64,000 nt of DNA from Trichodelitschia bisporula. Taxonomy: Eukaryota; Ascomycota; Dothideomycetes; Phaeotrichales; Phaeotrichaceae. The position numbers were made by a program, and so were the translations under genes. The stretch spans positions 124,001-188,000 of the forward strand of contig ML996700.1 of NCBI GenBank assembly GCA_010356995.1. The letters run 5' to 3'. Shown here piece by piece: positions 1 through 64,000 of this stretch. The notes under the pieces were generated by a model that worked only from the letters and a program-made list of their open reading frames with translations, did no database searches and was not told where the DNA came from. Position 1 is the first letter of the stretch; every line of letters begins with the position of its first letter.

Positions 1-462
1 GCTTTCCATGACGCTTACGACTTGACGATGCCATGTGATGACCCGTTTACGACTGTGATGCCGGCATAGAGAAATATCCTTTGGCTCTTTTTGAAGATAC
101 CCATCTTATTGTGCAATATAGGCGAGCGAAAAGGTTGGGCATATATTCACCTCAATCCAAATTGTTGATAGATGGTTCTTTTGTCCCAAACACTCAGCTC
201 AGGCGTGTCATCATACTGTACTGCTGCCTGTGCTTAGAGTTCGCCTTTCCAGGAAGGGTTCCTTCAAGTCGCTTCTCGGGATGGCTGCGCTCTTAAGTAT
301 GACCTTCAAAGACTGCCAGGCGCAGAACGAAGGCTAAATATCAGTCCGCAATATTTTCACGTGGCACCGAGAGCTAGTAGTTTTAGACAGAAGACTAGCC
401 GTTGGCATAGGCAAGGCTATCAAAGTATGTAGATACCAATGTTTGAGACAACAGTCCCATCT
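1..462. other. Intergenic, no feature seen
   Basis: No open frame with recognisable protein similarity or codon pattern was found on either strand. It may hold the 3' flank of a gene outside the window and the terminator of the Nop8-like gene that ends at its right edge. Confidence 0.5.
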
Positions 463-2115
463 TCAAACAACCCTCCGGCTAAGTCTCTTATTCTCTCTCT
501 TCCTCTTCAGCTTCATTGCCTCCCTCTTCCTCGCCTTCCAAGCCCGATTGTTCTCCCCACGATGCTCCCAAAACCATTTCGAGAACTCGCTCTCATCCTC
601 ACCATCCTTTGCCGTTCCATTACCCTCAATGGCCCCCTTACTAGCTGGAGGAGCCTCAGCTCCGACGTCAGTCTCAGACTCCGAGTCCTTTCCGTCCTGC
701 ATTTCCTCATCCTCGTCTTCTTCACTCCGCTCTTCCGCGAAGAAAAACTGACGGTCGACAGCCGCCGTATCGGGCGTAGGTGCCGCACTGCGAATGCGTC
801 GCTGGCGATCCTGACCGAAGGGCGTCTGCGGAAAGTCTTCGGGCACTGCATGGGCATCCTCCATGTCCTCCTGGTCTTCGCCGATAGCGTCGAAAAACTT
901 GAATGAGGTGTTGATAGGGGCTGGCTTGGGAGTTCCTACGGTGGGGTCGGGGCGCTTGAAGAGCGCTTCCAGGGGGTGAACCTCCGTAGCCTCAGAAGTC
1001 GGTTCAGCAGAGGGTTTCGATGTAGACTTAAGCGACTCCAGATCGTCCAATGCCTGTTCAGACACAGAATCGTGCTCCGAACTATCAGAGTCACCCTCGG
1101 ATTCGTCTTCGCTGGACGAAGATGTGTCTCCGACAGAGCTCTCTGAATGATCCGATTCAACCTCCACACTAGACTTGTTCCCCACGGCTTTTTGGGCGGC
1201 GAGAGCGTCCTCTTCAGCTTGGGCTTTCCTCTTTGCCTCCTCAGCTTCCTTCCGACGTTGCTCCTCCTGCGCCGCTTTCCCTTCCCTACGCCTCTGTTTA
1301 GACTCGGACTCTTGTTCAATAACATTGCCATCCTCGTCGGCCCAACCTTTGCCTTCAAGGTATTCATGGGCCATCTTAGCATCTCCGGAGACCTTGGTGG
1401 TTTTGAGGAATGTCGCATGCTTCTGCGTCCTCTCGAACTCATGCACAACAAGCTCGCGGCTTTTGCTCTTCTTCTTTGACCTTTCCACGGGTGCTGGGAC
1501 ATTCGGCGGCAGTTTAGTGCGAAAGAGTACCTCCGGCTCATTGGTATATTTGGACGGCTCCCGTTTCCGCTTCTTGTCGTCCTTGGTTGAAGCCTCACTC
1601 TTCTTCTCTTTCTTGTCCCTCTTGGCCTTCTGCTTCTCCGACTCTGGCTCCGTGCGCCCACGCTTCACGACTCTGCCTTCCGGAAGCTCATATCCGAGCA
1701 AAACGCCGTCGCCGCGCTTGACCTTCTTGGACTTCTTCTTCGGCTCATCATCTTCAGCCACCGCAGCAGGTTGCTCTTCCTCCTTCAACTTGCGTTTCTT
1801 GTCCTTCTTATTCTCCTTCTCCTCGCGTGCCTCCTCGATCTTGACTTTGCTGCCTTTGAGGATGGCGCCGTTGAGCTTCTTGCGCAGCTTCTCCGCTTCC
1901 GTCTTGGGCATTTCGACGTATCCAAATCCCTTCTCCGGGAATGTTTGCAGGGTATGAAACGAGATGTTTGTCGCAAGAGGAAGTAGACTAGGCGGCAAAT
2001 ATGTTTTCAACAGTTCGGGAGTGAAAGGCGTGATATGTAGGCGCACGCGGTCGTCTGAGTTGGGCGTTTGCGGGTCGTTGTGAGGGGCAGGCTTTGTGTT
2101 CAAAGTCATGCTCAT
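463..2115 (-). CDS. NOP8: Nop8-like nucleolar RNA-binding protein
   Basis: A 550-residue intronless protein. The N-terminal ~85 residues look like a divergent RRM (VRLHITPFTPELL near the start, then KGFGYVEMP). A long Lys-rich stretch with many KKKSKK-type basic runs follows, then Glu/Lys coiled-coil sequence around residues 255-310, Asp/Glu/Ser acidic blocks, and a conserved-looking C-terminus (FSKWFWEHRGENNRAWK). This order (RRM, charged middle, short conserved tail) is that of fungal Nop8, a nucleolar factor for 60S subunit assembly. The first ATG in frame is at 2115; the frame stays open upstream to a TTG, which I do not use. A SRP40-like or other nucleolar RRM protein is the main alternative. 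The assignment rests on architecture and a few short motifs, not on a catalytic signature. Confidence 0.6.
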   Translation of the reverse strand: MSMTLNTKPAPHNDPQTPNSDDRVRLHITPFTPELLKTYLPPSLLPLATNISFHTLQTFPEKGFGYVEMPKTEAEKLRKKLNGAILKGSKVKIEEAREEKENKKDKKRKLKEEEQPAAVAEDDEPKKKSKKVKRGDGVLLGYELPEGRVVKRGRTEPESEKQKAKRDKKEKKSEASTKDDKKRKREPSKYTNEPEVLFRTKLPPNVPAPVERSKKKSKSRELVVHEFERTQKHATFLKTTKVSGDAKMAHEYLEGKGWADEDGNVIEQESESKQRRREGKAAQEEQRRKEAEEAKRKAQAEEDALAAQKAVGNKSSVEVESDHSESSVGDTSSSSEDESEGDSDSSEHDSVSEQALDDLESLKSTSKPSAEPTSEATEVHPLEALFKRPDPTVGTPKPAPINTSFKFFDAIGEDQEDMEDAHAVPEDFPQTPFGQDRQRRIRSAAPTPDTAAVDRQFFFAEERSEEDEDEEMQDGKDSESETDVGAEAPPASKGAIEGNGTAKDGEDESEFSKWFWEHRGENNRAWKARKREAMKLKRKRENKRLSRRVV

Positions 2116-2476
2116 GTCGGAGACTGTGTCGCACAAAGCTCTAAGATCCGGAATTAGACATTATAGGGCTCTCTCCAGTCCCTCCTCTTCTTTGTGTCGG
2201 AGGTGAAGCAGGACGAGAAAGCTTTGGATGTGGACTCGGCGCTTCCAACCGCCGATTTTCACGCCAAGCTATTCAAGCGTCGAGGGTCCGCCGACCCTTG
2301 ACCCTGAGGCTGTGTGTGGCGCAAGCGCCATCGGGATGGAACTTCCCGGCTTCCCCATCACGACCATCGCTTGGTGCTCCGAGTCGCATTCCTGAGTCGC
2401 GTTCATGATCTTAGTTTAGACTCCACCTCGTCATCGTCACTGTCGACAGTTCTTCTATGTAACAGAACCTCTAGTA
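2116..2476. promoter_or_regulatory. Divergent intergenic region
   Basis: A 361-base region between the Nop8-like gene (minus) and the small membrane protein (plus), so it must contain both promoters. No TATA-like or named factor site stands out. Confidence 0.4.
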
Positions 2477-3100
2477 ATGGCCCGATATGGATTCACGCTC
2501 TTCCTCGTGCTCCTAACGGTCCTCAGCCTCAGTCATCTCTCATATGCAGCCTGTCAGTCCAGAAAGCTTATCCCCATGATAGTAGAGCCACTAACCAACG
2601 ACGCCGTTCGTAGCCGCGACCTCCTTCTGCAAGTGCACCTGCTTCTCCAACAGCACTATCATCCAACTCGACGGTCTTCCTGCCTCATCGTCTGGTGACG
2701 CCCCCGCGACGCACCGCGACTCCAAGCAAACGCGCGGCACATGCAATGACTGCAACCGCAAATTCTGTTTAAGCTACAACTTGCCGATATGCAAGGGCGC
2801 GAAGGAAGATGATGTTCTGACGACGTGTTTCCGTATGCGGCTCCTCCCAGCTGGGTTGAGGATGCTAACCTTGGACAGAACGAGATTCTGCAAAGGATGA
2901 AGCTGTCGTGTTTATCTTCATCATCGCAACCACAGGGTTGCTGATATGGGCTGCTGTGCAGTCATGGGTGAAGCAATATGCTGGCGTAAGATCTCTGGCA
3001 GCTCTTGGGGGATTCCTGCTGACATGTGTTCCAGTCGTGGCGTGAAAGACGCACAGCCGTCTATGAGCCCATATCCAATGCGGGGGCAGATGAATCATAA
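2477..3100 (+). CDS. Small Cys-rich single-pass membrane protein
   Basis: Four exons (2477-2552, 2614-2832, 2879-2985, 3035-3100) give 155 residues; exon phases agree and the introns contain CTAAC-type branch sites. Residues 1-25 are a clear signal peptide (FLVLLTVLSLSHLSYAA). The lumenal part carries a dense Cys pattern: FCKCTCF, CNDCNRKFC, PICKG and TTCF. A membrane segment follows at about 107-126 (VVFIFIIATTGLLIWAAV), then a short basic tail. I recall homologous small membrane proteins as widespread in Pezizomycotina, with the same CFQRDSxKDE segment before the membrane helix, but know no function. Eight or more paired Cys suggest disulphides or metal binding in the secretory pathway; that is inference. 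The gene model is firm because all four exons are needed to join these motifs in frame. Confidence 0.8.
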
Positions 3101-3292
3101 TACAGGCGTTTGGGATTACGCTTTTGGGTTTATTATGGAGTTTGGCTGGGATACCCAAAACCGCCATGCTAGCAGATCTTGAGTCTAGATGGGGGACGCC
3201 GTTAATGCTACAGACGGATATGCTGGGCACTATGTACAGTGACAAAGTGGAGTTTGTCCATCGAATGTCGATTCCATTGCAACAAAGTGCGA

Positions 3293-4137
3293 CTACCGGC
3301 CGGTAATCCAGCTTGTCCAGCTTTTTGATGACTTTTCCACTGCCTCCGCCGTCTCTTCGCCCAACTGGTCGAGTGGGCCTCCTACGCTGGGTTGGCTGGT
3401 TTGCGGTGACAATGCAGCAGCCTCGGATTTGAGCATCTCTTTGTGCTCCCGTACCGAGTCTTGAACGGCTTTTGTGATGCCAAAACCTTGGTCTGAGCTA
3501 TGCGAATTGTTCGCGGCGACCCCTAGCTTTCCTCCCTTTTGCTCTTCTCTTGACAGGCCGCTAAACATGTAATCCTTGACGCGCTTCATGACGCCAGCCT
3601 TGGCTGCCTTCTCCCGCACGGCCTTTTGAATCTCCTGCTCCTCATGAATGAGGAGAATCTGGTCCTCGTTCGCTGTGCCCTTGGAGACGGCCTCGTAGGC
3701 AGCCGACAGATCGACTTCGCGTTGCGCCTGCTGCTGGGCATACCAGTCGTTCCGCTTGCGGCGGTTGTAGATCATCATATCACCGAGAGATACCGCCGTT
3801 ATGACCGTGGCCACAGCTGCAATTCCAATTAGCCAATGTCTGGTTGATTGCCGTACTCTGTACCGGTGAAGCCGATCAAGCCCAGGGTTGTGAACCGATG
3901 CGCCCTGTCCGCCCATACCCGTCCTCTGGCAACCACCCGGTCAAATGTAGTACCACTCTCCTGGCTCAGCTTTGCTCTTCGGGCCGCTTCGCGCAGCCGC
4001 GCAACCTTCTGCTGTGGTGTTTCATTCGTCGGAGCGGGGCCACTGATGGGGATGGTTGTGGCGCGTGGTTGAGGTTTTGCAGCGGCGTACGGGCCTGTAG
4101 GCGTGAACAGCGTCGCATCGCGCGCGGAGCGGACCAT
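3293..4137 (-). CDS. COX14-type cytochrome oxidase assembly protein
   Basis: Two exons (4137-3864 and 3816-3293) encode 265 residues; the intron has GT..AG ends and a GCTAAT branch site. The N-terminal ~60 residues are Pro/Thr-rich, followed by QQKVARLREAARRAK and then VWADRAHRFTTLGLIG, which leads into a membrane helix around residues 90-108 ending at SLGDMMIYNRRKRND. This is the signature of the fungal 'cytochrome oxidase c assembly domain' family (COX14 Pfam type). Members sit in the mitochondrial inner membrane, and yeast Cox14 helps assemble Cox1. The C-terminal half is a charged, partly coiled matrix or intermembrane tail (MFSGLSREEQKGGK). It is longer than yeast Cox14 but usual for Pezizomycotina. 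ATG 4137 is chosen because MVRSARDATLF matches the family's start; an open frame upstream to 4302 lacks such similarity. Confidence 0.8.
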
Positions 4138-4733
4138 CTTGGTTAATGTACGGAGGAGATGGATATCGTGAGCGGGGTTGTGCAGGTTCTTGGTATGGAC
4201 TGATGTTCGGAGCAGAACTTCGAAAGCTCCTGTGCGCACGCCACTTGGAGATGGATGGACGGATTTGGCGATTTCAGAGAAGGACCCACGCCCTAAAGTC
4301 AATAGCAGCTCAAAGGGAGCTTGCGCTTTGCAATAGAGCTCGGCGTAGTGATTGAGTGGCTTGACCTAAGGTGAGGCCATGAACTTTTTTGGGGCGCTTG
4401 TCTCGGTGACCAGTGGCCGAGTCTCCGAGAAGAGTCCGAGCCCTGGGCGTCAAGAGACGACATCCCAAGTATGTTCAACTGTATATACCCCGCAAGTGCT
4501 ACTGTTCGATGCAAAATTGGATTCTTCGAGTATACTATGAAGGAGGCAAATGCTCAATGAGAGTTCAGATCTCACGCAACACCAGTGCCATGGAAGTGAC
4601 GGCTCGCCTTCAGGATTAAGTCGATTTCGCGTCAATGCTAAATACACAAACGGTTCGCGCAACTTGCACTCCGTAGTCAACACCCTCCGCACCTATCGTC
4701 AAAAGTTCGCCCGTTCACGGCACTATCCTGAAG
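4138..4733. promoter_or_regulatory. Divergent intergenic region
   Basis: A 596-base region between the divergent COX14-type and DUF2458 genes, so both promoters must lie here. Several short open frames overlap on both strands but none resembles a protein. Confidence 0.4.
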
Positions 4734-5734
4734 ATGGACCAACCCAATGATTCTGGTGGCTCAAGCCTAGATATCGATGCAATCCTGAGATCCATTTCTC
4801 AGTTCATCCCTCAGCAACAGCCTCAGCTTGACCACGCTCCTACTGCTCAACCAGGACAGCAACAAGCTCAGCCTCAATTACACCATGGCAGTTCTTTTCA
4901 GAACCTAGAGCAGCAGCAAGTTCAGCTGTCAACCAAGTATACCGACACTCCTGCCTCAACCCCGACGTCCGCAACCAGCCTGTACGGCGTGATCTCTGGA
5001 CAGCAGCGGCGGCAATCGGACCCAGACGCCCAGCCACCGGCACGAACTCTATCGCCTACAATCAACCCAGCGACTATTACAGAATGGCGGACTGCCGTTC
5101 GCTGTGTGACCACGATGATGCAGCAAAATCCCCAGTTCGCCGCTCATGTTCGGAAGGTAAATGGCCTTCTTATGAAGCGGAGGCTGAAGCTTACAACTTC
5201 ATAGATGATAGCAGATCAAGATCAGAACTTGAAGCAGTGGTATGCGCGCAATCTTCTGATTCCGACGAATCTAACACTCCCTTAGGTGGAAAGACCGGGA
5301 AGCACTGATTGTTAAGCAAAAGTCACGGATTCAGCGAACCAAGGAGCTTAACAACACGCTGTAAGGAAATTACGCGGTCAGGTTATCATTCATCTAACCG
5401 ACATATAGGAAAGCACTTGGTGCCGCTCCTGCGAGTGATCCGGTATGTTGCTCCTTTGCGATATCCCTCAAACTCTAACCTTATGTAGACCGATGAAGAG
5501 AACATAGCTGAACTAGCCCATTTTGACGTGAAGGTATACAAGGCCTCGCAGCGTATGGTGGACGTTCACACTGGCGAGCTGAAGAGACTTGGAGTCCCTT
5601 TCTTTGGGATCAAACCTGAACGCGTCACTAAGACCCCCAGCAATGACCCGAACGACACCCGTATCACGGAAGAGCAACTGCTGCAGTTGCAGCGCAGGAT
5701 GATTGAATATCTAGAAGACCTTTACAGAGATTGA
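4734..5734 (+). CDS. DUF2458 domain protein
   Basis: Five exons (4734-5156, 5205-5239, 5286-5360, 5409-5442, 5489-5734) give 270 residues. The first ~100 residues are Gln/Pro-rich (repeated QQ, QPQ), likely disordered. The conserved region starts at TITEWRTAVRCVTTMMQQNP, runs through DQNLKQWWKDREALIVKQK and GLGAAP-like sequence, and ends in a long helical C-terminus (LQLQRRMIEYLEDLYRD). These blocks match Pfam DUF2458, a fungal family of unknown function; the WxxxREALIxKQ helix is its hallmark. Two exons are only 34-35 bases long, but each is needed to keep the conserved blocks in frame, and every intron ends with a usual AG. Function is unknown. The predicted structure would be an extended helical bundle, suggesting a structural or complex-forming role (inference). 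Confidence 0.8.
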
Positions 5735-6550
5735 GCCGTAATCTGGCTTGAGCTAGCCAGCGCTGTTGTGGAAGTGCTCCTGACCAGCTCTGCATACGCT
5801 CTTGTAACTTGCAATGGACTCGGAAGTCGAATGGGCACGGAGAGCGTCATAGGGGTGACGCACACGGAGGCAAACGGAGATTATCCGAAGGGGAATTAGA
5901 TAGCCTGCGAACCACGCGTGCTGTAGCAAGGTAACCTCACCCTCCGTTACACCACCTCTTTTGGCCAAGCCATTAACATAATACAGGAGAACTGAGCAGC
6001 AAGAGAGAATGGACAGCAAGAATATGCAAGCATCCTGTTTATTCTGACCAGTGAGAGACCATGTGAGAGTGAACTCATGTCATCCCAACCCTCATAGGGC
6101 GATATTTGGTGTTTGATATCCCTCGTAGACGGCCACGGGGGGTCATCGTTGGGAAATTGGGCTTAGGGGTGGAAGGAGAAGGAAGGTGCCTTTGCGGGGG
6201 GGGCGAGTTTGTACGACGAGCATGCGATGGTGGGCGCGCCGACCGGGAAACGGAAGGCACGGTGGGTAGCCGCCCGGCTCGTTCCTTCCTCAATCAGCAA
6301 CAGTGCCACGACTCCGCGCAAGTAGGCGACACACGCCAAGAACGTGCTCCAGAGGGTCTTGCGCAGACGAGTACAAGACCCATTTCCTCTTCTCCTCAAC
6401 CTAAACCCAAACATCACTCTCGCCATTCCTTTTCAAATTCCTTGATCCATCTCACAGCCCCCAACACTCTTTTTGTCATTCACACTATCATTCGCTCCAT
6501 CTTACATTCATCGGACCTACCCTAGTTTAGTCCTTGCTGTTGTCACAAAC
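5735..6550. promoter_or_regulatory. Intergenic region upstream of the wall protein
   Basis: An 816-base region without a supported gene. The last ~170 bases before the next start codon are pyrimidine-rich, as in many fungal promoters and 5' leaders. Confidence 0.4.
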
Positions 6551-8046
6551 ATGTACTTTGCTAAGCTTGTCCTTTTCGGAGGCGCGCTCACTGCCTATGG
6601 CGGTGCGGCCGCGCGCTTCGTTGGTCCTGTCGAGAGCGCTAGCTTCGGTGGCTATGTAAGTACTCCAGTGCATACTCCACTAGCTCTTGCTAACTATAGC
6701 AGTCTAAGGTCGTTGGTTCCGCCGTCGCTCCGACCGGTGTTCAGGTTGTCCCGTTCATCGAGGTCAAGAAGCCGATCGCTACTAACGCGCATTGGGACGT
6801 GATTGCTGGCCGCGCTGTTACTCCGGGTATGTCTTATGATGATTCAAGATTCCCCTGCGTTGTGTGCCAACTTTCCGTTTTGGAAGCGCATGGCGTAATA
6901 TCTCGTATCCTGGTACAATGCTAATACTACTTTGAAGTGTGCGACTCTTGCAGCGTTGGGCCTGGAGCGTTCTACCCTCCTTTTTCTTATTACGGAGGAA
7001 ACGAGCTAACGCATTATCAAGAAACTTTGGGCACCGCGTCCGATAGTACCCAGAGCACCGATAGCACCACGACCATCAAGGAGACGACCACCATCCAGCA
7101 CACGCGGACTACCGTCGTCACAACTCATCCCACGTCTGACGTATCAGCCTCGAGCAGCTGCACTAGTGCAACTTCGTCGACAATCGAGAGCTTGTCCAGC
7201 AGCGAGACGTACACGTCGACTATCACTAAGTCTGTGGTCAGCGTGACAGCGTTTTCCGCTTCAACCAACACAACCGACGCCACGCAAGCATCCCCGGTTC
7301 CTACCTCTTCCTCTTGCACTTCGTCTGTGGTTGTTGTCACGGCTACCGTCTCTACGTTTCGCTCTGATGTCGCCGGCTCACTTTCGCCTCAGATCACTCG
7401 CGCGGCTGCACCTGAGACCACTGGCTCCTCTGCATCTGAGAGCACTAGCCCACCGGCACCTGAGATTGCTAGCTCGGCTGTACTTGAGAGTACGAGCTCG
7501 GCGGCACCTGAGATGGCTAGCGCTCCGGTGCCTGAGGCTGTCGGCTCCCCTACGGTCAGCTGCTTTAATCCTTATGGCACTTTGAGTCTCCAACCGGGCC
7601 AGGCGTTTAACGGGAACATGTCGACTTTGATGTCGGTATGTGTCACGGCCGTTCAAACTCTCAGCAGCACGTCGTTCATGACCGTCACTCAGTCGGTCAA
7701 TCGGACCACTGTTGGTTTCCTCGGCACGGCTATTCCTCAAAACATGACGCAACCCTTCAGCAATTCAACTCGCACGGGAAACAGCACCGTGGCTCCTATG
7801 ACAACTGAATCCACTGCGTCCACCTCCACCGCCGATGCTCAATTCACCAACCAGACGGCTCCGGTTACCGCCACCGGTACTAGCACCTGCTGGGACGAAC
7901 CGCACAGCACATTCGGATCTTGCTCTGCGCCAAATGCGACCAAGACGCCTCTGCACAGCAATGCTTCACGCACTTCCGAGTTCAGAAACGGCATTGGCTG
8001 GACCGTTCTTGCGGTGGTCTGTGTCATCTACTTTCTGGGAATCTAA
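6551..8046 (+). CDS. Ser/Thr-rich secreted, probably GPI-anchored wall protein
   Basis: Three exons (6551-6655, 6703-6826, 6938-8046) give 445 residues. A signal peptide (FAKLVLFGGALTAYGGAAA) is followed by a short conserved-looking globular part with CDSCSVGPG. A very long Ser/Thr-rich region then runs to near the C-terminus and includes a run of eight-residue units ending in PE or LE (around 7395-7550). The final ~17 residues are hydrophobic (WTVLAVVCVIYFLGI), preceded by small residues and an Asn, which fits a GPI-attachment signal. Several NxS/T sites and Ser/Thr density predict heavy glycosylation. Role is likely structural or adhesive at the cell wall; no catalytic domain is visible. 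The start is set by the signal peptide in exon 1; the third exon alone would lack one. Confidence 0.75.
7395..7550 (+). repeat. Tandem 24-base coding repeat
   Basis: Inside the wall protein, about six imperfect 24-base units encode eight-residue blocks such as TTGSSASE, STSPPAPE, IASSAVLE, STSSAAPE and MASAPVPE. Units differ mainly at two or three positions, so copy number probably varies between strains. Confidence 0.7.
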
Positions 8047-8747
8047 ACTCTCTAACATCTAAAACGACACATTCAGCGACAGGGTTATGATGGTGTAGAG
8101 GTACGCTCTTGCTATTTTGCTACTCTGATGGGGCGAATGTTCGGTTTGATGTTCTACGGTAGTTTAGGTGGCCGCTTCTCACAGAAATAAAACCCATGCT
8201 TTCATGAACCAGCAACCGTGATGCTTGAGTGTATTGTGATATTTAGCCTTTAATCTGGCACTGTCCTTGGAAGGAGTGTCGTCCAGCATTGGCGGCCAGT
8301 TCAAGGAGATTGACTCCACGAGCAAGTTGACAGCCTTCACTTCTGATTGGCTGTTGACAATCTAAGGTTACTGACGCCAATCATGGAGACTCTCCATCTC
8401 TGTCGCTGTGATGAAGCAACTATTTTACCAAAACTCCGCAGCTCTGGAGTACTCTAGTTCTAGAACTAAAGCTTGAACACTGATTAGCGATGGATCCACG
8501 TGCTTCGCGCGCTAGCCCAACACCCAATCCGAGCACATCCAGAGCAACCGACGATCCCATACCCGATCCCAGGTCAGCCTTGGACAAGGCGGCTTGACGT
8601 CATGCCGGTTCGCGACTGACTCCGTCATAAGTATCGGCGACTTCCCGCGAACCCATCCCAAGTACCAAGCCACAGCGAACTCTACTACCGCAAGCTTAAT
8701 ATCTACCAAACACGCACCTAAACTTTAACCATCCACTCCACAACACA
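8047..8747. other. Intergenic, no gene seen
   Basis: A 701-base stretch with no supported frame. It must hold the wall-protein 3' end and the promoter of the next plus-strand gene. Confidence 0.4.
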
Positions 8748-9261
8748 ATGGCAAACAACGCAGGCCACTCCGCCAGCAACGTCCTCAAGCAAGGCTGGGC
8801 CAAAATTCACGTCCGTCCTCCCCCTTGTGCACTAAGTTTCCCACTAACCCACCCAGGGCGCCGGCGAAGTCATCCGCGGCAATGTCAACACCTTCGCGGA
8901 CGACGTCACGGGCACGAAGAACCCGCAGGACGCGGCTACCACCGAAGCCGGCGTCCGGGAGTTCGAAACGGGCAAGCCGAACCCGAGTACCGGCATCTCC
9001 GGTACTAACCCCCCGCGGGGTCCCCCGAATGCCAGTCACCCGGCCCAGGCGCCTGAGTTCTCGGCCGGTGCGACGACGGGGTCTTCTGGCCGTGCGCCGG
9101 ACCTCCCTCCTCGGCAGGCGGCTGGAACGGGGCCAGCGCCGCATCTCTCTGGACAGGCGGAGATGGGGCAGGGGGGTGTGACTGGGCAGCAGACGTTTGA
9201 TGGGACAGGGAGCTCTGGATATGCGGAGCAGCAGCCTGGGATGGCGGGGAGGAAGTTGTAG
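8748..9261 (+). CDS. Small hydrophilic Gly/Pro-rich protein
   Basis: Two exons (8748-8810 and 8857-9261; 46-base intron with a CTAAC branch site) encode 155 residues. The N-terminus, WAKIHGAGEVIRGNVNTFAD, is the only part that looks conserved; it resembles small fungal stress-type proteins with a HGAGExIRGN motif, some annotated near CsbD-like families. The rest is low in hydrophobic residues, rich in Gly, Pro, Thr and Gln, and predicted to be disordered, with no signal peptide or membrane helix. The composition resembles hydrophilin/LEA-like proteins, which suggests a dehydration or stress role, but that is inference from composition only. The downstream DUF3433 gene converges on it, leaving 277 bases between stops. 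Confidence 0.65.
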
Positions 9262-9538
9262 AGAGGGCAGAGTGTCACGGCCGAACCTTTAGACTGATGA
9301 TTCCTTCTTGTTAGCGTTAAAGAAGACAGTGTATTCGCACATTCCTATCCAAACGCTCATGTCCAAATGCTCTACCGCCTAGGTGCTTACAAATCCGACT
9401 TCCGAGTACTCCGAATCCAGTTCCTCCATGCGTAAAGGTATCGTCAAAACAGCCCACGTGCAAGCGCCTAACCCGATCCCTCCTTCCCATGCCCAAGCTC
9501 CATCAAACAGTTACTCTAAACTCGAAGTTACAACGATA

Positions 9539-12076
9539 TCAATACACATCCCAAGTGCCAATTTGATTGGCAATCAGCCGACTCTTCGGCCAATCGTATC
9601 CGTGCTTGTAAGACGCCAAAAGAGGCTCCTCATCGATACCGCAATGGTCCTCACCATCGCGCCCGTTGAACCATCCAAGCCCATACGTTTTCTTCAGGCT
9701 CTCCAAATGCTTCGTCATCTGGCGGCCATCCATGCGATGTGTATTGACGAACGAACTTAACATGCGGCTCTGATGGATGTACGCCAAAATCCCGGCAATG
9801 GTACCCGGCTGACGTGGGAGGAACTTGTGCCGACGGTAAGCGTACACAAGCGACGCGACGGCACAAAGGTAGGCAATAATGATCATGACGAGCGCGAATG
9901 ACACCCAAAACGACTTGAACGTCTCGCTCGTGTTGTATCGGTCGTTGTTGTCGTGGTCGGTTGGATTTCCACCGTGGCCGCTGATGAACTTGCGCCCATC
10001 TACACTGAATGATGACACACATACGGTCAGCACTTCGGTGAGGATGGAGCCAAACCCCACCATGGCAATAAGCCAGTGCTTGTTCGTGAAGGCTTTGACC
10101 GTTAGCCAGCCGGGGACTGTGCCGGTGTAGTCGAGAGTGAGGGTCCGCGGAGCAGCGTGGCGCCGCGAGAGGACATAGTATGGTTCCACGACGCGCAGGT
10201 TCATATCCATGGAGCCCCAGAGGAGCTTGACAATGGTCGCCAAAGCAGTGAGGAGGAAGGAAACCTTCTCGGTGACCAGGTTCGCAGTGGGGACGAAGAC
10301 GAAGACGGGTACAACGCAAGCGAAAGCGACCATGTAGACGATGAATGGAACACCAAACAGGAGCCGAAGCATGGGAGGATGTGGATTCTCGACCTTGATG
10401 GCCTGGAGCTTCTCGTCGTGACGGATGTACTCACCCTGCCACAGCGAGGATTTGTGCAGATTGTAGCGGCGCTGGTTGAGTTGTTTGTCGATGTCGGCGT
10501 TGGAGGCTAAGTCAAGACCTTTCAGATCGTTCAGAATGTGGGATTTGGTGGCCATAGCTGCGATACCGGCGATTCCTTGAGGGTCACTGAGAAGTCCGCT
10601 CTTACGACGCAGCTGGATGAGCAAGAGAACGCCGTAGATGGCGATGCACAAGAGGGCCCCGCTCATCGCGCGAGACCAGATACCGTTGATCCGGACAAAC
10701 TTAGGCTCGTCATCCTGGCGCTTCTTTTTGTCCGGGAGCAGCACTACTGAACCGGATTGCAGGACCGGGACGATACCGCCGGCGAGGAGAGTCGCAACGG
10801 ATGAGAAGAACACGGCCCATTGCTTGCATCTTAGCGCTTTGAAGGGAATCAGATAGGTGATGGAGGTGAGGTAGTCCTGGTTCAAGGAATCCCGAGCCGT
10901 TGCACCGGATCGTTTCGATAACTGATAGAAGGGCTCAAGACGCTTTATTTCGAAGTCGGCCACCTGCCACATCACGCCGTATGTGACCAGGACGAGGGTC
11001 GGCAAGTACTTCCACACAAAATACTGCATGATGCTTAGTTCGTTCGGGTGCTTGAACTCTAGGAGACCGGTGTTTTTGCTGGCCCTCCTGATGGAGAGCT
11101 GACACAGGACTTCTTGTACAACAGCCAGCGCCGCAGCAATGACAATGAGCAAGGTGATATACGGCCATTTCATCGAGAAGGGTCGCCACGCCGGTTTTTC
11201 AGGATCCTCAGGGAAGAAGTAGCTTTTCTGTGTGTCGCTTCCATCTTGAGTTGGCACCGAGCCAGGCTTGGTGGATTGACTGTAGTCGGCGCCGCCAAAG
11301 TTGCTAATGTCGACCGTCGGCTCTTCGACTACGATGATTTCCCCCTTGGCTTCGGCTATCTTTTGTACAGCTGCGCGGGTCTCCTGATCCGTCGCCGATA
11401 AACCTCTTTTGTGTCTGCGTTGGCCAGGACTGGGATCGAAGGACCGCACATCGTTCATTCCCCCACCAAGAGCGCCATGTCCCGCAACCTCTTGCCCCAG
11501 ATGAGTGTAACCGTCCAGACCACTAATGTCATAGTCGATGCTTTCTGTCTCGGCAAAGGTCTGGAGCTCCTGATGTCCGTGCGCCTCGGCGTCATCGTGT
11601 AAGACGCCATATCGGTTTCGTTTCGACAGTCGATTCGTCCGTATGGACCCCAGTTTGCTTATCAGACTTTGTTTCTTAACGGGTTGGGATGCCGGCGTCG
11701 AGCCTTCCGACTCAAATGGGGAAATCGGTGAATAGCTCGTCTCCCTCGAGAACGAGGGCAAAGGCGGTGCCGACGGTAAGGTGAAGGGAGACGAGGAGGG
11801 AGCACTCTGCACAGGGCTTTCGCAGAGACTGTCGACCGTGGAGAAGCGCTTCGGAGGTCGTGCGTCGACGGACGTCCATTGCTCTGCCGCCGCCGATGCG
11901 CGACGCGACGACGAATAACTGGAGATGTTGGTGCCTCCACGCGAATAAGACTCGGGTATAGGGCTGACTGCGGACGATGGCCGCCGCGGACCGGACGATG
12001 TGCTTTCACGGCGGTTGTCGTCTCGTTCGTTGAGGGGACTGCCGACACGCAGCGCGGCAGGGAGCGCGTCATCCAT
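9539..12076 (-). CDS. DUF3433 multi-pass membrane protein
   Basis: A single-exon 845-residue protein. Residues 1-~290 are Ser/Pro-rich and disordered, probably cytosolic. From WRPFSMKWPYITLLIV onward there are about eight hydrophobic segments in two similar sets. Each set has a helix, a KRLEPFYQLSK or RVVEPYYVLSRR motif, a segment with LTSITYLIPFKAL or LDYTGTVPGW, and more helices. This duplicated layout with the (R)xxEPFYxL motif is that of Pfam DUF3433, a fungal membrane family of unknown function. The length is usual for the family. The C-terminal ~90 residues are cytosolic or lumenal, with short conserved motifs (QPGTIAGILAYIHQSRML). ATG 12076 begins the frame. No transport or enzymatic motif is visible, so no function is assigned. 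Confidence 0.85.
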   Translation of the reverse strand: MDDALPAALRVGSPLNERDDNRRESTSSGPRRPSSAVSPIPESYSRGGTNISSYSSSRRASAAAEQWTSVDARPPKRFSTVDSLCESPVQSAPSSSPFTLPSAPPLPSFSRETSYSPISPFESEGSTPASQPVKKQSLISKLGSIRTNRLSKRNRYGVLHDDAEAHGHQELQTFAETESIDYDISGLDGYTHLGQEVAGHGALGGGMNDVRSFDPSPGQRRHKRGLSATDQETRAAVQKIAEAKGEIIVVEEPTVDISNFGGADYSQSTKPGSVPTQDGSDTQKSYFFPEDPEKPAWRPFSMKWPYITLLIVIAAALAVVQEVLCQLSIRRASKNTGLLEFKHPNELSIMQYFVWKYLPTLVLVTYGVMWQVADFEIKRLEPFYQLSKRSGATARDSLNQDYLTSITYLIPFKALRCKQWAVFFSSVATLLAGGIVPVLQSGSVVLLPDKKKRQDDEPKFVRINGIWSRAMSGALLCIAIYGVLLLIQLRRKSGLLSDPQGIAGIAAMATKSHILNDLKGLDLASNADIDKQLNQRRYNLHKSSLWQGEYIRHDEKLQAIKVENPHPPMLRLLFGVPFIVYMVAFACVVPVFVFVPTANLVTEKVSFLLTALATIVKLLWGSMDMNLRVVEPYYVLSRRHAAPRTLTLDYTGTVPGWLTVKAFTNKHWLIAMVGFGSILTEVLTVCVSSFSVDGRKFISGHGGNPTDHDNNDRYNTSETFKSFWVSFALVMIIIAYLCAVASLVYAYRRHKFLPRQPGTIAGILAYIHQSRMLSSFVNTHRMDGRQMTKHLESLKKTYGLGWFNGRDGEDHCGIDEEPLLASYKHGYDWPKSRLIANQIGTWDVY

Positions 12077-14940
12077 GACCGGCGCTTAGCGTGGTCGTGC
12101 GACCTCAGCTGCCCCAAGCGGCCAAGTTCAGACCAAGGTGACAGGCAAGCTTAAGGCGTAAATGAAAGCGGAGAAATACGGTAGCAAGAAACAGAAACAT
12201 GGGACAAGAATGAAGTGCGGCACTGTTCATAGCCAGTTCGAAGGGGCGCCAGGGAAGGTGGGGAGTACTCCATGACTTAAGGCTGAATATTGGGGTCCGA
12301 AATGGGCGAGACGACGCCGCAGTGCTGCATGGGATGCGCTGTGGCTGAAAGGGGCGAATGGTGTTTGGTGGGGTTGTGCATCGCGATATATCGGTAGCTA
12401 TTTTTCGTTCATTCTACAAATGAGAGAGGCACAGTCAGCATGAGATGTAGTACCAAAGTCCATAGAATCGTTCTCGGCGACCCTGCTGCTCATGACATTC
12501 TAAAAGGTAACATTTTGCTCATCCAGATAGTAACATCTTGATGGCCATCGTCGTTTCACCTTGACCGGTCAGGCGTAATTGGCTAGAATGCCATGGCCCC
12601 CAGTGATCCCCCCCAGTGATCGCCCGCAGCAAGGGCTTTGCCGAAACGTGTGACGGGATGAGCGGGATGACGCTGCTCCACCAGCAACGACGTCCTTTGA
12701 CTGGAGGACACACTGTCCATAGGGGTGAACCTGCATGTCTTGCCAGGGCCGAGAAGCGGCTCTGCTTGGTGGAAAGACAGAACATTACCAAATATCAATG
12801 GAGAACAAAAGGGGGTTTGCAGATGAGACAGAGAGCTGTGAAGCGATAGGCTCGCGAAAAAAGATCGAGGAGCGCGAGAGCTGAATGCAATCGAAGCGAT
12901 CTCGCTTCGATAATGAAATGCGGCGACATCTCCGGTGCTGAGAGAGAGAACTTGGAGATGGACGCTTCCAGGCGCAGCCGACCGGCTCTCAACTCGCTTC
13001 TCGTTTCTAAAAATAGGAGACTCGTCGTCCAACACCACCTCTTCTTCAGCCAACAAATCTTGACTGGGCTGCGCAATACATAATCTTTGAATGGAAGTTC
13101 ACGTCTCCATGTACGGAGTACTGTAGGCGAAGACAGGAAAGACGACGTATGGTGAGTTCGTTGATGCTGATTCCGTCCATGTTACATAGCCTCATCTTGA
13201 CAATTCTCAAACTAGTACGGTACAGAGGCCAGGACTGTCTTGTGGCATGCGGAGCAGATTCCAGATTCGTGTGTTCATACTGCGGGCTTGACGGCTTCAC
13301 AGCGTTACACTAATGCTTTCATTTAGCACTTATCGTCTACCGTATGGCATGCGTGAATATCATTACCGGCTTGGGACTTCGCCATTGACGTCCTACGTTC
13401 TCAGCTTGATGAGGCAGTCTCCGACTGCTTTCCATGGTGCCCATAGACATTTCCGCCTGGATGTCGTTCTGAGAACATGCTGATGATACCGGCAATACGG
13501 CTAGATCATGATAGGAGTGAGGTCCGTCGTGGGTTAGGGATCAGGCAATCTTATCCACTTCTGTGGTGCAATGCGAGCGTCAGCAGGCTGCCTTTTCGCC
13601 CGCATAAGGTTATCGGATTCTGCCCTTCGGAACCCCGTGGTCAAGAAAACACACCCCTCAGTTTGGATGGACCGAGCTGTTGGGACATGACAGGCCCATG
13701 GCTTTGCTTTGTTGGCCTCTTACCGTGAAGGCATCTCCTCATCAGCTGCAGGAACCCTCAGTCAGCATACGGTACGGTAGTGCACCAAGGCCCAGGGGTG
13801 TCTGCTCCTTATGGTATGTGCGCATGAATGAAACAAAAAAGAGAAAATTTGACAGTTTGTTTGGCAAAGAGAGATTTTCGCCTCTCGGTGAGCGCGACTA
13901 CCGTACGGTAGCAGCCGCCCATGACAGCCAATGCACCCCACGAACTTCAGCGGTAGAAAGATCACGGGGAAGCGTGCATACTGGCGGCAAAAATGCCGCG
14001 CGAAAAGTCTGCGCGGCCAAGTGCCCCAAGGCAGTCCAGACTCTAGCTTCGTGAATTACCGCCGTAGTGAATACCGTATGTGCGATACCGTACCGTAGAA
14101 GGGGTTTCTCTGTCCACGCGTGTGAGAATAGGATAGGCATTGGACAGCCGCAGGTCGTAGTTTTCATGGAGATTAACGCTGACATGAGCTGGTGGTATGA
14201 GATCAACCGATTGCGACGTAGGACATACGGTGGGTTCACCCTGCTAGGACTCCTCGCTGATCTCGGAGGTTGAAGAGAGTTAAGGACGCCTGCTAAATAA
14301 CGTCATGCTTGTGTTGGAGGGTCTATCAGGATATCCGACTTGTTTTTACAGTGAGGGGTGTACAATGCTTATCGCAACTCTTATCGGCTTGCCCCGCGTT
14401 CTGGTGGCGGGTGGAGAGAAAACTGATGGCGAAAGGCGATGCAAGACGATCGGCAGGCTTGGGGACTGGGGGTGGGGTGGGGCTTTGGTGGGGTGGAGCT
14501 CTCTTGGGAGCTTCAGAAGTCCGTCCGCGCTCCGAAAGTTCGCTCGCCGAACTGCACACCTACGTATCACACCACATCATCATCCTCGTCCGCCGCACAT
14601 AGCCTACGGTACTGTCCCATACATACCGTACAGGACCCCTGGGTTCCATCCTTCCTTTTTCTCTCTGAGAAACAGATAAATCTCGTGTCGGCGCTGAAAG
14701 TGATCAGTGACCACACCCAGGCTCCTTAACCCCTCCGCTGCCCCAAAGATACATTCACAGGCTTTCATTCACCAAACTCTAGCAACTACTTCCCACCTCC
14801 CCCGCTACTCGCCTTCCACTCCTAATTGTCAAACCCACATAGCAAAACGTGCGAACATCTCGGAGTGAGCAGCCTTTCCCCGCTTCATTTCCCCATACCC
14901 CGCAGTCCGTTGACTAGTATTTGGACCCCAGCAAACGAAC
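12077..14940. other. Long intergenic region with motif cluster
   Basis: Almost 2.9 kb between the divergent DUF3433 and phosphofructokinase genes without a convincing coding region; frames of 60-157 codons exist but lack ATG starts or protein-like content. It must contain both promoters. The half nearer phosphofructokinase holds the TACGGTA cluster listed separately, and the last ~200 bases before that gene are pyrimidine-rich. Confidence 0.5.
13216..14640. promoter_or_regulatory. Cluster of ten TACGGTA/TACCGTA heptamers
   Basis: Exact copies begin at 13216, 13338, 13768, 13773, 13899, 13904, 14072, 14086, 14091 and 14634, with a further copy at 14605, so ten to eleven sites depending on how overlaps are counted. 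Several overlap to give direct (TACGGTACGGTA) or palindromic (TACCGTACGGTA) pairs. About 0.2 would be expected by chance in 1.4 kb. The paired, palindrome-like arrangement fits binding by a dimeric factor, possibly acting on the phosphofructokinase gene 300-1700 bases downstream; factor and function are unknown. Confidence 0.4.
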
Positions 14941-17566
14941 ATGTCTACCGAACTCCCTTTCCTTGCGCCCTCCGAGGCCAAGAAGCGGAAGATTGCTGTC
15001 ATGACCAGCGGCGGCGATGCTCCTGGCATGAACGGCGCTGTGCGTGCAGTTGTTAGGATGGCAATTGCAAAGTTAGTCTTCTCTCACAGGCCGCTACCTA
15101 GTCGGGGCAATTGCTAATGCTCGACACAGGGGCTGTGATGCGTTCTGTATCCACGAGGGCTACGACGGCCTTGTCAAGGGCGGTGATATGATCAAGAAGA
15201 CAGAGTGGGACGATGTGCGTGGATACCTGGCAGAGGGCGGAACACTTATCGGAACTGCTCGGTGTGCGGCATTCCGCGAGCGGTGGGGGCGTTTGAAGGC
15301 GGCCAAGAACTTGGTTGGTGACCCCTGGGCATAACACTCGCAAGTCGAGGCAATCCTGAACGCCTACTGATACCGCCATTTACAGATCGAGAAAGGGATC
15401 GATGCTCTCATCGTCTGCGGAGGTGACGGCTCCCTTACCGGCGCTGACCTGTTCCGCAAAGAGTGGCCCAGCCTCCTGGCTGAATTGGTCGAGAAGAAGG
15501 AGCTCACTGCGGAGCAGACCGAAGGGCACGGGAATCTGAACATCGTGGGTTTGGTGGGTTCAATCGACAACGACATGTGCTCGACAGATGCCACCATTGG
15601 GTGCTACTCGTCCCTTCATCGGATTTGCGACTCGGTTGACTGTATTGCGGACACCGCGCAGTCTCATCAGCGTGCCTTCGTTGTCGAAGTCATGGGCCGC
15701 CACTGCGGCTGGCTTGCGCTGATGTCAGCCATCAGCACGGGTGCCGACTTCCTATTCATCCCCGAGGTTCCTCCCGCTAGAGATTGGAAGAAGGGGATGT
15801 GCAACATCATCACCGAGGTGAGCATTGACGAGGAAGGAAGGCTGGTAGAGCTAACGAGAGTAATAGCATCGCAAGATGGGTAAGCGTACAACCATCGTCA
15901 TTGTTGCCGAAGGTGCTCAGGACCTCGATCTGAAGAAGATCTCTCCCGAGGATGTCCGGAAACTTCTTGCTGAAGAGCTGGGCCTGGACACGCGTGTCAC
16001 TACGCTTGGCCACGTGCAGCGCGGCGGGCAGCCTTGCGCATACGACCGCATGCTATCGACGCTCCAGGGTGCGGATGCCGTAAACGCCGTCCTGGAGGCC
16101 ACTCCGGAGACCCCCAGCCCGGTTATTTCCATCATCGAGAACAAGATAGTCCGCAATCCTCTGGTTCAGGCGGTTCAACTTACCCAGCAGGTCGCCGACA
16201 CAATTGCACGGAAGGAGTTTGACAAGGCCTTACATCTGCGTGACTCCGAATTCGCCGAGTACTTCAAGTCGTACCTCATCACCAGCTCCGTTGACCAGCC
16301 GGATCTCAAGCTTCCCGAGGACAAGCGGATGCGTGTAGGTATCATACACGTTGGAGCGCCGGCCGGTGGGATGAACGCTGCGACGCGTGCAGCTGTCTCT
16401 TACTGCGTCGGGCGCGGCCATACGCCCGTTGCCTTGTATAATGGCTTTAGTGGTCTCATCAGGCACCACGGAGACAAGCCTTTGGGTGCGGTTCGGGAGC
16501 TCACTTGGCTTGACTGCGTTCAATGGACGAGCAGGGGTGGCTCTGAGATCGGAACGTAAGTGGTGTGGAGCGTGACTGACGACAAAAGGCTGACGCTTAC
16601 AGCAACCGTACACTGCCATCTGATAATATGGACACAGTTGCGTATTGCATGGAGCACTACAAGATTGATGCTCTCCTCATCGTCGGTGGTTTCGAGGCCT
16701 TCACTGCTCTGAGCGAGCTTCGGCAAGCGCGTGCCACTCACCCGCAGCTCAAGATCCCGATGGTGATCCTTCCGGCCACGGTGAGCAACAACGTCCCGGG
16801 TACGGAGTACTCTCTCGGCAGCGACACTTGCCTCAACGCTCTGATCGAGTTCTGCGACACGTGTCGGCAGTCGGCATCTTCGTCGCGGCGGCGTGTCTTC
16901 GTCATCGAAACCCAGGGTGGCGAGTCTGGTTACGTTGCGACGATCGCCGGGCTGTCTATGGGCGCCATGGCTGTGTACACTCCGGAAGAGGGCATCAACA
17001 TCAAGATGCTGGATCGCGACATCGACAGCCTGCGCGCAGTGTTCGCCAAGGACAAGGGCCAGAGCCGTGCTGGTAAGCAACACAGCACCTGTTTGACAGG
17101 TAGTGGTTAACCAAAAGCAGGCAAAATCATCCTCCGCAACGAAAAGGCGTCAGACACGTACACGACGGAGGTTATCGCCAACATCATCCGCGCTGAGGCC
17201 AAGGGCCGCTTCGAAGCGCGTGTCGGTATTCCAGGCCACTTCCAGCAAGGGAAGCAGCCGTCGCCGATGGACCGCATTCGTGGTGTGCGCTTTGGCGTTA
17301 AGAGCCTGCAGCACCTCGAGACGTTCTTCGGCAAGACGCCCGACGAGATTGCTGCGGACCCCATGAGCACTGCTGTGATTGGCATCCGTGGAGCGCGTCT
17401 CAAGTTCTCGCCCATGGAGACGATTGAGCGGACGGAGACTGACTGGAAGCACCGTCGTCCGAAGGACGAGTTCTGGCTGGGGTTCAAGGACCTGGTTGAT
17501 ACTCTCAGTGGGCGTCGGCCTCCGAGCGAGGTGCACATGCATGTTCCTGTGCTGATGCCAGAATAG
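14941..17566 (+). CDS. pfkA: ATP-dependent 6-phosphofructokinase
   Basis: Six exons (14941-15071, 15130-15313, 15386-15817, 15867-16555, 16603-17072, 17121-17566) encode 783 residues, the usual size of the duplicated fungal enzyme. It phosphorylates fructose 6-phosphate with ATP, the committed step of glycolysis, in the cytosol. The N-terminal half carries the ATP-binding [16 protein letters not shown] and [10 protein letters not shown], the catalytic GSIDNDM with its Asp, and [10 protein letters not shown] for substrate binding. The C-terminal half repeats the fold ([28 protein letters not shown]) but has [11 protein letters not shown] where the catalytic loop would be, as known for the regulatory half. 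The model ends at [14 protein letters not shown] 14941 gives a short N-terminus before the first domain; yeast enzymes have ~200 extra residues, filamentous fungi do not. Confidence 0.95.
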
Positions 17567-19164
17567 ATGGCGAGTGTTGGGCCTGGCTGTGGTTTATATT
17601 GTCCTTGTTGAACAGACTTGTATCCTAGGCGCAAAATGCGACCGGTGGCGGATGATGGTATGGACTCAAATGCATGGCACCGGTGGTGCACTCTTCATTT
17701 CCGTGCAGCAATGTTTTGCTGCTGTGAGGGATGTCGGGCGATAGTGAAGCTGCATACTGTATGCACGTCAAGTGCGATGGTCCGAGGTTCGATGAATTCG
17801 TAAACCGACCAATCCAGGATTAACGGCGATGCTTTCGGACTTCGGACCCCCACTAAATATCCATTTTGGGGCAACACAGGTCTCCAATTGGCCGCTCTCA
17901 CCTGCAGGACGTGAAGGAGCAAGTACAGAAAAAGGCGAGAGGTGAGCCATGGTTCGTCAGGAAAGGCTTTTCTCAATGAGTAGATCTGCGTCTTTTTGCA
18001 GGGCAAGCGAAACCAGGCAGACGCAAGACGCACGGCGCGGGGATGCGTCCTTCAGGGATGGGAGCCGGAGAGGCTTGCAGGTGGGGGATGGAGAGATGGG
18101 GTTACTCCGACTTTTTATATCCTAGGATATGCGGACCGCGTACTCTAGCCAACAACCCGGTGCAACTGCGGAGTGGCGAGAGAGAGGCTTACCGTAGTAT
18201 AAACGATGAAGCAATAGGAAGAGGGAATGAAGATGGAGATGATGAAATAGGTTGGAATTGAAGTCTCAACAGTACCTGTTGTTTTGCTGGAGGACGAGGC
18301 AAAAGCAAAAGACAGGAGAGTTCGAAAAACGCCATTTGCAGGGGACGTTGGAAGTTGAAGATTGGCTGGAGCCCAATGGGTGGAACTTTGAGCCTGATGG
18401 CGGCCTTGCGGACTTTTTAGTCCCTGAGCCAGGGCAAGTTCTTTCCACCAACATCACCAACTCCCTTCCCTTCCTCCCACCCACCCCCTCCCAGACCACT
18501 CCACACCTCCTCCCCCCTCCCCTCCCCTTCTTCTCCGCATCAACCACTCCCCGCCTAGTGGTATTCCCCTCCTCCTACACCACCACTTCAAACCTCCAAC
18601 CTTTTTTTTTCTCCCCATCGCGTCTCATCGCGTCTCAACTTCTACCTTCTACATCTCGACGCGTCATTGTCTACCACACACTATATTCTACTCCCCCTCC
18701 CCCAAAAAAAAACCGTCGAGAGACATAGCAAGCGTACAGGTCTTCGTTTGTTCATCGTCCTCTTCCCCGTATCCATCTCCTTGGACCCTGTATTTCCTTC
18801 AATTGCTCTCTCTCGCCAGTTCTCGTCCTTTCCGCCTATCCATCAGGGTCTCAAGTGCCTCTTGACGACTGGTTCTAGCCCGCCACCTTCTCATCCCATC
18901 CACCTACTTTGCTACCACACACGCTCGCAACGTCGACACGCTGGATCTGTCATCACGCTGCAGAAATTACCAGCATCCCATAAACTCCGTTCGTTGCAAC
19001 AAGCTGGCCAATATAAATCTAGAGGTGAGCTTTAGCTCCAGTCATTTGGTCCGCTTGTCGCGTCTCTCAACGATTGGAGGCTGATTCGTCGGTTAGATCT
19101 CCAACAACACACCACCCAAGTCAACCTCCAACTTAGCGAGGAAAGTCTCTTCAACTGTTCCATC
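17567..19164. other. Intergenic region, pyrimidine-rich right half
   Basis: A 1.6-kb stretch without a supported gene. From about 18440 to 18850 the plus strand is strongly C/T-rich, with runs such as a nine-T tract near 18603 and an eight-A tract near 18705. This fits a strong promoter and long 5' leader for the gene at 19165. Confidence 0.45.
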
Positions 19165-19824
19165 ATGGCCTCTTCATCTACCGCAAACTTCAAACCCCTC
19201 ACCTTCACTCCTGTCAACTTCTCTCTTACGGCTGGGACTCCTATCCCCGCGCCGCCAGACTCACCACCAGACAGTCCCCGCCCTTCTACCCCTGTTGGCG
19301 GCCCCCTCTCGTCGCACCCCACGACGCCCAACGATGTCGAAACTAAGCAACCCGAAGTCAAGCCCAAGCCAGTCGTCCCCCAGAAGCGGCCTTCGTCCGT
19401 GCGCAAACTACTTTCGCTGCGATCTATCCGTCACCGTGACGGCAGCAACGGTCCTCTGAGTCCGGCAAGCATCACGGACAAGGCGTCTACAGACTCTCTG
19501 CGTCCCGGCTCTCCATACACTACGAACACCGTGTTTAGCGGCGCAACCTCGGCGTCAAGCTCGAGACAGAGCGTGTTGCTGAACGGATCCATGTCGCCCG
19601 GTGGAAGCCGGAAACGCAGTGGGTGGTTCGGCAGTGGAGGATCGAGGCGCAAGAGCGGCTTCTTCCCACTGGGAGGCAAGGTCGATGAGCACGGAATGGC
19701 GGTCAACCCAGTGGAAGAGGAGACCGTCAAAGGCCCGCCTCCGCCTACGCTACCCGAATTTCGCGAATTTGCAAGCTTCGAGGCGACGCTTAGTAGCGGC
19801 GATATCTTCAAGGATATCAAGTAG
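19165..19824 (+). CDS. Basic Ser/Pro-rich protein, fungal-specific
   Basis: A single-exon 219-residue protein with no signal peptide or membrane helix. The N-terminal ~75 residues are Pro/Ser/Thr-rich (PDSPPDSPRPSTP). Then come two basic motifs likely to be phosphosites or binding motifs: KRPSSVRKLLSLRSIRHR and the pair RKRSGWFGSGGSRRKSGFF. It ends with a short conserved-looking acidic/hydrophobic tail, LPEFREFASFEATL followed by GDIFKDIK. I recall similar C-termini (GDLFKNIK-type) in uncharacterised filamentous-fungal proteins. Mostly disordered; RxxS sites suggest phosphorylation by basophilic kinases. No function is known to me. The start is the first ATG of the frame, after a CT-rich leader. 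Confidence 0.7.
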   Translation: MASSSTANFKPLTFTPVNFSLTAGTPIPAPPDSPPDSPRPSTPVGGPLSSHPTTPNDVETKQPEVKPKPVVPQKRPSSVRKLLSLRSIRHRDGSNGPLSPASITDKASTDSLRPGSPYTTNTVFSGATSASSSRQSVLLNGSMSPGGSRKRSGWFGSGGSRRKSGFFPLGGKVDEHGMAVNPVEEETVKGPPPPTLPEFREFASFEATLSSGDIFKDIK

Positions 19825-20899
19825 GCTGTGGGAATGGGGGTAGACGGGAGGTTGCGGGCTGGCTGTGCTCCAAGAGGAGCCTGTCGCTCTGCTGGATGGC
19901 TCGCTGAGCCGTCTAATGGGAGGAATATGAGATATGTCCTGCGGCAGACGGTTCGGCTGCATTCAAAGAGGTTTTCTTTGCTTTTCGTTACAAGGCGGGG
20001 AAGTGTGGTTTGTTTTGTTACTATATCTTGGAATGGGCTGAGAAGACTGCTGAGATATTTACACATCTAGGGGTCAGTCGGATATCGGTGAGCGGGATCT
20101 GCCGAGAGAGCAGTGGGAAGAGGACATACCCGGTTGCTGCTGTCTATATACCCCTTTGCTTTTTGCGCGGTTTGGCTTCACGTTCGTTATCACCACCAGC
20201 TGCTGCTATCAGGTGCAACCATTCTCTTCTTTCCTTTTGTCATTGGTGGGAACTGGGGGAGGTACCTAGGGGATGGGTCAAAAGTTTCCACTGCACTGAT
20301 TTTCTTGGTCCGCAACTTTAGGCAACTGGGGTGAGGGTTTATCAACCCCTCAGACAGGGAAGCATAAGAGCGATATCTCATTCCACGCCCCCGTAATGTG
20401 GGGGGGAGCCGTGGTTATGTAGCTCCTGCTTGCGGCCCGAGCGGCTGCGAGGCCTGAAATCGATTGATCTGTTTTCCTGCACCTCCCCCACAAAATCCCT
20501 TTTGCTGACGTTCCGTAACGGCGCGGGACGCCCCGCTTTCAATGCACCCGGCTTCGCTCCCGCTGCCGCTTGTCGGATGAACGCAGGGGATGTGGCGCCC
20601 ACGGTGGGTGAAACGCAGCCTCGCGGACTTGGCGGGAGGCTGATGGTGGAGTTTGCGGGGGAGGCGCTATCGGTGGCGGAGGGGGTACAAGTTAGGATAA
20701 AGAGACTATGGGAATAGACTACTGATACAGATTACCGTCTGCGAAGGAGATTTGAACGCCGTGTTTGTCGTCCGCCATTACCGCCTACTCCGATGCAGAA
20801 GCCAGTCGCAAGAAAAGCCCAGTGTATGCGCCAGAAACCCCACTCCCTCCCTCCCTTCCTTCCTCTCCACTACCATCATCCAAACCAACAACCAAACCA
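19825..20899. other. Intergenic between convergent genes
   Basis: A 1.1-kb stretch between genes reading towards each other. Short frames on both strands lack ATG starts or protein-like content. The right end (20830-20960) is C-rich with CCTCC/CAACAAC tracts. No gene is supported. Confidence 0.45.
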
Positions 20900-21912
20900 C
20901 TAAACCAGCCCGCCCACAACCACAACCGCAACAACAACCGCCACCACCCTCCCCCCTGCCCTCCCCATCGGTGCTGCCCCATTCCCATTCCTAACCAGCT
21001 GCGTCGCCGTACACCTATTATCGGGACACGTACTCGTCACCAGCTTCCACCCGGGACTAACCACCGTGCTAACCTGCCCATTAACCACCACCGTCGTCGC
21101 GCCCACCAGCTGCTGCCCAGGCACAACAGGCGCCACATAGCCTGCCGGATAGGCGGCCGCAGCCGCGCCCGGTGGCGGTGCGCCCCCGTATGGCGCGGGG
21201 TGCGCAACCGGTGGCTGAGGGTAGAACTGGTAGCCGGGATTGTGCGGCGGAACGGCGCCGGGGGGTATGAGCGTCGGTGCGGTGGGAATGAATACTGTCT
21301 CGTCAGCCTCAAACAGCCTCTATGTGTCTCAATCGAAGAGCAGGGCCACATACCTGTAGTCGCCGCGCCCCCCAGGCCCGGAATCACACTCCCCACCAAT
21401 CCGGCATACGACCACCCCCCCACCCCAGGCACACTCCCCGTACACGCCGCGCGACAAGCGCAGCACGCAACACCCCCCGCGCCCACACCGTTGCCATACA
21501 CAACAGGCCGTGTGAGAGTCGCCCCTGAAGGACAACACCCGCGCCCGCCGTCAACGGCGTGATAGTCCAAAGCACGTCCGCGATCGTGCGGGCACCCGTG
21601 GTCGGGGGATGGATGGGCGGCGATCAGGGTCTGGAACGGGAGGGTGTAGGTCGCGGGGCCAGGGTAGCAGGAGGGATGGACGGCCCAGGGGGCTGCGTAG
21701 CCGGGGTGCGGCCAGCCGGTGTCGGGGGAGAAGCCGCCGTGGGGGAAGTGGTGGGCTGCCGGGCTGGGAATGGAGTCTGTGGGTGGTGCTGGGGGAGCCG
21801 GAGCGGCGGTTGCGCTGGGGAGAGGAGCGGGGACGGGGGAAGCTGCTGGGGCGGCGGAGGGGAGGGCGTGGGCTCCGCGGAGGAGGAGGGCGAGGAGGAG
21901 GATGTGCATCAT
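20900..21912 (-). CDS. Secreted Cys-rich, Pro/Ala-rich surface protein
   Basis: Two exons (21912-21354 and 21294-20900) give 317 residues. The N-terminal signal peptide (MMHILLLALLLRGAHALP) leads to a Pro/Ala-rich stretch and then an aromatic/His/Pro region. A Cys cluster follows (GCCPSGATLTRPVVY, then VACCACRAACTGSVPG). The intron joins ATT to VFIPTAPTLIPPG in frame; a Pro/Tyr-rich segment and VVVNGQVSTVVSPG come next. The last ~20 residues are hydrophobic (VVAVVVAVVVVGGLV), preceded by NGNGAAP, so either a GPI signal or a C-terminal membrane anchor. No family is recognised. The Cys-pair pattern suggests an extracellular disulphide-linked domain. The DNA is very GC-rich, and other frames are open across the first exon, so the model rests on the signal peptide, phase agreement and Cys clustering. 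Confidence 0.6.
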
Positions 21913-22823
21913 GGGTTCTTGGTGGGGTGGAGGATGGCGGGCGGGCGAGGCGGGGTGGTGGTTCGTCTTAAGGCAGCGCTGGGACCGGGGCTGCAGAAGA
22001 AGCTTTAGTCGTTACCGGGTGCGCAAGTCTGAGGCCATAGTGCGCGGACGAGGGCGTGGCGTGGGTTTGAGGAAATATAGAGGCCATCGTGGGGTCTGCG
22101 GGTACCGAACCGAAGAGGAGTAGTGAGCTGCGAATCGTTCGGCCGGAGGATCCTAGGCGAGTGTTTATCTGGAGGTGAGAGAAAGTGTAACGAAGAGGGC
22201 AGTCGTTTGGGATGAAACGAAACGCGGGAGACTGACCAATGGTAGGGCGAAGAATCAGAGCATCCCAGAGTCTAGAAGGCTAGCCATAGTACAAGTTCGC
22301 AGAAATGTCCGCGGCTGCCTCTGTGCGCTGCAAATTGTTCACGGTATCATGTTGCGATCAGGGCTCAGTTAGTCGAGTGATATGACACAAGGCAGAATTG
22401 TGTTCGCAATGCGGAATTGACAGCAGTGAAACCAAACAGAAACCGCTTGATTGGGAAGCCCACGAGTTGGCAGGTCTAAACGGGCTGTTTGTTTCAAGTT
22501 TCAACCATGTGGTCCATTCACGCCTAAGCGTCAGAACTCGTGGCCTGGGGGGCTAGATCTAGGGTGTTGGCGATCTGATATGTATCGGTGCATTGCCGGC
22601 ACAAGCTGATCAGCCAAACTAGTAGTCCCTGTAAGCAGTTAGCTAGCATGCTCCAAGGAAGCAAATGTGGACCACGGCGAACAGCCATACCGATGTAGAA
22701 TCGGCCCTGTCGTGCGCGCTCCTATTCCAGGCTCATTGGACCCAGTAGAGGTGAGGCAGATATCGCCTTTGCCGCAAAGGGCGTGCCCGAAGGCAGCATG
22801 ATAAGAAAGGTTCTCAAATCGTC
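21913..22823. other. Intergenic, no gene seen
   Basis: A 911-base stretch between two minus-strand genes. It holds the promoter of the secreted protein and the 3' end of RPC31. Nothing else was recognised. Confidence 0.45.
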
Positions 22824-23979
22824 TTACTCAAGGGCCCCCTCATCTCCATCGTCTCCGTCATCATCGTCGCCGTTCTCGAAGTACTGCTCGGCATTGTAGT
22901 CGTCCTTCGTCCGTTCGGCATAGTCCATCTCCTCGTCCTCGTCTTCTTCCCAGTTCTCGTCCTTCTCCTCCTCGGGCACCTCCTCCTCGTCCTTCTCTTC
23001 AGAGTCGCCCTCCTTGCCCTCTGCCCCCTCGAGATCCTCGTCGTCGAGCTCGCCCAACCGCATCAGGCGCGTCTTCGCGAGCATTGCCTTGCGCTTTGCT
23101 GTGACCGTTGAGGCGTCCTTGGCCAGGGAGGGATCGATGGCGGGCCAAAGCTCCTCCGGGAAATACTCCTTCACTAACACCAATTAGCGTATACACTTGT
23201 CCAGACGGCAGCAAACGTACAGTAGGTCCGCGCCTTCAGCCCAGGCACCGTGCGCTTCGGCTTCGAGTACTTGGCGGTGTACACGGGCATGCCCTCGAAG
23301 GGATTGTACTTGGACTTGATCTTGGACGGCTGCTGCGGTCCCGACTTGGTGATGCGCGAGTTATTTCCGGCTAAGACGACATGAAGCGGGCCCTGACGGA
23401 TGCGCGACCGCAGGGAACGGAAGTAGGAGAGGCCCTGGCGCTCCGCGAGGTTCGCGGGAGGGGCAATGGGAGTAGTGGTCTCCTTCTCGGGGGTTAGCAT
23501 ATCTTTTTGCTTGCTCGAAAGCCGTGACATCATATGGATGTAGTCGATGTTCGCCTATGCTTGGGGAGTGGGAGAAGCGGATATGGTGAAAAGGCGTCCC
23601 AGGATAACAAACGCAGGGCAGAGCGTCGGGGTGGAGGATGAGGATGCGGAGACGGTAAGACCAAGAGGTTGGCGGGGAATGGCTCCAATGCTGGTCCATC
23701 AACGCCGAGTGCAGCCATCCCCTGCGACCATCAGTGGCGCATCTCATTTTCGTGCTGTGAAAGGCAGTGCGACTGTCGTGGCACCTATGATGCCGCCGAA
23801 CGGGCGAGAGGGAGAGAGAGAGAGAGAGAGAGAGGGAAAGAAAGAGACACACGCACCGGATAGCGTTCTTGAGGCTTGAACACAACCTTCAGATTCGGGT
23901 TATTGTCGATGCCGCCTGGGCCCTTGTTGCGACCAGCTCCTCCACCTCCGCGGCCGCCACGGCCTCCTCTACCGGACAT
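22824..23979 (-). CDS. RPC31: RNA polymerase III subunit Rpc31 (RPC7)
   Basis: Three exons (23979-23857, 23554-23221, 23173-22824) give 268 residues. The start MSGRGGRGGRGGGG is the Gly/Arg-rich N-terminus typical of this subunit. The middle has LRSRIRQGPLHVVL and NPFEGMPVYTAKYSKPKRTVPGL, then LKEYFPEELWPAIDP, the core family motif. The C-terminus is a long Asp/Glu-rich tail (EEDEDEEMDYAERTKDDYNAEQYF), also diagnostic. Rpc31 belongs to the Rpc82/34/31 subcomplex used for Pol III initiation on tRNA and 5S genes, in the nucleus. Intron 1 is 302 bases, several times longer than its neighbours', and contains a GA microsatellite; its acceptor is the least certain point of the model. Confidence 0.88.
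23812..23834. repeat. (GA)n microsatellite
   Basis: About eleven GA units lie in intron 1 of RPC31, read as CT on the gene's strand. Likely length-variable between strains. Confidence 0.9.
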
Positions 23980-24515
23980 TGTTGTAGGTGTGAGAAGTTG
24001 AAAGAAGCCGGTGTACGCTGGTGAAGGTTGTGAGTAGTTTTGCGGGGGAAGAAGAGTTGTGGTTTGCGAGCAGCGGAGGTTTGAGTAGGGTGGAGTCAAC
24101 GGGGCGAGGGGGGAAGAGAGAAGCTTGACGCGGGCCAAAAACTGCAGTGGGGTACCAAGTGGGGTCCCCCCTCATCTTCCCCTCTACGAACCCCTCTACC
24201 CCACTACCGTCTACTGTACCTTCTGCCTCCTCCTTCACTTCGTCATCCATCATCTATCGTCCTCAAAAACAACAGCGGCTTCGTTGGTGCACCACCTAGC
24301 CCTTACAATCACGCTTTTCAAACTCGATACCAGCTCTGCTTCACTCCGTGACGCGTCTCAGGAGCTGGAGAGCCTCCTCCGCCACCGCGCCAACCGCACT
24401 TGCTGTCGGCGACGCTCCCTCCTGCCAGCACGTCCGGCACCCCACTTCCTAGCCTCCCACAGCTCCTCCACACTCGACATCTACTTCTACCTTGAGGTCA
24501 CACTCATATTTCACC
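23980..24515. promoter_or_regulatory. Divergent promoter region RPC31 / HSM3
   Basis: A 536-base region between the two start codons. Its HSM3-side half is strongly C/T-rich. It serves a Pol III subunit and a proteasome assembly factor transcribed away from each other. Confidence 0.5.
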
Positions 24516-26276
24516 ATGTCAGACCTCCAAAGCGTCACCGCGCACCTCCGCGCCGTCCGCGACTCGCCCTCTACCCCGCTTGATGCTCAACAGCTCGAAG
24601 CCGCACGCCTCATTCTTGCACCCACCCTTACACCCGAAGATACTCAAGGTCTCATTCTGGAAATCTACCAGCTCCTACCCACCTTGCAGCAAGATCCAGC
24701 CCCCGCCACTCACCTCCTAGACAAGCTGCTCGAGCCGGTGCCTCTCACCACCATCCTCTCCATGGAACCACCTGTCGACCTCATCAAAGGTCTCGACCTT
24801 GCTGCGATGCCTTTCAACGACATTACACTCCGGCTGCTGGACAAGGCAGATACTGCGTCGGGAAGACAACTGGCGGCCACAATGCCGGAACTCTTCGTTG
24901 CCCTGGTGCGGCTATGGCTGTACGCCGAGGCCGTGAGCACCGGGGACCTGGCCGGCAGGGTGCTCTTGCGCCTGCTGAAGGTGGATAAAATGGACGCCGA
25001 TAAGACTGGATGGGACGGACGGCCGATCTGGAAACGTATTTTCCGTGACAAAGATGTCTATGTACAGATCTTTGCCGCCTGCGACTTGACCAAGGGAGAC
25101 CGGACGCTGAGCAAGAACCGAAAAACCATCGCGCAGGCCCGGCTGCTGTCCTGGCTGCCCGAGGTGGGCGGCATGGACTGGACCTCAATCTCACAGAGCT
25201 ACCATCCAGAGATTGAGAAGCATTTTGGCCTGCAAGAGGGCCGCCAGAGTCTTGTGGATTACGCAGCCTTGAGCATGGTGGACACGAGCGATGTGCTCAT
25301 GCATCGCAGCCTTATTTCCTTCTACTCCAGGTTGCTTCTTTGGGTCACAGCCACGTCGGGACGGCGAACTGTTGCTCTCAGCTTCCTTTCAGATAGGGGC
25401 CTCCACCAGCGGACCATCAACTACTACGCTGAGCCGGGCCATATAACCCATGATCCCCTCGACGCCAGCCTGCTCTACCCCGACGCAGCAGGGTACGTTG
25501 TAAGCTGGGTATCCACTAACTCCCTGGACTTCACCGGCGAATCCTCAACCTACGATCCCATTGTTTCGCGCCTAAACGAAGCCTTCAACAGGCCCCCGTC
25601 AGCCTGGCTCCACGACGACGACCCTGTCGACGACATGCAGGTCCTCACTGCTCTCCCTCGCACTTTCCTCGTGGCACTTGGCTCGCGCTCTCCTCTCAAC
25701 CACATTCCTGTAAAAGTCTCCTCTGCCAACGCCCTCGCCGTACTCGCCGAGATCCTCCGCGGCCCCCTCGAATCCACGGACCTGATCTTCCCCACCCCAT
25801 CAGACGCCGTCATCGCCGATCGCACCGCCGAAATCGACGCCGCCCGCACCTTGTACCGGACCTACACAGCTGAGCATCCACGCTTCTGGAACGATGTAAT
25901 CGGGCACGCTGAGACTGTAGCCTTGACGGACCTTGCTATTGCGGCAAACAATCTCATCAAAGCGATCGTGTCGGCGCCGTGGGACGGTGTGGCGGCTATC
26001 ACGGAGTCGGGGGGTGCGTCGGCGCACCTGGTCCCATACTTGCTGGGCCCGCCACGGCGGTTTGCAAATCTGGTGGGCGGGCGTGGGGATGCGGAGAGCG
26101 CGGCGTACAAGGTTGCTGTCGCCCGGTTTGAGGCGGTGAAGGCGTTTTTGAAGGCGGTGAAGGGGAAGCCGGAGTATAAGATGTTGGAGGAGGCGGCGGC
26201 GAGGAGAGTCGCTGAGGGAGCGTGGGGGGCTGGGGATGCGCCGCCTGGGGGTTTGGTTGCTACGATGGAGATGTAG
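24516..26276 (+). CDS. HSM3: Hsm3-like 26S proteasome assembly chaperone
   Basis: A single-exon 586-residue all-helical protein. The N-terminus, SDLQSVTAHLRAVRDSPSTPLD, is followed by LLPTLQQDPAPATHLLDKLL, then PPVDLIKGLDLAAMPFNDITL, LPEVGGMDWTSIS and further repeated helices. This order matches the fungal Hsm3 family (Hsm3_N type, relative of metazoan S5b/PSMD5). Hsm3 binds the Rpt1 ATPase and helps assemble the proteasome base; the gene is often annotated as 'DNA mismatch repair protein HSM3' from an older yeast phenotype. The frame is open eight codons upstream of ATG 24516, but MSDLQ is the natural start. No catalytic residues are expected. HEAT/ARM-like helical packing is inferred from the helix pattern. 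Confidence 0.75.
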   Translation: MSDLQSVTAHLRAVRDSPSTPLDAQQLEAARLILAPTLTPEDTQGLILEIYQLLPTLQQDPAPATHLLDKLLEPVPLTTILSMEPPVDLIKGLDLAAMPFNDITLRLLDKADTASGRQLAATMPELFVALVRLWLYAEAVSTGDLAGRVLLRLLKVDKMDADKTGWDGRPIWKRIFRDKDVYVQIFAACDLTKGDRTLSKNRKTIAQARLLSWLPEVGGMDWTSISQSYHPEIEKHFGLQEGRQSLVDYAALSMVDTSDVLMHRSLISFYSRLLLWVTATSGRRTVALSFLSDRGLHQRTINYYAEPGHITHDPLDASLLYPDAAGYVVSWVSTNSLDFTGESSTYDPIVSRLNEAFNRPPSAWLHDDDPVDDMQVLTALPRTFLVALGSRSPLNHIPVKVSSANALAVLAEILRGPLESTDLIFPTPSDAVIADRTAEIDAARTLYRTYTAEHPRFWNDVIGHAETVALTDLAIAANNLIKAIVSAPWDGVAAITESGGASAHLVPYLLGPPRRFANLVGGRGDAESAAYKVAVARFEAVKAFLKAVKGKPEYKMLEEAAARRVAEGAWGAGDAPPGGLVATMEM

Positions 26277-26717
26277 ACGTAAAAGAAGTCCCGGGAGCAT
26301 CAGTACGGGTTCGGAATCCGGTTAATCTGTAGGCTATTCGACGTGGATATATAAACATATCTCAGACCGTAGGACTGCCCACTGGATTCGTTGAGCTCGT
26401 TGATATCGATAGGGTGAACTTGAAACCCGTCTAGACAGAGCGACTAGTTCTGCGCTGGAAGTGGAGAAAGGATGGGACCTTGGGTTATGCAATGGAAAGA
26501 TTGAGAAAGAAGCCGCGGATGGCAGGTAGGAAACGCTTATCGAGACTAAGTTCGACTTGATAGTCGGATGGAAGTTGCGAAAACGTTTTTAAGGTTCACT
26601 TGAACTTGCGAACGACATGCGCATTACTCGTAGACATCAACAGCCGTTATCGTTCATGTTCATGTCCAGCGGTTTGTCGTTCTATCATACAGAAACCACC
26701 CTCCCTCTTCCTGACTC
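26277..26717. other. Intergenic between convergent genes
   Basis: A 441-base stretch between two genes converging on it; expected to hold both polyadenylation regions. Nothing else seen. Confidence 0.4.
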
Positions 26718-26933
26718 TTACTTCGTCTTACTGGTCTTCTCCTCTGACGCCTCAGCCAAAATGTGCTTAGGGTTGGATTCAAGGTTGTCCAGCGCATTCT
26801 TGGACACCTTCTGCGAGTGCTCGGGCGATGGCGCGGCGTTCTGGTCGTTCGGCTTCGCCTGCGGGTCGTTGAGCTGGCCTCCCGACTGGCGGCTGGGGGA
26901 AGGGGACTGGCGGCCAGCGTTTTGATCAGGCAT
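26718..26933 (-). CDS. Conserved-type 71-residue hydrophilic protein
   Basis: A short single-exon frame with an ATG start. The first ~40 residues are Ser/Pro/Gln/Asn-rich and disordered. The C-terminal half, VSKNALDNLESNPKHILAE, reads like a conserved helix-turn motif; I recall a (L/F)xNLExNPxHxL motif in small uncharacterised ascomycete proteins. There is no signal peptide or membrane helix. The composition fits a small stress or conidiation-type protein, but no function is established. Although short, the codon bias and the protein-like C-terminus argue for a real gene. Confidence 0.6.
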   Translation of the reverse strand: MPDQNAGRQSPSPSRQSGGQLNDPQAKPNDQNAAPSPEHSQKVSKNALDNLESNPKHILAEASEEKTSKTK

Positions 26934-28329
<1,396 letters not shown>

Positions 28330-28510
28330 GGGAGCAAGGGGGACGGTTTGTGCTACGGTCACGGCGTTGAGGGGGCGGATGGGCGATGTCCAGATTTTGT
28401 CCATTTACACATACACTAGCCTAATTCACGCTCAACATAAGAGCGCCCTCGCGAGTCCCATGCTCCATGTCATACATAACGCCTAAACTCCCATCTATGC
28501 AACCACACAA

Positions 28511-29970
28511 TCAAGCCTCTGTGTCTCCATCCGCGTCTCCATCTGCATCTGCCTCAGCGGCCAGGGGGTCCAGCTTCGACACCCACGAGTTGGTCAAACC
28601 CTTGACCGTCTCGTCCGGGTCCGAGATGGTAACCTCCATGAAATCAATCTTACTCTCGTCCCCTTCCCTCTGCTGTGAGCCGCCCATCATTGTATTGGCG
28701 ACCTTGGGGCGAGCGGGACGGATCGTGGTGCGCTGGACAATCGGGTAGATGTACGCCGCCTTCTGCAGCGGCTTCGTGCGCAGGTTCTCCTCCGTCGCCG
28801 GCGCGCCGTCACACATCACCAGCGCCACGCTCTCGTTCCAGCAGTCGTCTGGATCACCGACCTGTTGCGACGTCTCATACTTGCGTAGATGATTGTAGCG
28901 AAAGCTTTGCTTGCCAGTGTCCGGGTTGATGTAGTCGTAGCCGTCCTCATAGTCTCCGTCATTTGGCGCGCCCGGCGTGCCGAACTTGCGCTTAATGGTG
29001 CCCACGGCGTCGCTGCTAGGCAGGTACGCATCGAAGTTGGTCTCCGGACACGGCTTCATCAGCTTCGGGTCTGCCTTGGCGGCGGCAAGTTGCTGCGCGT
29101 ACTTGGTGGCTTGCTCTTGGGTGCGCTCCAAGGGACGCAGGACAGCAACGTCGATACGCGGATCGTAGATCTTGCTGCTGCCGGGGTTGTTGCCAAACCG
29201 GATCACCATATAGTGGCCAACATCTGGAAAGGCCTCGAGATCAGGCAGGATAGGGTAAGCGTCCAGGACTTCCAGCCCCGGGCGCGAGGGGTGCTTCGGC
29301 CGGGCCCACGCGTCCTTCTCTTCATACTGGATCTCTGCGCCGCGGATGCCCTCCTCCGAGTCCTGGCCCGTATAAGCGTCATGGGGATAGGCGACGTTGA
29401 ATCCCTTAGTGATGTTGCGCAGAATAGAGAGCGGATCGTCACGTTGTTCAACCCGGCGGCGTTTGCGCTGCGTGTCGCTGCCACTGCCATTCATCCGCAA
29501 TATGTTGCTGGTGGGCGCGGACCGGGAACTCGCCGCCGAAGTGATGTACTCTGTCCGCCGGAGGAAGCTGACGTTGGCATTCGTAGACAAAGGTTTCCCG
29601 AGGGTGCTGAGTGGGCGCACGAGAGCCCTGTCTTTGGGATCGAGGGGTCCGGATGTTTCCAAGATTGCTATGGCCTGCTTAGCACGCGAATATTGAATCC
29701 GTAAATGCACTTACCAGACTCGTTTCCGTCGAAAACGCCCGGGAGACCGACCAGGTCAATCGGCATGCCCATCTCCGAGTTTGCGACAATGGTGAGCGGC
29801 TGCTCGCGCGCAAGGCGTGATGCATAGCCTGCTGATGTGTACAGTCCGCCTGCAAGCCCGAGACTTGGTATGTCGAGTGTTTTAGGTGGGAGGGCAGGGG
29901 GAGGCACGGCGTTTGAATACCGGACGCGCGCTATGTAGTCCTGATGGACCGGTTTCTGAGCGGACGCCAT
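28511..29970 (-). CDS. PAF1: Paf1 complex subunit PAF1
   Basis: Two exons (29970-29715 and 29667-28511) give 470 residues; the acceptor is the ATAG just before codon GCA, which keeps phase and reads NESAILETSGPLDPKDRALV. The N-terminal KPVHQDYIARVRYSNAVPPP and PLTIVANSEMGMPIDLV, then DRALVRPLSTLGKP, SFLRRTEYI and DDCWNESVALV, are the conserved blocks of Paf1. It is a core subunit of the nuclear Paf1 complex that travels with RNA polymerase II and supports histone H2B ubiquitylation, H3K4 methylation and elongation. The C-terminus is acidic, with a run of DADGD. It is transcribed head to head with TRM1. Confidence 0.92.
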
Positions 29971-30442
29971 GGTGGCGCGGAGGGACAGAGGGTGCGAAAC
30001 GCCTCAAGGTCTGAGGATGCGTAGAAGTGAAAGCAGCTTTGAAGCTGTGGTGAGAAAAATGTTAATGGTGATGAAGGAGAGGTGATGGTGGTGGAGCAAG
30101 TTAGCGAGAGACAAGGCGTCGAAGGAGCTGATGGGGGACCCCGGAAGGCGGTAAAGAGGCTCCGCGTTTCTGCCCCACGAGCACGGGCCACTATCGCGTC
30201 CACCAGAAAAAAGTGACGACAATGACAATTGCGACACAAACACCATTCCGCACTGACCGTCCCATATACGACTTGGCGCCCTTTCAAGACTGAAGACGGG
30301 AACTCTGGCGCGACTATTTCTCCTGTCCCGAGCTTCTTCCCGGGTATGCGCCTTGCTGCATGCGCCCCGCCTCGCCTCCAGCGCACAAGCTACCTGGTCG
30401 CTGTCCCGATTCGCGTCAACCAGCGTCCTTCATAGCAGCACC
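29971..30442. promoter_or_regulatory. Divergent PAF1 / TRM1 promoter and TRM1 leader
   Basis: A 472-base region between the two ATGs. The TRM1-proximal part (30257-30442) is open in the TRM1 frame without an AUG and encodes an Arg/Ser/Leu/Ala-rich stretch with no acidic residue. An out-of-frame AUG at 30346 opens a 29-codon upstream frame ending just before the TRM1 AUG. See the TRM1 entry and findings. Confidence 0.5.
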
Positions 30443-32644
30443 ATGTCCGCCAACACAGAGACTCCAGGCACGGATCGGCCCGAGGCACCGCAGGCCGGAT
30501 CTTTGGACTCCCAGCCGGCAGCTGAACAGATAATCAGACATGAAGACAAGCTCTACACCACCATTAAAGAGGGCCTCGCCTTCATCCTTGCCCCGCCAGA
30601 AGCCCCACTGCTCACTGATCCCAAGACACAACGAGATGGGGCGGCGCCGAAGCAGTCCGTATTCTACAACCCTATCCAACAGTATAACCGGGATCTTACC
30701 GTCCTTGCGATTCGCGGCTTCGGTGAAGAGTTCCTTGCGGCAAAAGAGGCTAAGGGCTCCAGGAAGGGCAACAAGAACAAAGGCAAAAAGGGCCGGTCTG
30801 ATACCAAGGGCAAGGAACAGTCAGGTGAATCTCAAGCTACAGCCAACGGTCGCACTGATGGGCCTCCAGCTACTAAGAGAAAGCGGACAGACGATGGGAG
30901 TGAAGCTGTGGACGAGGTCCAACCCTTAAAGAAAGCCAAGGTTGTAGAGGACAATACAGCTCCTGAAGCGAACGGAGGAGCAGTCAAAGATGTCACTTCC
31001 AAAGGCAGAGACTCCCTTCTTTCGGCATTCGACGAACTAGATGACGAAGACCTGCTTGCTTGCGAAGCCTCCATCCAGGCGACGCAGGCCGGGGCAACTC
31101 AGGCCGAAGCTCAACATAAGCCTCCCGAAGAGCAACAGAAGCCGCCTCAAGAGAAGCCCCAAAATGGGCCCGAGGCCCCCAAAAAGCAGCCTGCTCTTCG
31201 CATCCTCGACGCCCTCTCAGCAACCGGCCTCCGCGCTCTCCGCTATGCCAGCGAGCTTCCGTTCCCCACCATAGTTACCGCCAACGACCTCTCCCCCAAG
31301 GCCGTGGCCACTATAAACCTGAACATCCAGCACAACAAACTATCGAGCCAAATACGCACCACAACGGGCAACGCTAACGCGCACATGTACTCCTTCGCCG
31401 CGCAAGAAGGCGTCGGCGGCCCAGGGCCCAAATACGACGTCATCGACCTCGACCCGTACGGCACGGCTGTCCCCTTCCTGGACGCGGCCCTGCAGGCCCT
31501 CTCCGATGGTGGCCTCCTCTGCGTCACCTGCACCGACTCCGCCGTCTTCAACTCCACAGGCTACCTAGAGAAAACCTACGCCATGTATGGTGGTCTCCCG
31601 ATCAAGGGCGAGCACTACAGCGAAGGCGGCCTGCGCCTCATCCTCCACGCTATCGCCACCTCCGCCGCCAAACTCGGCTGCGCGATCGAGCCCCTCCTCT
31701 CCCTCTCCATCGATTACTACGCCCGCGTCTTTGTGCGCGTGCGCCGCTCCGCCGCTCACGCCAAGTTCCTCGCGAGCAAGACCATGCTCGTGTACACCTG
31801 CGACTCCGGCTGCGGATCCTGGTCCACGCAGCACCTGGCCCGGGCTACGGCCGGAACCGGCACGTCCGGCGGCATGCCGTTCTACAAACACGCGTTTGCG
31901 CAAGGCCCAACCGCCGAGCCGCACTGCGCCCATTGCGGATTCAAGACACACGTCGCGGGGCCCATGTGGGGCGGACCGCTGCACAACCCCTCCTTCGTGT
32001 CGCGACTCCTCGACCTTCTCCCCGTCCTAGACGACGAAACCTACGGCACCAAGACACGCATCGAAGGCATGCTCACCACAGCTTTGGAAGAAACCCGCCT
32101 GCTGAATAGCGAAGTGCTCTTCGCGCCGTACCCACCTTTACCCCGCGAAGGCGCACTTTTCACCCCTATCAGTCCCGCTGCCGCGGACCGGCACCCCTTT
32201 TACTTCATACCGTCTTCGCTGGCGCGCGTACTTAAGACGCAGGCGCCGTCGGGGGAGCAGATGCGCGGCGCGTTGCGGGGCTTGGGGTATACGGCTGTAC
32301 GGAGCCATGCGAAGCCTGGCGCGATCAAAACGGATGCCGGGTGGGGTGCTTTATGGGATGTTATGCGGGCTTGGGTGGCGCAGAAGGCACCGGTGAAGGA
32401 AGGTGCGTTAGGGGAGGGGATGGCGGGGTGGCGGATTATGAATCCTGGAGTTGAGCCAGGACGGAAGGCGAAGGGAGATGAAGGTGATAAAATGGAAGGC
32501 GTAGAGAATGAAGAGAAAGTGGAGGTGGAGGTAAAAGAGATTGTCTTCGACGAGAAGCTGGGCAAGGATCATGATGCGAAGCGCTTGGTGAGGTACCAAC
32601 TCAATCCTCGGGCTAATTGGGGCCCCATGACGAGGGCGAAGTAG
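30443..32644 (+). CDS. TRM1: tRNA (guanine26-N2)-dimethyltransferase
   Basis: A single-exon protein of 733 residues from ATG 30443. Trm1 uses S-adenosylmethionine to make N2,N2-dimethylguanosine at position 26 of nuclear and mitochondrial tRNAs. Near the N-terminus are EGLAFILAP and VFYNPIQQYNRDLTVLAI; then a fungal-length Lys/Glu/Pro-rich insert; then the methyltransferase core (LDALSATGLRALRYA, ANDLSPKA, DVIDLDPYGTAVPFLDA, CTDSAVF). The C-terminal domain has a Cys4 zinc site (CDSGCGSW and CAHCGF). The C-terminal ~70 residues are basic/acidic and not conserved. Yeast TRM1 makes mitochondrial and nuclear forms from two in-frame AUGs. Here the frame stays open for 62 codons upstream without AUG but with presequence-like content, so a longer mitochondrial form from a non-AUG codon is possible. 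Confidence 0.93.
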   Translation: MSANTETPGTDRPEAPQAGSLDSQPAAEQIIRHEDKLYTTIKEGLAFILAPPEAPLLTDPKTQRDGAAPKQSVFYNPIQQYNRDLTVLAIRGFGEEFLAAKEAKGSRKGNKNKGKKGRSDTKGKEQSGESQATANGRTDGPPATKRKRTDDGSEAVDEVQPLKKAKVVEDNTAPEANGGAVKDVTSKGRDSLLSAFDELDDEDLLACEASIQATQAGATQAEAQHKPPEEQQKPPQEKPQNGPEAPKKQPALRILDALSATGLRALRYASELPFPTIVTANDLSPKAVATINLNIQHNKLSSQIRTTTGNANAHMYSFAAQEGVGGPGPKYDVIDLDPYGTAVPFLDAALQALSDGGLLCVTCTDSAVFNSTGYLEKTYAMYGGLPIKGEHYSEGGLRLILHAIATSAAKLGCAIEPLLSLSIDYYARVFVRVRRSAAHAKFLASKTMLVYTCDSGCGSWSTQHLARATAGTGTSGGMPFYKHAFAQGPTAEPHCAHCGFKTHVAGPMWGGPLHNPSFVSRLLDLLPVLDDETYGTKTRIEGMLTTALEETRLLNSEVLFAPYPPLPREGALFTPISPAAADRHPFYFIPSSLARVLKTQAPSGEQMRGALRGLGYTAVRSHAKPGAIKTDAGWGALWDVMRAWVAQKAPVKEGALGEGMAGWRIMNPGVEPGRKAKGDEGDKMEGVENEEKVEVEVKEIVFDEKLGKDHDAKRLVRYQLNPRANWGPMTRAK

Positions 32645-32848
32645 GATCATCACCAGGTCGTTGCGACATTGCACATATAATAATGTCACCATCTCGCACA
32701 CAGCATTGTGGAGTGCAGTCCGATCTTGAAAAAGGCAGCCTCTTGGGCCAGGTATCACATTGCCAAAAAAGTTCTATCAGATCGCCGTCTATGTTATACA
32801 CAACGCTTCATGAGATGGAGCATCTCGGCCAAACAACACAGCCGTTAC

Positions 32849-34513
32849 TCACAGCCTTGCCTTATCCATGTGCCCATACTGGCCCGCAATCAGCTCGGCG
32901 GCACGCTCTCCGACACCAAGCACCGTCAGCATCGGATTGGCCGTCGTCATTACCGGGAAAACTCCCGCATCTGCCACCCGCAACCCCTTCAAACCCCTCA
33001 CCTTGAGTTCATGATCGACGACTGCATTTGCGTCATTTTTTACATCGCCCATACGCGTAGTACCCGCAGGGTGGTAGACAGTATGTGCAGCCTTCCGAGC
33101 GTACTCAGATAGTTCTTCATGTGACTGCACCTGGAGCCCGGGCGCCACCTCACGCTTCAGCCAGGAGCGAAAAGGTTCCTCTTGGGCAACACGCCGAGCT
33201 GCACGAATGCCAGCAACAAGCGTATCAGCATCATAACGGGCCTCATCCGTAAAATAGCGGAAGTCAAGCGCGGGTTTGACGGTCGGGTCTGCGCTCGTGA
33301 GGTAGAGCCGGCCACGGGAGCGAGGGCGCGGGATGTTTGGAGTCATACAGAAGGCGTTGAGGGGTGTATCATAGCCCAGTCTGCCCAGTTAGCTCAGCAG
33401 GCTGATGGAATGAGGTACGTACGGCTTCGTATTCAGACAGAATGGGATCTGATAGCAGTGCAACATGATATCTGCTACTTCGCCGTCGGATCCAGCTGCG
33501 TTGAGAGGCTCCCGGCGCAAGAAGAGGCCGGCATCCGAGTCCATGGTTGTCTGATTGATGGGCACGGGCTGGTTCAACTCCCAGAGGATGATGGTCTCGG
33601 GGTGGTCGAGCAGATTCTCGCCGACGCCAGGGATGTCTTTGACAACTGGGATACCCAGAGCCTCCAGCTGCTCACGCGGCCCGAGTCCCGAATGGAGCAT
33701 GAGACGCGGTGTATCGATGGCGCCGCCGCAGAGTATCGTTTCACACTTGGCCCGGATCGTGCGCTCTTCGCCATTATACAGTGTAAGCGTCACGCCAGTG
33801 GCCCTGTCGCCATCCACATTGACCTTGCCAACCCATGCCTTTGTCAGGATGGTGAGGTTGGGGCGACGCTCCTCCCCGCGCAAAATAGGGTGAATGTAGG
33901 CAACGCTCGCACTGCTGCGCCGGCCGTCGTCGGGGTTATAGGCCACGGAGAAGAAACCGACACCTTCTTTGAACCCTCCTTTCTCGCGAATCTCATGGTT
34001 GAAGTCGTGGATGACGGGGACGTTTAGTGCAGTGGAGCACGCTTTCACCCAGTCACGACACAGTTGATTTCGGTGACGGTAGTGTACGGGCTGTATGGAG
34101 TTGCGGAGATTGTCCAACACGCGCATGAAGGTGTCGAACCCCCATCCCTTACAGCCCATGGCCTCCCACGTGCGACAGTCGTACTCGAAAGGGCGGAATG
34201 AGATAAGGGTATTGTGGCTCGAGCAACCTCCCAGGACTTTGGCACGCGAATGCCGAATGTTTGAGTTTCCCATTGGTTGTTCGGTCGTAGGATAATCGTA
34301 GTCCAGGTCGCCTCCCAGCAGCTTAAGCCAGTCCTTGAGGAGAAGCACGCGATCGTCCATGAAATCGCTGGGACCGGCTTCGATCATGAGAATCGTTTTA
34401 TTCGGGAGATATTCGGCCAGCCTGCTGGCGACGACACAGCCGGCCGTGCCGCCACCGACAATGACGAAGTCATAGTCGCAGACTTGAATTTCTTCGATAT
34501 GCGTAGTCGTCAT
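32849..34513 (-). CDS. choA: Choline oxidase-type GMC oxidoreductase
   Basis: Two exons (34513-33423 and 33380-32849) give 540 residues. The FAD-binding start DFVIVGGGTAGCVVASRLAE, then HSRAKVLGGCSSHNTLISF, LCGGAIDTPRLMLHSGLG and IPGVGENLLDHPE, mark a GMC flavoenzyme. The YPTTEQPMGN and GGCSSHN segments resemble bacterial choline oxidase. The C-terminal part has the active-site His in TVYHPAGTTRMG and the Asn in NPMLTVLGVGERAAELI. It would oxidise choline to betaine aldehyde and, in such enzymes, on to glycine betaine, with FAD and oxygen. The next gene, divergent, is a betaine-aldehyde-type dehydrogenase; similar choline pairs are known in Aspergillus. ATG 34513 is used because the upstream frame has no ATG. 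The stop is followed by a donor-like GTGAGT, so a short last exon cannot be excluded. Confidence 0.85.
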
Positions 34514-35404
34514 GTTGAATTTAAACTGAGGGTTAGGTGTTGATCTCACACGGGAGGATGCCAGATGGTCAGATCATTTGTAGCTGCATATTGGGCGCTT
34601 CCTTAGGGTCCGAGATTTGAAAGGCTCAAGCTGGACAAGAAAATTCGGCAAATATTACCTGGTGAGCGGTACTATTCCTGCTGGAAAATGGGAACACTTG
34701 ACGCACCGGTGCCGGGGCTTCAATGCTTAATCGAGGTGGAAAACCAGGGGCACCTTTGGCCTTGAGCCTTGTCACCCCATGTATTGGATGGAAAGCCGAT
34801 AGCGATTGGCGGGAACTGCTGCACCGAAGGCGTCTAGAAGCTGAGATAAGCCGCCTCATCCACCCATTGCTCGCAGCTTTGCCGTTCCTGGTGATGGGAC
34901 CCGATCCCAGTGCCACAGAAGACGGAGTGGGGTAGGGTAACTGCAGCAGCTGATATCCGATTCGACAACGGTGGAAGATCCCGTGTGACGGCGGCGACCT
35001 GAAGAGATTTCAGTTAACTTGCCCCACGGCTGCAGGTAGAATCTGGTAAGGAAGCTGATAAGAAGGTGGAAGCAAAAAGACAGAGGAGAAGGAAAGAAGA
35101 AGACGAAAAGGACACGAAGACAAGTCATTATTCAACCATTACATCATCCAGTCCAAGGCCGAAAAGGGAAGATAAGGCACGATCCTTCACATCGACGCCA
35201 ACACTGGCGCCGCCCGGCCCCAAAGACCCGGCCGTGAAGCCAGTCTCCACTCTGACGTCAAAGGGCTCGATCGGAGATTTGATGCGTGGGGCCATTCCTT
35301 CCTGGGTCTCCAGTTCTTATTTCGGCCTGAAGGTGACTCTTATGAGTGGGAGATCAACGTCGTAACTTTCGACAACCGTCAACACGCACGAGATCATCGC
35401 CATC
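34514..35404. promoter_or_regulatory. Divergent promoter of the choline gene pair
   Basis: An 891-base region between choline oxidase and the aldehyde dehydrogenase. A shared regulatory region for co-induced genes is expected here. No individual site is named with confidence. Confidence 0.5.
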
Positions 35405-36950
35405 ATGGTGCTCTACTCTCCCCAACAGCTCTACTACGATGGTCGGCATCAGGACGCTGCGGTTCCCAATTACTTCCCTGTAACCAATCCCTCAAATGCC
35501 ACTGATCTCGTCATCGTCCACTCTGCCTCCCGTGCCGACATTGACGCTGCAATCAAGTCGGCGCAAAACGCATTCCCGCTCTGGTCGCGAACGCCGCCCG
35601 TCCAGCGTGCCCGAATCCTTCTACGCGCGGCAGAGCTGCTGCGCGAACGTAACGAGTCCTTTGCCCGGGTTGAGACACATGATACGGGGAAGCCATTTTC
35701 GGAAACCAGTACCGTCGACGTCCTTAGCGGCGCCGATGTGTTGGAGTACTATGCCGGACTCGTGGCAAGCGGCGGTCTTAATGGCGAAACGGCGAGGTTG
35801 AGAGACGATGCCTGGGTGTATACCACCAAGGAGGCGCTGGGTGTCTGCGTAGGGATTGGGGCGTGGAATTATCCAATTCAGATGTATGTCCCTGGATATG
35901 GGAAGGCTCGCTGCGGGATATCTGACGCAGATAAGTGCCTTGTGGAAATCGGCACCATGCCTCGCTGCTGGTAACACCATGGTCTACAAACCGAGCGAGT
36001 ACACGCCACTGCACGGCCACCTCCTCGCCTCGCTGTATACAGAGGCCGGAATGCCGCCGGGAGTCTTCAACGTTGTCCATGGTGCCGGTGACGTTGGCGC
36101 ATACCTCACCTCGCACCCGACCGTTGCCAAAGTCAGCTTTACTGGTCAAGTCAGCACTGGCCAAAAGGTTGCAGCCTCGGCAGCTGGACGCCTGAAATAC
36201 GTCACCATGGAGCTGGGCGGCAAGAGTCCCCTTATCGTGCTCCCTGACGCCGGTGTCGAGGACGCGGTCAACGGAGCCATGATGGCCAACTTTTACAGCA
36301 CCGGGCAAGTGTGCACCAACGGTACGCGCGTATTCGTGCCCGAAGACATGAAGGTCGAGTTTCAGCGCGTACTGCTGGAGAAGCTGCGATATGTGCGGAT
36401 GGGAGATCTTATGGACCCCAATACCAACTTTGGTCCGCTGGTGTCCAAGGTTCACTATGATAAGGTAATGGGTTACATCAAGCACGGCATTGAGGTTGAC
36501 GGTGCTACCTTGCTGTACGGCGGCCTTGACAAGCCCTCCGTTCTCAAAGACATGAAGAACGGGTTCTGGATCCAACCTACTGTCTTCACCGACTGCTCAG
36601 ACGAGATGAAGATAGTCAAAGAAGAGATCTTTGGCCCTGTCATGTCCATCTTGACATACAAGACTATCGACGAGGTTGTCGAGCGAGCGAACAACACCCC
36701 CATGGGGCTAGCCGCGGGAGTGTTTACTCGGGATATCAACCAGGCACATGCAGTGACAGCGAAGTTGCAGGCTGGCATCACGTGGATCAACACATGGGGC
36801 GAGAGCCCGGCCGAGATGTCGGTTGGAGGATGGAAGATGAGTGGAATGGGGGTCGAGAACGGACGGCGAGGACTCGAAGCATGGGTCCGGAACAAGAGCA
36901 CACTGGTCGAGAATGGCGGTTCCGTGGCCAGCGTGTTCTGTAAGCTGTAG
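35405..36950 (+). CDS. badA: Betaine-aldehyde dehydrogenase-like enzyme
   Basis: Two exons (35405-35883 and 35936-36950) give 497 residues, the usual length of aldehyde dehydrogenases. The splice joins [10 protein letters not shown] to [20 protein letters not shown], the conserved cofactor-binding segment. Also visible are SFTGQVSTG, the general-base Glu in [10 protein letters not shown], the catalytic Cys in [21 protein letters not shown], and near the end [17 protein letters not shown]. The [19 protein letters not shown] and SGMGxENG motifs resemble bacterial BetB, so betaine aldehyde to glycine betaine with NAD(P)+ is the likely reaction. Its divergent pairing with choline oxidase supports this. 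Many related dehydrogenases (aminoaldehyde, glutamate-semialdehyde type) share most of these motifs, so substrate is inferred. Confidence 0.88.
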
Positions 36951-38486
36951 ATGGAATGGGGGCCATAGCCGATATCCAATCGGGCCATTTTGCCTGGATG
37001 CATCGGACGAGATGATGTGGATCGTAACAAGGCGCACGGAGTGACATAACAATCTTTGAAGCTTTCTGCCCGTTTAGGGTTGCGTTGGTGAGGGCTCGCT
37101 ACCCCAAAGGGCGGTACAACACCGGCCGATGATCGATCTGTCACAGGGGCACAAAGCACGCCTCGGAAGCGCAACCGACGCGGCACCCCCACGGTCTACG
37201 GCCATCAATTCAGATTCCAGGCCACCTGCTATCAGCACTTTGTCGGAATCCACTGCCAAGCGGGCCGCCAACCCGTTCGTTGGGTGTGCGCCGTGTGCGC
37301 CGTGGGCAGCAGACGTCGCGGCAAATTGCAAGTCGCAGGCAATGCCGCGTGCAGAGCTATCGCAAAATGGCAGAATCCTCGAAGAGTAGCGCTGACGGTC
37401 GCATCAAGCCCGGACCCGAACAATTGGTGTCGCTCTACGTTGCATTGCGCTTGTCGGCGTGGATTTGGGGCTTGCGTGTCGTTGAAACGGCGGGATGCGG
37501 GAGATGGCCGTGATGGGCTTGTCTTCGACGAGTCGGAGGCGTGGTGATCGGATGCAGACCATGGCCTCACAGAACCATCCCAAGAAGAATCAAGGCAACT
37601 AGCTTGTGGCCGTTAGCATCTCCGGTCTGTCAATGACGCTCTTCTCCAGGTGAGCTCGCCGCATCCCGCCGTCGTCAGCGCCCTCCGTCATGAGGATCAC
37701 GCTCCGGGAGTCCTGTAGGTACACCGCGCACACCAAATACTCAACCACCAGCTAATTTCCCCACAGTATATTCGGCCTGATAAGTCAATCAAAGTGCGGG
37801 CGCTGCATCGCACGCCAGACGCATCTGTTAGCAGCACCAGCAATGTCCCAACACGTCCATCGCCCCCATCCCTCCCCGACCGCAATCTATCCCACACGCC
37901 GCCCACACACTCCGTCTAGATGAGGGCCATCTCGCACACCACGGGTCGCAACCGCCCGGTCGCCCAGCCCGCCACGGCTATCAAAATTGATGAAGCCCCC
38001 ATTTCGTCCATAGCCCTCCCCATTGTCTATCCTTTCTCACGCTCTCATCCGCCACAGAGGCATAGGCTCGGACCCTTCACCCCGAAAGCGTGCGCAATGC
38101 CCTCTCCCCAGTCCGTCGGCTCCGATTCAGCGAGTGCACCCGTGCCCGCCGATATTGATTGCCGTCGAAATTTTACGCAGAGTGTCTGCGAAGTGAAGTG
38201 AGAGCGAGGCATATTGCCCCTCCTCCAGACCACCCCACACAAGGCCACCACCCCCCCTCCCTCCCCGCTCGATATCACCTTCGGCCGGCTCTGCGCTATT
38301 GCTCATATGCGCGTGGGCTGTCTAATATGCCCAGCGCCTTTAACCTACTTCAAAGTGCTTGAAGCATCTCCCGCCCGGCCACCGCCCCTTGCCTTTCGCT
38401 TTTACTCTTTGCTTTCCTGCTGTAAAGCCACTGCTGTACCGCTGCCACTGCTTGTTTTTGATGAACCTACTACGCAGTATGAGAGA
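36951..38486. other. Intergenic, no gene seen
   Basis: A 1.5-kb GC-rich stretch. Open frames of 70-115 codons exist on both strands but lack recognisable content. The part from 37840 on is C/T-rich towards the next gene's start. Confidence 0.45.
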
Positions 38487-40054
38487 ATGCGCATTGTTTC
38501 TGTCCTCCTGTTGAGCGGCGTGTGTAGAGGCAGTGCCGCGCTTATACCTGCTCCAAGTAAGTGACAACCGTCTCCAGCCTCGTCTCCACTCTCCCCCTCT
38601 CATCATCATGCAACCCGCCGGCAATTCCACCACAGCAGCACCTCTAACGATGAAAAGGAGCCCATATCAACTACGACATCTCCCGCCGTCCAATCCGGAC
38701 CCACCCCGCCGCCCAACCGACAACAATGGCCATCTTCCCGCGCTCTCCTCTAGACCCGGCCCCACCCTCACCTCCACTCCCCTCCTCCGCTGCCACCTCC
38801 GCCTCGCCAGTACAAGTACCCTCCCCTGCCGACCCCAATAGCGACATCCCCCTTTCGCCAGACGCTGTGGGCGAGCCCTTCAACCAAGACGAGCTGTCCT
38901 ACCCCTTCGAAAGCTACACACCTTCGGAGCCCATCCCAGACCCCGCCAGTAATTGGCCCGAAGCCCAATTAGGGCCCGAATCGCAAGTCGGTAACGAACC
39001 GAACGACCTAAGCAACTACCAGTGGGAAGTCGTAACCGCGCTCCCCACGCTCCCTGCCCTCCCTCGCGCCACCAACACCGTTCCTAACGGAGCCAACGCC
39101 ATCGGGCCGGAGCGCCGGCCCAAAATGATACCCGCGGAGCCGGCTCCCGCTGCCGCCGTGGCCGCATCACCAACCCCCGACGCACGGAGCATGGAAATCG
39201 TGGGTCCGACAGCCGCACACCCGGACGACGCCTACATCACGGCTGTCCCTATGGCCATGGTACATAGCGAATATGGCTCTCAAACCGGCAGCCACATCAT
39301 GCAACCCGGAGACAGCCTGCTCGTCGCCACTGCCTCTCCCGCCGCGATGCCCATCTCTCTCGCCATGGGTGGCGCAAATCCCAACCCTCGACTCGCCACT
39401 AAGGCAGCTCCTACGCCGGTCATCCAAGGTGCTACTTTCGCTGCGGGTGGGAAGACGTATACCGCCTCTGTTGACAAGGACCTCAATATTTTGCTTGATA
39501 GCTCCACCCTCAAACCTGGAGGACCTGGAGCGACCCTCGGTTCTGGCGCCGCCATCGTCAGCGTTGTGCCCGGCGGCGCGCTTGTCGTCGATGGCGGTAC
39601 GCTGACTATGTCCGCTATTCGTCCCGTTCTCACGGGTGCGGTACTGACGCTACATGGTGCCGTGGTGACAGCGACGCAGCGCGGGTCTGGCGCTGGAGAG
39701 CTCGGTCAGGTGCTCGTTGTGGGCGCGGCGACGCTAAGCTCGGGAGGTCCAGCGGCGACGGTGTTCGGGGAACACGTGAGCTATGCGCGTGATGGGGTTC
39801 TGGTAGGAGGAAAGCATGGGACGCCAGGAACAGCGGTGCCGATTTCAACGATTACTGAGGAACTTGTGTATCAAAACGGCCCGGTGGCGAAGTACTCCGC
39901 CTCGATCACGAGTATGCGCGCAAGCGTGACGAGTAGCCTCGCTCGGAGTGGAGTAGCGCAAGTGGGCGGGGCGGGGCCGAGAATGGAGGGATTTCTGGGC
40001 ACGTGGATGCTTGGAATGGTGCTCCTGGGGTGGATATTCAGACTCTGGACGTGA
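38487..40054 (+). CDS. Secreted Ser/Pro/Ala-rich wall-type protein
   Basis: Two exons (38487-38556 and 38658-40054) give 488 residues. Exon 1 carries the signal peptide (RIVSVLLLSGVCRGSAA). The intron has a perfect CTAAC branch site but an unusual purine-rich acceptor (GAAAAG), chosen because only it brings the signal peptide into frame with the long second exon. The mature N-terminus is short and basic (NYDISRRPIRTHP, a possible processing site), followed by Pro-rich sequence. The C-terminal half is a Gly/Val/Thr-rich beta-repeat region (FAAGGKTYTASVDKDLNILL, GATLGSGAAIVSVVPGG) seen in many fungal surface proteins. The end is hydrophobic (FLGTWMLGMVLLGWIF), fitting a GPI signal or membrane anchor. 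No enzymatic motif was seen. Confidence 0.7.
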
Positions 40055-41473
40055 GATTGAGGGATGTCGAAGAGCGGGCGTTTCTGGCGCGGGCTTGGCT
40101 AAGCCTGGGATGATTGCATTTCCAGCGGTCTTGGGCGCTAAATTCCCAAGAGGTGGTAGTGAGAGGGCCCGCTTGGGCGAAGGCTCAGGGCTGGGAGACG
40201 GCGCGACGCTGATGACTTGATCGGAAGTGAAGGCTCTGATGCGTCTAAGGGGGAAAGGGCGCTGGTCGCTTGGACGCTCCCCTGAGGGCTGTCCATAAAA
40301 GATCTATGATACCCATTATGAGATGGTGGTCCCTCTGGAACACGACAGATTCTCATCGAGGCCTGTATTGCTGGGGCGACGGTTAATAGTTAGCGCCTTG
40401 ACCAAATATGGGCATCACATCTTCAAGATTGGCGATATGCCAACTTATCAAACCAAGCAAGTTATAGAGTACGAGCTCTACTTTCAGCAGTAGATTTGTT
40501 GATGCCCCCAAACATCCGTTCGAGCACTTTGACGTGCATTTTTAGGGGAAGTGTGGAAGAGCCAGGTTGAAATGATCGTGTTCCTTGCTGTGAAGTCGCC
40601 TTAGCCAATTAGCAAGCAGCATCACGCCCGCCCTTGCGCGGCCGACGCGCCAAGGCTGACGCTTATCCAGACGACATACGACAAACCATCTCGCAGCGTT
40701 TGACAGATTCACCCTACGTTGTATAATGGAAGAGGACGCGTTAAAGTCCGCTTGTATGAGGAGATACTCGACTCAATGAGGGCTATGATGCCTTTTCAAA
40801 GTTGGCTCGTGAGCAACGACAGTCAGCGGAGATGTTGGGGCAATGATGCTTCATCCCATCATTGAACCGGTCGTGACGATGACGGTGTTTCCCTTTCCTT
40901 AAGTCAGCGCATAAGTCACTGCTAACTCTGCGATGATACTTTAGAGGAGGTTTTTTCTTTTAGCGATGCCTTTAAGCTTTTTGGAGCCATGGCACCGAAG
41001 CTAAGAAGAGTCGTGAGTTGCAAAGGATGTCGATCGTCGAACAAGCGGCCCGGGATATGATGGACACACGGAAGTGGACGGCATGAGACAGAAACAAAAT
41101 GCACGCAGTTGGTGAAGAAGTTGAGACGTGAGAAGCAAAAGAGAGGAGGAGGAGATGTGGGTAGAGAGGAAAAGAAGATGGCAGAAAAGGTTAGACGAGG
41201 TGAAGTGAAGTGAAGCATCAAACAATCGGCAGGACCCATCGCAACTTCCCCTTCAACCCCCCGTCACTGGCAGGCGCCTGGATCAACGCGACACCACAAC
41301 CATCCACCTTGGCACTTTGGTATAATCCTCTACTTGTTGACTACCCCGCTTTGCACCAACTCTTGACAATAGGAAGCTCTCCCCGCTCTCTGCTTCTCCC
41401 TCTCCGTTAACCACTCCTGCTCTCCCTTTTGTTCACCACCTCATTATTCCTTACTGCCCCTTACCTATTTACA
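40055..41473. other. Intergenic, no gene seen
   Basis: A 1.4-kb stretch. A 105-codon minus frame (40922-41239) lacks recognisable content. The final ~150 bases are C/T-rich as in promoters. Confidence 0.45.
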
Positions 41474-43812
41474 ATGACGAGGCCTCCAGAACAAACCAAG
41501 TTCAATGCCCTGCGTGCAAAATGGGATCACAATCAACGCCGAGACAGCAATGCTCCCCCGCTAGCTTCAATGCATGCATTAGGCGATACAAAAAGTGAAG
41601 GCCATGGCGACACCGAGAGACATTCACCCCACGACAACCGGAAGAGGACACCAAGTCGACTGCACCGCTTTGGCTCCTTCTCTCTGTTTAGCGGTGCTCT
41701 CAACTCCCTCAAACCGAAGCTCCTCAGCCGCAGCCACAAACCCGAGAGCAAGCCATCGTCGACCTCGGCGTCGACAACAGCACAGAGCGACTCGAGCAAG
41801 ACCACTACGGCGAGTCTCAGGTCTTCACCGCAGTCGACTCCTTTAACCATGCCGTCTGCGCCTGCGCCTGCGCCTGCGGCCGCCTCGATCACGGTCTACT
41901 CTGCGAGAACTCCTTACGAATCTATGGGCCCGCCGCCCCCAAAGCTGCCACGGAACAATTCAACCAGCTTTCTTCCCGTCCCTGTCAAATCGGCGAGTAC
42001 AACGTCTCTAATCCCCCCGCCGAGCGTGAGAACTTTCCCGCAGTCTAAATCCACGAATCTCTTGCCGCGTTTGAAATCGTCGACTATAGCGCCTCCACCG
42101 CCCCCGGAAGAAGCGCGCCTGGTGCGCCCTTTGAGGGTCTCGCTTCCGCCTCAGAGTGGCGCTTCCCTCCAAGCATCTTTGAACCAGGCGCCGCGGCAGT
42201 CTTCGCGGCATCCTTCTCGACAGCCGTCCCTGCAACCGCAGCAGACTCCCCGGAAGCCATCCCAACGGTCTTTGCAGCCGTCCTTCAGACAGTCTTCCCA
42301 GCGGTTTGGCCAGCAGACTCCAAGACATCACTCTCAGCGGTTGGCTCAGCAGCCTCCCCGTGAGCCATCTCAGGGAGTTGGACAACAGCTTCCGAGACAG
42401 TCATCGCAACAATTTCCGCAGCAGCCTTTAGAGCCGCCCTCCCAACAGTTTCCCAGACAGCTGCCCCTGCAGCAGTCTCAGCAGCAGTTCAAGAGGACGT
42501 CTAAACCGCTACCCCAACAGCGGGCTCCGAATAGAAGTCGGATACCGACACCTGTAGGCACCGCGCGGGCCTATGCTTCTGCGCTCAAACAGGATGATCC
42601 GAATGCTCCGCCAATGCCCCGTCCCCTCCCAACTATTCCCCGATCCAAGACGGAACCGAATCTCATTAGCGCCACCTCTCGTAAGCCCCCGGTCCCGAAC
42701 CGCTCACACATTCCACCGGCTCTCCACTCGGAAAGTTCCCTCTTGGGGACAAAGTTGGAGGACGATGATGGTAGCATCAGCCCTAAGACTCTTAGCAAGC
42801 GGCTATCCGACTACACCTGCGCCGATGTTGTACAGAATAAGCGCCAGGAGATGGACTCGAGCCCGACTATGAGTTTGTCGGGGAATCAAAAAGGTAAATA
42901 TTTCATTGGTCAAGAGCATTTCGTTACCAAGAGGAGCCAACCGCCAGGTCACGTCTCTCCCAGAGCAAAGGCGCTGGAGTCAAGGGTCAAGCAACCTCCT
43001 ATAGCCGCAAGGCCTTCGCGTGGAGAACCGAGCGCAAGACACCAGCGCTTTTCTTCTTCTCATGATATCACTCATCACAAACTCCTGGCGCCTATTCAGC
43101 CTACAAGCCCTCCAGCCTCTGACTTACGGACATATATAGCTCCCCAGGATTTCGTGCCCCCCCGCCGGCACGAGTCGCTCCCACACATTAGCAGCGCGCA
43201 TGCGACCGAGGAGGACGAGCTCCCTCCTTTCCTACACTTTCTCGATGCCGATAGCAGTCCGCCAACGCGCGCCACCGACATTGATCGCTCTCCAGCGCTG
43301 CATGACACCGAACCTGAACTTGAACTCCCGCCGCCACCCCCCGTAAGTTGTGGTACCTCCATCATTCAACTATACTGATATCACAGATCGAAACCGAGCA
43401 GCCCACGGCCTACTGGGCCGGCCGCTTCACGTCCATGCGCGACAATATGCTCAACAGCACCTTCGACATGGAAAATCGCCCGCGCGATATAGGAGACCTG
43501 AACCGGCGCATTCCGGGCTTGACCAACTACGAGCAGGGCATCAAGGACGTGTTTGACCGGCTGGAGGGCCTGTGCATTACACCGCCCGCACACCGCAGCC
43601 TGTGTATGTTCCGAAATTCCTACGCGCGGAAGAATGGGATGCGCTTCCTCGAGCGCCCGCTTCCGCCTCTGCCGCGCAGTCCGGGTGATCGGCCGAGTCA
43701 GTCGTCTGAGGAGCAGCCGGTGCAGCGGGAGCGGCGGTTCTCACTGCTTGGGCGTATGGCGAGGAAGGGGCGGAAGGTGAGTGGGGACGAGCAGCGAGAG
43801 ATGCAGGCTTAG
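41474..43812 (+). CDS. Gln/Pro/Ser-rich disordered protein with conserved C-terminus
   Basis: Two exons (41474-43342 and 43387-43812) give 764 residues. Most of the first exon product is Ser/Pro/Gln-rich and disordered. Around residues 235-355 it has many QQxPRxxSQ-like units (SQRFGQQTPRHHSQR, QQLPRQSSQQFP). Exon 2 begins IETEQPTAYWAGRFTSMRDN, a YWxGRFTxxxDx motif that I recall from uncharacterised Pezizomycotina proteins; it continues with helical sequence (DVFDRLEGLCITPPAHRS) and a basic tail. No signal peptide or membrane helix. Possibly a scaffold or signalling protein with phosphosites (inference). ATG 41474 is the first in frame; upstream codons to 41429 lack an ATG. Confidence 0.7.
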
Positions 43813-44000
43813 TAGATGTGTTGGGTGCTTGGTGTTCGGGCGTCCTTTCTCCGGCTGATTTGTGGCGTGAGGTTGGAGCATATGTGTACATCTGAACGGT
43901 TACCCTAGATATCGATACACCTGCACTGGAGTGGCGCGCATTAGGCATTGAAGTTGATGAGATCTGCAAAATCTGAGCGATTTGTTGCTATGTAATCTTC

Positions 44001-47000
44001 CTATTCCACTGCCACCCACTCCTCGTCCGAGTCGGCGAACATGTCTACAGCCCTCGGCCTCTGCCGTCTGCCTTCGCCGGGCTTGTTCATGAATGAGAAG
44101 CCACCTCCCATAGCTACCGGCCTAATATCTTTTGTTTCAACCGCTGGCGAGGCCCCTGTCGCAGGAGGAGCTTTCGTCTTATCGCCTGTAGGAACGCCTG
44201 CAGGAGTTCCAGCTTCCACGTCCATCGGTTCACCATCAACGTCGTCCAACGGCTCGCCGTCCACATCCTCGTTCATGGGCTCGCCATCGATGTCATCGGC
44301 AATCGGCTCGCCATCGACGTCTTCCCCAATCGGCACCCCGTCAACATCCTCAATTGCCTCGCCATCCACATCCTCCTCAACGGGAACCGTCTGCGCCTCC
44401 ACCGCCTTCCATTTACTCTTCGCCGCCCTGAGCGCCTCAAGCTCTTTTTCCTTGTGCTGTTGCCTAATCCTTTCCCGTAGCGTAGGCGGGGGATTGGTGA
44501 ACCCAGTGACAAACTGCTTGTGCACATCGCCGTCGAACACGCAAGACGTCTCCCAGAACTCGAGTAAGTTGAGCACTTGCGCCTTCCAGCGGTCGGCCTT
44601 CATCTTGCCCCACCCCATCTCCTTGGCTACTCGGCCGAGCCGCTCGAATACGCGGCGGGACTTGAGGCCCCTTTCGAAAAGCTGCCGGTAGCGCCAAGCG
44701 CGGGTTACGCCGGAGCTACTGCTTGCCGCGAGGAGGTCTGAGATGATGTACAGGCCTATGATTTTAGCGGCGACCATGTCTTCACGCTGCTTCTCCTCGA
44801 GGGTCTGCAGCGCCTTTCCCGAGCCGGCGTCCCACAGCCTGACCGTCCTGTCCCNNNNNNNNNNNNNNNNNNNNNNNNNNNNNNNNNNNNNNNNNNNNNN
44901 NNNNNNNNNNNNNNNNNNNNNNNNNNNNNNNNNNNNNNNNNNNNNNNNNNNNNNNNNNNNNNNNNNNNNNNNNNNNNNNNNNNNNNNNNNNNNNNNNNNN
45001 NNNNNNNNNNNNNNNNNNNNNNNNNNNNNNNNNNNNNNNNNNNNNNNNNNNNNNNNNNNNNNNNNNNNNNNNNNNNNNNNNNNNNNNNNNNNNNNNNNNN
45101 NNNNNNNNNNNNNNNNNNNNNNNNNNNNNNNNNNNNNNNNNNNNNNNNNNNNNNNNNNNNNNNNNNNNNNNNNNNNNNNNNNNNNNNNNNNNNNNNNNNN
45201 NNNNNNNNNNNNNNNNNNNNNNNNNNNNNNNNNNNNNNNNNNNNNNNNNNNNNNNNNNNNNNNNNNNNNNNNNNNNNNNNNNNNNNNNNNNNNNNNNNNN
45301 NNNNNNNNNNNNNNNNNNNNNNNNNNNNNNNNNNNNNNNNNNNNNNNNNNNNNNNNNNNNNNNNNNNNNNNNNNNNNNNNNNNNNNNNNNNNNNNNNNNN
45401 NNNNNNNNNNNNNNNNNNNNNNNNNNNNNNNNNNNNNNNNNNNNNNNNNNNNNNNNNNNNNNNNNNNNNNNNNNNNNNNNNNNNNNNNNNNNNNNNNNNN
45501 NNNNNNNNNNNNNNNNNNNNNNNNNNNNNNNNNNNNNNNNNNNNNNNNNNNNNNNNNNNNNNNNNNNNNNNNNNNNNNNNNNNNNNNNNNNNNNCGATGC
45601 CGACGCCAGCTGCTTGCCGTCCGGCGAGAAGGCCACGACCAAGACCGAGTGCGAATGGCCCTCGAGCGTATGCAGCAAGGCATCCCAGTTGCCCCTAACC
45701 TGCGGTAGTCCGGGCATCCACAAAGGCATCTGGCTTTGAAACCGCCTTTTTACAAGGCTTGCTGTCTGGTCATCTTCTTCCACTTGGTTGTCCTGATTTG
45801 AATCTGAGGCCCTCTTCCAGTATCTCTCTGGGTTCGCGCTGGTGAGACAAAATGGCTTCTCCAGGTTCGATATCAACATCTGGACAACCTCTTCTGCACC
45901 CCGTTCCGCATGTTCGATGGCAAAAACAGACACTCGCGCTACATCGCCTTTGCGCAATCGGCCTTTACTCTTTGGTAAGCGGCCAAGCAGAAACGTGAGC
46001 TCGGCCCGTTGCAACGGCGTCAGATACTGCGGCGCCTTCGAGTCTCTTTCAGTCCCTGGTCGCAGTTCATCATCCGAATCTTCATCCTCCGCTGAGTCAT
46101 AGTCTGTGTGGTCGATAATGTTTTCAAAGTCTGGTATGATCTCGAAAGTTAGCGGCTTTTCGGGTGTCTCCCAAAGCGTGGTATTTTCGAAAAGCTCCGT
46201 GATATTTTGGTTCGGTCTGGCTCGTCCAATGCTTGCAGCGCCCGTACGGATCTCCCACAAACGCCAGCGGTACCACACAGCTCCTGGACTGCGTGGGTTC
46301 CAAAACCACGCCCACTTTTCGTCAGTCTGAATATCCCGGCGCTTCTTAAGCAGACTTTCGAATTCGGGCCCGAATTTCAACACAGATTCCACGGTCTGAT
46401 TAATGAGTTTGAGTTGAGTGAGGTCCGCCGGGGGAGTGACCGCAACCCTTATAGTGCCACCTTGACGGTTGTACTGCCCACCACCGCTACCGTAGGAAGG
46501 AGGAGGGAAGCCACGTCCGTAGGGAGGCGGGGGCCGATTCAGAGGGCCACCTGGACCATTGTTTACCGTCCTTGCTCCAAATGGTAGTGACGACGAAGAG
46601 GACGAAAGAGCTGAAGCAGAAAGCCCTCCGAGTGCGGCTGACGAGAGATGTCGAGACAGTGAGAGGTAGTAGCCATAGCCTAGGTAGCGGTCTTGTAGTG
46701 CATTAACAGCAGCGTCAATCTCGCTTGCAGGGGTGTCTTTTGCTAGAGTCACGATGGCAGCGCTTGAGCGCCGCTCAGACGAACCCGGATTCGCAGGAGG
46801 CAGAAATCGTACTCCTTCAACAGTCAAGTTCGCTGGTATTAGGTTCCGGACAGTCGCCTGTGAAGTGCCCGGCGGTAACGATGTGAGATGCATTGTCGGC
46901 TTAGGTGCCGCGCGCTCGGCAGCATTATCCGATCCCATGTTTTCATCCTCGTCGTCCGAAACCTGAAAAACGGCCTTTGCGTCCAGAGGCGCAGCATCCT

Positions 47001-47400
47001 CGAATCCCAGGCCCGCACCCTTCTGGCTCCGAGGTGCGAACGACCCATCTATAGCCCTTTTTCTTGACAAAGAAGGCGGCGGTGGTTGCGCAGGCCCAGG
47101 GCCAGCGCGAGGACCGATGGGCGCAAATCCACGCTTCGGACCACCCGGCGGCGCAAAGTCCCCACCAGTCCTCATACCGGGCCTGTCAAATCCGCTGCCA
47201 TCTCCTCTACCGTCCGAGTATCCGCCCTCGCCTTCGAAGGACTTGACGAAGCTCTCGAGCGCGGCGGCGGTCTCGGCCTCTTCGCGCTGGCGTTTGGCTT
47301 CCGCCTCGGCTTTCTGTCGCTCGAAAAGGGATTTCTTCGTCGGTGCATTGAGTTTTGTCGAGATGTCCGGGAACTCCTTCACTTTGTGATCGTCCGGCAT
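44001..47400 (-). CDS. SR140-type U2 snRNP splicing factor with inserted WD40 array
   Basis: One frame covers both sides of a gap. From ATG 47400: a basic helix (SLFERQKAEAEAKRQREE), an RRM (~168-250), a SURP-like domain (~316-390, FGPEFESLLKKRRD, WFWNPRSPGAVWYRW) and the first CID helices (~459-520, YLTPLQRAELTFLLGRLP). After the gap come the remaining CID helices (KIIGLYIISDLLAASSSSGV, HAWRYRQ-like RAWRYRQLFERGL) and a tail of DVDGEPI repeats, all as in SR140/U2SURP. Between the CID halves lie about 55 residues (SLVKRRFQSQMPLWMPGLP, then NWDALLHTLEGHSHSV and FSPDGKQLASAS) and, after the gap, DRTVRLWDAGSGKALQTLE. These are the linker and WD40 repeats of fungal NACHT-WD40 proteins. Both junctions are in frame. 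SR140 acts in U2 recognition in the nucleus; what the inserted propeller does is unknown. Confidence 0.85.
44209..44388 (-). repeat. DVDGEPI-type coding repeat
   Basis: In the C-terminal tail of the SR140-type gene about seven units of eight to nine residues (EDVDGEPI, DDIDGEPM, EDVDGEPL and similar) stand in tandem. Such repeats are known in this family and support its identity. Confidence 0.8.
44855..45594. other. Assembly gap (740 N) inside the WD40 array
   Basis: The run begins and ends inside a WD40 unit: ...QLASAS on the N-terminal side and DRTVRLWD... on the other. Unresolved near-identical tandem repeats would explain the gap. Its nominal length does not keep frame (the flanks need a length of 1 modulo 3; 740 leaves 2), so 740 is presumably an estimate. 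Confidence 0.9.
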
Positions 47401-47600
47401 GGTGATCGGTGGATGGTAGCTGGTTTCTGGTAGTAAGGTGTCGAGGGTTCGTCGGGGGAATGCTTGGCGTGGCGACAGAGCCCCTGCTGCTCTGGTCCAG
47501 CCCTACGGTACACGGACCAAATGATACACTTTGGTATGGAAAGTAGAGCTGGATGACGACGTCCTTTTCATCTACTGTACTACGGAGGTATTATTGTCAA

Positions 47601-48572
47601 CTACAGGTCCACCACCTGAACGGGGTTGCTAACTACTCCCGTATTATTGTACATCAATGCTGCATTCACGAAAAGTGTGGAACTCGTCTCTCCACCCCAG
47701 ACTCTATCCCATGCCACACCTATCGCGCCGTAGACCACCATCCTGGCCAGCGCCTTCCACGCTGAGGTATCCAGAATACCAAGGATGAGCCCCTTACGTT
47801 TTGAGGCCTGGATCGCTTCATATTCCTTCTGCGCTTCGTCCCACCAGGCACGCTCCCGTCCCGCACCAACATGAATATGCCCAAAGATATGCAGCTTAGG
47901 CTTCACTCTCCACACCTCTTTCAACAACCATTCGCAACCCAAGGGAATCTGAGCCATATCTCGATGGTACTTAGGGGGGCTGTGTGTGACGAGAATGCTG
48001 GTATCTGCAGGAATCGATTCGCTCCAAGCATCTTGACCGCGGGGGTACTGGAAAGCAAAGTCACTGCCACCGCAAAGTGGAATCTGTGGTGCGCCATATA
48101 CTTTGATGTATCGCGTACGGCCTTGGGATTTGAACGTCAATGTCGTACTGCTGTGCTGAAGGTACTGGATTCCGCGCCAATTCAGGGTTCCATTGCGATC
48201 AGCCTCGTCAAGCGTTTGCCTTGCCCTCGGGTCTAGCCATGTGTCGTGATTTCCAGCTATCGCAATCTTATATGGATGTGGTAGAGAATCCATCCAGTCT
48301 ATCTGCGCCTGCAATTCTGCGATTGTGCCCTTCTGGGTAAGATCTCCAGCATGGATCAGAACGTCGCCGGACGGGATGTCATCAGGTGTTGAACAATGGG
48401 TGTCGGAGATGCAGACAAGTCGCACAGGTGGGTTCTTTGCGCCAGGAGGGGACCGCAGAATATTTGAGAAGCGGTAAATGACTCTGGCCAGATATTTCAT
48501 AGGCGCCGCGAGGATGGATCCCAATCGAGACGGAGGGTCGAATAAGTCGGGTTGCTTGCGGCGGAACAGCAT
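47601..48572 (-). CDS. Calcineurin-like metallophosphoesterase
   Basis: A single-exon 323-residue protein with all metal-binding motifs of the superfamily in order: VCISDTHC (Asp, His), IHAGDLTQKG (Asp), IAGNHDTWLD (Asn, His), ILVTHSPPK (His) and IFGHIHVG (two His). Such enzymes use two metal ions to split phosphomonoesters or diesters. The spacing and the PSGDVLIHAGDLT block resemble the MPPED/239FB-like subfamily common in ascomycetes, whose substrates are not settled. The first ~45 residues are basic and hydrophobic (MKYLARVIYRFSNIL), possibly a membrane or mitochondrial segment. A hydrophobic helix near the C-terminus (ARMVVYGAIGVAWDRVWG) may be an anchor. The gene lies 200 bases from the start of the SR140-type gene, on the same strand. 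Confidence 0.85.
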   Translation of the reverse strand: MLFRRKQPDLFDPPSRLGSILAAPMKYLARVIYRFSNILRSPPGAKNPPVRLVCISDTHCSTPDDIPSGDVLIHAGDLTQKGTIAELQAQIDWMDSLPHPYKIAIAGNHDTWLDPRARQTLDEADRNGTLNWRGIQYLQHSSTTLTFKSQGRTRYIKVYGAPQIPLCGGSDFAFQYPRGQDAWSESIPADTSILVTHSPPKYHRDMAQIPLGCEWLLKEVWRVKPKLHIFGHIHVGAGRERAWWDEAQKEYEAIQASKRKGLILGILDTSAWKALARMVVYGAIGVAWDRVWGGETSSTLFVNAALMYNNTGVVSNPVQVVDL

Positions 48573-48957
48573 CTTGGACCAGCAACCTCAGTATTCTCTT
48601 GGGTTCATCGTGGGAAATGACAACAACGAGAGTTAACAGACGATAGCAGACGGTAGTCAAAGTGGACGATGGCTTGATATCGCAATAGCGTGCGGAGGCG
48701 TGCTGCGGACCGAGGAGTTGCTGGAGCACCACATCTAAATGGCTATGTCATTGTAAGCCTCAGGCACACATGGCATACCTGCATTGAAATATGGTCACGA
48801 AGCACTTCAAAAAGTCAGCTCCACGCAACTATGCTGTACAAACGTATGTACTTCATCGATAGAATTAGGCATGAGCATCCCATTAAGATTATTACCCGCG
48901 ACACCACCGGAGTAGGAGCTGCCATATCCGCCGTCCTCCGGAACCACCATCCAACAA
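48573..48957. other. Intergenic, no gene seen
   Basis: A 385-base stretch between two minus-strand genes; presumed promoter of the metallophosphoesterase and 3' end of the small coiled-coil gene. Confidence 0.4.
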
Positions 48958-49392
48958 TCAGCGCGACGCAGCCACCTCAAGGGAGTCTTGCTTGTCAAAT
49001 ATCAACCTCAACCCTTGCTTGTTCAACACTCGGCTCGACTGTGGCGACGGCGGCGCACTCTGAAGGACTTTCAATCCCGTAGGCTTTGGACTTGTAGGAT
49101 TCGAGAGTTCCAATTTGCTCATTGCTTGGTCAAGCACATGCTGCTGACGCTGTTGAATGTCTTCTTGCTTCGAGTCTTTGTTTGTGGTGGATTGTGAAAT
49201 AATTTGCATGTGGCGCGTCTCGAGATCGCTCCGTGCCTGTGCTCTTCGTGCTGCATTCGAGAGGAATTTGGCAGTATGTTCGCGCATAAGTCTGAGGTTC
49301 ATCAGCATGGTAAATTTAGGACATTCGAGCTGCCACGTCAGGCAAGACGACAGCGGAGTCACTCACTCCTTGTAATCTTGGGTTTTATCCAT
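48958..49392 (-). CDS. Small coiled-coil protein, function unknown
   Basis: A proposed two-exon gene (49392-49367 and 49291-48958) encoding 119 residues. Exon 1 reads MDKTQDYKE; a GTGAGT donor and a CTCAG acceptor join it in phase to LMREHTAKFLSNAARRAQAR. A long helix (DLETRHMQIISQST, KQEDIQQRQQHVLDQAMSK) likely forms a coiled coil; the C-terminus is Ser/Pro-rich. No signal peptide or membrane helix, and no family assigned. The pattern of a short charged start plus coiled coil recalls small complex subunits. Support is the splice-phase agreement and coiled-coil regularity; exon 1 is only 26 bases, so the start is less certain than the body. Confidence 0.55.
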
Positions 49393-50114
49393 GGTTGAAG
49401 TCGTTCCTTAACTCCAGCAGTACAGTAACCTCAGTCTACAGCTCAAACCTATCTTTGTGCAAGACTCTGCTATGTACGTAGGCATGTTGGTAATATCAAA
49501 GTCTGATAAGTGGCAACCCACATGCCGTCATAGTTGATCTCATCGTTGATTAACCAATAAAGGAGACGCTTTGGCGATCAATTCCCAATTTAACAGCAGC
49601 ACCTTGAGAGCCTGTCCGTTTTAGTGGGCCCCGGGGGGGGGGCGGGGCGGGCCGCATTCAGACTTGTTATAATCCTCTACTGTGTCTCTAAAATCTGGGG
49701 CTTCGTCGCCTTTCACCACTTAGCCAATCCGTTCGGTTATTCATCCAGCCGGGGCCAGAGTTTGACTGCAGCCAAATGGTGTCTGCCACTGAAAAGCTAA
49801 ATAGGGTTGACCATTCTCCTTGCGGCGCATCCCCAATCCTACCACACAAGCGTCGAGAACGGAAGGAATGCGGCGCATTCCAAACCGCTTTCGGTGGCGT
49901 CAACCGCATGTTCAAGTTCGAAAGAGTAGGATATGGTTCCTGTGGGATTTGGTTGCAGTCAAGCCATGTTTCAAAGGAGGATGAATGCAGGTGCAGAGGA
50001 AGTGATAAAAGGGTGTAGGGTATGAGGAGGATAGCCAGATCACCAGCATCACGAACTTCCTTTACATCCATCGGAAACATCTTCAACTTCAACTACACCT
50101 TTCAGCACACCATT
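49393..50114. other. Intergenic with G-rich tract
   Basis: A 722-base region between divergent genes. At 49633-49651 there is a run of ten G followed by G4 and G3 blocks separated by single C; the G-rich strand could form a quadruplex. No coding frame is supported. Confidence 0.5.
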
Positions 50115-50764
50115 ATGCGGTACAACTTCCAAGCCCTCATTGGGCTGTGCTTTGCTGCCCTCACTGCCGCTCAGTCCTTGGACCAGCTTCCGTCCTGCGT
50201 TGTACGTGTGCTCTAGTACCTTCCGAAGGCAATGGCTAATACCGGAATCAAGGTCTCCAAGTTCCTTGCCAACATCCAAGGTTCCGGGTGTGGCTTCACC
50301 GATGTGCAGTGCATCTGCAGCAACAAAAAGCTGTTGGACAATATGCAAACTGCCGTTACTGCGGGATGTCCTCCTGAGGACAAGCAAAGTTAGACGACAC
50401 CCCTCCTCCTTCATGTCCAACGCTAATCCGAACTCAAGAGGCGGTCGACGCTTCCAATGCCTTCTGCCCTAGCCTCTACGCATCTTTGGTGTCTTCGGCG
50501 GTTTCATCTGCATCATCCAGCATCACAGCGCAGTCCATGCCTTTACCAACTTCGACCAGCACTATGAAATCCGGCGTCAAGACAGACACCAAATCCTACC
50601 CCACGACTGGGTCATACAACTTATCAGGCACGGCCACGTACTCTGCAACGAAGACGCCGAGTACTTTCACGGGCAATGCCGATCGTTTCCTGGTTGGAAA
50701 GGATCGGATGGCATGGACGGCTCTTGCGGTGGGCTTGATGGCGCTGGTCTTCGCGGAGTTGTGA
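50115..50764 (+). CDS. CFEM-like GPI-anchored protein with six Cys
   Basis: Three exons (50115-50201, 50253-50388, 50439-50764) give 182 residues. A signal peptide (FQALIGLCFAALTAAQS) is followed by LPSCVVSKFLAN, GSGCGFTDVQCICSNKKLL, AVTAGCPPEDKQ and NAFCPSLYA. This is a CFEM-type domain with the haem-ligand-like Asp (FTD) and the CIC motif. Canonical CFEM domains have eight Cys; here only six are present, lacking the second Cys (CVVS in place of CxxxC) and the sixth (AGCPPED in place of CxxxC). The rest is Ser/Thr-rich, ending in a hydrophobic tail (AWTALAVGLMALVFAEL) fitting GPI attachment. CFEM proteins take part in haem/iron uptake, wall structure or host interaction; which applies is unknown. 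Confidence 0.8.
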
Positions 50765-50985
50765 GGCTCTCGGAAGATCAAGGTGCTCACTCATTCCGTC
50801 TTCACTTCTGCGGCAGCACTTTAATACCGCTTCGGTCTCGAATCTTGAGATGTTTAGCTTCCCTAATCTGCCCAGTGGAGATAGGTGGCCTACTAAATGA
50901 ATGAGCATCGCTTTCGTAACTCCATGCCCACATAACTTCTGACGTGATATTGAAGAAGTTTGACGGCAATCCCGATATCTCAAGA

Positions 50986-52303
50986 TTAGAATTCTCGGGT
51001 CTCCCCAATGTCACAAACATCGAACACCCCGGTTTCAGGCATTCCCTGTCGTTGAAGCGCCACTTTGAGTTGTTGCGGTGGCTCCAATACGTCCTCCTCC
51101 GTCAACACCCATGTGCCCCAGTGGATACCCATTGCGCGTTGACATTTTGTGTCTTTGAATATGTTGACCGCATCAAAAGGGTCGGCATGCATAGATGAAA
51201 ACAGAAACCTTGGCTTGTAGGCACCGATCGGGATCAAGCCGAGATCAAACGGACCACGAAGCTCCCCAATCTCTTTGAATGCTGGGCAGTGAGGAAAGTC
51301 GTACTTCGGGTCATAATCGTCCTCGCTGTCCGGAAGTTCAGGTACACTTCGGTATCCAGTATCCCTTTGATGTGAGCCCAATCCAGAAACAGAGGGGACG
51401 CGCTTACCCTCCAAACCAGACTTTCTTGCCTCCACTTTCAATGCTCCAGGAGGCCCAAAGTGTCAGTGCTCTATCCCACAGCGTCCGTGCAGATATGTGC
51501 TGGCATGGTAAACACCCAATGGTGGCACTCATCGCGTTCGGGCTAGCATCCGCGGGGTCCACAACGACAGCCTCGTCATCACCTCCCTCCTTAGTTCGTT
51601 CCAATTTCACCTCCCTCGTCTCCCACCAGTCCAGCTCGGTAACATTGTGGATTCCGGCGTCAACGAACCACTTCTTATTGCCAAGGGGAGCGAAAAAGTG
51701 CACGTTGGGGTGCTTCGCCTTGATTTCCTTGACTGTGGGGTATGAAAGGTGGTCATAGTGATTATGCGATATGACGACAACATCGATGAAGGGAATGTCG
51801 TCAATCTGGCATGGCGGACGAGTGTAGCGCGCTGGCCCAAGGAAGGGAATGGGCGAGCACCGGTGCTCAAAGACGGGATCGAACAGAACTCGTAGTCCTC
51901 CCGGGAACTCCACGTAGTAGCAAGCATGACCTAGCCACGTCGCTCGGAGTTTTGGGGTTTCACGGTTCTGGAGGAAGGCAGGCGCATGAACGGGGATAGT
52001 CGGAGGTGTCGTATCTGGGTTGTTTGCCTTTCCCAGCAAACGCCGCCTACTCAAATTAACACGAGTCTCCACGAACGGCGACTGGTCTTAGACGTACGAC
52101 ACCATAGCCTTCATGATTTGTGGCGCAGATAGCATCTGCCATGATTCCCAAGGGTTCATGAATCCTTTCCCATCTTGAGCATGATGCTTCAGCTCGCCCC
52201 CGTGTTCCGGTTTGACGTCACCAAGCTGAGAGGCCGTGACGACGCAGGCGTAATACGCGGCGGCGCGAGTAGCAGCTGCCATTCCTGCTGCCGTGCGGAA
52301 CAT
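50986..52303 (-). CDS. NAPE-PLD-like metallo-beta-lactamase-fold hydrolase
   Basis: Three exons (52303-52098, 52049-51408, 51364-50986) give 408 residues. The fold and family show in GFMNPWESW (the family's N-terminal motif), [37 protein letters not shown], the metal motif [27 protein letters not shown] and, after intron 2, [13 protein letters not shown]. It ends with [13 protein letters not shown]. These match N-acyl-phosphatidylethanolamine-hydrolysing phospholipase D (yeast homologue Fmp30, mitochondrial), a zinc enzyme releasing N-acylethanolamines. The first intron (48 bases) joins KAMVS to RRRLLGK in phase. The N-terminus ([20 protein letters not shown]) is Ala/Arg-rich, compatible with mitochondrial targeting; substrate is inferred from family. 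Confidence 0.88.
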
Positions 52304-53122
52304 GAAGAGAGAGTGTGGGCCGCGATGTCACAACGGAGCAGGTCCTCTGGGAAAGAGAAGAAAGTGGCGCAACCTCTTAGTTTATCAAGCCTGAACCGCT
52401 AGGCGTCCTATGGATTTAAGTATCATCAGAAAAGTAAGAATAGGAAATGAACGTCTGGAAACGCATTCCCAAGCTATGGTGGGTGTGGAACATATCTTCC
52501 ATCTCATGCATATTGCGCCGACTCCGATTCACCCGAGCTTAAATTTATGCAGCCGCCCGCGCCCAGGGCAACCCGTCGAGACCAAGCGGCATGCCAATTG
52601 GTGACCGAGAAGGCACTTGATCTTACGAAACGGGAAGTATAACTCTGATGCCTAGCAATCCCGGAGATATTGATTCCAATTCAAGCAGTATGAAGCGGAA
52701 TTTGAAGCTTATGCTACATCATTGCCAGAAAGCCCCCACACCCATCAGCACCGTATTATGTCTGTTACTGTAAACGAGCGCTTGACGTGCTTGCTGACCT
52801 AAACGCTGAGACACTGGGAACGAGAGTGCGAAAAGACATCCACGAGCTCGTTCAGCAGAGATTTCTGGCTGTGCACCTGAACCACAAAACGTCTACAGAT
52901 ATAGGCAGACATTTTAGAACGATTGAGTTGACCCCGCTTGTGCACAACACTTGGCGACCGGATTTAAGGTCTACACAAAAAGGTTCTTCCGATCGAGCAC
53001 CGGATTTAGTTCTCAAAATTGAGCGGAAGGGCCATACGTATCGAGGGACTCGCCACAAATGCGGACGAAATTTTGCCCAGTATGCTTCGTCCGATCTTGA
53101 CGTGTCTCATTTCCCATGGCTC
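52304..53122. other. Intergenic, no gene seen
   Basis: An 819-base region between two minus-strand genes: promoter of the NAPE-PLD-like gene and 3' end of TYR1. A frame at 52787-53146 has no ATG and no recognisable content. Confidence 0.45.
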
Positions 53123-55008
53123 TCAGCTTCCCACAGTCTTCTCTAGTATAGTTTCGATCATCTCGTTGCCGAGAGCGGTTGCCTCAGGGAATCTTGGAGC
53201 GAAGTACTGCTGGATCTCCTCAAACTTCTTCCGGTACCCGTCGAAGTTACCCAGACTGACTCGCTCGCTCCAGTCCTAAATAACGTCAGCGCGGTCGGTG
53301 GGATGAAGAGACGAAGCATACTCTTGCAGCAAACGTGAATTCCAGATCATCTGAACGGAAGGTGTTGTCATTGATCGCCGTGTCGATGACCTCCTCCAGC
53401 AGATCCGGCTTTTTGAAGAGATATTCGGTAATTCCGAGCCACAGACGGAAGAGCTATACACACTTGAGCAGGTGAACAGTGAGTACTTGAAATGCATACC
53501 GGAGTTGAACAGATCATGTGGTGGTACGGAACGATGCCGAGCTGCGACCAGCAGTCCACCATGGCAAGGAGACTCAAGTGATTATTTTTGACACGCTCAG
53601 GTGGCAACTCCCCCAAAGAAAATCGGTCCAGGACATCATCTCGAAGAAGAAGATCTTGGTTCTCGCTGCCTTTGAAAACTCTTTCCCCGGCATACTTTAT
53701 ACGCCTAGTGAATTCATCGCGGTTGCCGGCAAGCATCAGCTTGAAAAGTTCCGTCACGGATGTGGCGTACTGTCGAATTTGCTCCTTCGCTGAGGGATTC
53801 ATGATGGCGAGGCCAGCGTAAACGTGCCATTTGTTGGAGTATATACGCATCATCACATTGATCTTGATGTTCTCAATGCCGCCGATGTAGCGAGCAATTT
53901 CCCATGGGAACTGTCTGTTAGCAGCCCAAGCTCCGCCCATACTGCCAACGTCAGCACACCGGCTACGAAACGGACATGGCTTGCCTCACCTCAGAAATGC
54001 GGCATGCGTAACCGCCTGGGTATCTGCTGTGATGCGATCGTGCTCGTTAGCGGTAAGATATACGTGCTTAGACTGTAGACAAGAAAGGATCCTCTCGACT
54101 CGGTCGAAGCTTTCTTGCGAAGCACGATGTTTGATCAGCACCTTTACCAGCACCTATCAGCAATTATCACGAAATGGAGGGCTCTCATACCAGCGGTTGT
54201 CCCTTAGGATTAACGCCAGGCCCGTGGAGAGAATGGCACGAGACGATATGGACATCCGGGGGAAGATGCTTCTCTAGGGCGGCGATTTCCGGGGCTTTGC
54301 ACGATGTCTGACCACCGACAATGGCATTCAACTTGGTGGCTGGGCGCAAAATTAGTGATGCACGAAACGACGGCAGACGATCGTACAGGGACCATATTCG
54401 GCGACAACGCGGTCGATATTTTCAGCCTCTACACTGTAAATAATATAGTCACTGGACCGGGAAACGAGGTGGCCATTGGGAAGTATGCGTATGTTCTCCT
54501 GTCATTGCTAAGCAAAGTCCAGCTACTGTATATCTGCCGATCATGTGACGCCGTACATTGGCTTTGAACTCCTCTTTCAACTCCTCAAACTTGTCCGGCG
54601 TGTCGCAAGCATTAATGCTGGCCCAAGCTATCAGCAAATTCTACCTGTGAGTTGCCGGTCAGCATGCGCTCCGACATATAATCAGAATGAAAACAGGTGT
54701 TTGTGTAGGATCAGACAAAGTAAAAAATAAGGTAGCTGAGATATTACATCATAGACAGCCCGTCCCTTGCCCTTCGCCAGAATGGAGAGAGAGGTTGGGA
54801 GCAGACCATACTCGAGCCAAATGCACTCAAGTCATCATTTCAAGGGGAGGTAGAGAGCAAAGCAAATACGTACATGAAGTTGCTGAGTGTGCGAGGTGCT
54901 GAGCACTCAGTGAGTAGAAACATACAGCCAGCCTGCCTCGCTGATCCTCCGGGCGTACATTTTGCCCATATCGCCCATGCCGATAATTCCAACTGACATG
55001 TTGGCCAT
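53123..55008 (-). CDS. TYR1: Prephenate dehydrogenase (NADP+)
   Basis: Eight exons (55008-54926, 54617-54557, 54498-54387, 54339-54191, 54141-53990, 53941-53500, 53453-53322, 53275-53123) give 427 residues. The enzyme oxidatively decarboxylates prephenate to 4-hydroxyphenylpyruvate in tyrosine synthesis. Exon 1 has the Rossmann motif VGIIGMGDMGKMYARRISEAG; then IIYSVEAENIDRVVAEYGP, HIVSCHSLHGPGVNPKGQPL, LTANEHDRITADTQAVTHAA, and PWEIARYIGGIENIKINVM, all as in fungal Tyr1. The end reads FAPRFPEATALGNEMIETI. The exon count is high for the window, but each splice is fixed by these motifs and phases sum correctly. Intron 1 is 308 bases, the others 42-58. It is divergent from RPS14. Confidence 0.93.
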
Positions 55009-55266
55009 GGCGCCTACAGAATACGTCGCACTGAAATGTTGCGAGGGTGAGAAAGCGTGAGGCTTCGTAAGGTTCGTACAAAAAAAAGCCTTTTAAAAGA
55101 GGGACTGGCGCACGGGCACCATAAGCTCGGCGCCCGTCAGCCGGTGAACACGTGCAAAGCCGGAGGGCCGGAAAAACTTTTTGGGGCTCCACAACCGAAA
55201 ACCCACCTTCACCTTGCGAATTGTACCGCGCATCCCTCTACCATTCATCACCCACAACCCGCAAAG
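55009..55266. promoter_or_regulatory. Divergent promoter TYR1 / RPS14
   Basis: Only 258 bases separate the two start codons. An A-tract (near 55078-55087) lies next to TTTTAAAA-like sequence; the 60 bases before RPS14 are C-rich, as usual for ribosomal-protein leaders. Confidence 0.5.
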
Positions 55267-55908
<642 letters not shown>

Positions 55909-56364
55909 TTGTGTGGGTGGTCACTCATGGTGGAGGCGCTGATGACAATTACGAGGAGAACGGCGCTTGCCTGGTCTCCGCTTTTACCTTGTCACATAGA
56001 CTCGATGCCATGGTTGAATGGGATATGAACTAGTGATGGGAACCGTATGCTCTCCAAATGTGATTTGTGTGACTTTGGCGATGAATGGCTGGAAATTGAA
56101 GAACTGGTTGATTCGTTTTCTAAGCTCGTTGCATTATGGGTAATACGCTTCAACTCTTCGATAAGGCAAGCAACGCCGCTCATCCTGATGTAATGGTTTT
56201 CTCGTGGTTGGCTGATGCCATGTTGGGTAAAGCTGGTCGCCAAGTCTCTGTCAATTGAGCAGGCGGGAATGACGACATGACAATCGCGCCGAGCCATCTT
56301 TAGGCAATCGAAATATCAGACAACACACATCTTTTTATCGATCCAGAGTATTGATTTCACTTCA
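55909..56364. other. Intergenic between RPS14 and AAR2
   Basis: A 456-base region: RPS14 3' end and AAR2 promoter. A 101-codon minus-strand frame with an ATG (56297-55992) is present but unrecognised and lies where a 3' UTR and promoter are expected. Confidence 0.4.
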
Positions 56365-57654
56365 ATGCCCATGGAAGCCGCAGGCACCGCTAGCGTGCTC
56401 CTCCTTGATCTGTCCACTTCTGCACTTGGGGGGATAGATCTCCTGTCATTCACGACAACACCACGGTTCAAGGGCATCAGAAACGTACCACCGGGCTGGC
56501 ATTTTGTCTTCACAAGCACCACAAGCTCGGTTTCTGTACGTCACGGTGCATGGTTCTTCGTCAAAGAGAAATCTGGGCCGCCAGAGCTCTTCGTCAAAAG
56601 ATGGGATGCTTCCAAAGAAGAACTTGTTGCGGAAACGGACATCGGGGAGCAGCTTCGCTGGAGAAAAACCCTCGGTTCCATATGGAGAGAGAATCTGGCC
56701 CCTTATCGTCAGACTACTGGGAAAGATGCTTCAGAGGCAGAAGCCGAAACCCGTGACTGGCAACACCTAACCAACTGCATCAGCGAAAAGTTGTTATCAC
56801 GAATCACCGGCCCCTCAGACAACCATTGGAGTTTAACGTCCGCCAGCTCAGCTGCACGCGATATGGATGTTATCCCCGGACTCCCGCCAAACATCAGTGA
56901 GATTCAGCGCGAAAAGGAGCTGAATTTCCTGCCCATCGATCTGAAGCGCACTTGGAGACACGGAGCCATCGGTCGCGAGCGCACAGAAGCCGCTTTGGAC
57001 CATTCTTGGGCGCTAGACGATCTGGTCAAGCATCACAGCGACGGGGGTGGGGAGACTCATATTCTGGGCGAACTACAATTCTGCTTTCTTATGGTGCTGA
57101 CCCTCAGCAACTACTCCTGTTTGGAGCAATGGAAGCGGCTTCTCGAGCTCATCTTCACCAGCAAGGCAGCGGTTAAGGAACACGCAGACTTCTTTGTCCA
57201 GGCCGTTACGCTACTAAAGCTGCAGCTGCAACACAGCGGTGATGTGGACGGCGGGCTCTTCGACCTCAGCGATGAGGGAGCTTCGTTTCTCAAGTCATTA
57301 CTTCGGAAGTTCAAACAAAGCTTAAACGACATTTCTGGAAAAGGAAAGAGCGAAGTCATGGATGAATTGGAGGAGTTGGAGGGCTATCTGCGGTCTGAAT
57401 ACCGCTGGGAGCTGGACAACAGCTTCGTAAAACGAGGCCTGGTTGAACTTGAAGACGGAGAAAAGGTTGAGCTCGAGGTTGCAGGTTTTGACGAAGAAGA
57501 TGAAACTGGAGAATATGCTCCGACTGTTGTCAATCTGACACCAGAACAGCTTTCAGCCCTGTCGATGAGTGATTCCACTGGTCGCGGTGCCGCTGAGGTC
57601 GCTGCCGATTCGGAAGAAGATCAAGATCTGGATGACATGGATACTAGGTATTAG
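56365..57654 (+). CDS. AAR2: AAR2 family U5 snRNP assembly factor
   Basis: A single-exon 429-residue protein. The N-terminal part, GGIDLLSFTTTPRFKGIRNVP followed by PGWHFVFTST and RHGAWFFV, is the signature beta-sandwich of Aar2. The middle has LNFLPIDLKRTW, then HILGELQFCFLMVLTLSNYS and EQWKRLLELIF, the helical domain. The C-terminus is acidic (DSEEDQDLDDMD). Aar2 binds Prp8 and Snu114 in the cytosol, keeps Brr2 out during U5 snRNP maturation, and is released on phosphorylation. Length is close to homologues in filamentous fungi. Nothing unusual in the gene. Confidence 0.9.
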   Translation: MPMEAAGTASVLLLDLSTSALGGIDLLSFTTTPRFKGIRNVPPGWHFVFTSTTSSVSVRHGAWFFVKEKSGPPELFVKRWDASKEELVAETDIGEQLRWRKTLGSIWRENLAPYRQTTGKDASEAEAETRDWQHLTNCISEKLLSRITGPSDNHWSLTSASSAARDMDVIPGLPPNISEIQREKELNFLPIDLKRTWRHGAIGRERTEAALDHSWALDDLVKHHSDGGGETHILGELQFCFLMVLTLSNYSCLEQWKRLLELIFTSKAAVKEHADFFVQAVTLLKLQLQHSGDVDGGLFDLSDEGASFLKSLLRKFKQSLNDISGKGKSEVMDELEELEGYLRSEYRWELDNSFVKRGLVELEDGEKVELEVAGFDEEDETGEYAPTVVNLTPEQLSALSMSDSTGRGAAEVAADSEEDQDLDDMDTRY

Positions 57655-57900
57655 ACCAGGACTTTCTTTTTACGTTCAAAGGCTTCATGGACGGTAAGAC
57701 GACTGTATTATACATGTAGCAGTCTACAAATAAACCGAAAGAGTCCAAATTGCAAAATATTACTATGACTCAGCCCCTTGCCATGCTACGCAACAGATCC
57801 CCGAAACGCTACCGAATGCTATGCCAGACCGACCCAATGCTATACCATGCTAACGCCAGACCAAGCCGGCCAGACAAATAAGCATGACAATACGGCTTTC

Positions 57901-58470
57901 TCAAGCGTCCAGGATAACGATGCGCGGGCCGGTAACCGCATTGTCCCAATAGATGTTGACCTGGTCAACCGGAGCCAACTCCCCGGCGAATATGCCCTCC
58001 TGGCACAAGAAAGGGGCATGAGGTGCCGGGTGCTCATCAACACAGATGGCGGCACCGGGCCTCGTCTCGACCTTCATACGGCCGAGGTGCTGATCCCGCA
58101 AATTGCCGGACGGCCAGCTAGTCGCCGAAGTCGTCGCCGGCTTCTGCGACAGGAATACGTCGAACTGCTTGGAGCCCTCAAGGACGTCGTAGTCTCCGAG
58201 CGTGAAGCGGAGCTCGCACTGCTTGCCCGCGTACTTCGCCGGGATCTCAAAGGTGCTCAGAGTCGAGTACTCGTCCGGGTCGCCCTGCCGGCGGTGAATC
58301 CATCCGGAGCTGACTCCGTATTCGACGGCTCCGGTGTTGATGTGGTAGCGAGATATGGTTGGGACTATGACGGTCTCGGTCGACTTGGGCGTAGTGGTCG
58401 TGCCATTGACGGGGAGAGAAGAAGCAAGGGCAGCGAAGCCGGCGATGGTGGCAATGGCGGAGAACATCAT
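57901..58470 (-). CDS. Secreted But2-domain protein
   Basis: A single-exon 189-residue protein. Residues 1-~20 form a signal peptide (MFSAIATIAGFAALASSLP). After a Thr-rich linker comes YHINTGAVEYGVSSGWIHRR, then STLSTFEIPAKYAGKQCEL, FTLGDYDVLEGSKQFDVFLS, and GRMKVETRPGAAICVDEHP. These blocks match the But2 C-terminal domain (Pfam But2, first noted in an S. pombe Uba3-binding protein), found in many small secreted fungal proteins. Its biochemical role outside S. pombe is unknown. The signal peptide argues for a surface or secreted function here rather than ubiquitin-like pathway binding. Confidence 0.85.
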   Translation of the reverse strand: MMFSAIATIAGFAALASSLPVNGTTTTPKSTETVIVPTISRYHINTGAVEYGVSSGWIHRRQGDPDEYSTLSTFEIPAKYAGKQCELRFTLGDYDVLEGSKQFDVFLSQKPATTSATSWPSGNLRDQHLGRMKVETRPGAAICVDEHPAPHAPFLCQEGIFAGELAPVDQVNIYWDNAVTGPRIVILDA

Positions 58471-61400
58471 TTTTGCTAACTTTGGGTTAATGGGACTGAG
58501 TGTTGTGGATTATGAATGAAGATAGTGGTGTGGGGAAGATTTAGGCTGGGAACTGGAATTTCGAGAGGAAGATAGGCTGGATGAAGCTGGATGAGGCGGT
58601 TGGATGATGAGGAATGCTGTTGTGATGATGATATTTCTTCGTCTCTACCTAGATTCTTATATACGCAGTTTCTCATGATGTTCGATGGCAGCAGGAACAA
58701 TCAGGAGTCTATCAGCCTCCACTGATGGATCAGAAGTGTAGACGCTCAGCCTCGTAGCTCGACATGCGCCTCCACAAGTGCCGCTAAATGGCCGTTTTGG
58801 GAAATCAGCTCTCCTCGGCCAAGGGGAGCTGAAGGGGAGCTGAGGCTGTAAGTGGCTCATATTTTGCTTCCAGAAGCCGAGACGGGAGCAATTGACAGCA
58901 AATTGGCAGTGCTGAAGTCCGTTAGCAGCGTGGCTCGTGCAATTCAGTTACATCGCTTGGGTATTTTCCGTCATCACGAGGGCTGAGTGAAGCTTGGTAG
59001 TGCTCAGCATGCCGAAAGGAGGTCATTTTATGTCCGCAGCGGACGTGGCAACTGGCAACGTCGCCGGCATTACTGAGGCTGTTCGTACACAATTCATGGA
59101 GAACTCCGGCAGGGCTGAGTCGCTAGAGCTAGGTGGTAGAGTTCGTGAGAGCATCTAAGCCATGAACAAGCCGCGGTCTCAAAGGGATTGGCGCAGGGCT
59201 TCACATCCCATCATACGGTATGAGGAGAGAAGTATTGCCGGACAATCGGCCTGTCCGTGTGAGGTCAGCCTCTGCACGGTAACCGAGGATCACCGACTTT
59301 TGGGAAACGTCGCACATCGGTATCAAGGTGGTTCCTCCATTTGTGGCGACTACCGTATCTCAATTGTTCATTGCCGATACTCTCACGTCAGGAGGTCCCA
59401 GGTGATCTGACGGACACTGAGTTTGGTAGCGAGCATTCGATTGTATAGACGTCTAGGTCGATACTGAACGGCTTGAATTGTGAAAGGATAATGAGCTCTA
59501 TTGAGACATCCGAATTTGATTGACGTTGGTAGATCAAGGCAAGATCCCGCAACTTCTCCTTCATCGAAACAATCTGGAAAGATTGACCGATTGCGAAACC
59601 TGCGAATAAGACCAATGAGTGGAAGATGAGAAAAGTGAGATGTCTGATGGTTAAAGATGTTCAGTTTACACAGAGCGAGAGGTCGTTATCTCGTCAAACT
59701 GGCTCGTGGAGGGAGGTAATTTTTCACGTGCTTGACACATGCCACAGCCAGGCTACAATCCTGAATCGGAGACCGCACAAGTCGTCAAAAATCGCATCAT
59801 ACCGCGATCACTGCCCGACCGATGGCCACCGCAAAAATCCCATCTGAAGCCGATAATGACATCTAGCCGACCCGCTGCTCGACGCCTATTTACGCCATTC
59901 AACCTGTTATATCAACGTTGAATTGATACCATGGCTTTACGCTGTGTTGTCGCAATGCCGCATCTTCAACAAGATCCTCTAATGCGTCCTTCCAGCTAAT
60001 GATCCCAAGGAATAGCTCGCGTAACAGCTACTCCACTCTCCCGCGCACATGGTCTTCGGCGAGTCTCTCCAGGAAACTATATGCTATCCCGGGCGCTCCC
60101 GCAAGACGAACTGACCTCTTGCAAATTTGGAACACTATGTATTCGACTCCTGTCGATCGGCACTAACATCCAGTGCGTACTTGCACTATTACAAAAGACC
60201 ACCAGAACCGGCGTCGGATGAAGGGCTTGGGAATGCAAGATCGGGTATCAGTATATTGACTAACGCAAGGACGCCTTCATTAGCACAGAGAACCTGTTGG
60301 GCCCTACTGGGAAGAGTCATTCCTTTTGGCGACAGAGCAGTCGGCTCATGGCATGCCACTTCTCCGAGGACATATTACAACTGTCAGTTATCGAATTTGG
60401 AATGAGCATCCTGAGTGGTTGACTACCAATGTCCTCAGGATCAATGAAACTGGATACAGTCTTTGCTAAGGGGGTAGCCTGAGATAGTATTTCGAAGCGT
60501 TCGAGCGAGACTGGCATCAAAGAGATGGAATCCGAGCAGATCTGCTGCCAAACTCAGACTTGCGCAGAGCTCAGGACCTGAACCTACGGCTTGTATTTAC
60601 GGCTTGATCTAATACGATTATGTTGTCGAAAGACTTATCACCATGGACCTGGCCTCAGGGAGACTGAACTCAAACGATGAAGGTGGCTATGCCGGGCCCC
60701 ACCTACCGTACACTGGCTTGCCACTCAATTCTTCACATCATGATCGAGTCTTCAGGATCTCTGCCATTTCCCTCATCTCACCTGAGCAAGCGCCTGTCCC
60801 TAGTGAGGTCCGCATCTATTCAGTTGCTGGTTTGGACCTTCGGCGTGGGAGCTTCGCCTCAACAGCTCCTACGATCTGCAGCATGCAACAACGGGACAAC
60901 GTCCATTCAACTGTCACAAGGGACTCTGATCAAGCAGCTGTGATCAAGCAGCTGGAGATTCCGAGCGGCTATATGGTGACCGTGATGGCGTCGACGGACT
61001 TGTTTTGATATCACTTGGCATGGGTTGCAGCATATGCTCAACACGGACACAAAAATACCACGAGGTGTATGCCACCGCATTCCTGCCCGACGAGGATTAC
61101 ATCCCGAGCAGCATCTTGTCGGGCGGTCCTGTACTCTTGCGGCGCAGCGTCGGCAACTCTGGAGAGCGGATGCGATGGTCCTGAGCCGAATTGGGTGGTT
61201 GACTACTGCACGACATGGCAAGTCGGGATTATCGGGCGCCTGTATGCTTGTTAATACTTTTTCTCCGGCCATGCATTGCAGCATCGTCTCCCCGCGTTTC
61301 AGCACATGCTGAGGTAAGTGCGTCTTCTTCTTGGAGTGGATGGAAGCTTGCACAAGGCCTCCCAAGCCTCTTGACCTTCAGCTGCGTTCTGCTTCTCGAA

Positions 61401-64000
61401 AAGAGCTGAAAGTGCAAGACAGCTGCAACGGGAACCGGATTTCCAATCTTGACGTTCGAAGCGAAAAGTTTATGCGGAAGCGGTGTGACGGGAAACTGCA
61501 CACAAAGCCGCACATGGGGGCCAATCCTGCGCGCCCGGCGCGGCTATTCGCGTCCTCCGCTGACTGCCGCGCCGCTTGGGATAAATGAATACTCGGGCAG
61601 CAGACGAACCATCAACAGAGTACCCGATTTGCTGTTTGATGCATGTTGGCGGCGGGTAGGATGCCCCAGCGGCCTGAACCTCGTTTTGCGGAGATCCACA
61701 CCGTGCATGCTCACGATAGGCGAGGTTGCGTACTGTATCCCATTCCTGTACAGTGTGGACGGCAGGCCCATCACCAACCGAGGAAGGATGAGGAAGGATG
61801 CTGCCACCGTTCTTGGGGATGTTGGTGGAGGCCGCCCAACGAATTCTGGGAATCGTTAGACGCCCAGTTTGCCCCTGAGTTCGCGATGCAGAGTACCGTA
61901 CACAGCCGACGGTGCAGCCGATCTGGAATCGGGCGATGTGCATTTTCAGGTGTGGTGAGCACCGTCGTTCAGCAAGACCGCCAACGGCATGGCGAAGTGT
62001 GTCCTGATTCATAGGGCGACGGCAATAACGGCGGGGTTGAAGGTGCAGAGGGAGGGGTAGTTCCAGCTCAGTATCGATAAGCCGCAAGAGTGGAAGCAAT
62101 CTCTCCCGACGAACCCCAGGCTCAGGCAAGAGACAAGCGGTGAGATGTGCAAAGCGACGACGCGATGCTCCCATTCGGCGATGGAGTTGAATATCGTGTC
62201 TTTCGATGGAACAACCAGGCACATGGCCTCGGTACCCGTAGACAGCAGCCGCCGCACTGAGCGGAGATGAGGCTCCCCCCCAATCACGATGTCAACCGAG
62301 CATTTTCGACCTCCGTCCCAAGGTCAACGGACGCTCCGCGTGGCTGAAGGATGCAAGTACCGTACTGATACCATGGGCTCTGGGGATTCCGGGTTCACGG
62401 TCGCGGATCGTTCCTTTCGGCGACTCCAGAAGTCCCCGTTTAACGTTTCTGTTCACACGCGAGGGCACAAAGATTGACCGGTCACGATGAGCTCATTTGC
62501 CGCGCTGGTGGTTGCACAGCGCCCGCGGGAGTGGCAGGATGCAGCAGTGATCACGCATAGCGGCGGTCGCTGACCAACGACGCATCGCGGCCGAGGCTCC
62601 CAAGGCTGCGAGGAGGGGGACTCAGATCTGCATGGCGGGTGTCTGCCGTCTCTCCACAGCGGGGTGTGCCAATATTATCACCCCTTCGCTCAGACACACG
62701 CGGTGCCGTGGGCAGCCGATGGCACTTCCCATGCAAAGTCGTCACCACGGTAGTCCCTTGACGGAAGCCGGCAACTAGCCTTCTCCATAATTGCGAGTCA
62801 TAGTTGCTTTTCCCAACGGTCTTTGTGCCGCCAAGTGCGACCGATGTCCGATGACACAATCGCCGGAGATTCTCCCTGAGAAGGTGATCCATGGACGTTG
62901 TACAGTACCAATAGATTGATAGCCGAACTGATAGCTGATACTGTGGCCTTCTTGACTCGAGGCGTAACGATTTCGATAATTTTAGTCTTCTTTAGTCTTT
63001 CGGCTACGGCGACGCGGCGTCGATGTCGTGGAAAAGTGACGGGCCTTGGTAAAATTTGAACTCCCGTTCGCGAGGTCTGATGACCTAAGCCACGCAGTGT
63101 GGAAGGGGGAGAGATAGCAAGTCAAGCTTTGGAACGAGCGCCGTGGCTTTTACGTGGCTTAGGGTCAGCGCACAAGCGGATGTGTCTGCGCTGGAATTCC
63201 ATTTGCCCAGATCAACATATGCCGGTTGAGGGGCCGTGCGTCTCCCGCCGAAAAAGGAAGCAAATCCTATCCGTCAAAGCTAGAACCTTTCCTAACTAGC
63301 GCTATATGGCGCAGTTCACAACCTCGCAAGTTCTTGCTTGCAAAAGACCCAAGTGAAAAGGCGCCGGCCGTTAATCTGACCTTCCTTGCTAACGATCCAA
63401 TAGCACGACACCCGTGCCGTTTCGCTCCCCCAAGAGAATGCGGGCCTTGTGCCCAATAAGGAACGTCTCCTGAGCAGGGCGAACGCCGTAAGCCTTATCA
63501 TTTCCAGAAAAACCCCAGGCTGCCAAAGAGACCCAGAAGAATCATGAAGTCCCAGCTGGAAAAGAGCGGAGAGGGATTGAGCCGCGTGAGGGTCTTAGTT
63601 TCAACTCCGGCCTATCGGAGCTTACAGCCTAGGATGCGAAGCCATGCAACAGCGGGCCCCGTAAGTTGAGAAGGCGAAGTGAGAGTTCGTTTGAGCAGAC
63701 GCTCAAAAAGCCAAAGGGACACTACGGGCGGCCGGCGGCAATCAAGATTAAACCTGCGCTTGCGGCTTGAAGAAGTGGAGGTTTGTTGGACCGCGTGCAG
63801 CCGGCCTGTGCCGCTTGGGACGGATACCGTAGTATGTGGGTGATGCCTGTGGTGGAGTCGCGCGAGCCACATCCCTGGACAGCACGGTAAACTGGAGACA
63901 TTGCACGAGATCTGCACATCAACATCTCACGTTCCCGCTCTGATATTTTCGTCATGGCTCCGAGCCGGGCGTTCGAGTGGCTTCGAGCCCGATCTTCTAG
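58471..64000. other. 5.5-kb terminal region without a supported gene
   Basis: The first ~250 bases are the But2 gene promoter. Beyond that, frames of 60-250 codons occur on both strands, but none shows a signal peptide, conserved motif or splice-joined domain that I recognise. The longest (minus strand, 61470-62222) is Arg/Pro-rich and overlaps other open frames, as random GC-balanced DNA would. Some minus-strand pieces look protein-like (around 59390-59680 and 60470-60590) and may be remnants of decayed genes. Six TACGGTA/TACCGTA heptamers (59214, 59351, 60704, 61894, 62358, 63825) are scattered here. No transposon ends or terminal repeats were seen. Confidence 0.5.

Follow-up and report, generated by a model that had tools for sequence, protein, structure and literature searches.

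The host gene and its surroundings

The analyzed window is a stretch of 64,000 nucleotides from Trichodelitschia bisporula (contig ML996700.1), and all positions given here are those of the window. Its minus strand carries an open reading frame (ORF) that is interrupted by an assembly gap (Table 1). The 5' part, from the ATG to the gap, has 602 open codons and contains SLVKRRFQSQMPLWMPGLP, NWDALLHTLEGHSHSV and FSPDGKQLASAS, and the 3' part, from the gap to the stop, has 283 open codons. Judged by its sequence, this gene is SR140/U2SURP-like, because it encodes a SURP module and DVDGxP repeats that match human U2SURP; these two matches uphold the first-pass annotation, which had called the gene an SR140 splicing factor. 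A related human U2SURP alignment of the DVDGxP region has composition bias. U2SURP was absent among the matches listed for the 5' piece (60 of 72 PDB matches), and no RRM was matched by Pfam in the readable ORF at E up to 1, an RRM-like stretch being recognizable by eye only.

To our knowledge, SR140 proteins consist of RRM, SURP and CID, with WD40 repeats absent, and a literature search, with subscription journals mostly outside its reach, found no SR140 with a WD40 insert. The gene described here resembles SR140/U2SURP in the SURP module, the CID-like helices, the DVDGxP repeats and the order of these parts, and it differs in that an apparent WD40 array splits the CID.

Table 1. Features of the SR140/U2SURP-like gene, in window coordinates
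Feature	Position	Strand	Evidence
SR140/U2SURP-like ORF	44001..47400	-	ATG at 47400, stop ending at 44001; interrupted by the 740-N gap
SURP module, residues 330-384	46249..46413	-	Pfam PF01805, E 1.5e-11
N-terminal CID part, assigned helices alpha1-alpha3	45865..46017	-	AF2 helices; raised CID score of the joined flanks
Acidic host loop preceding the insert	45757..45864	-	sequence; AF2 pLDDT
Linker LVKRRF..QVRG, 22 residues	45691..45756	-	sequence
WD40 array start: putative d strand and strands a, b of the first unit	45595..45690	-	Pfam WD40; PDB matches
740-N assembly gap	44855..45594	.	only N run in the window
WD40 array end: GG + DRTVRLWDAGSGKALQTLE	44796..44854	-	sequence; PDB matches to WD40 chains
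C-terminal CID part, assigned helices alpha4-alpha8	44496..44795	-	Pfam CID, 15.0 bits alone; human U2SURP alignment from residue 589; AF2 helices
DVDGxP repeats, as in human SR140	44217..44333	-	human U2SURP chain 9r8v_SR residues 680-718, E 0.00029

Three other genes of the window are recorded here. The AAR2 gene at 56365-57654 (plus strand), with both Pfam AAR2 domains, lies about 9 kb from SR140 and is a second splicing-related gene in the window; we take AAR2 to be a U5 snRNP assembly factor. The gene next to SR140 is a long P/S/Q-rich ORF at 41429-43812 (plus strand), which stays in frame across an apparent intron of 44 bases (43343-43386) with the form GTAAGT...CTGAT...CAG; neither of its pieces, 41429-43378 and 43348-43812, had a Pfam match. 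At 9539-12076 (minus strand) lies a DUF3433 protein (Pfam 175 bits), from a family of unknown function.

WD40 edges, gap and reading frame

Sequence of another kind borders the gap on both sides. The 5' edge of the insert is the linker followed by NWDALLHTLEGHSHSVLVVAFSPDGKQLASAS, and a 55-aa query made of the linker and the WD40 start matched Pfam PF00400 at 29.3 bits (cutoff 27), whereas the whole 601-aa 5' piece scored 22.2 bits, below this cutoff. On the 3' side, DRTVRLWDAGSGKALQTLE reads without a stop into KIIGLYIISDLLAASSSSGV and onward to the stop at 44001, and the host sequence picks up again at 44795. PDB WD40 chains were matched by both edges. Adding a single base between the two edges yields exactly one WD40 unit of 42 aa (126 bp), which is the single composite unit that can be measured. 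These results agree with the first-pass annotation in placing WD40 sequence at both edges of the insert; one unit's worth of repeat is readable, and that such units form an array is inferred.

We found no NACHT or NB-ARC domain in the two readable ORF parts (Pfam, E up to 1) or in ten other ORFs of the window (E up to 0.001), and the ORF is therefore no NLR in itself and can include no more than a fragment of one. No HET domain was found by Pfam in the readable ORF parts either. Within the 64-kb window there were no further copies of the insert above chance matches of 11-12 bases. A target-site duplication was also considered; direct repeats shared by the junction flanks reach 7 bases at most, and as both copies of the longest are inside the insert, it gives no evidence of one.

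The base composition of the two WD40 edges differs from that of the host gene: 46 of their 51 codons end in G or C (GC3), compared to 484 of 813 host codons (Fisher p 4e-6). Corrected for amino acids, the GC3 of the edges has a z of 3.7 against the 11 ORF pieces of the window, and an equal GC3 is reached in 42 of the 4931 overlapping 51-codon segments of these pieces. The linker is host-like (13/22). Because its GC3 is high compared to the rest of the gene, the WD40 part looks of different origin than the host gene.

The first-pass annotation had also stated that both junctions are in frame. Each is in frame within its own piece; read through the gap, one continuous frame needs a gap length of 1 mod 3, and the written 740 is 2 mod 3, so that as written the frame is broken. 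The written size of an assembly gap is normally an estimate. With units of 126 bp, the gap lengths that keep the frame are 1+126k bases (631, 757, 883...), and k=6 gives 757 bases and seven units, 17 bases off the written 740. Since about 28% of random gaps would fall within 17 bases of some 1+126k, this is a weak hint of seven blades. Given the strand, the host and WD40 frames would both be kept at both junctions by chance in one case in nine.

These observations bear on the possibility that the insertion is real and SR140 is damaged, either by a frame break or stop in the gap, so that the protein would end after the first half of its CID, or because the insert is present in one allele only. 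The broken frame of the written gap fits such damage, and a loss may be tolerated, as S. cerevisiae is viable without SR140. Against this, all readable codons upstream and downstream of the gap are open, the conserved parts are present, and both frames are kept at both junctions; a damaged copy appears unlikely to us, although a frame break in the gap is a real prospect.

The gap has a second possible meaning, namely an assembly artefact in which WD40 reads of another gene were misjoined on either side of a break in SR140. Illumina assemblies of HNWD-type arrays, whose repeats are 126 bp long, show breaks, Ns and chimeric repeats (PMC12222747, in part), and in candidate fungal NLRs, WD repeats of high conservation are 42-43 aa long (PMC4986451, in part). 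If the assembly used here is a short-read one, the 740-N gap fits this behaviour; the array itself is the gap, and the jump in GC3 is compatible with foreign sequence. An artefact would, however, need two chimeras within a single loop that agree in strand and both keep the frame, one bringing the start of an array to the 5' side and the other the end of one to the 3' side, and the assembler would have had no evident reason to break within a unique CID that would otherwise have been uninterrupted. In addition, the two sides jointly give an exact 42-aa unit. A double chimera in one host loop is improbable, and we give the artefact little credence, slightly less than the damaged copy.

Least likely of all is that the insert lies inside an intron and is spliced out to leave a normal SR140. 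GT words of unusual form (GTAAAA, GTTAGG) occur near the 5' junction, and much of the insert is unread, which would leave room for such an intron. The splice words themselves are absent: over the 300 nt upstream of the gap the donor GTRHG occurs 0 times against 2.2 expected (zero in 12% of base shuffles), and over the 255 nt downstream of it the branch word CTRAY occurs 0 times against 0.6 expected (zero in 56% of base shuffles), so that their absence weakly disfavours the intron. Moreover, both WD40 edges are in the host frame, which is not required of an intron. The apparent intron of the neighbouring P/S/Q-rich ORF, with its GTAAGT and CTGAT words, is set against this explanation as well. 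We consider this explanation very improbable.

Probable position of the insert in the CID

The first-pass annotation had placed the insert inside the CID. Taken separately, the N-terminal flank had no match to the Pfam CID profile, and the C-terminal flank scored 15.0 bits. When the flanks were joined without the insert, the match spanned positions 16-119 of the 120-position profile and scored 19.1 bits, compared to a cutoff of 23.9. As controls, shuffled N-terminal halves were joined to the real C-terminal flank, and the five controls run, of eight made, scored 13.7-15.7 bits; the joined real flanks outscored all five, and all of these scores are below the cutoff. In a PDB search with each CID half alone, no CID chain was matched. 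The alignment of human U2SURP to the flanks is collinear, with residues 552-581 at a negligible 0.3 bits and residues 589-745 at 21.3 bits with composition bias. Between these blocks there are 7 residues in the human protein versus 43 host residues here, the insert excluded and the first block being weak.

The structural part of the evidence comes from AF2 models built from single sequences, which are of low confidence (mean pLDDT 55 for the piece before the insert and 56 for the piece after it). The piece before the insert has helices at 10-21, 32-44 and 50-60. Stretches with a pLDDT below 50 cover 29 of the 36 residues of the acidic loop and include a short helix at 73-81. The piece after the insert has six helices. 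In our own assignment, the first three helices correspond to CID helices 1-3, and of the six downstream ones the first five correspond to CID helices 4-8; this leaves one additional helix on either side of the insert, the fourth upstream and the sixth downstream, as surplus to the CID pattern.

The CID label has modest support from sequence, at a score below the cutoff. The join-the-flanks result and the low-confidence AF2 helices together suggest that the insertion sits between CID helices 3 and 4, a position that is supported but not proven. The earlier placement in a CID loop is to this extent retained: the joined flanks exceed the shuffled controls and the helix pattern fits, whereas the domain itself does not reach the Pfam cutoff.

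Taking these lines of evidence together, we regard it as somewhat more probable than not that a linker and a WD40 array were inserted into the CID of SR140 in the genome itself, and that the gene is one open frame. The arrangement would then be real and unusual, and its best reading is an inserted propeller, probably from an NLR-type gene. The first-pass annotation is thereby partly supported; in describing the capture as expressed, fast-evolving and NLR-derived it claims more than the sequence can carry, although it may still be right.

Source of the WD40 sequence and possible consequences

The source of the propeller is a question separate from that of its insertion. A pattern scan of prokaryote genomes with the linker-WD40 query gave 537 candidate stretches, 335 of which encode relatives; the best 80 of the 335 (78 loci) have 40-84% identity over their best segments. 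Among viral contigs there was one relative in 18 stretches, which is weak and has no readable WD40, and the host C half had no relative among 13 viral stretches. Used alone against these 79 loci (78 prokaryote and one viral), the linker gave eight weak rows (E 0.006-0.55), none of them convincing; the best covers 20 residues at E 0.006, and several consist only of DALLHTLEG, the start of the repeat. Some gapped bacterial alignments extend across the linker (L054, query 2-55 at 47%; L024, query 1-55 at 38%).

Two details of these loci are reported as observations. The viral relative (L079:4001-4126, an IMG/VR contig) has PQVRGNWD in common with the linker, WD40 being absent there, and this is probably chance. 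Two bacterial MAG loci (L054:2785-2964 and L068:635-778) share P.LRNFEW.YLDRL just before their WD40 repeats, in gapped alignment to the linker; this stretch may be a separate, bacterial kind of joint preceding WD40 repeats.

We propose a WD40-type NLR gene as the likely donor; the arrays of such genes are known to recombine readily. The linker resembles what we take to be the NACHT-to-WD40 joint of fungal NLRs. The insert is like HET-E/HNWD of Podospora in its 42-aa (126-bp) unit, in having an assembly gap of the kind that published work describes where array repeats are near-identical, and possibly in a divergent d strand before the first unit. In HNWD/NWD-type NLRs the repeats are over 80-85% alike; those of the insert would lie in the gap. 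It differs in that no NACHT or HET was found, in that only 24 of 41 residues are equal to a published het-e repeat, and in that the host is a splicing factor.

The same comparisons leave room for a different source of a real propeller, an explanation that overlaps with the preferred one: another repetitive WD40 gene, bacteria, or an old feature of SR140 in this clade. The many prokaryote relatives, the gapped bacterial alignments that extend into the linker, and the limited identity to the het-e repeat all speak for it. NLR-like proteins hold 60-70% of the highly conserved dikarya repeats, which leaves 30-40% elsewhere (PMC4986451, in part). Against it, by the same numbers, most such repeats belong to NLR-like proteins, and the linker has no convincing match of its own in the 79 loci and looks like the NACHT-WD40 joint. 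We consider a source outside the NLRs somewhat unlikely, though less so than a damaged copy or an artefact. We know of no highly-repetitive WD40 protein that occurs as an insert in a spliceosomal CID. Proteins of this class in bacteria and fungi (PMC5587647, in part) share with the insert the FSPDGKxLASAS-type repeat, for which there are many bacterial matches here. Plant integrated-domain NLRs (compare PMC4759884) are similar in that parts are exchanged between immune receptors and ordinary proteins; here, in contrast, the direction would be reversed, with a receptor-type sensor in an ordinary protein.

Under the NLR-donor reading, the acidic loop of the SR140 CID, a long one between alpha3 and alpha4, would have received the linker and a tandem WD40 array in frame. 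The array may consist of seven 126-bp units that form one closed beta-propeller. HET-E has been modelled with two rings, the second of which is closed by a cryptic d strand from the N-terminal end of the WD40 domain (PMC12222747, in part); here, NWDALLHTLE may be the d strand that closes a single ring. Because the two ends of a closed propeller adjoin, the loop could carry it without pulling the CID apart, and judging from the fold, helices 1-3 and 4-8 may still pack as one CID.

Human SR140 is described as a scaffold: as modelled, its SURP binds CHERP and its CID binds residues 80-140 of SPF45, while the part that follows the CID extends along SKIP and CTNNBL1 (PMC13332222, in part). The protein described here is predicted to keep the SURP, CID and DVDGxP regions for binding to the U2 snRNP and to G-patch proteins, and it would have in addition a putative protein-binding ring beside the CID, near the place where human SR140 is modelled to hold SPF45. 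Expression of the fusion, a retained CID fold and a new binding partner are what we infer from this arrangement. It is doubtful, though conceivable, that an NLR-type propeller has been domesticated in SR140 and that repeats are still exchanged between it and the genome's NLR arrays, which would give the SR140/G-patch module of the spliceosome a fast-evolving and perhaps allele-specific binding surface.

Fungal NLR sensor arrays recombine with each other. If the preferred reading is true, an NLR array has moved into an unrelated housekeeping gene and has been tolerated there, and repeat propellers would be able to spread as ready-made modules. For SR140, the gene would further amount to a domain-insertion experiment done by nature, one that tests whether the spliceosome leaves the alpha3-alpha4 loop of the CID free. 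More generally, gaps at such arrays may conceal unusual proteins in fungal genomes.
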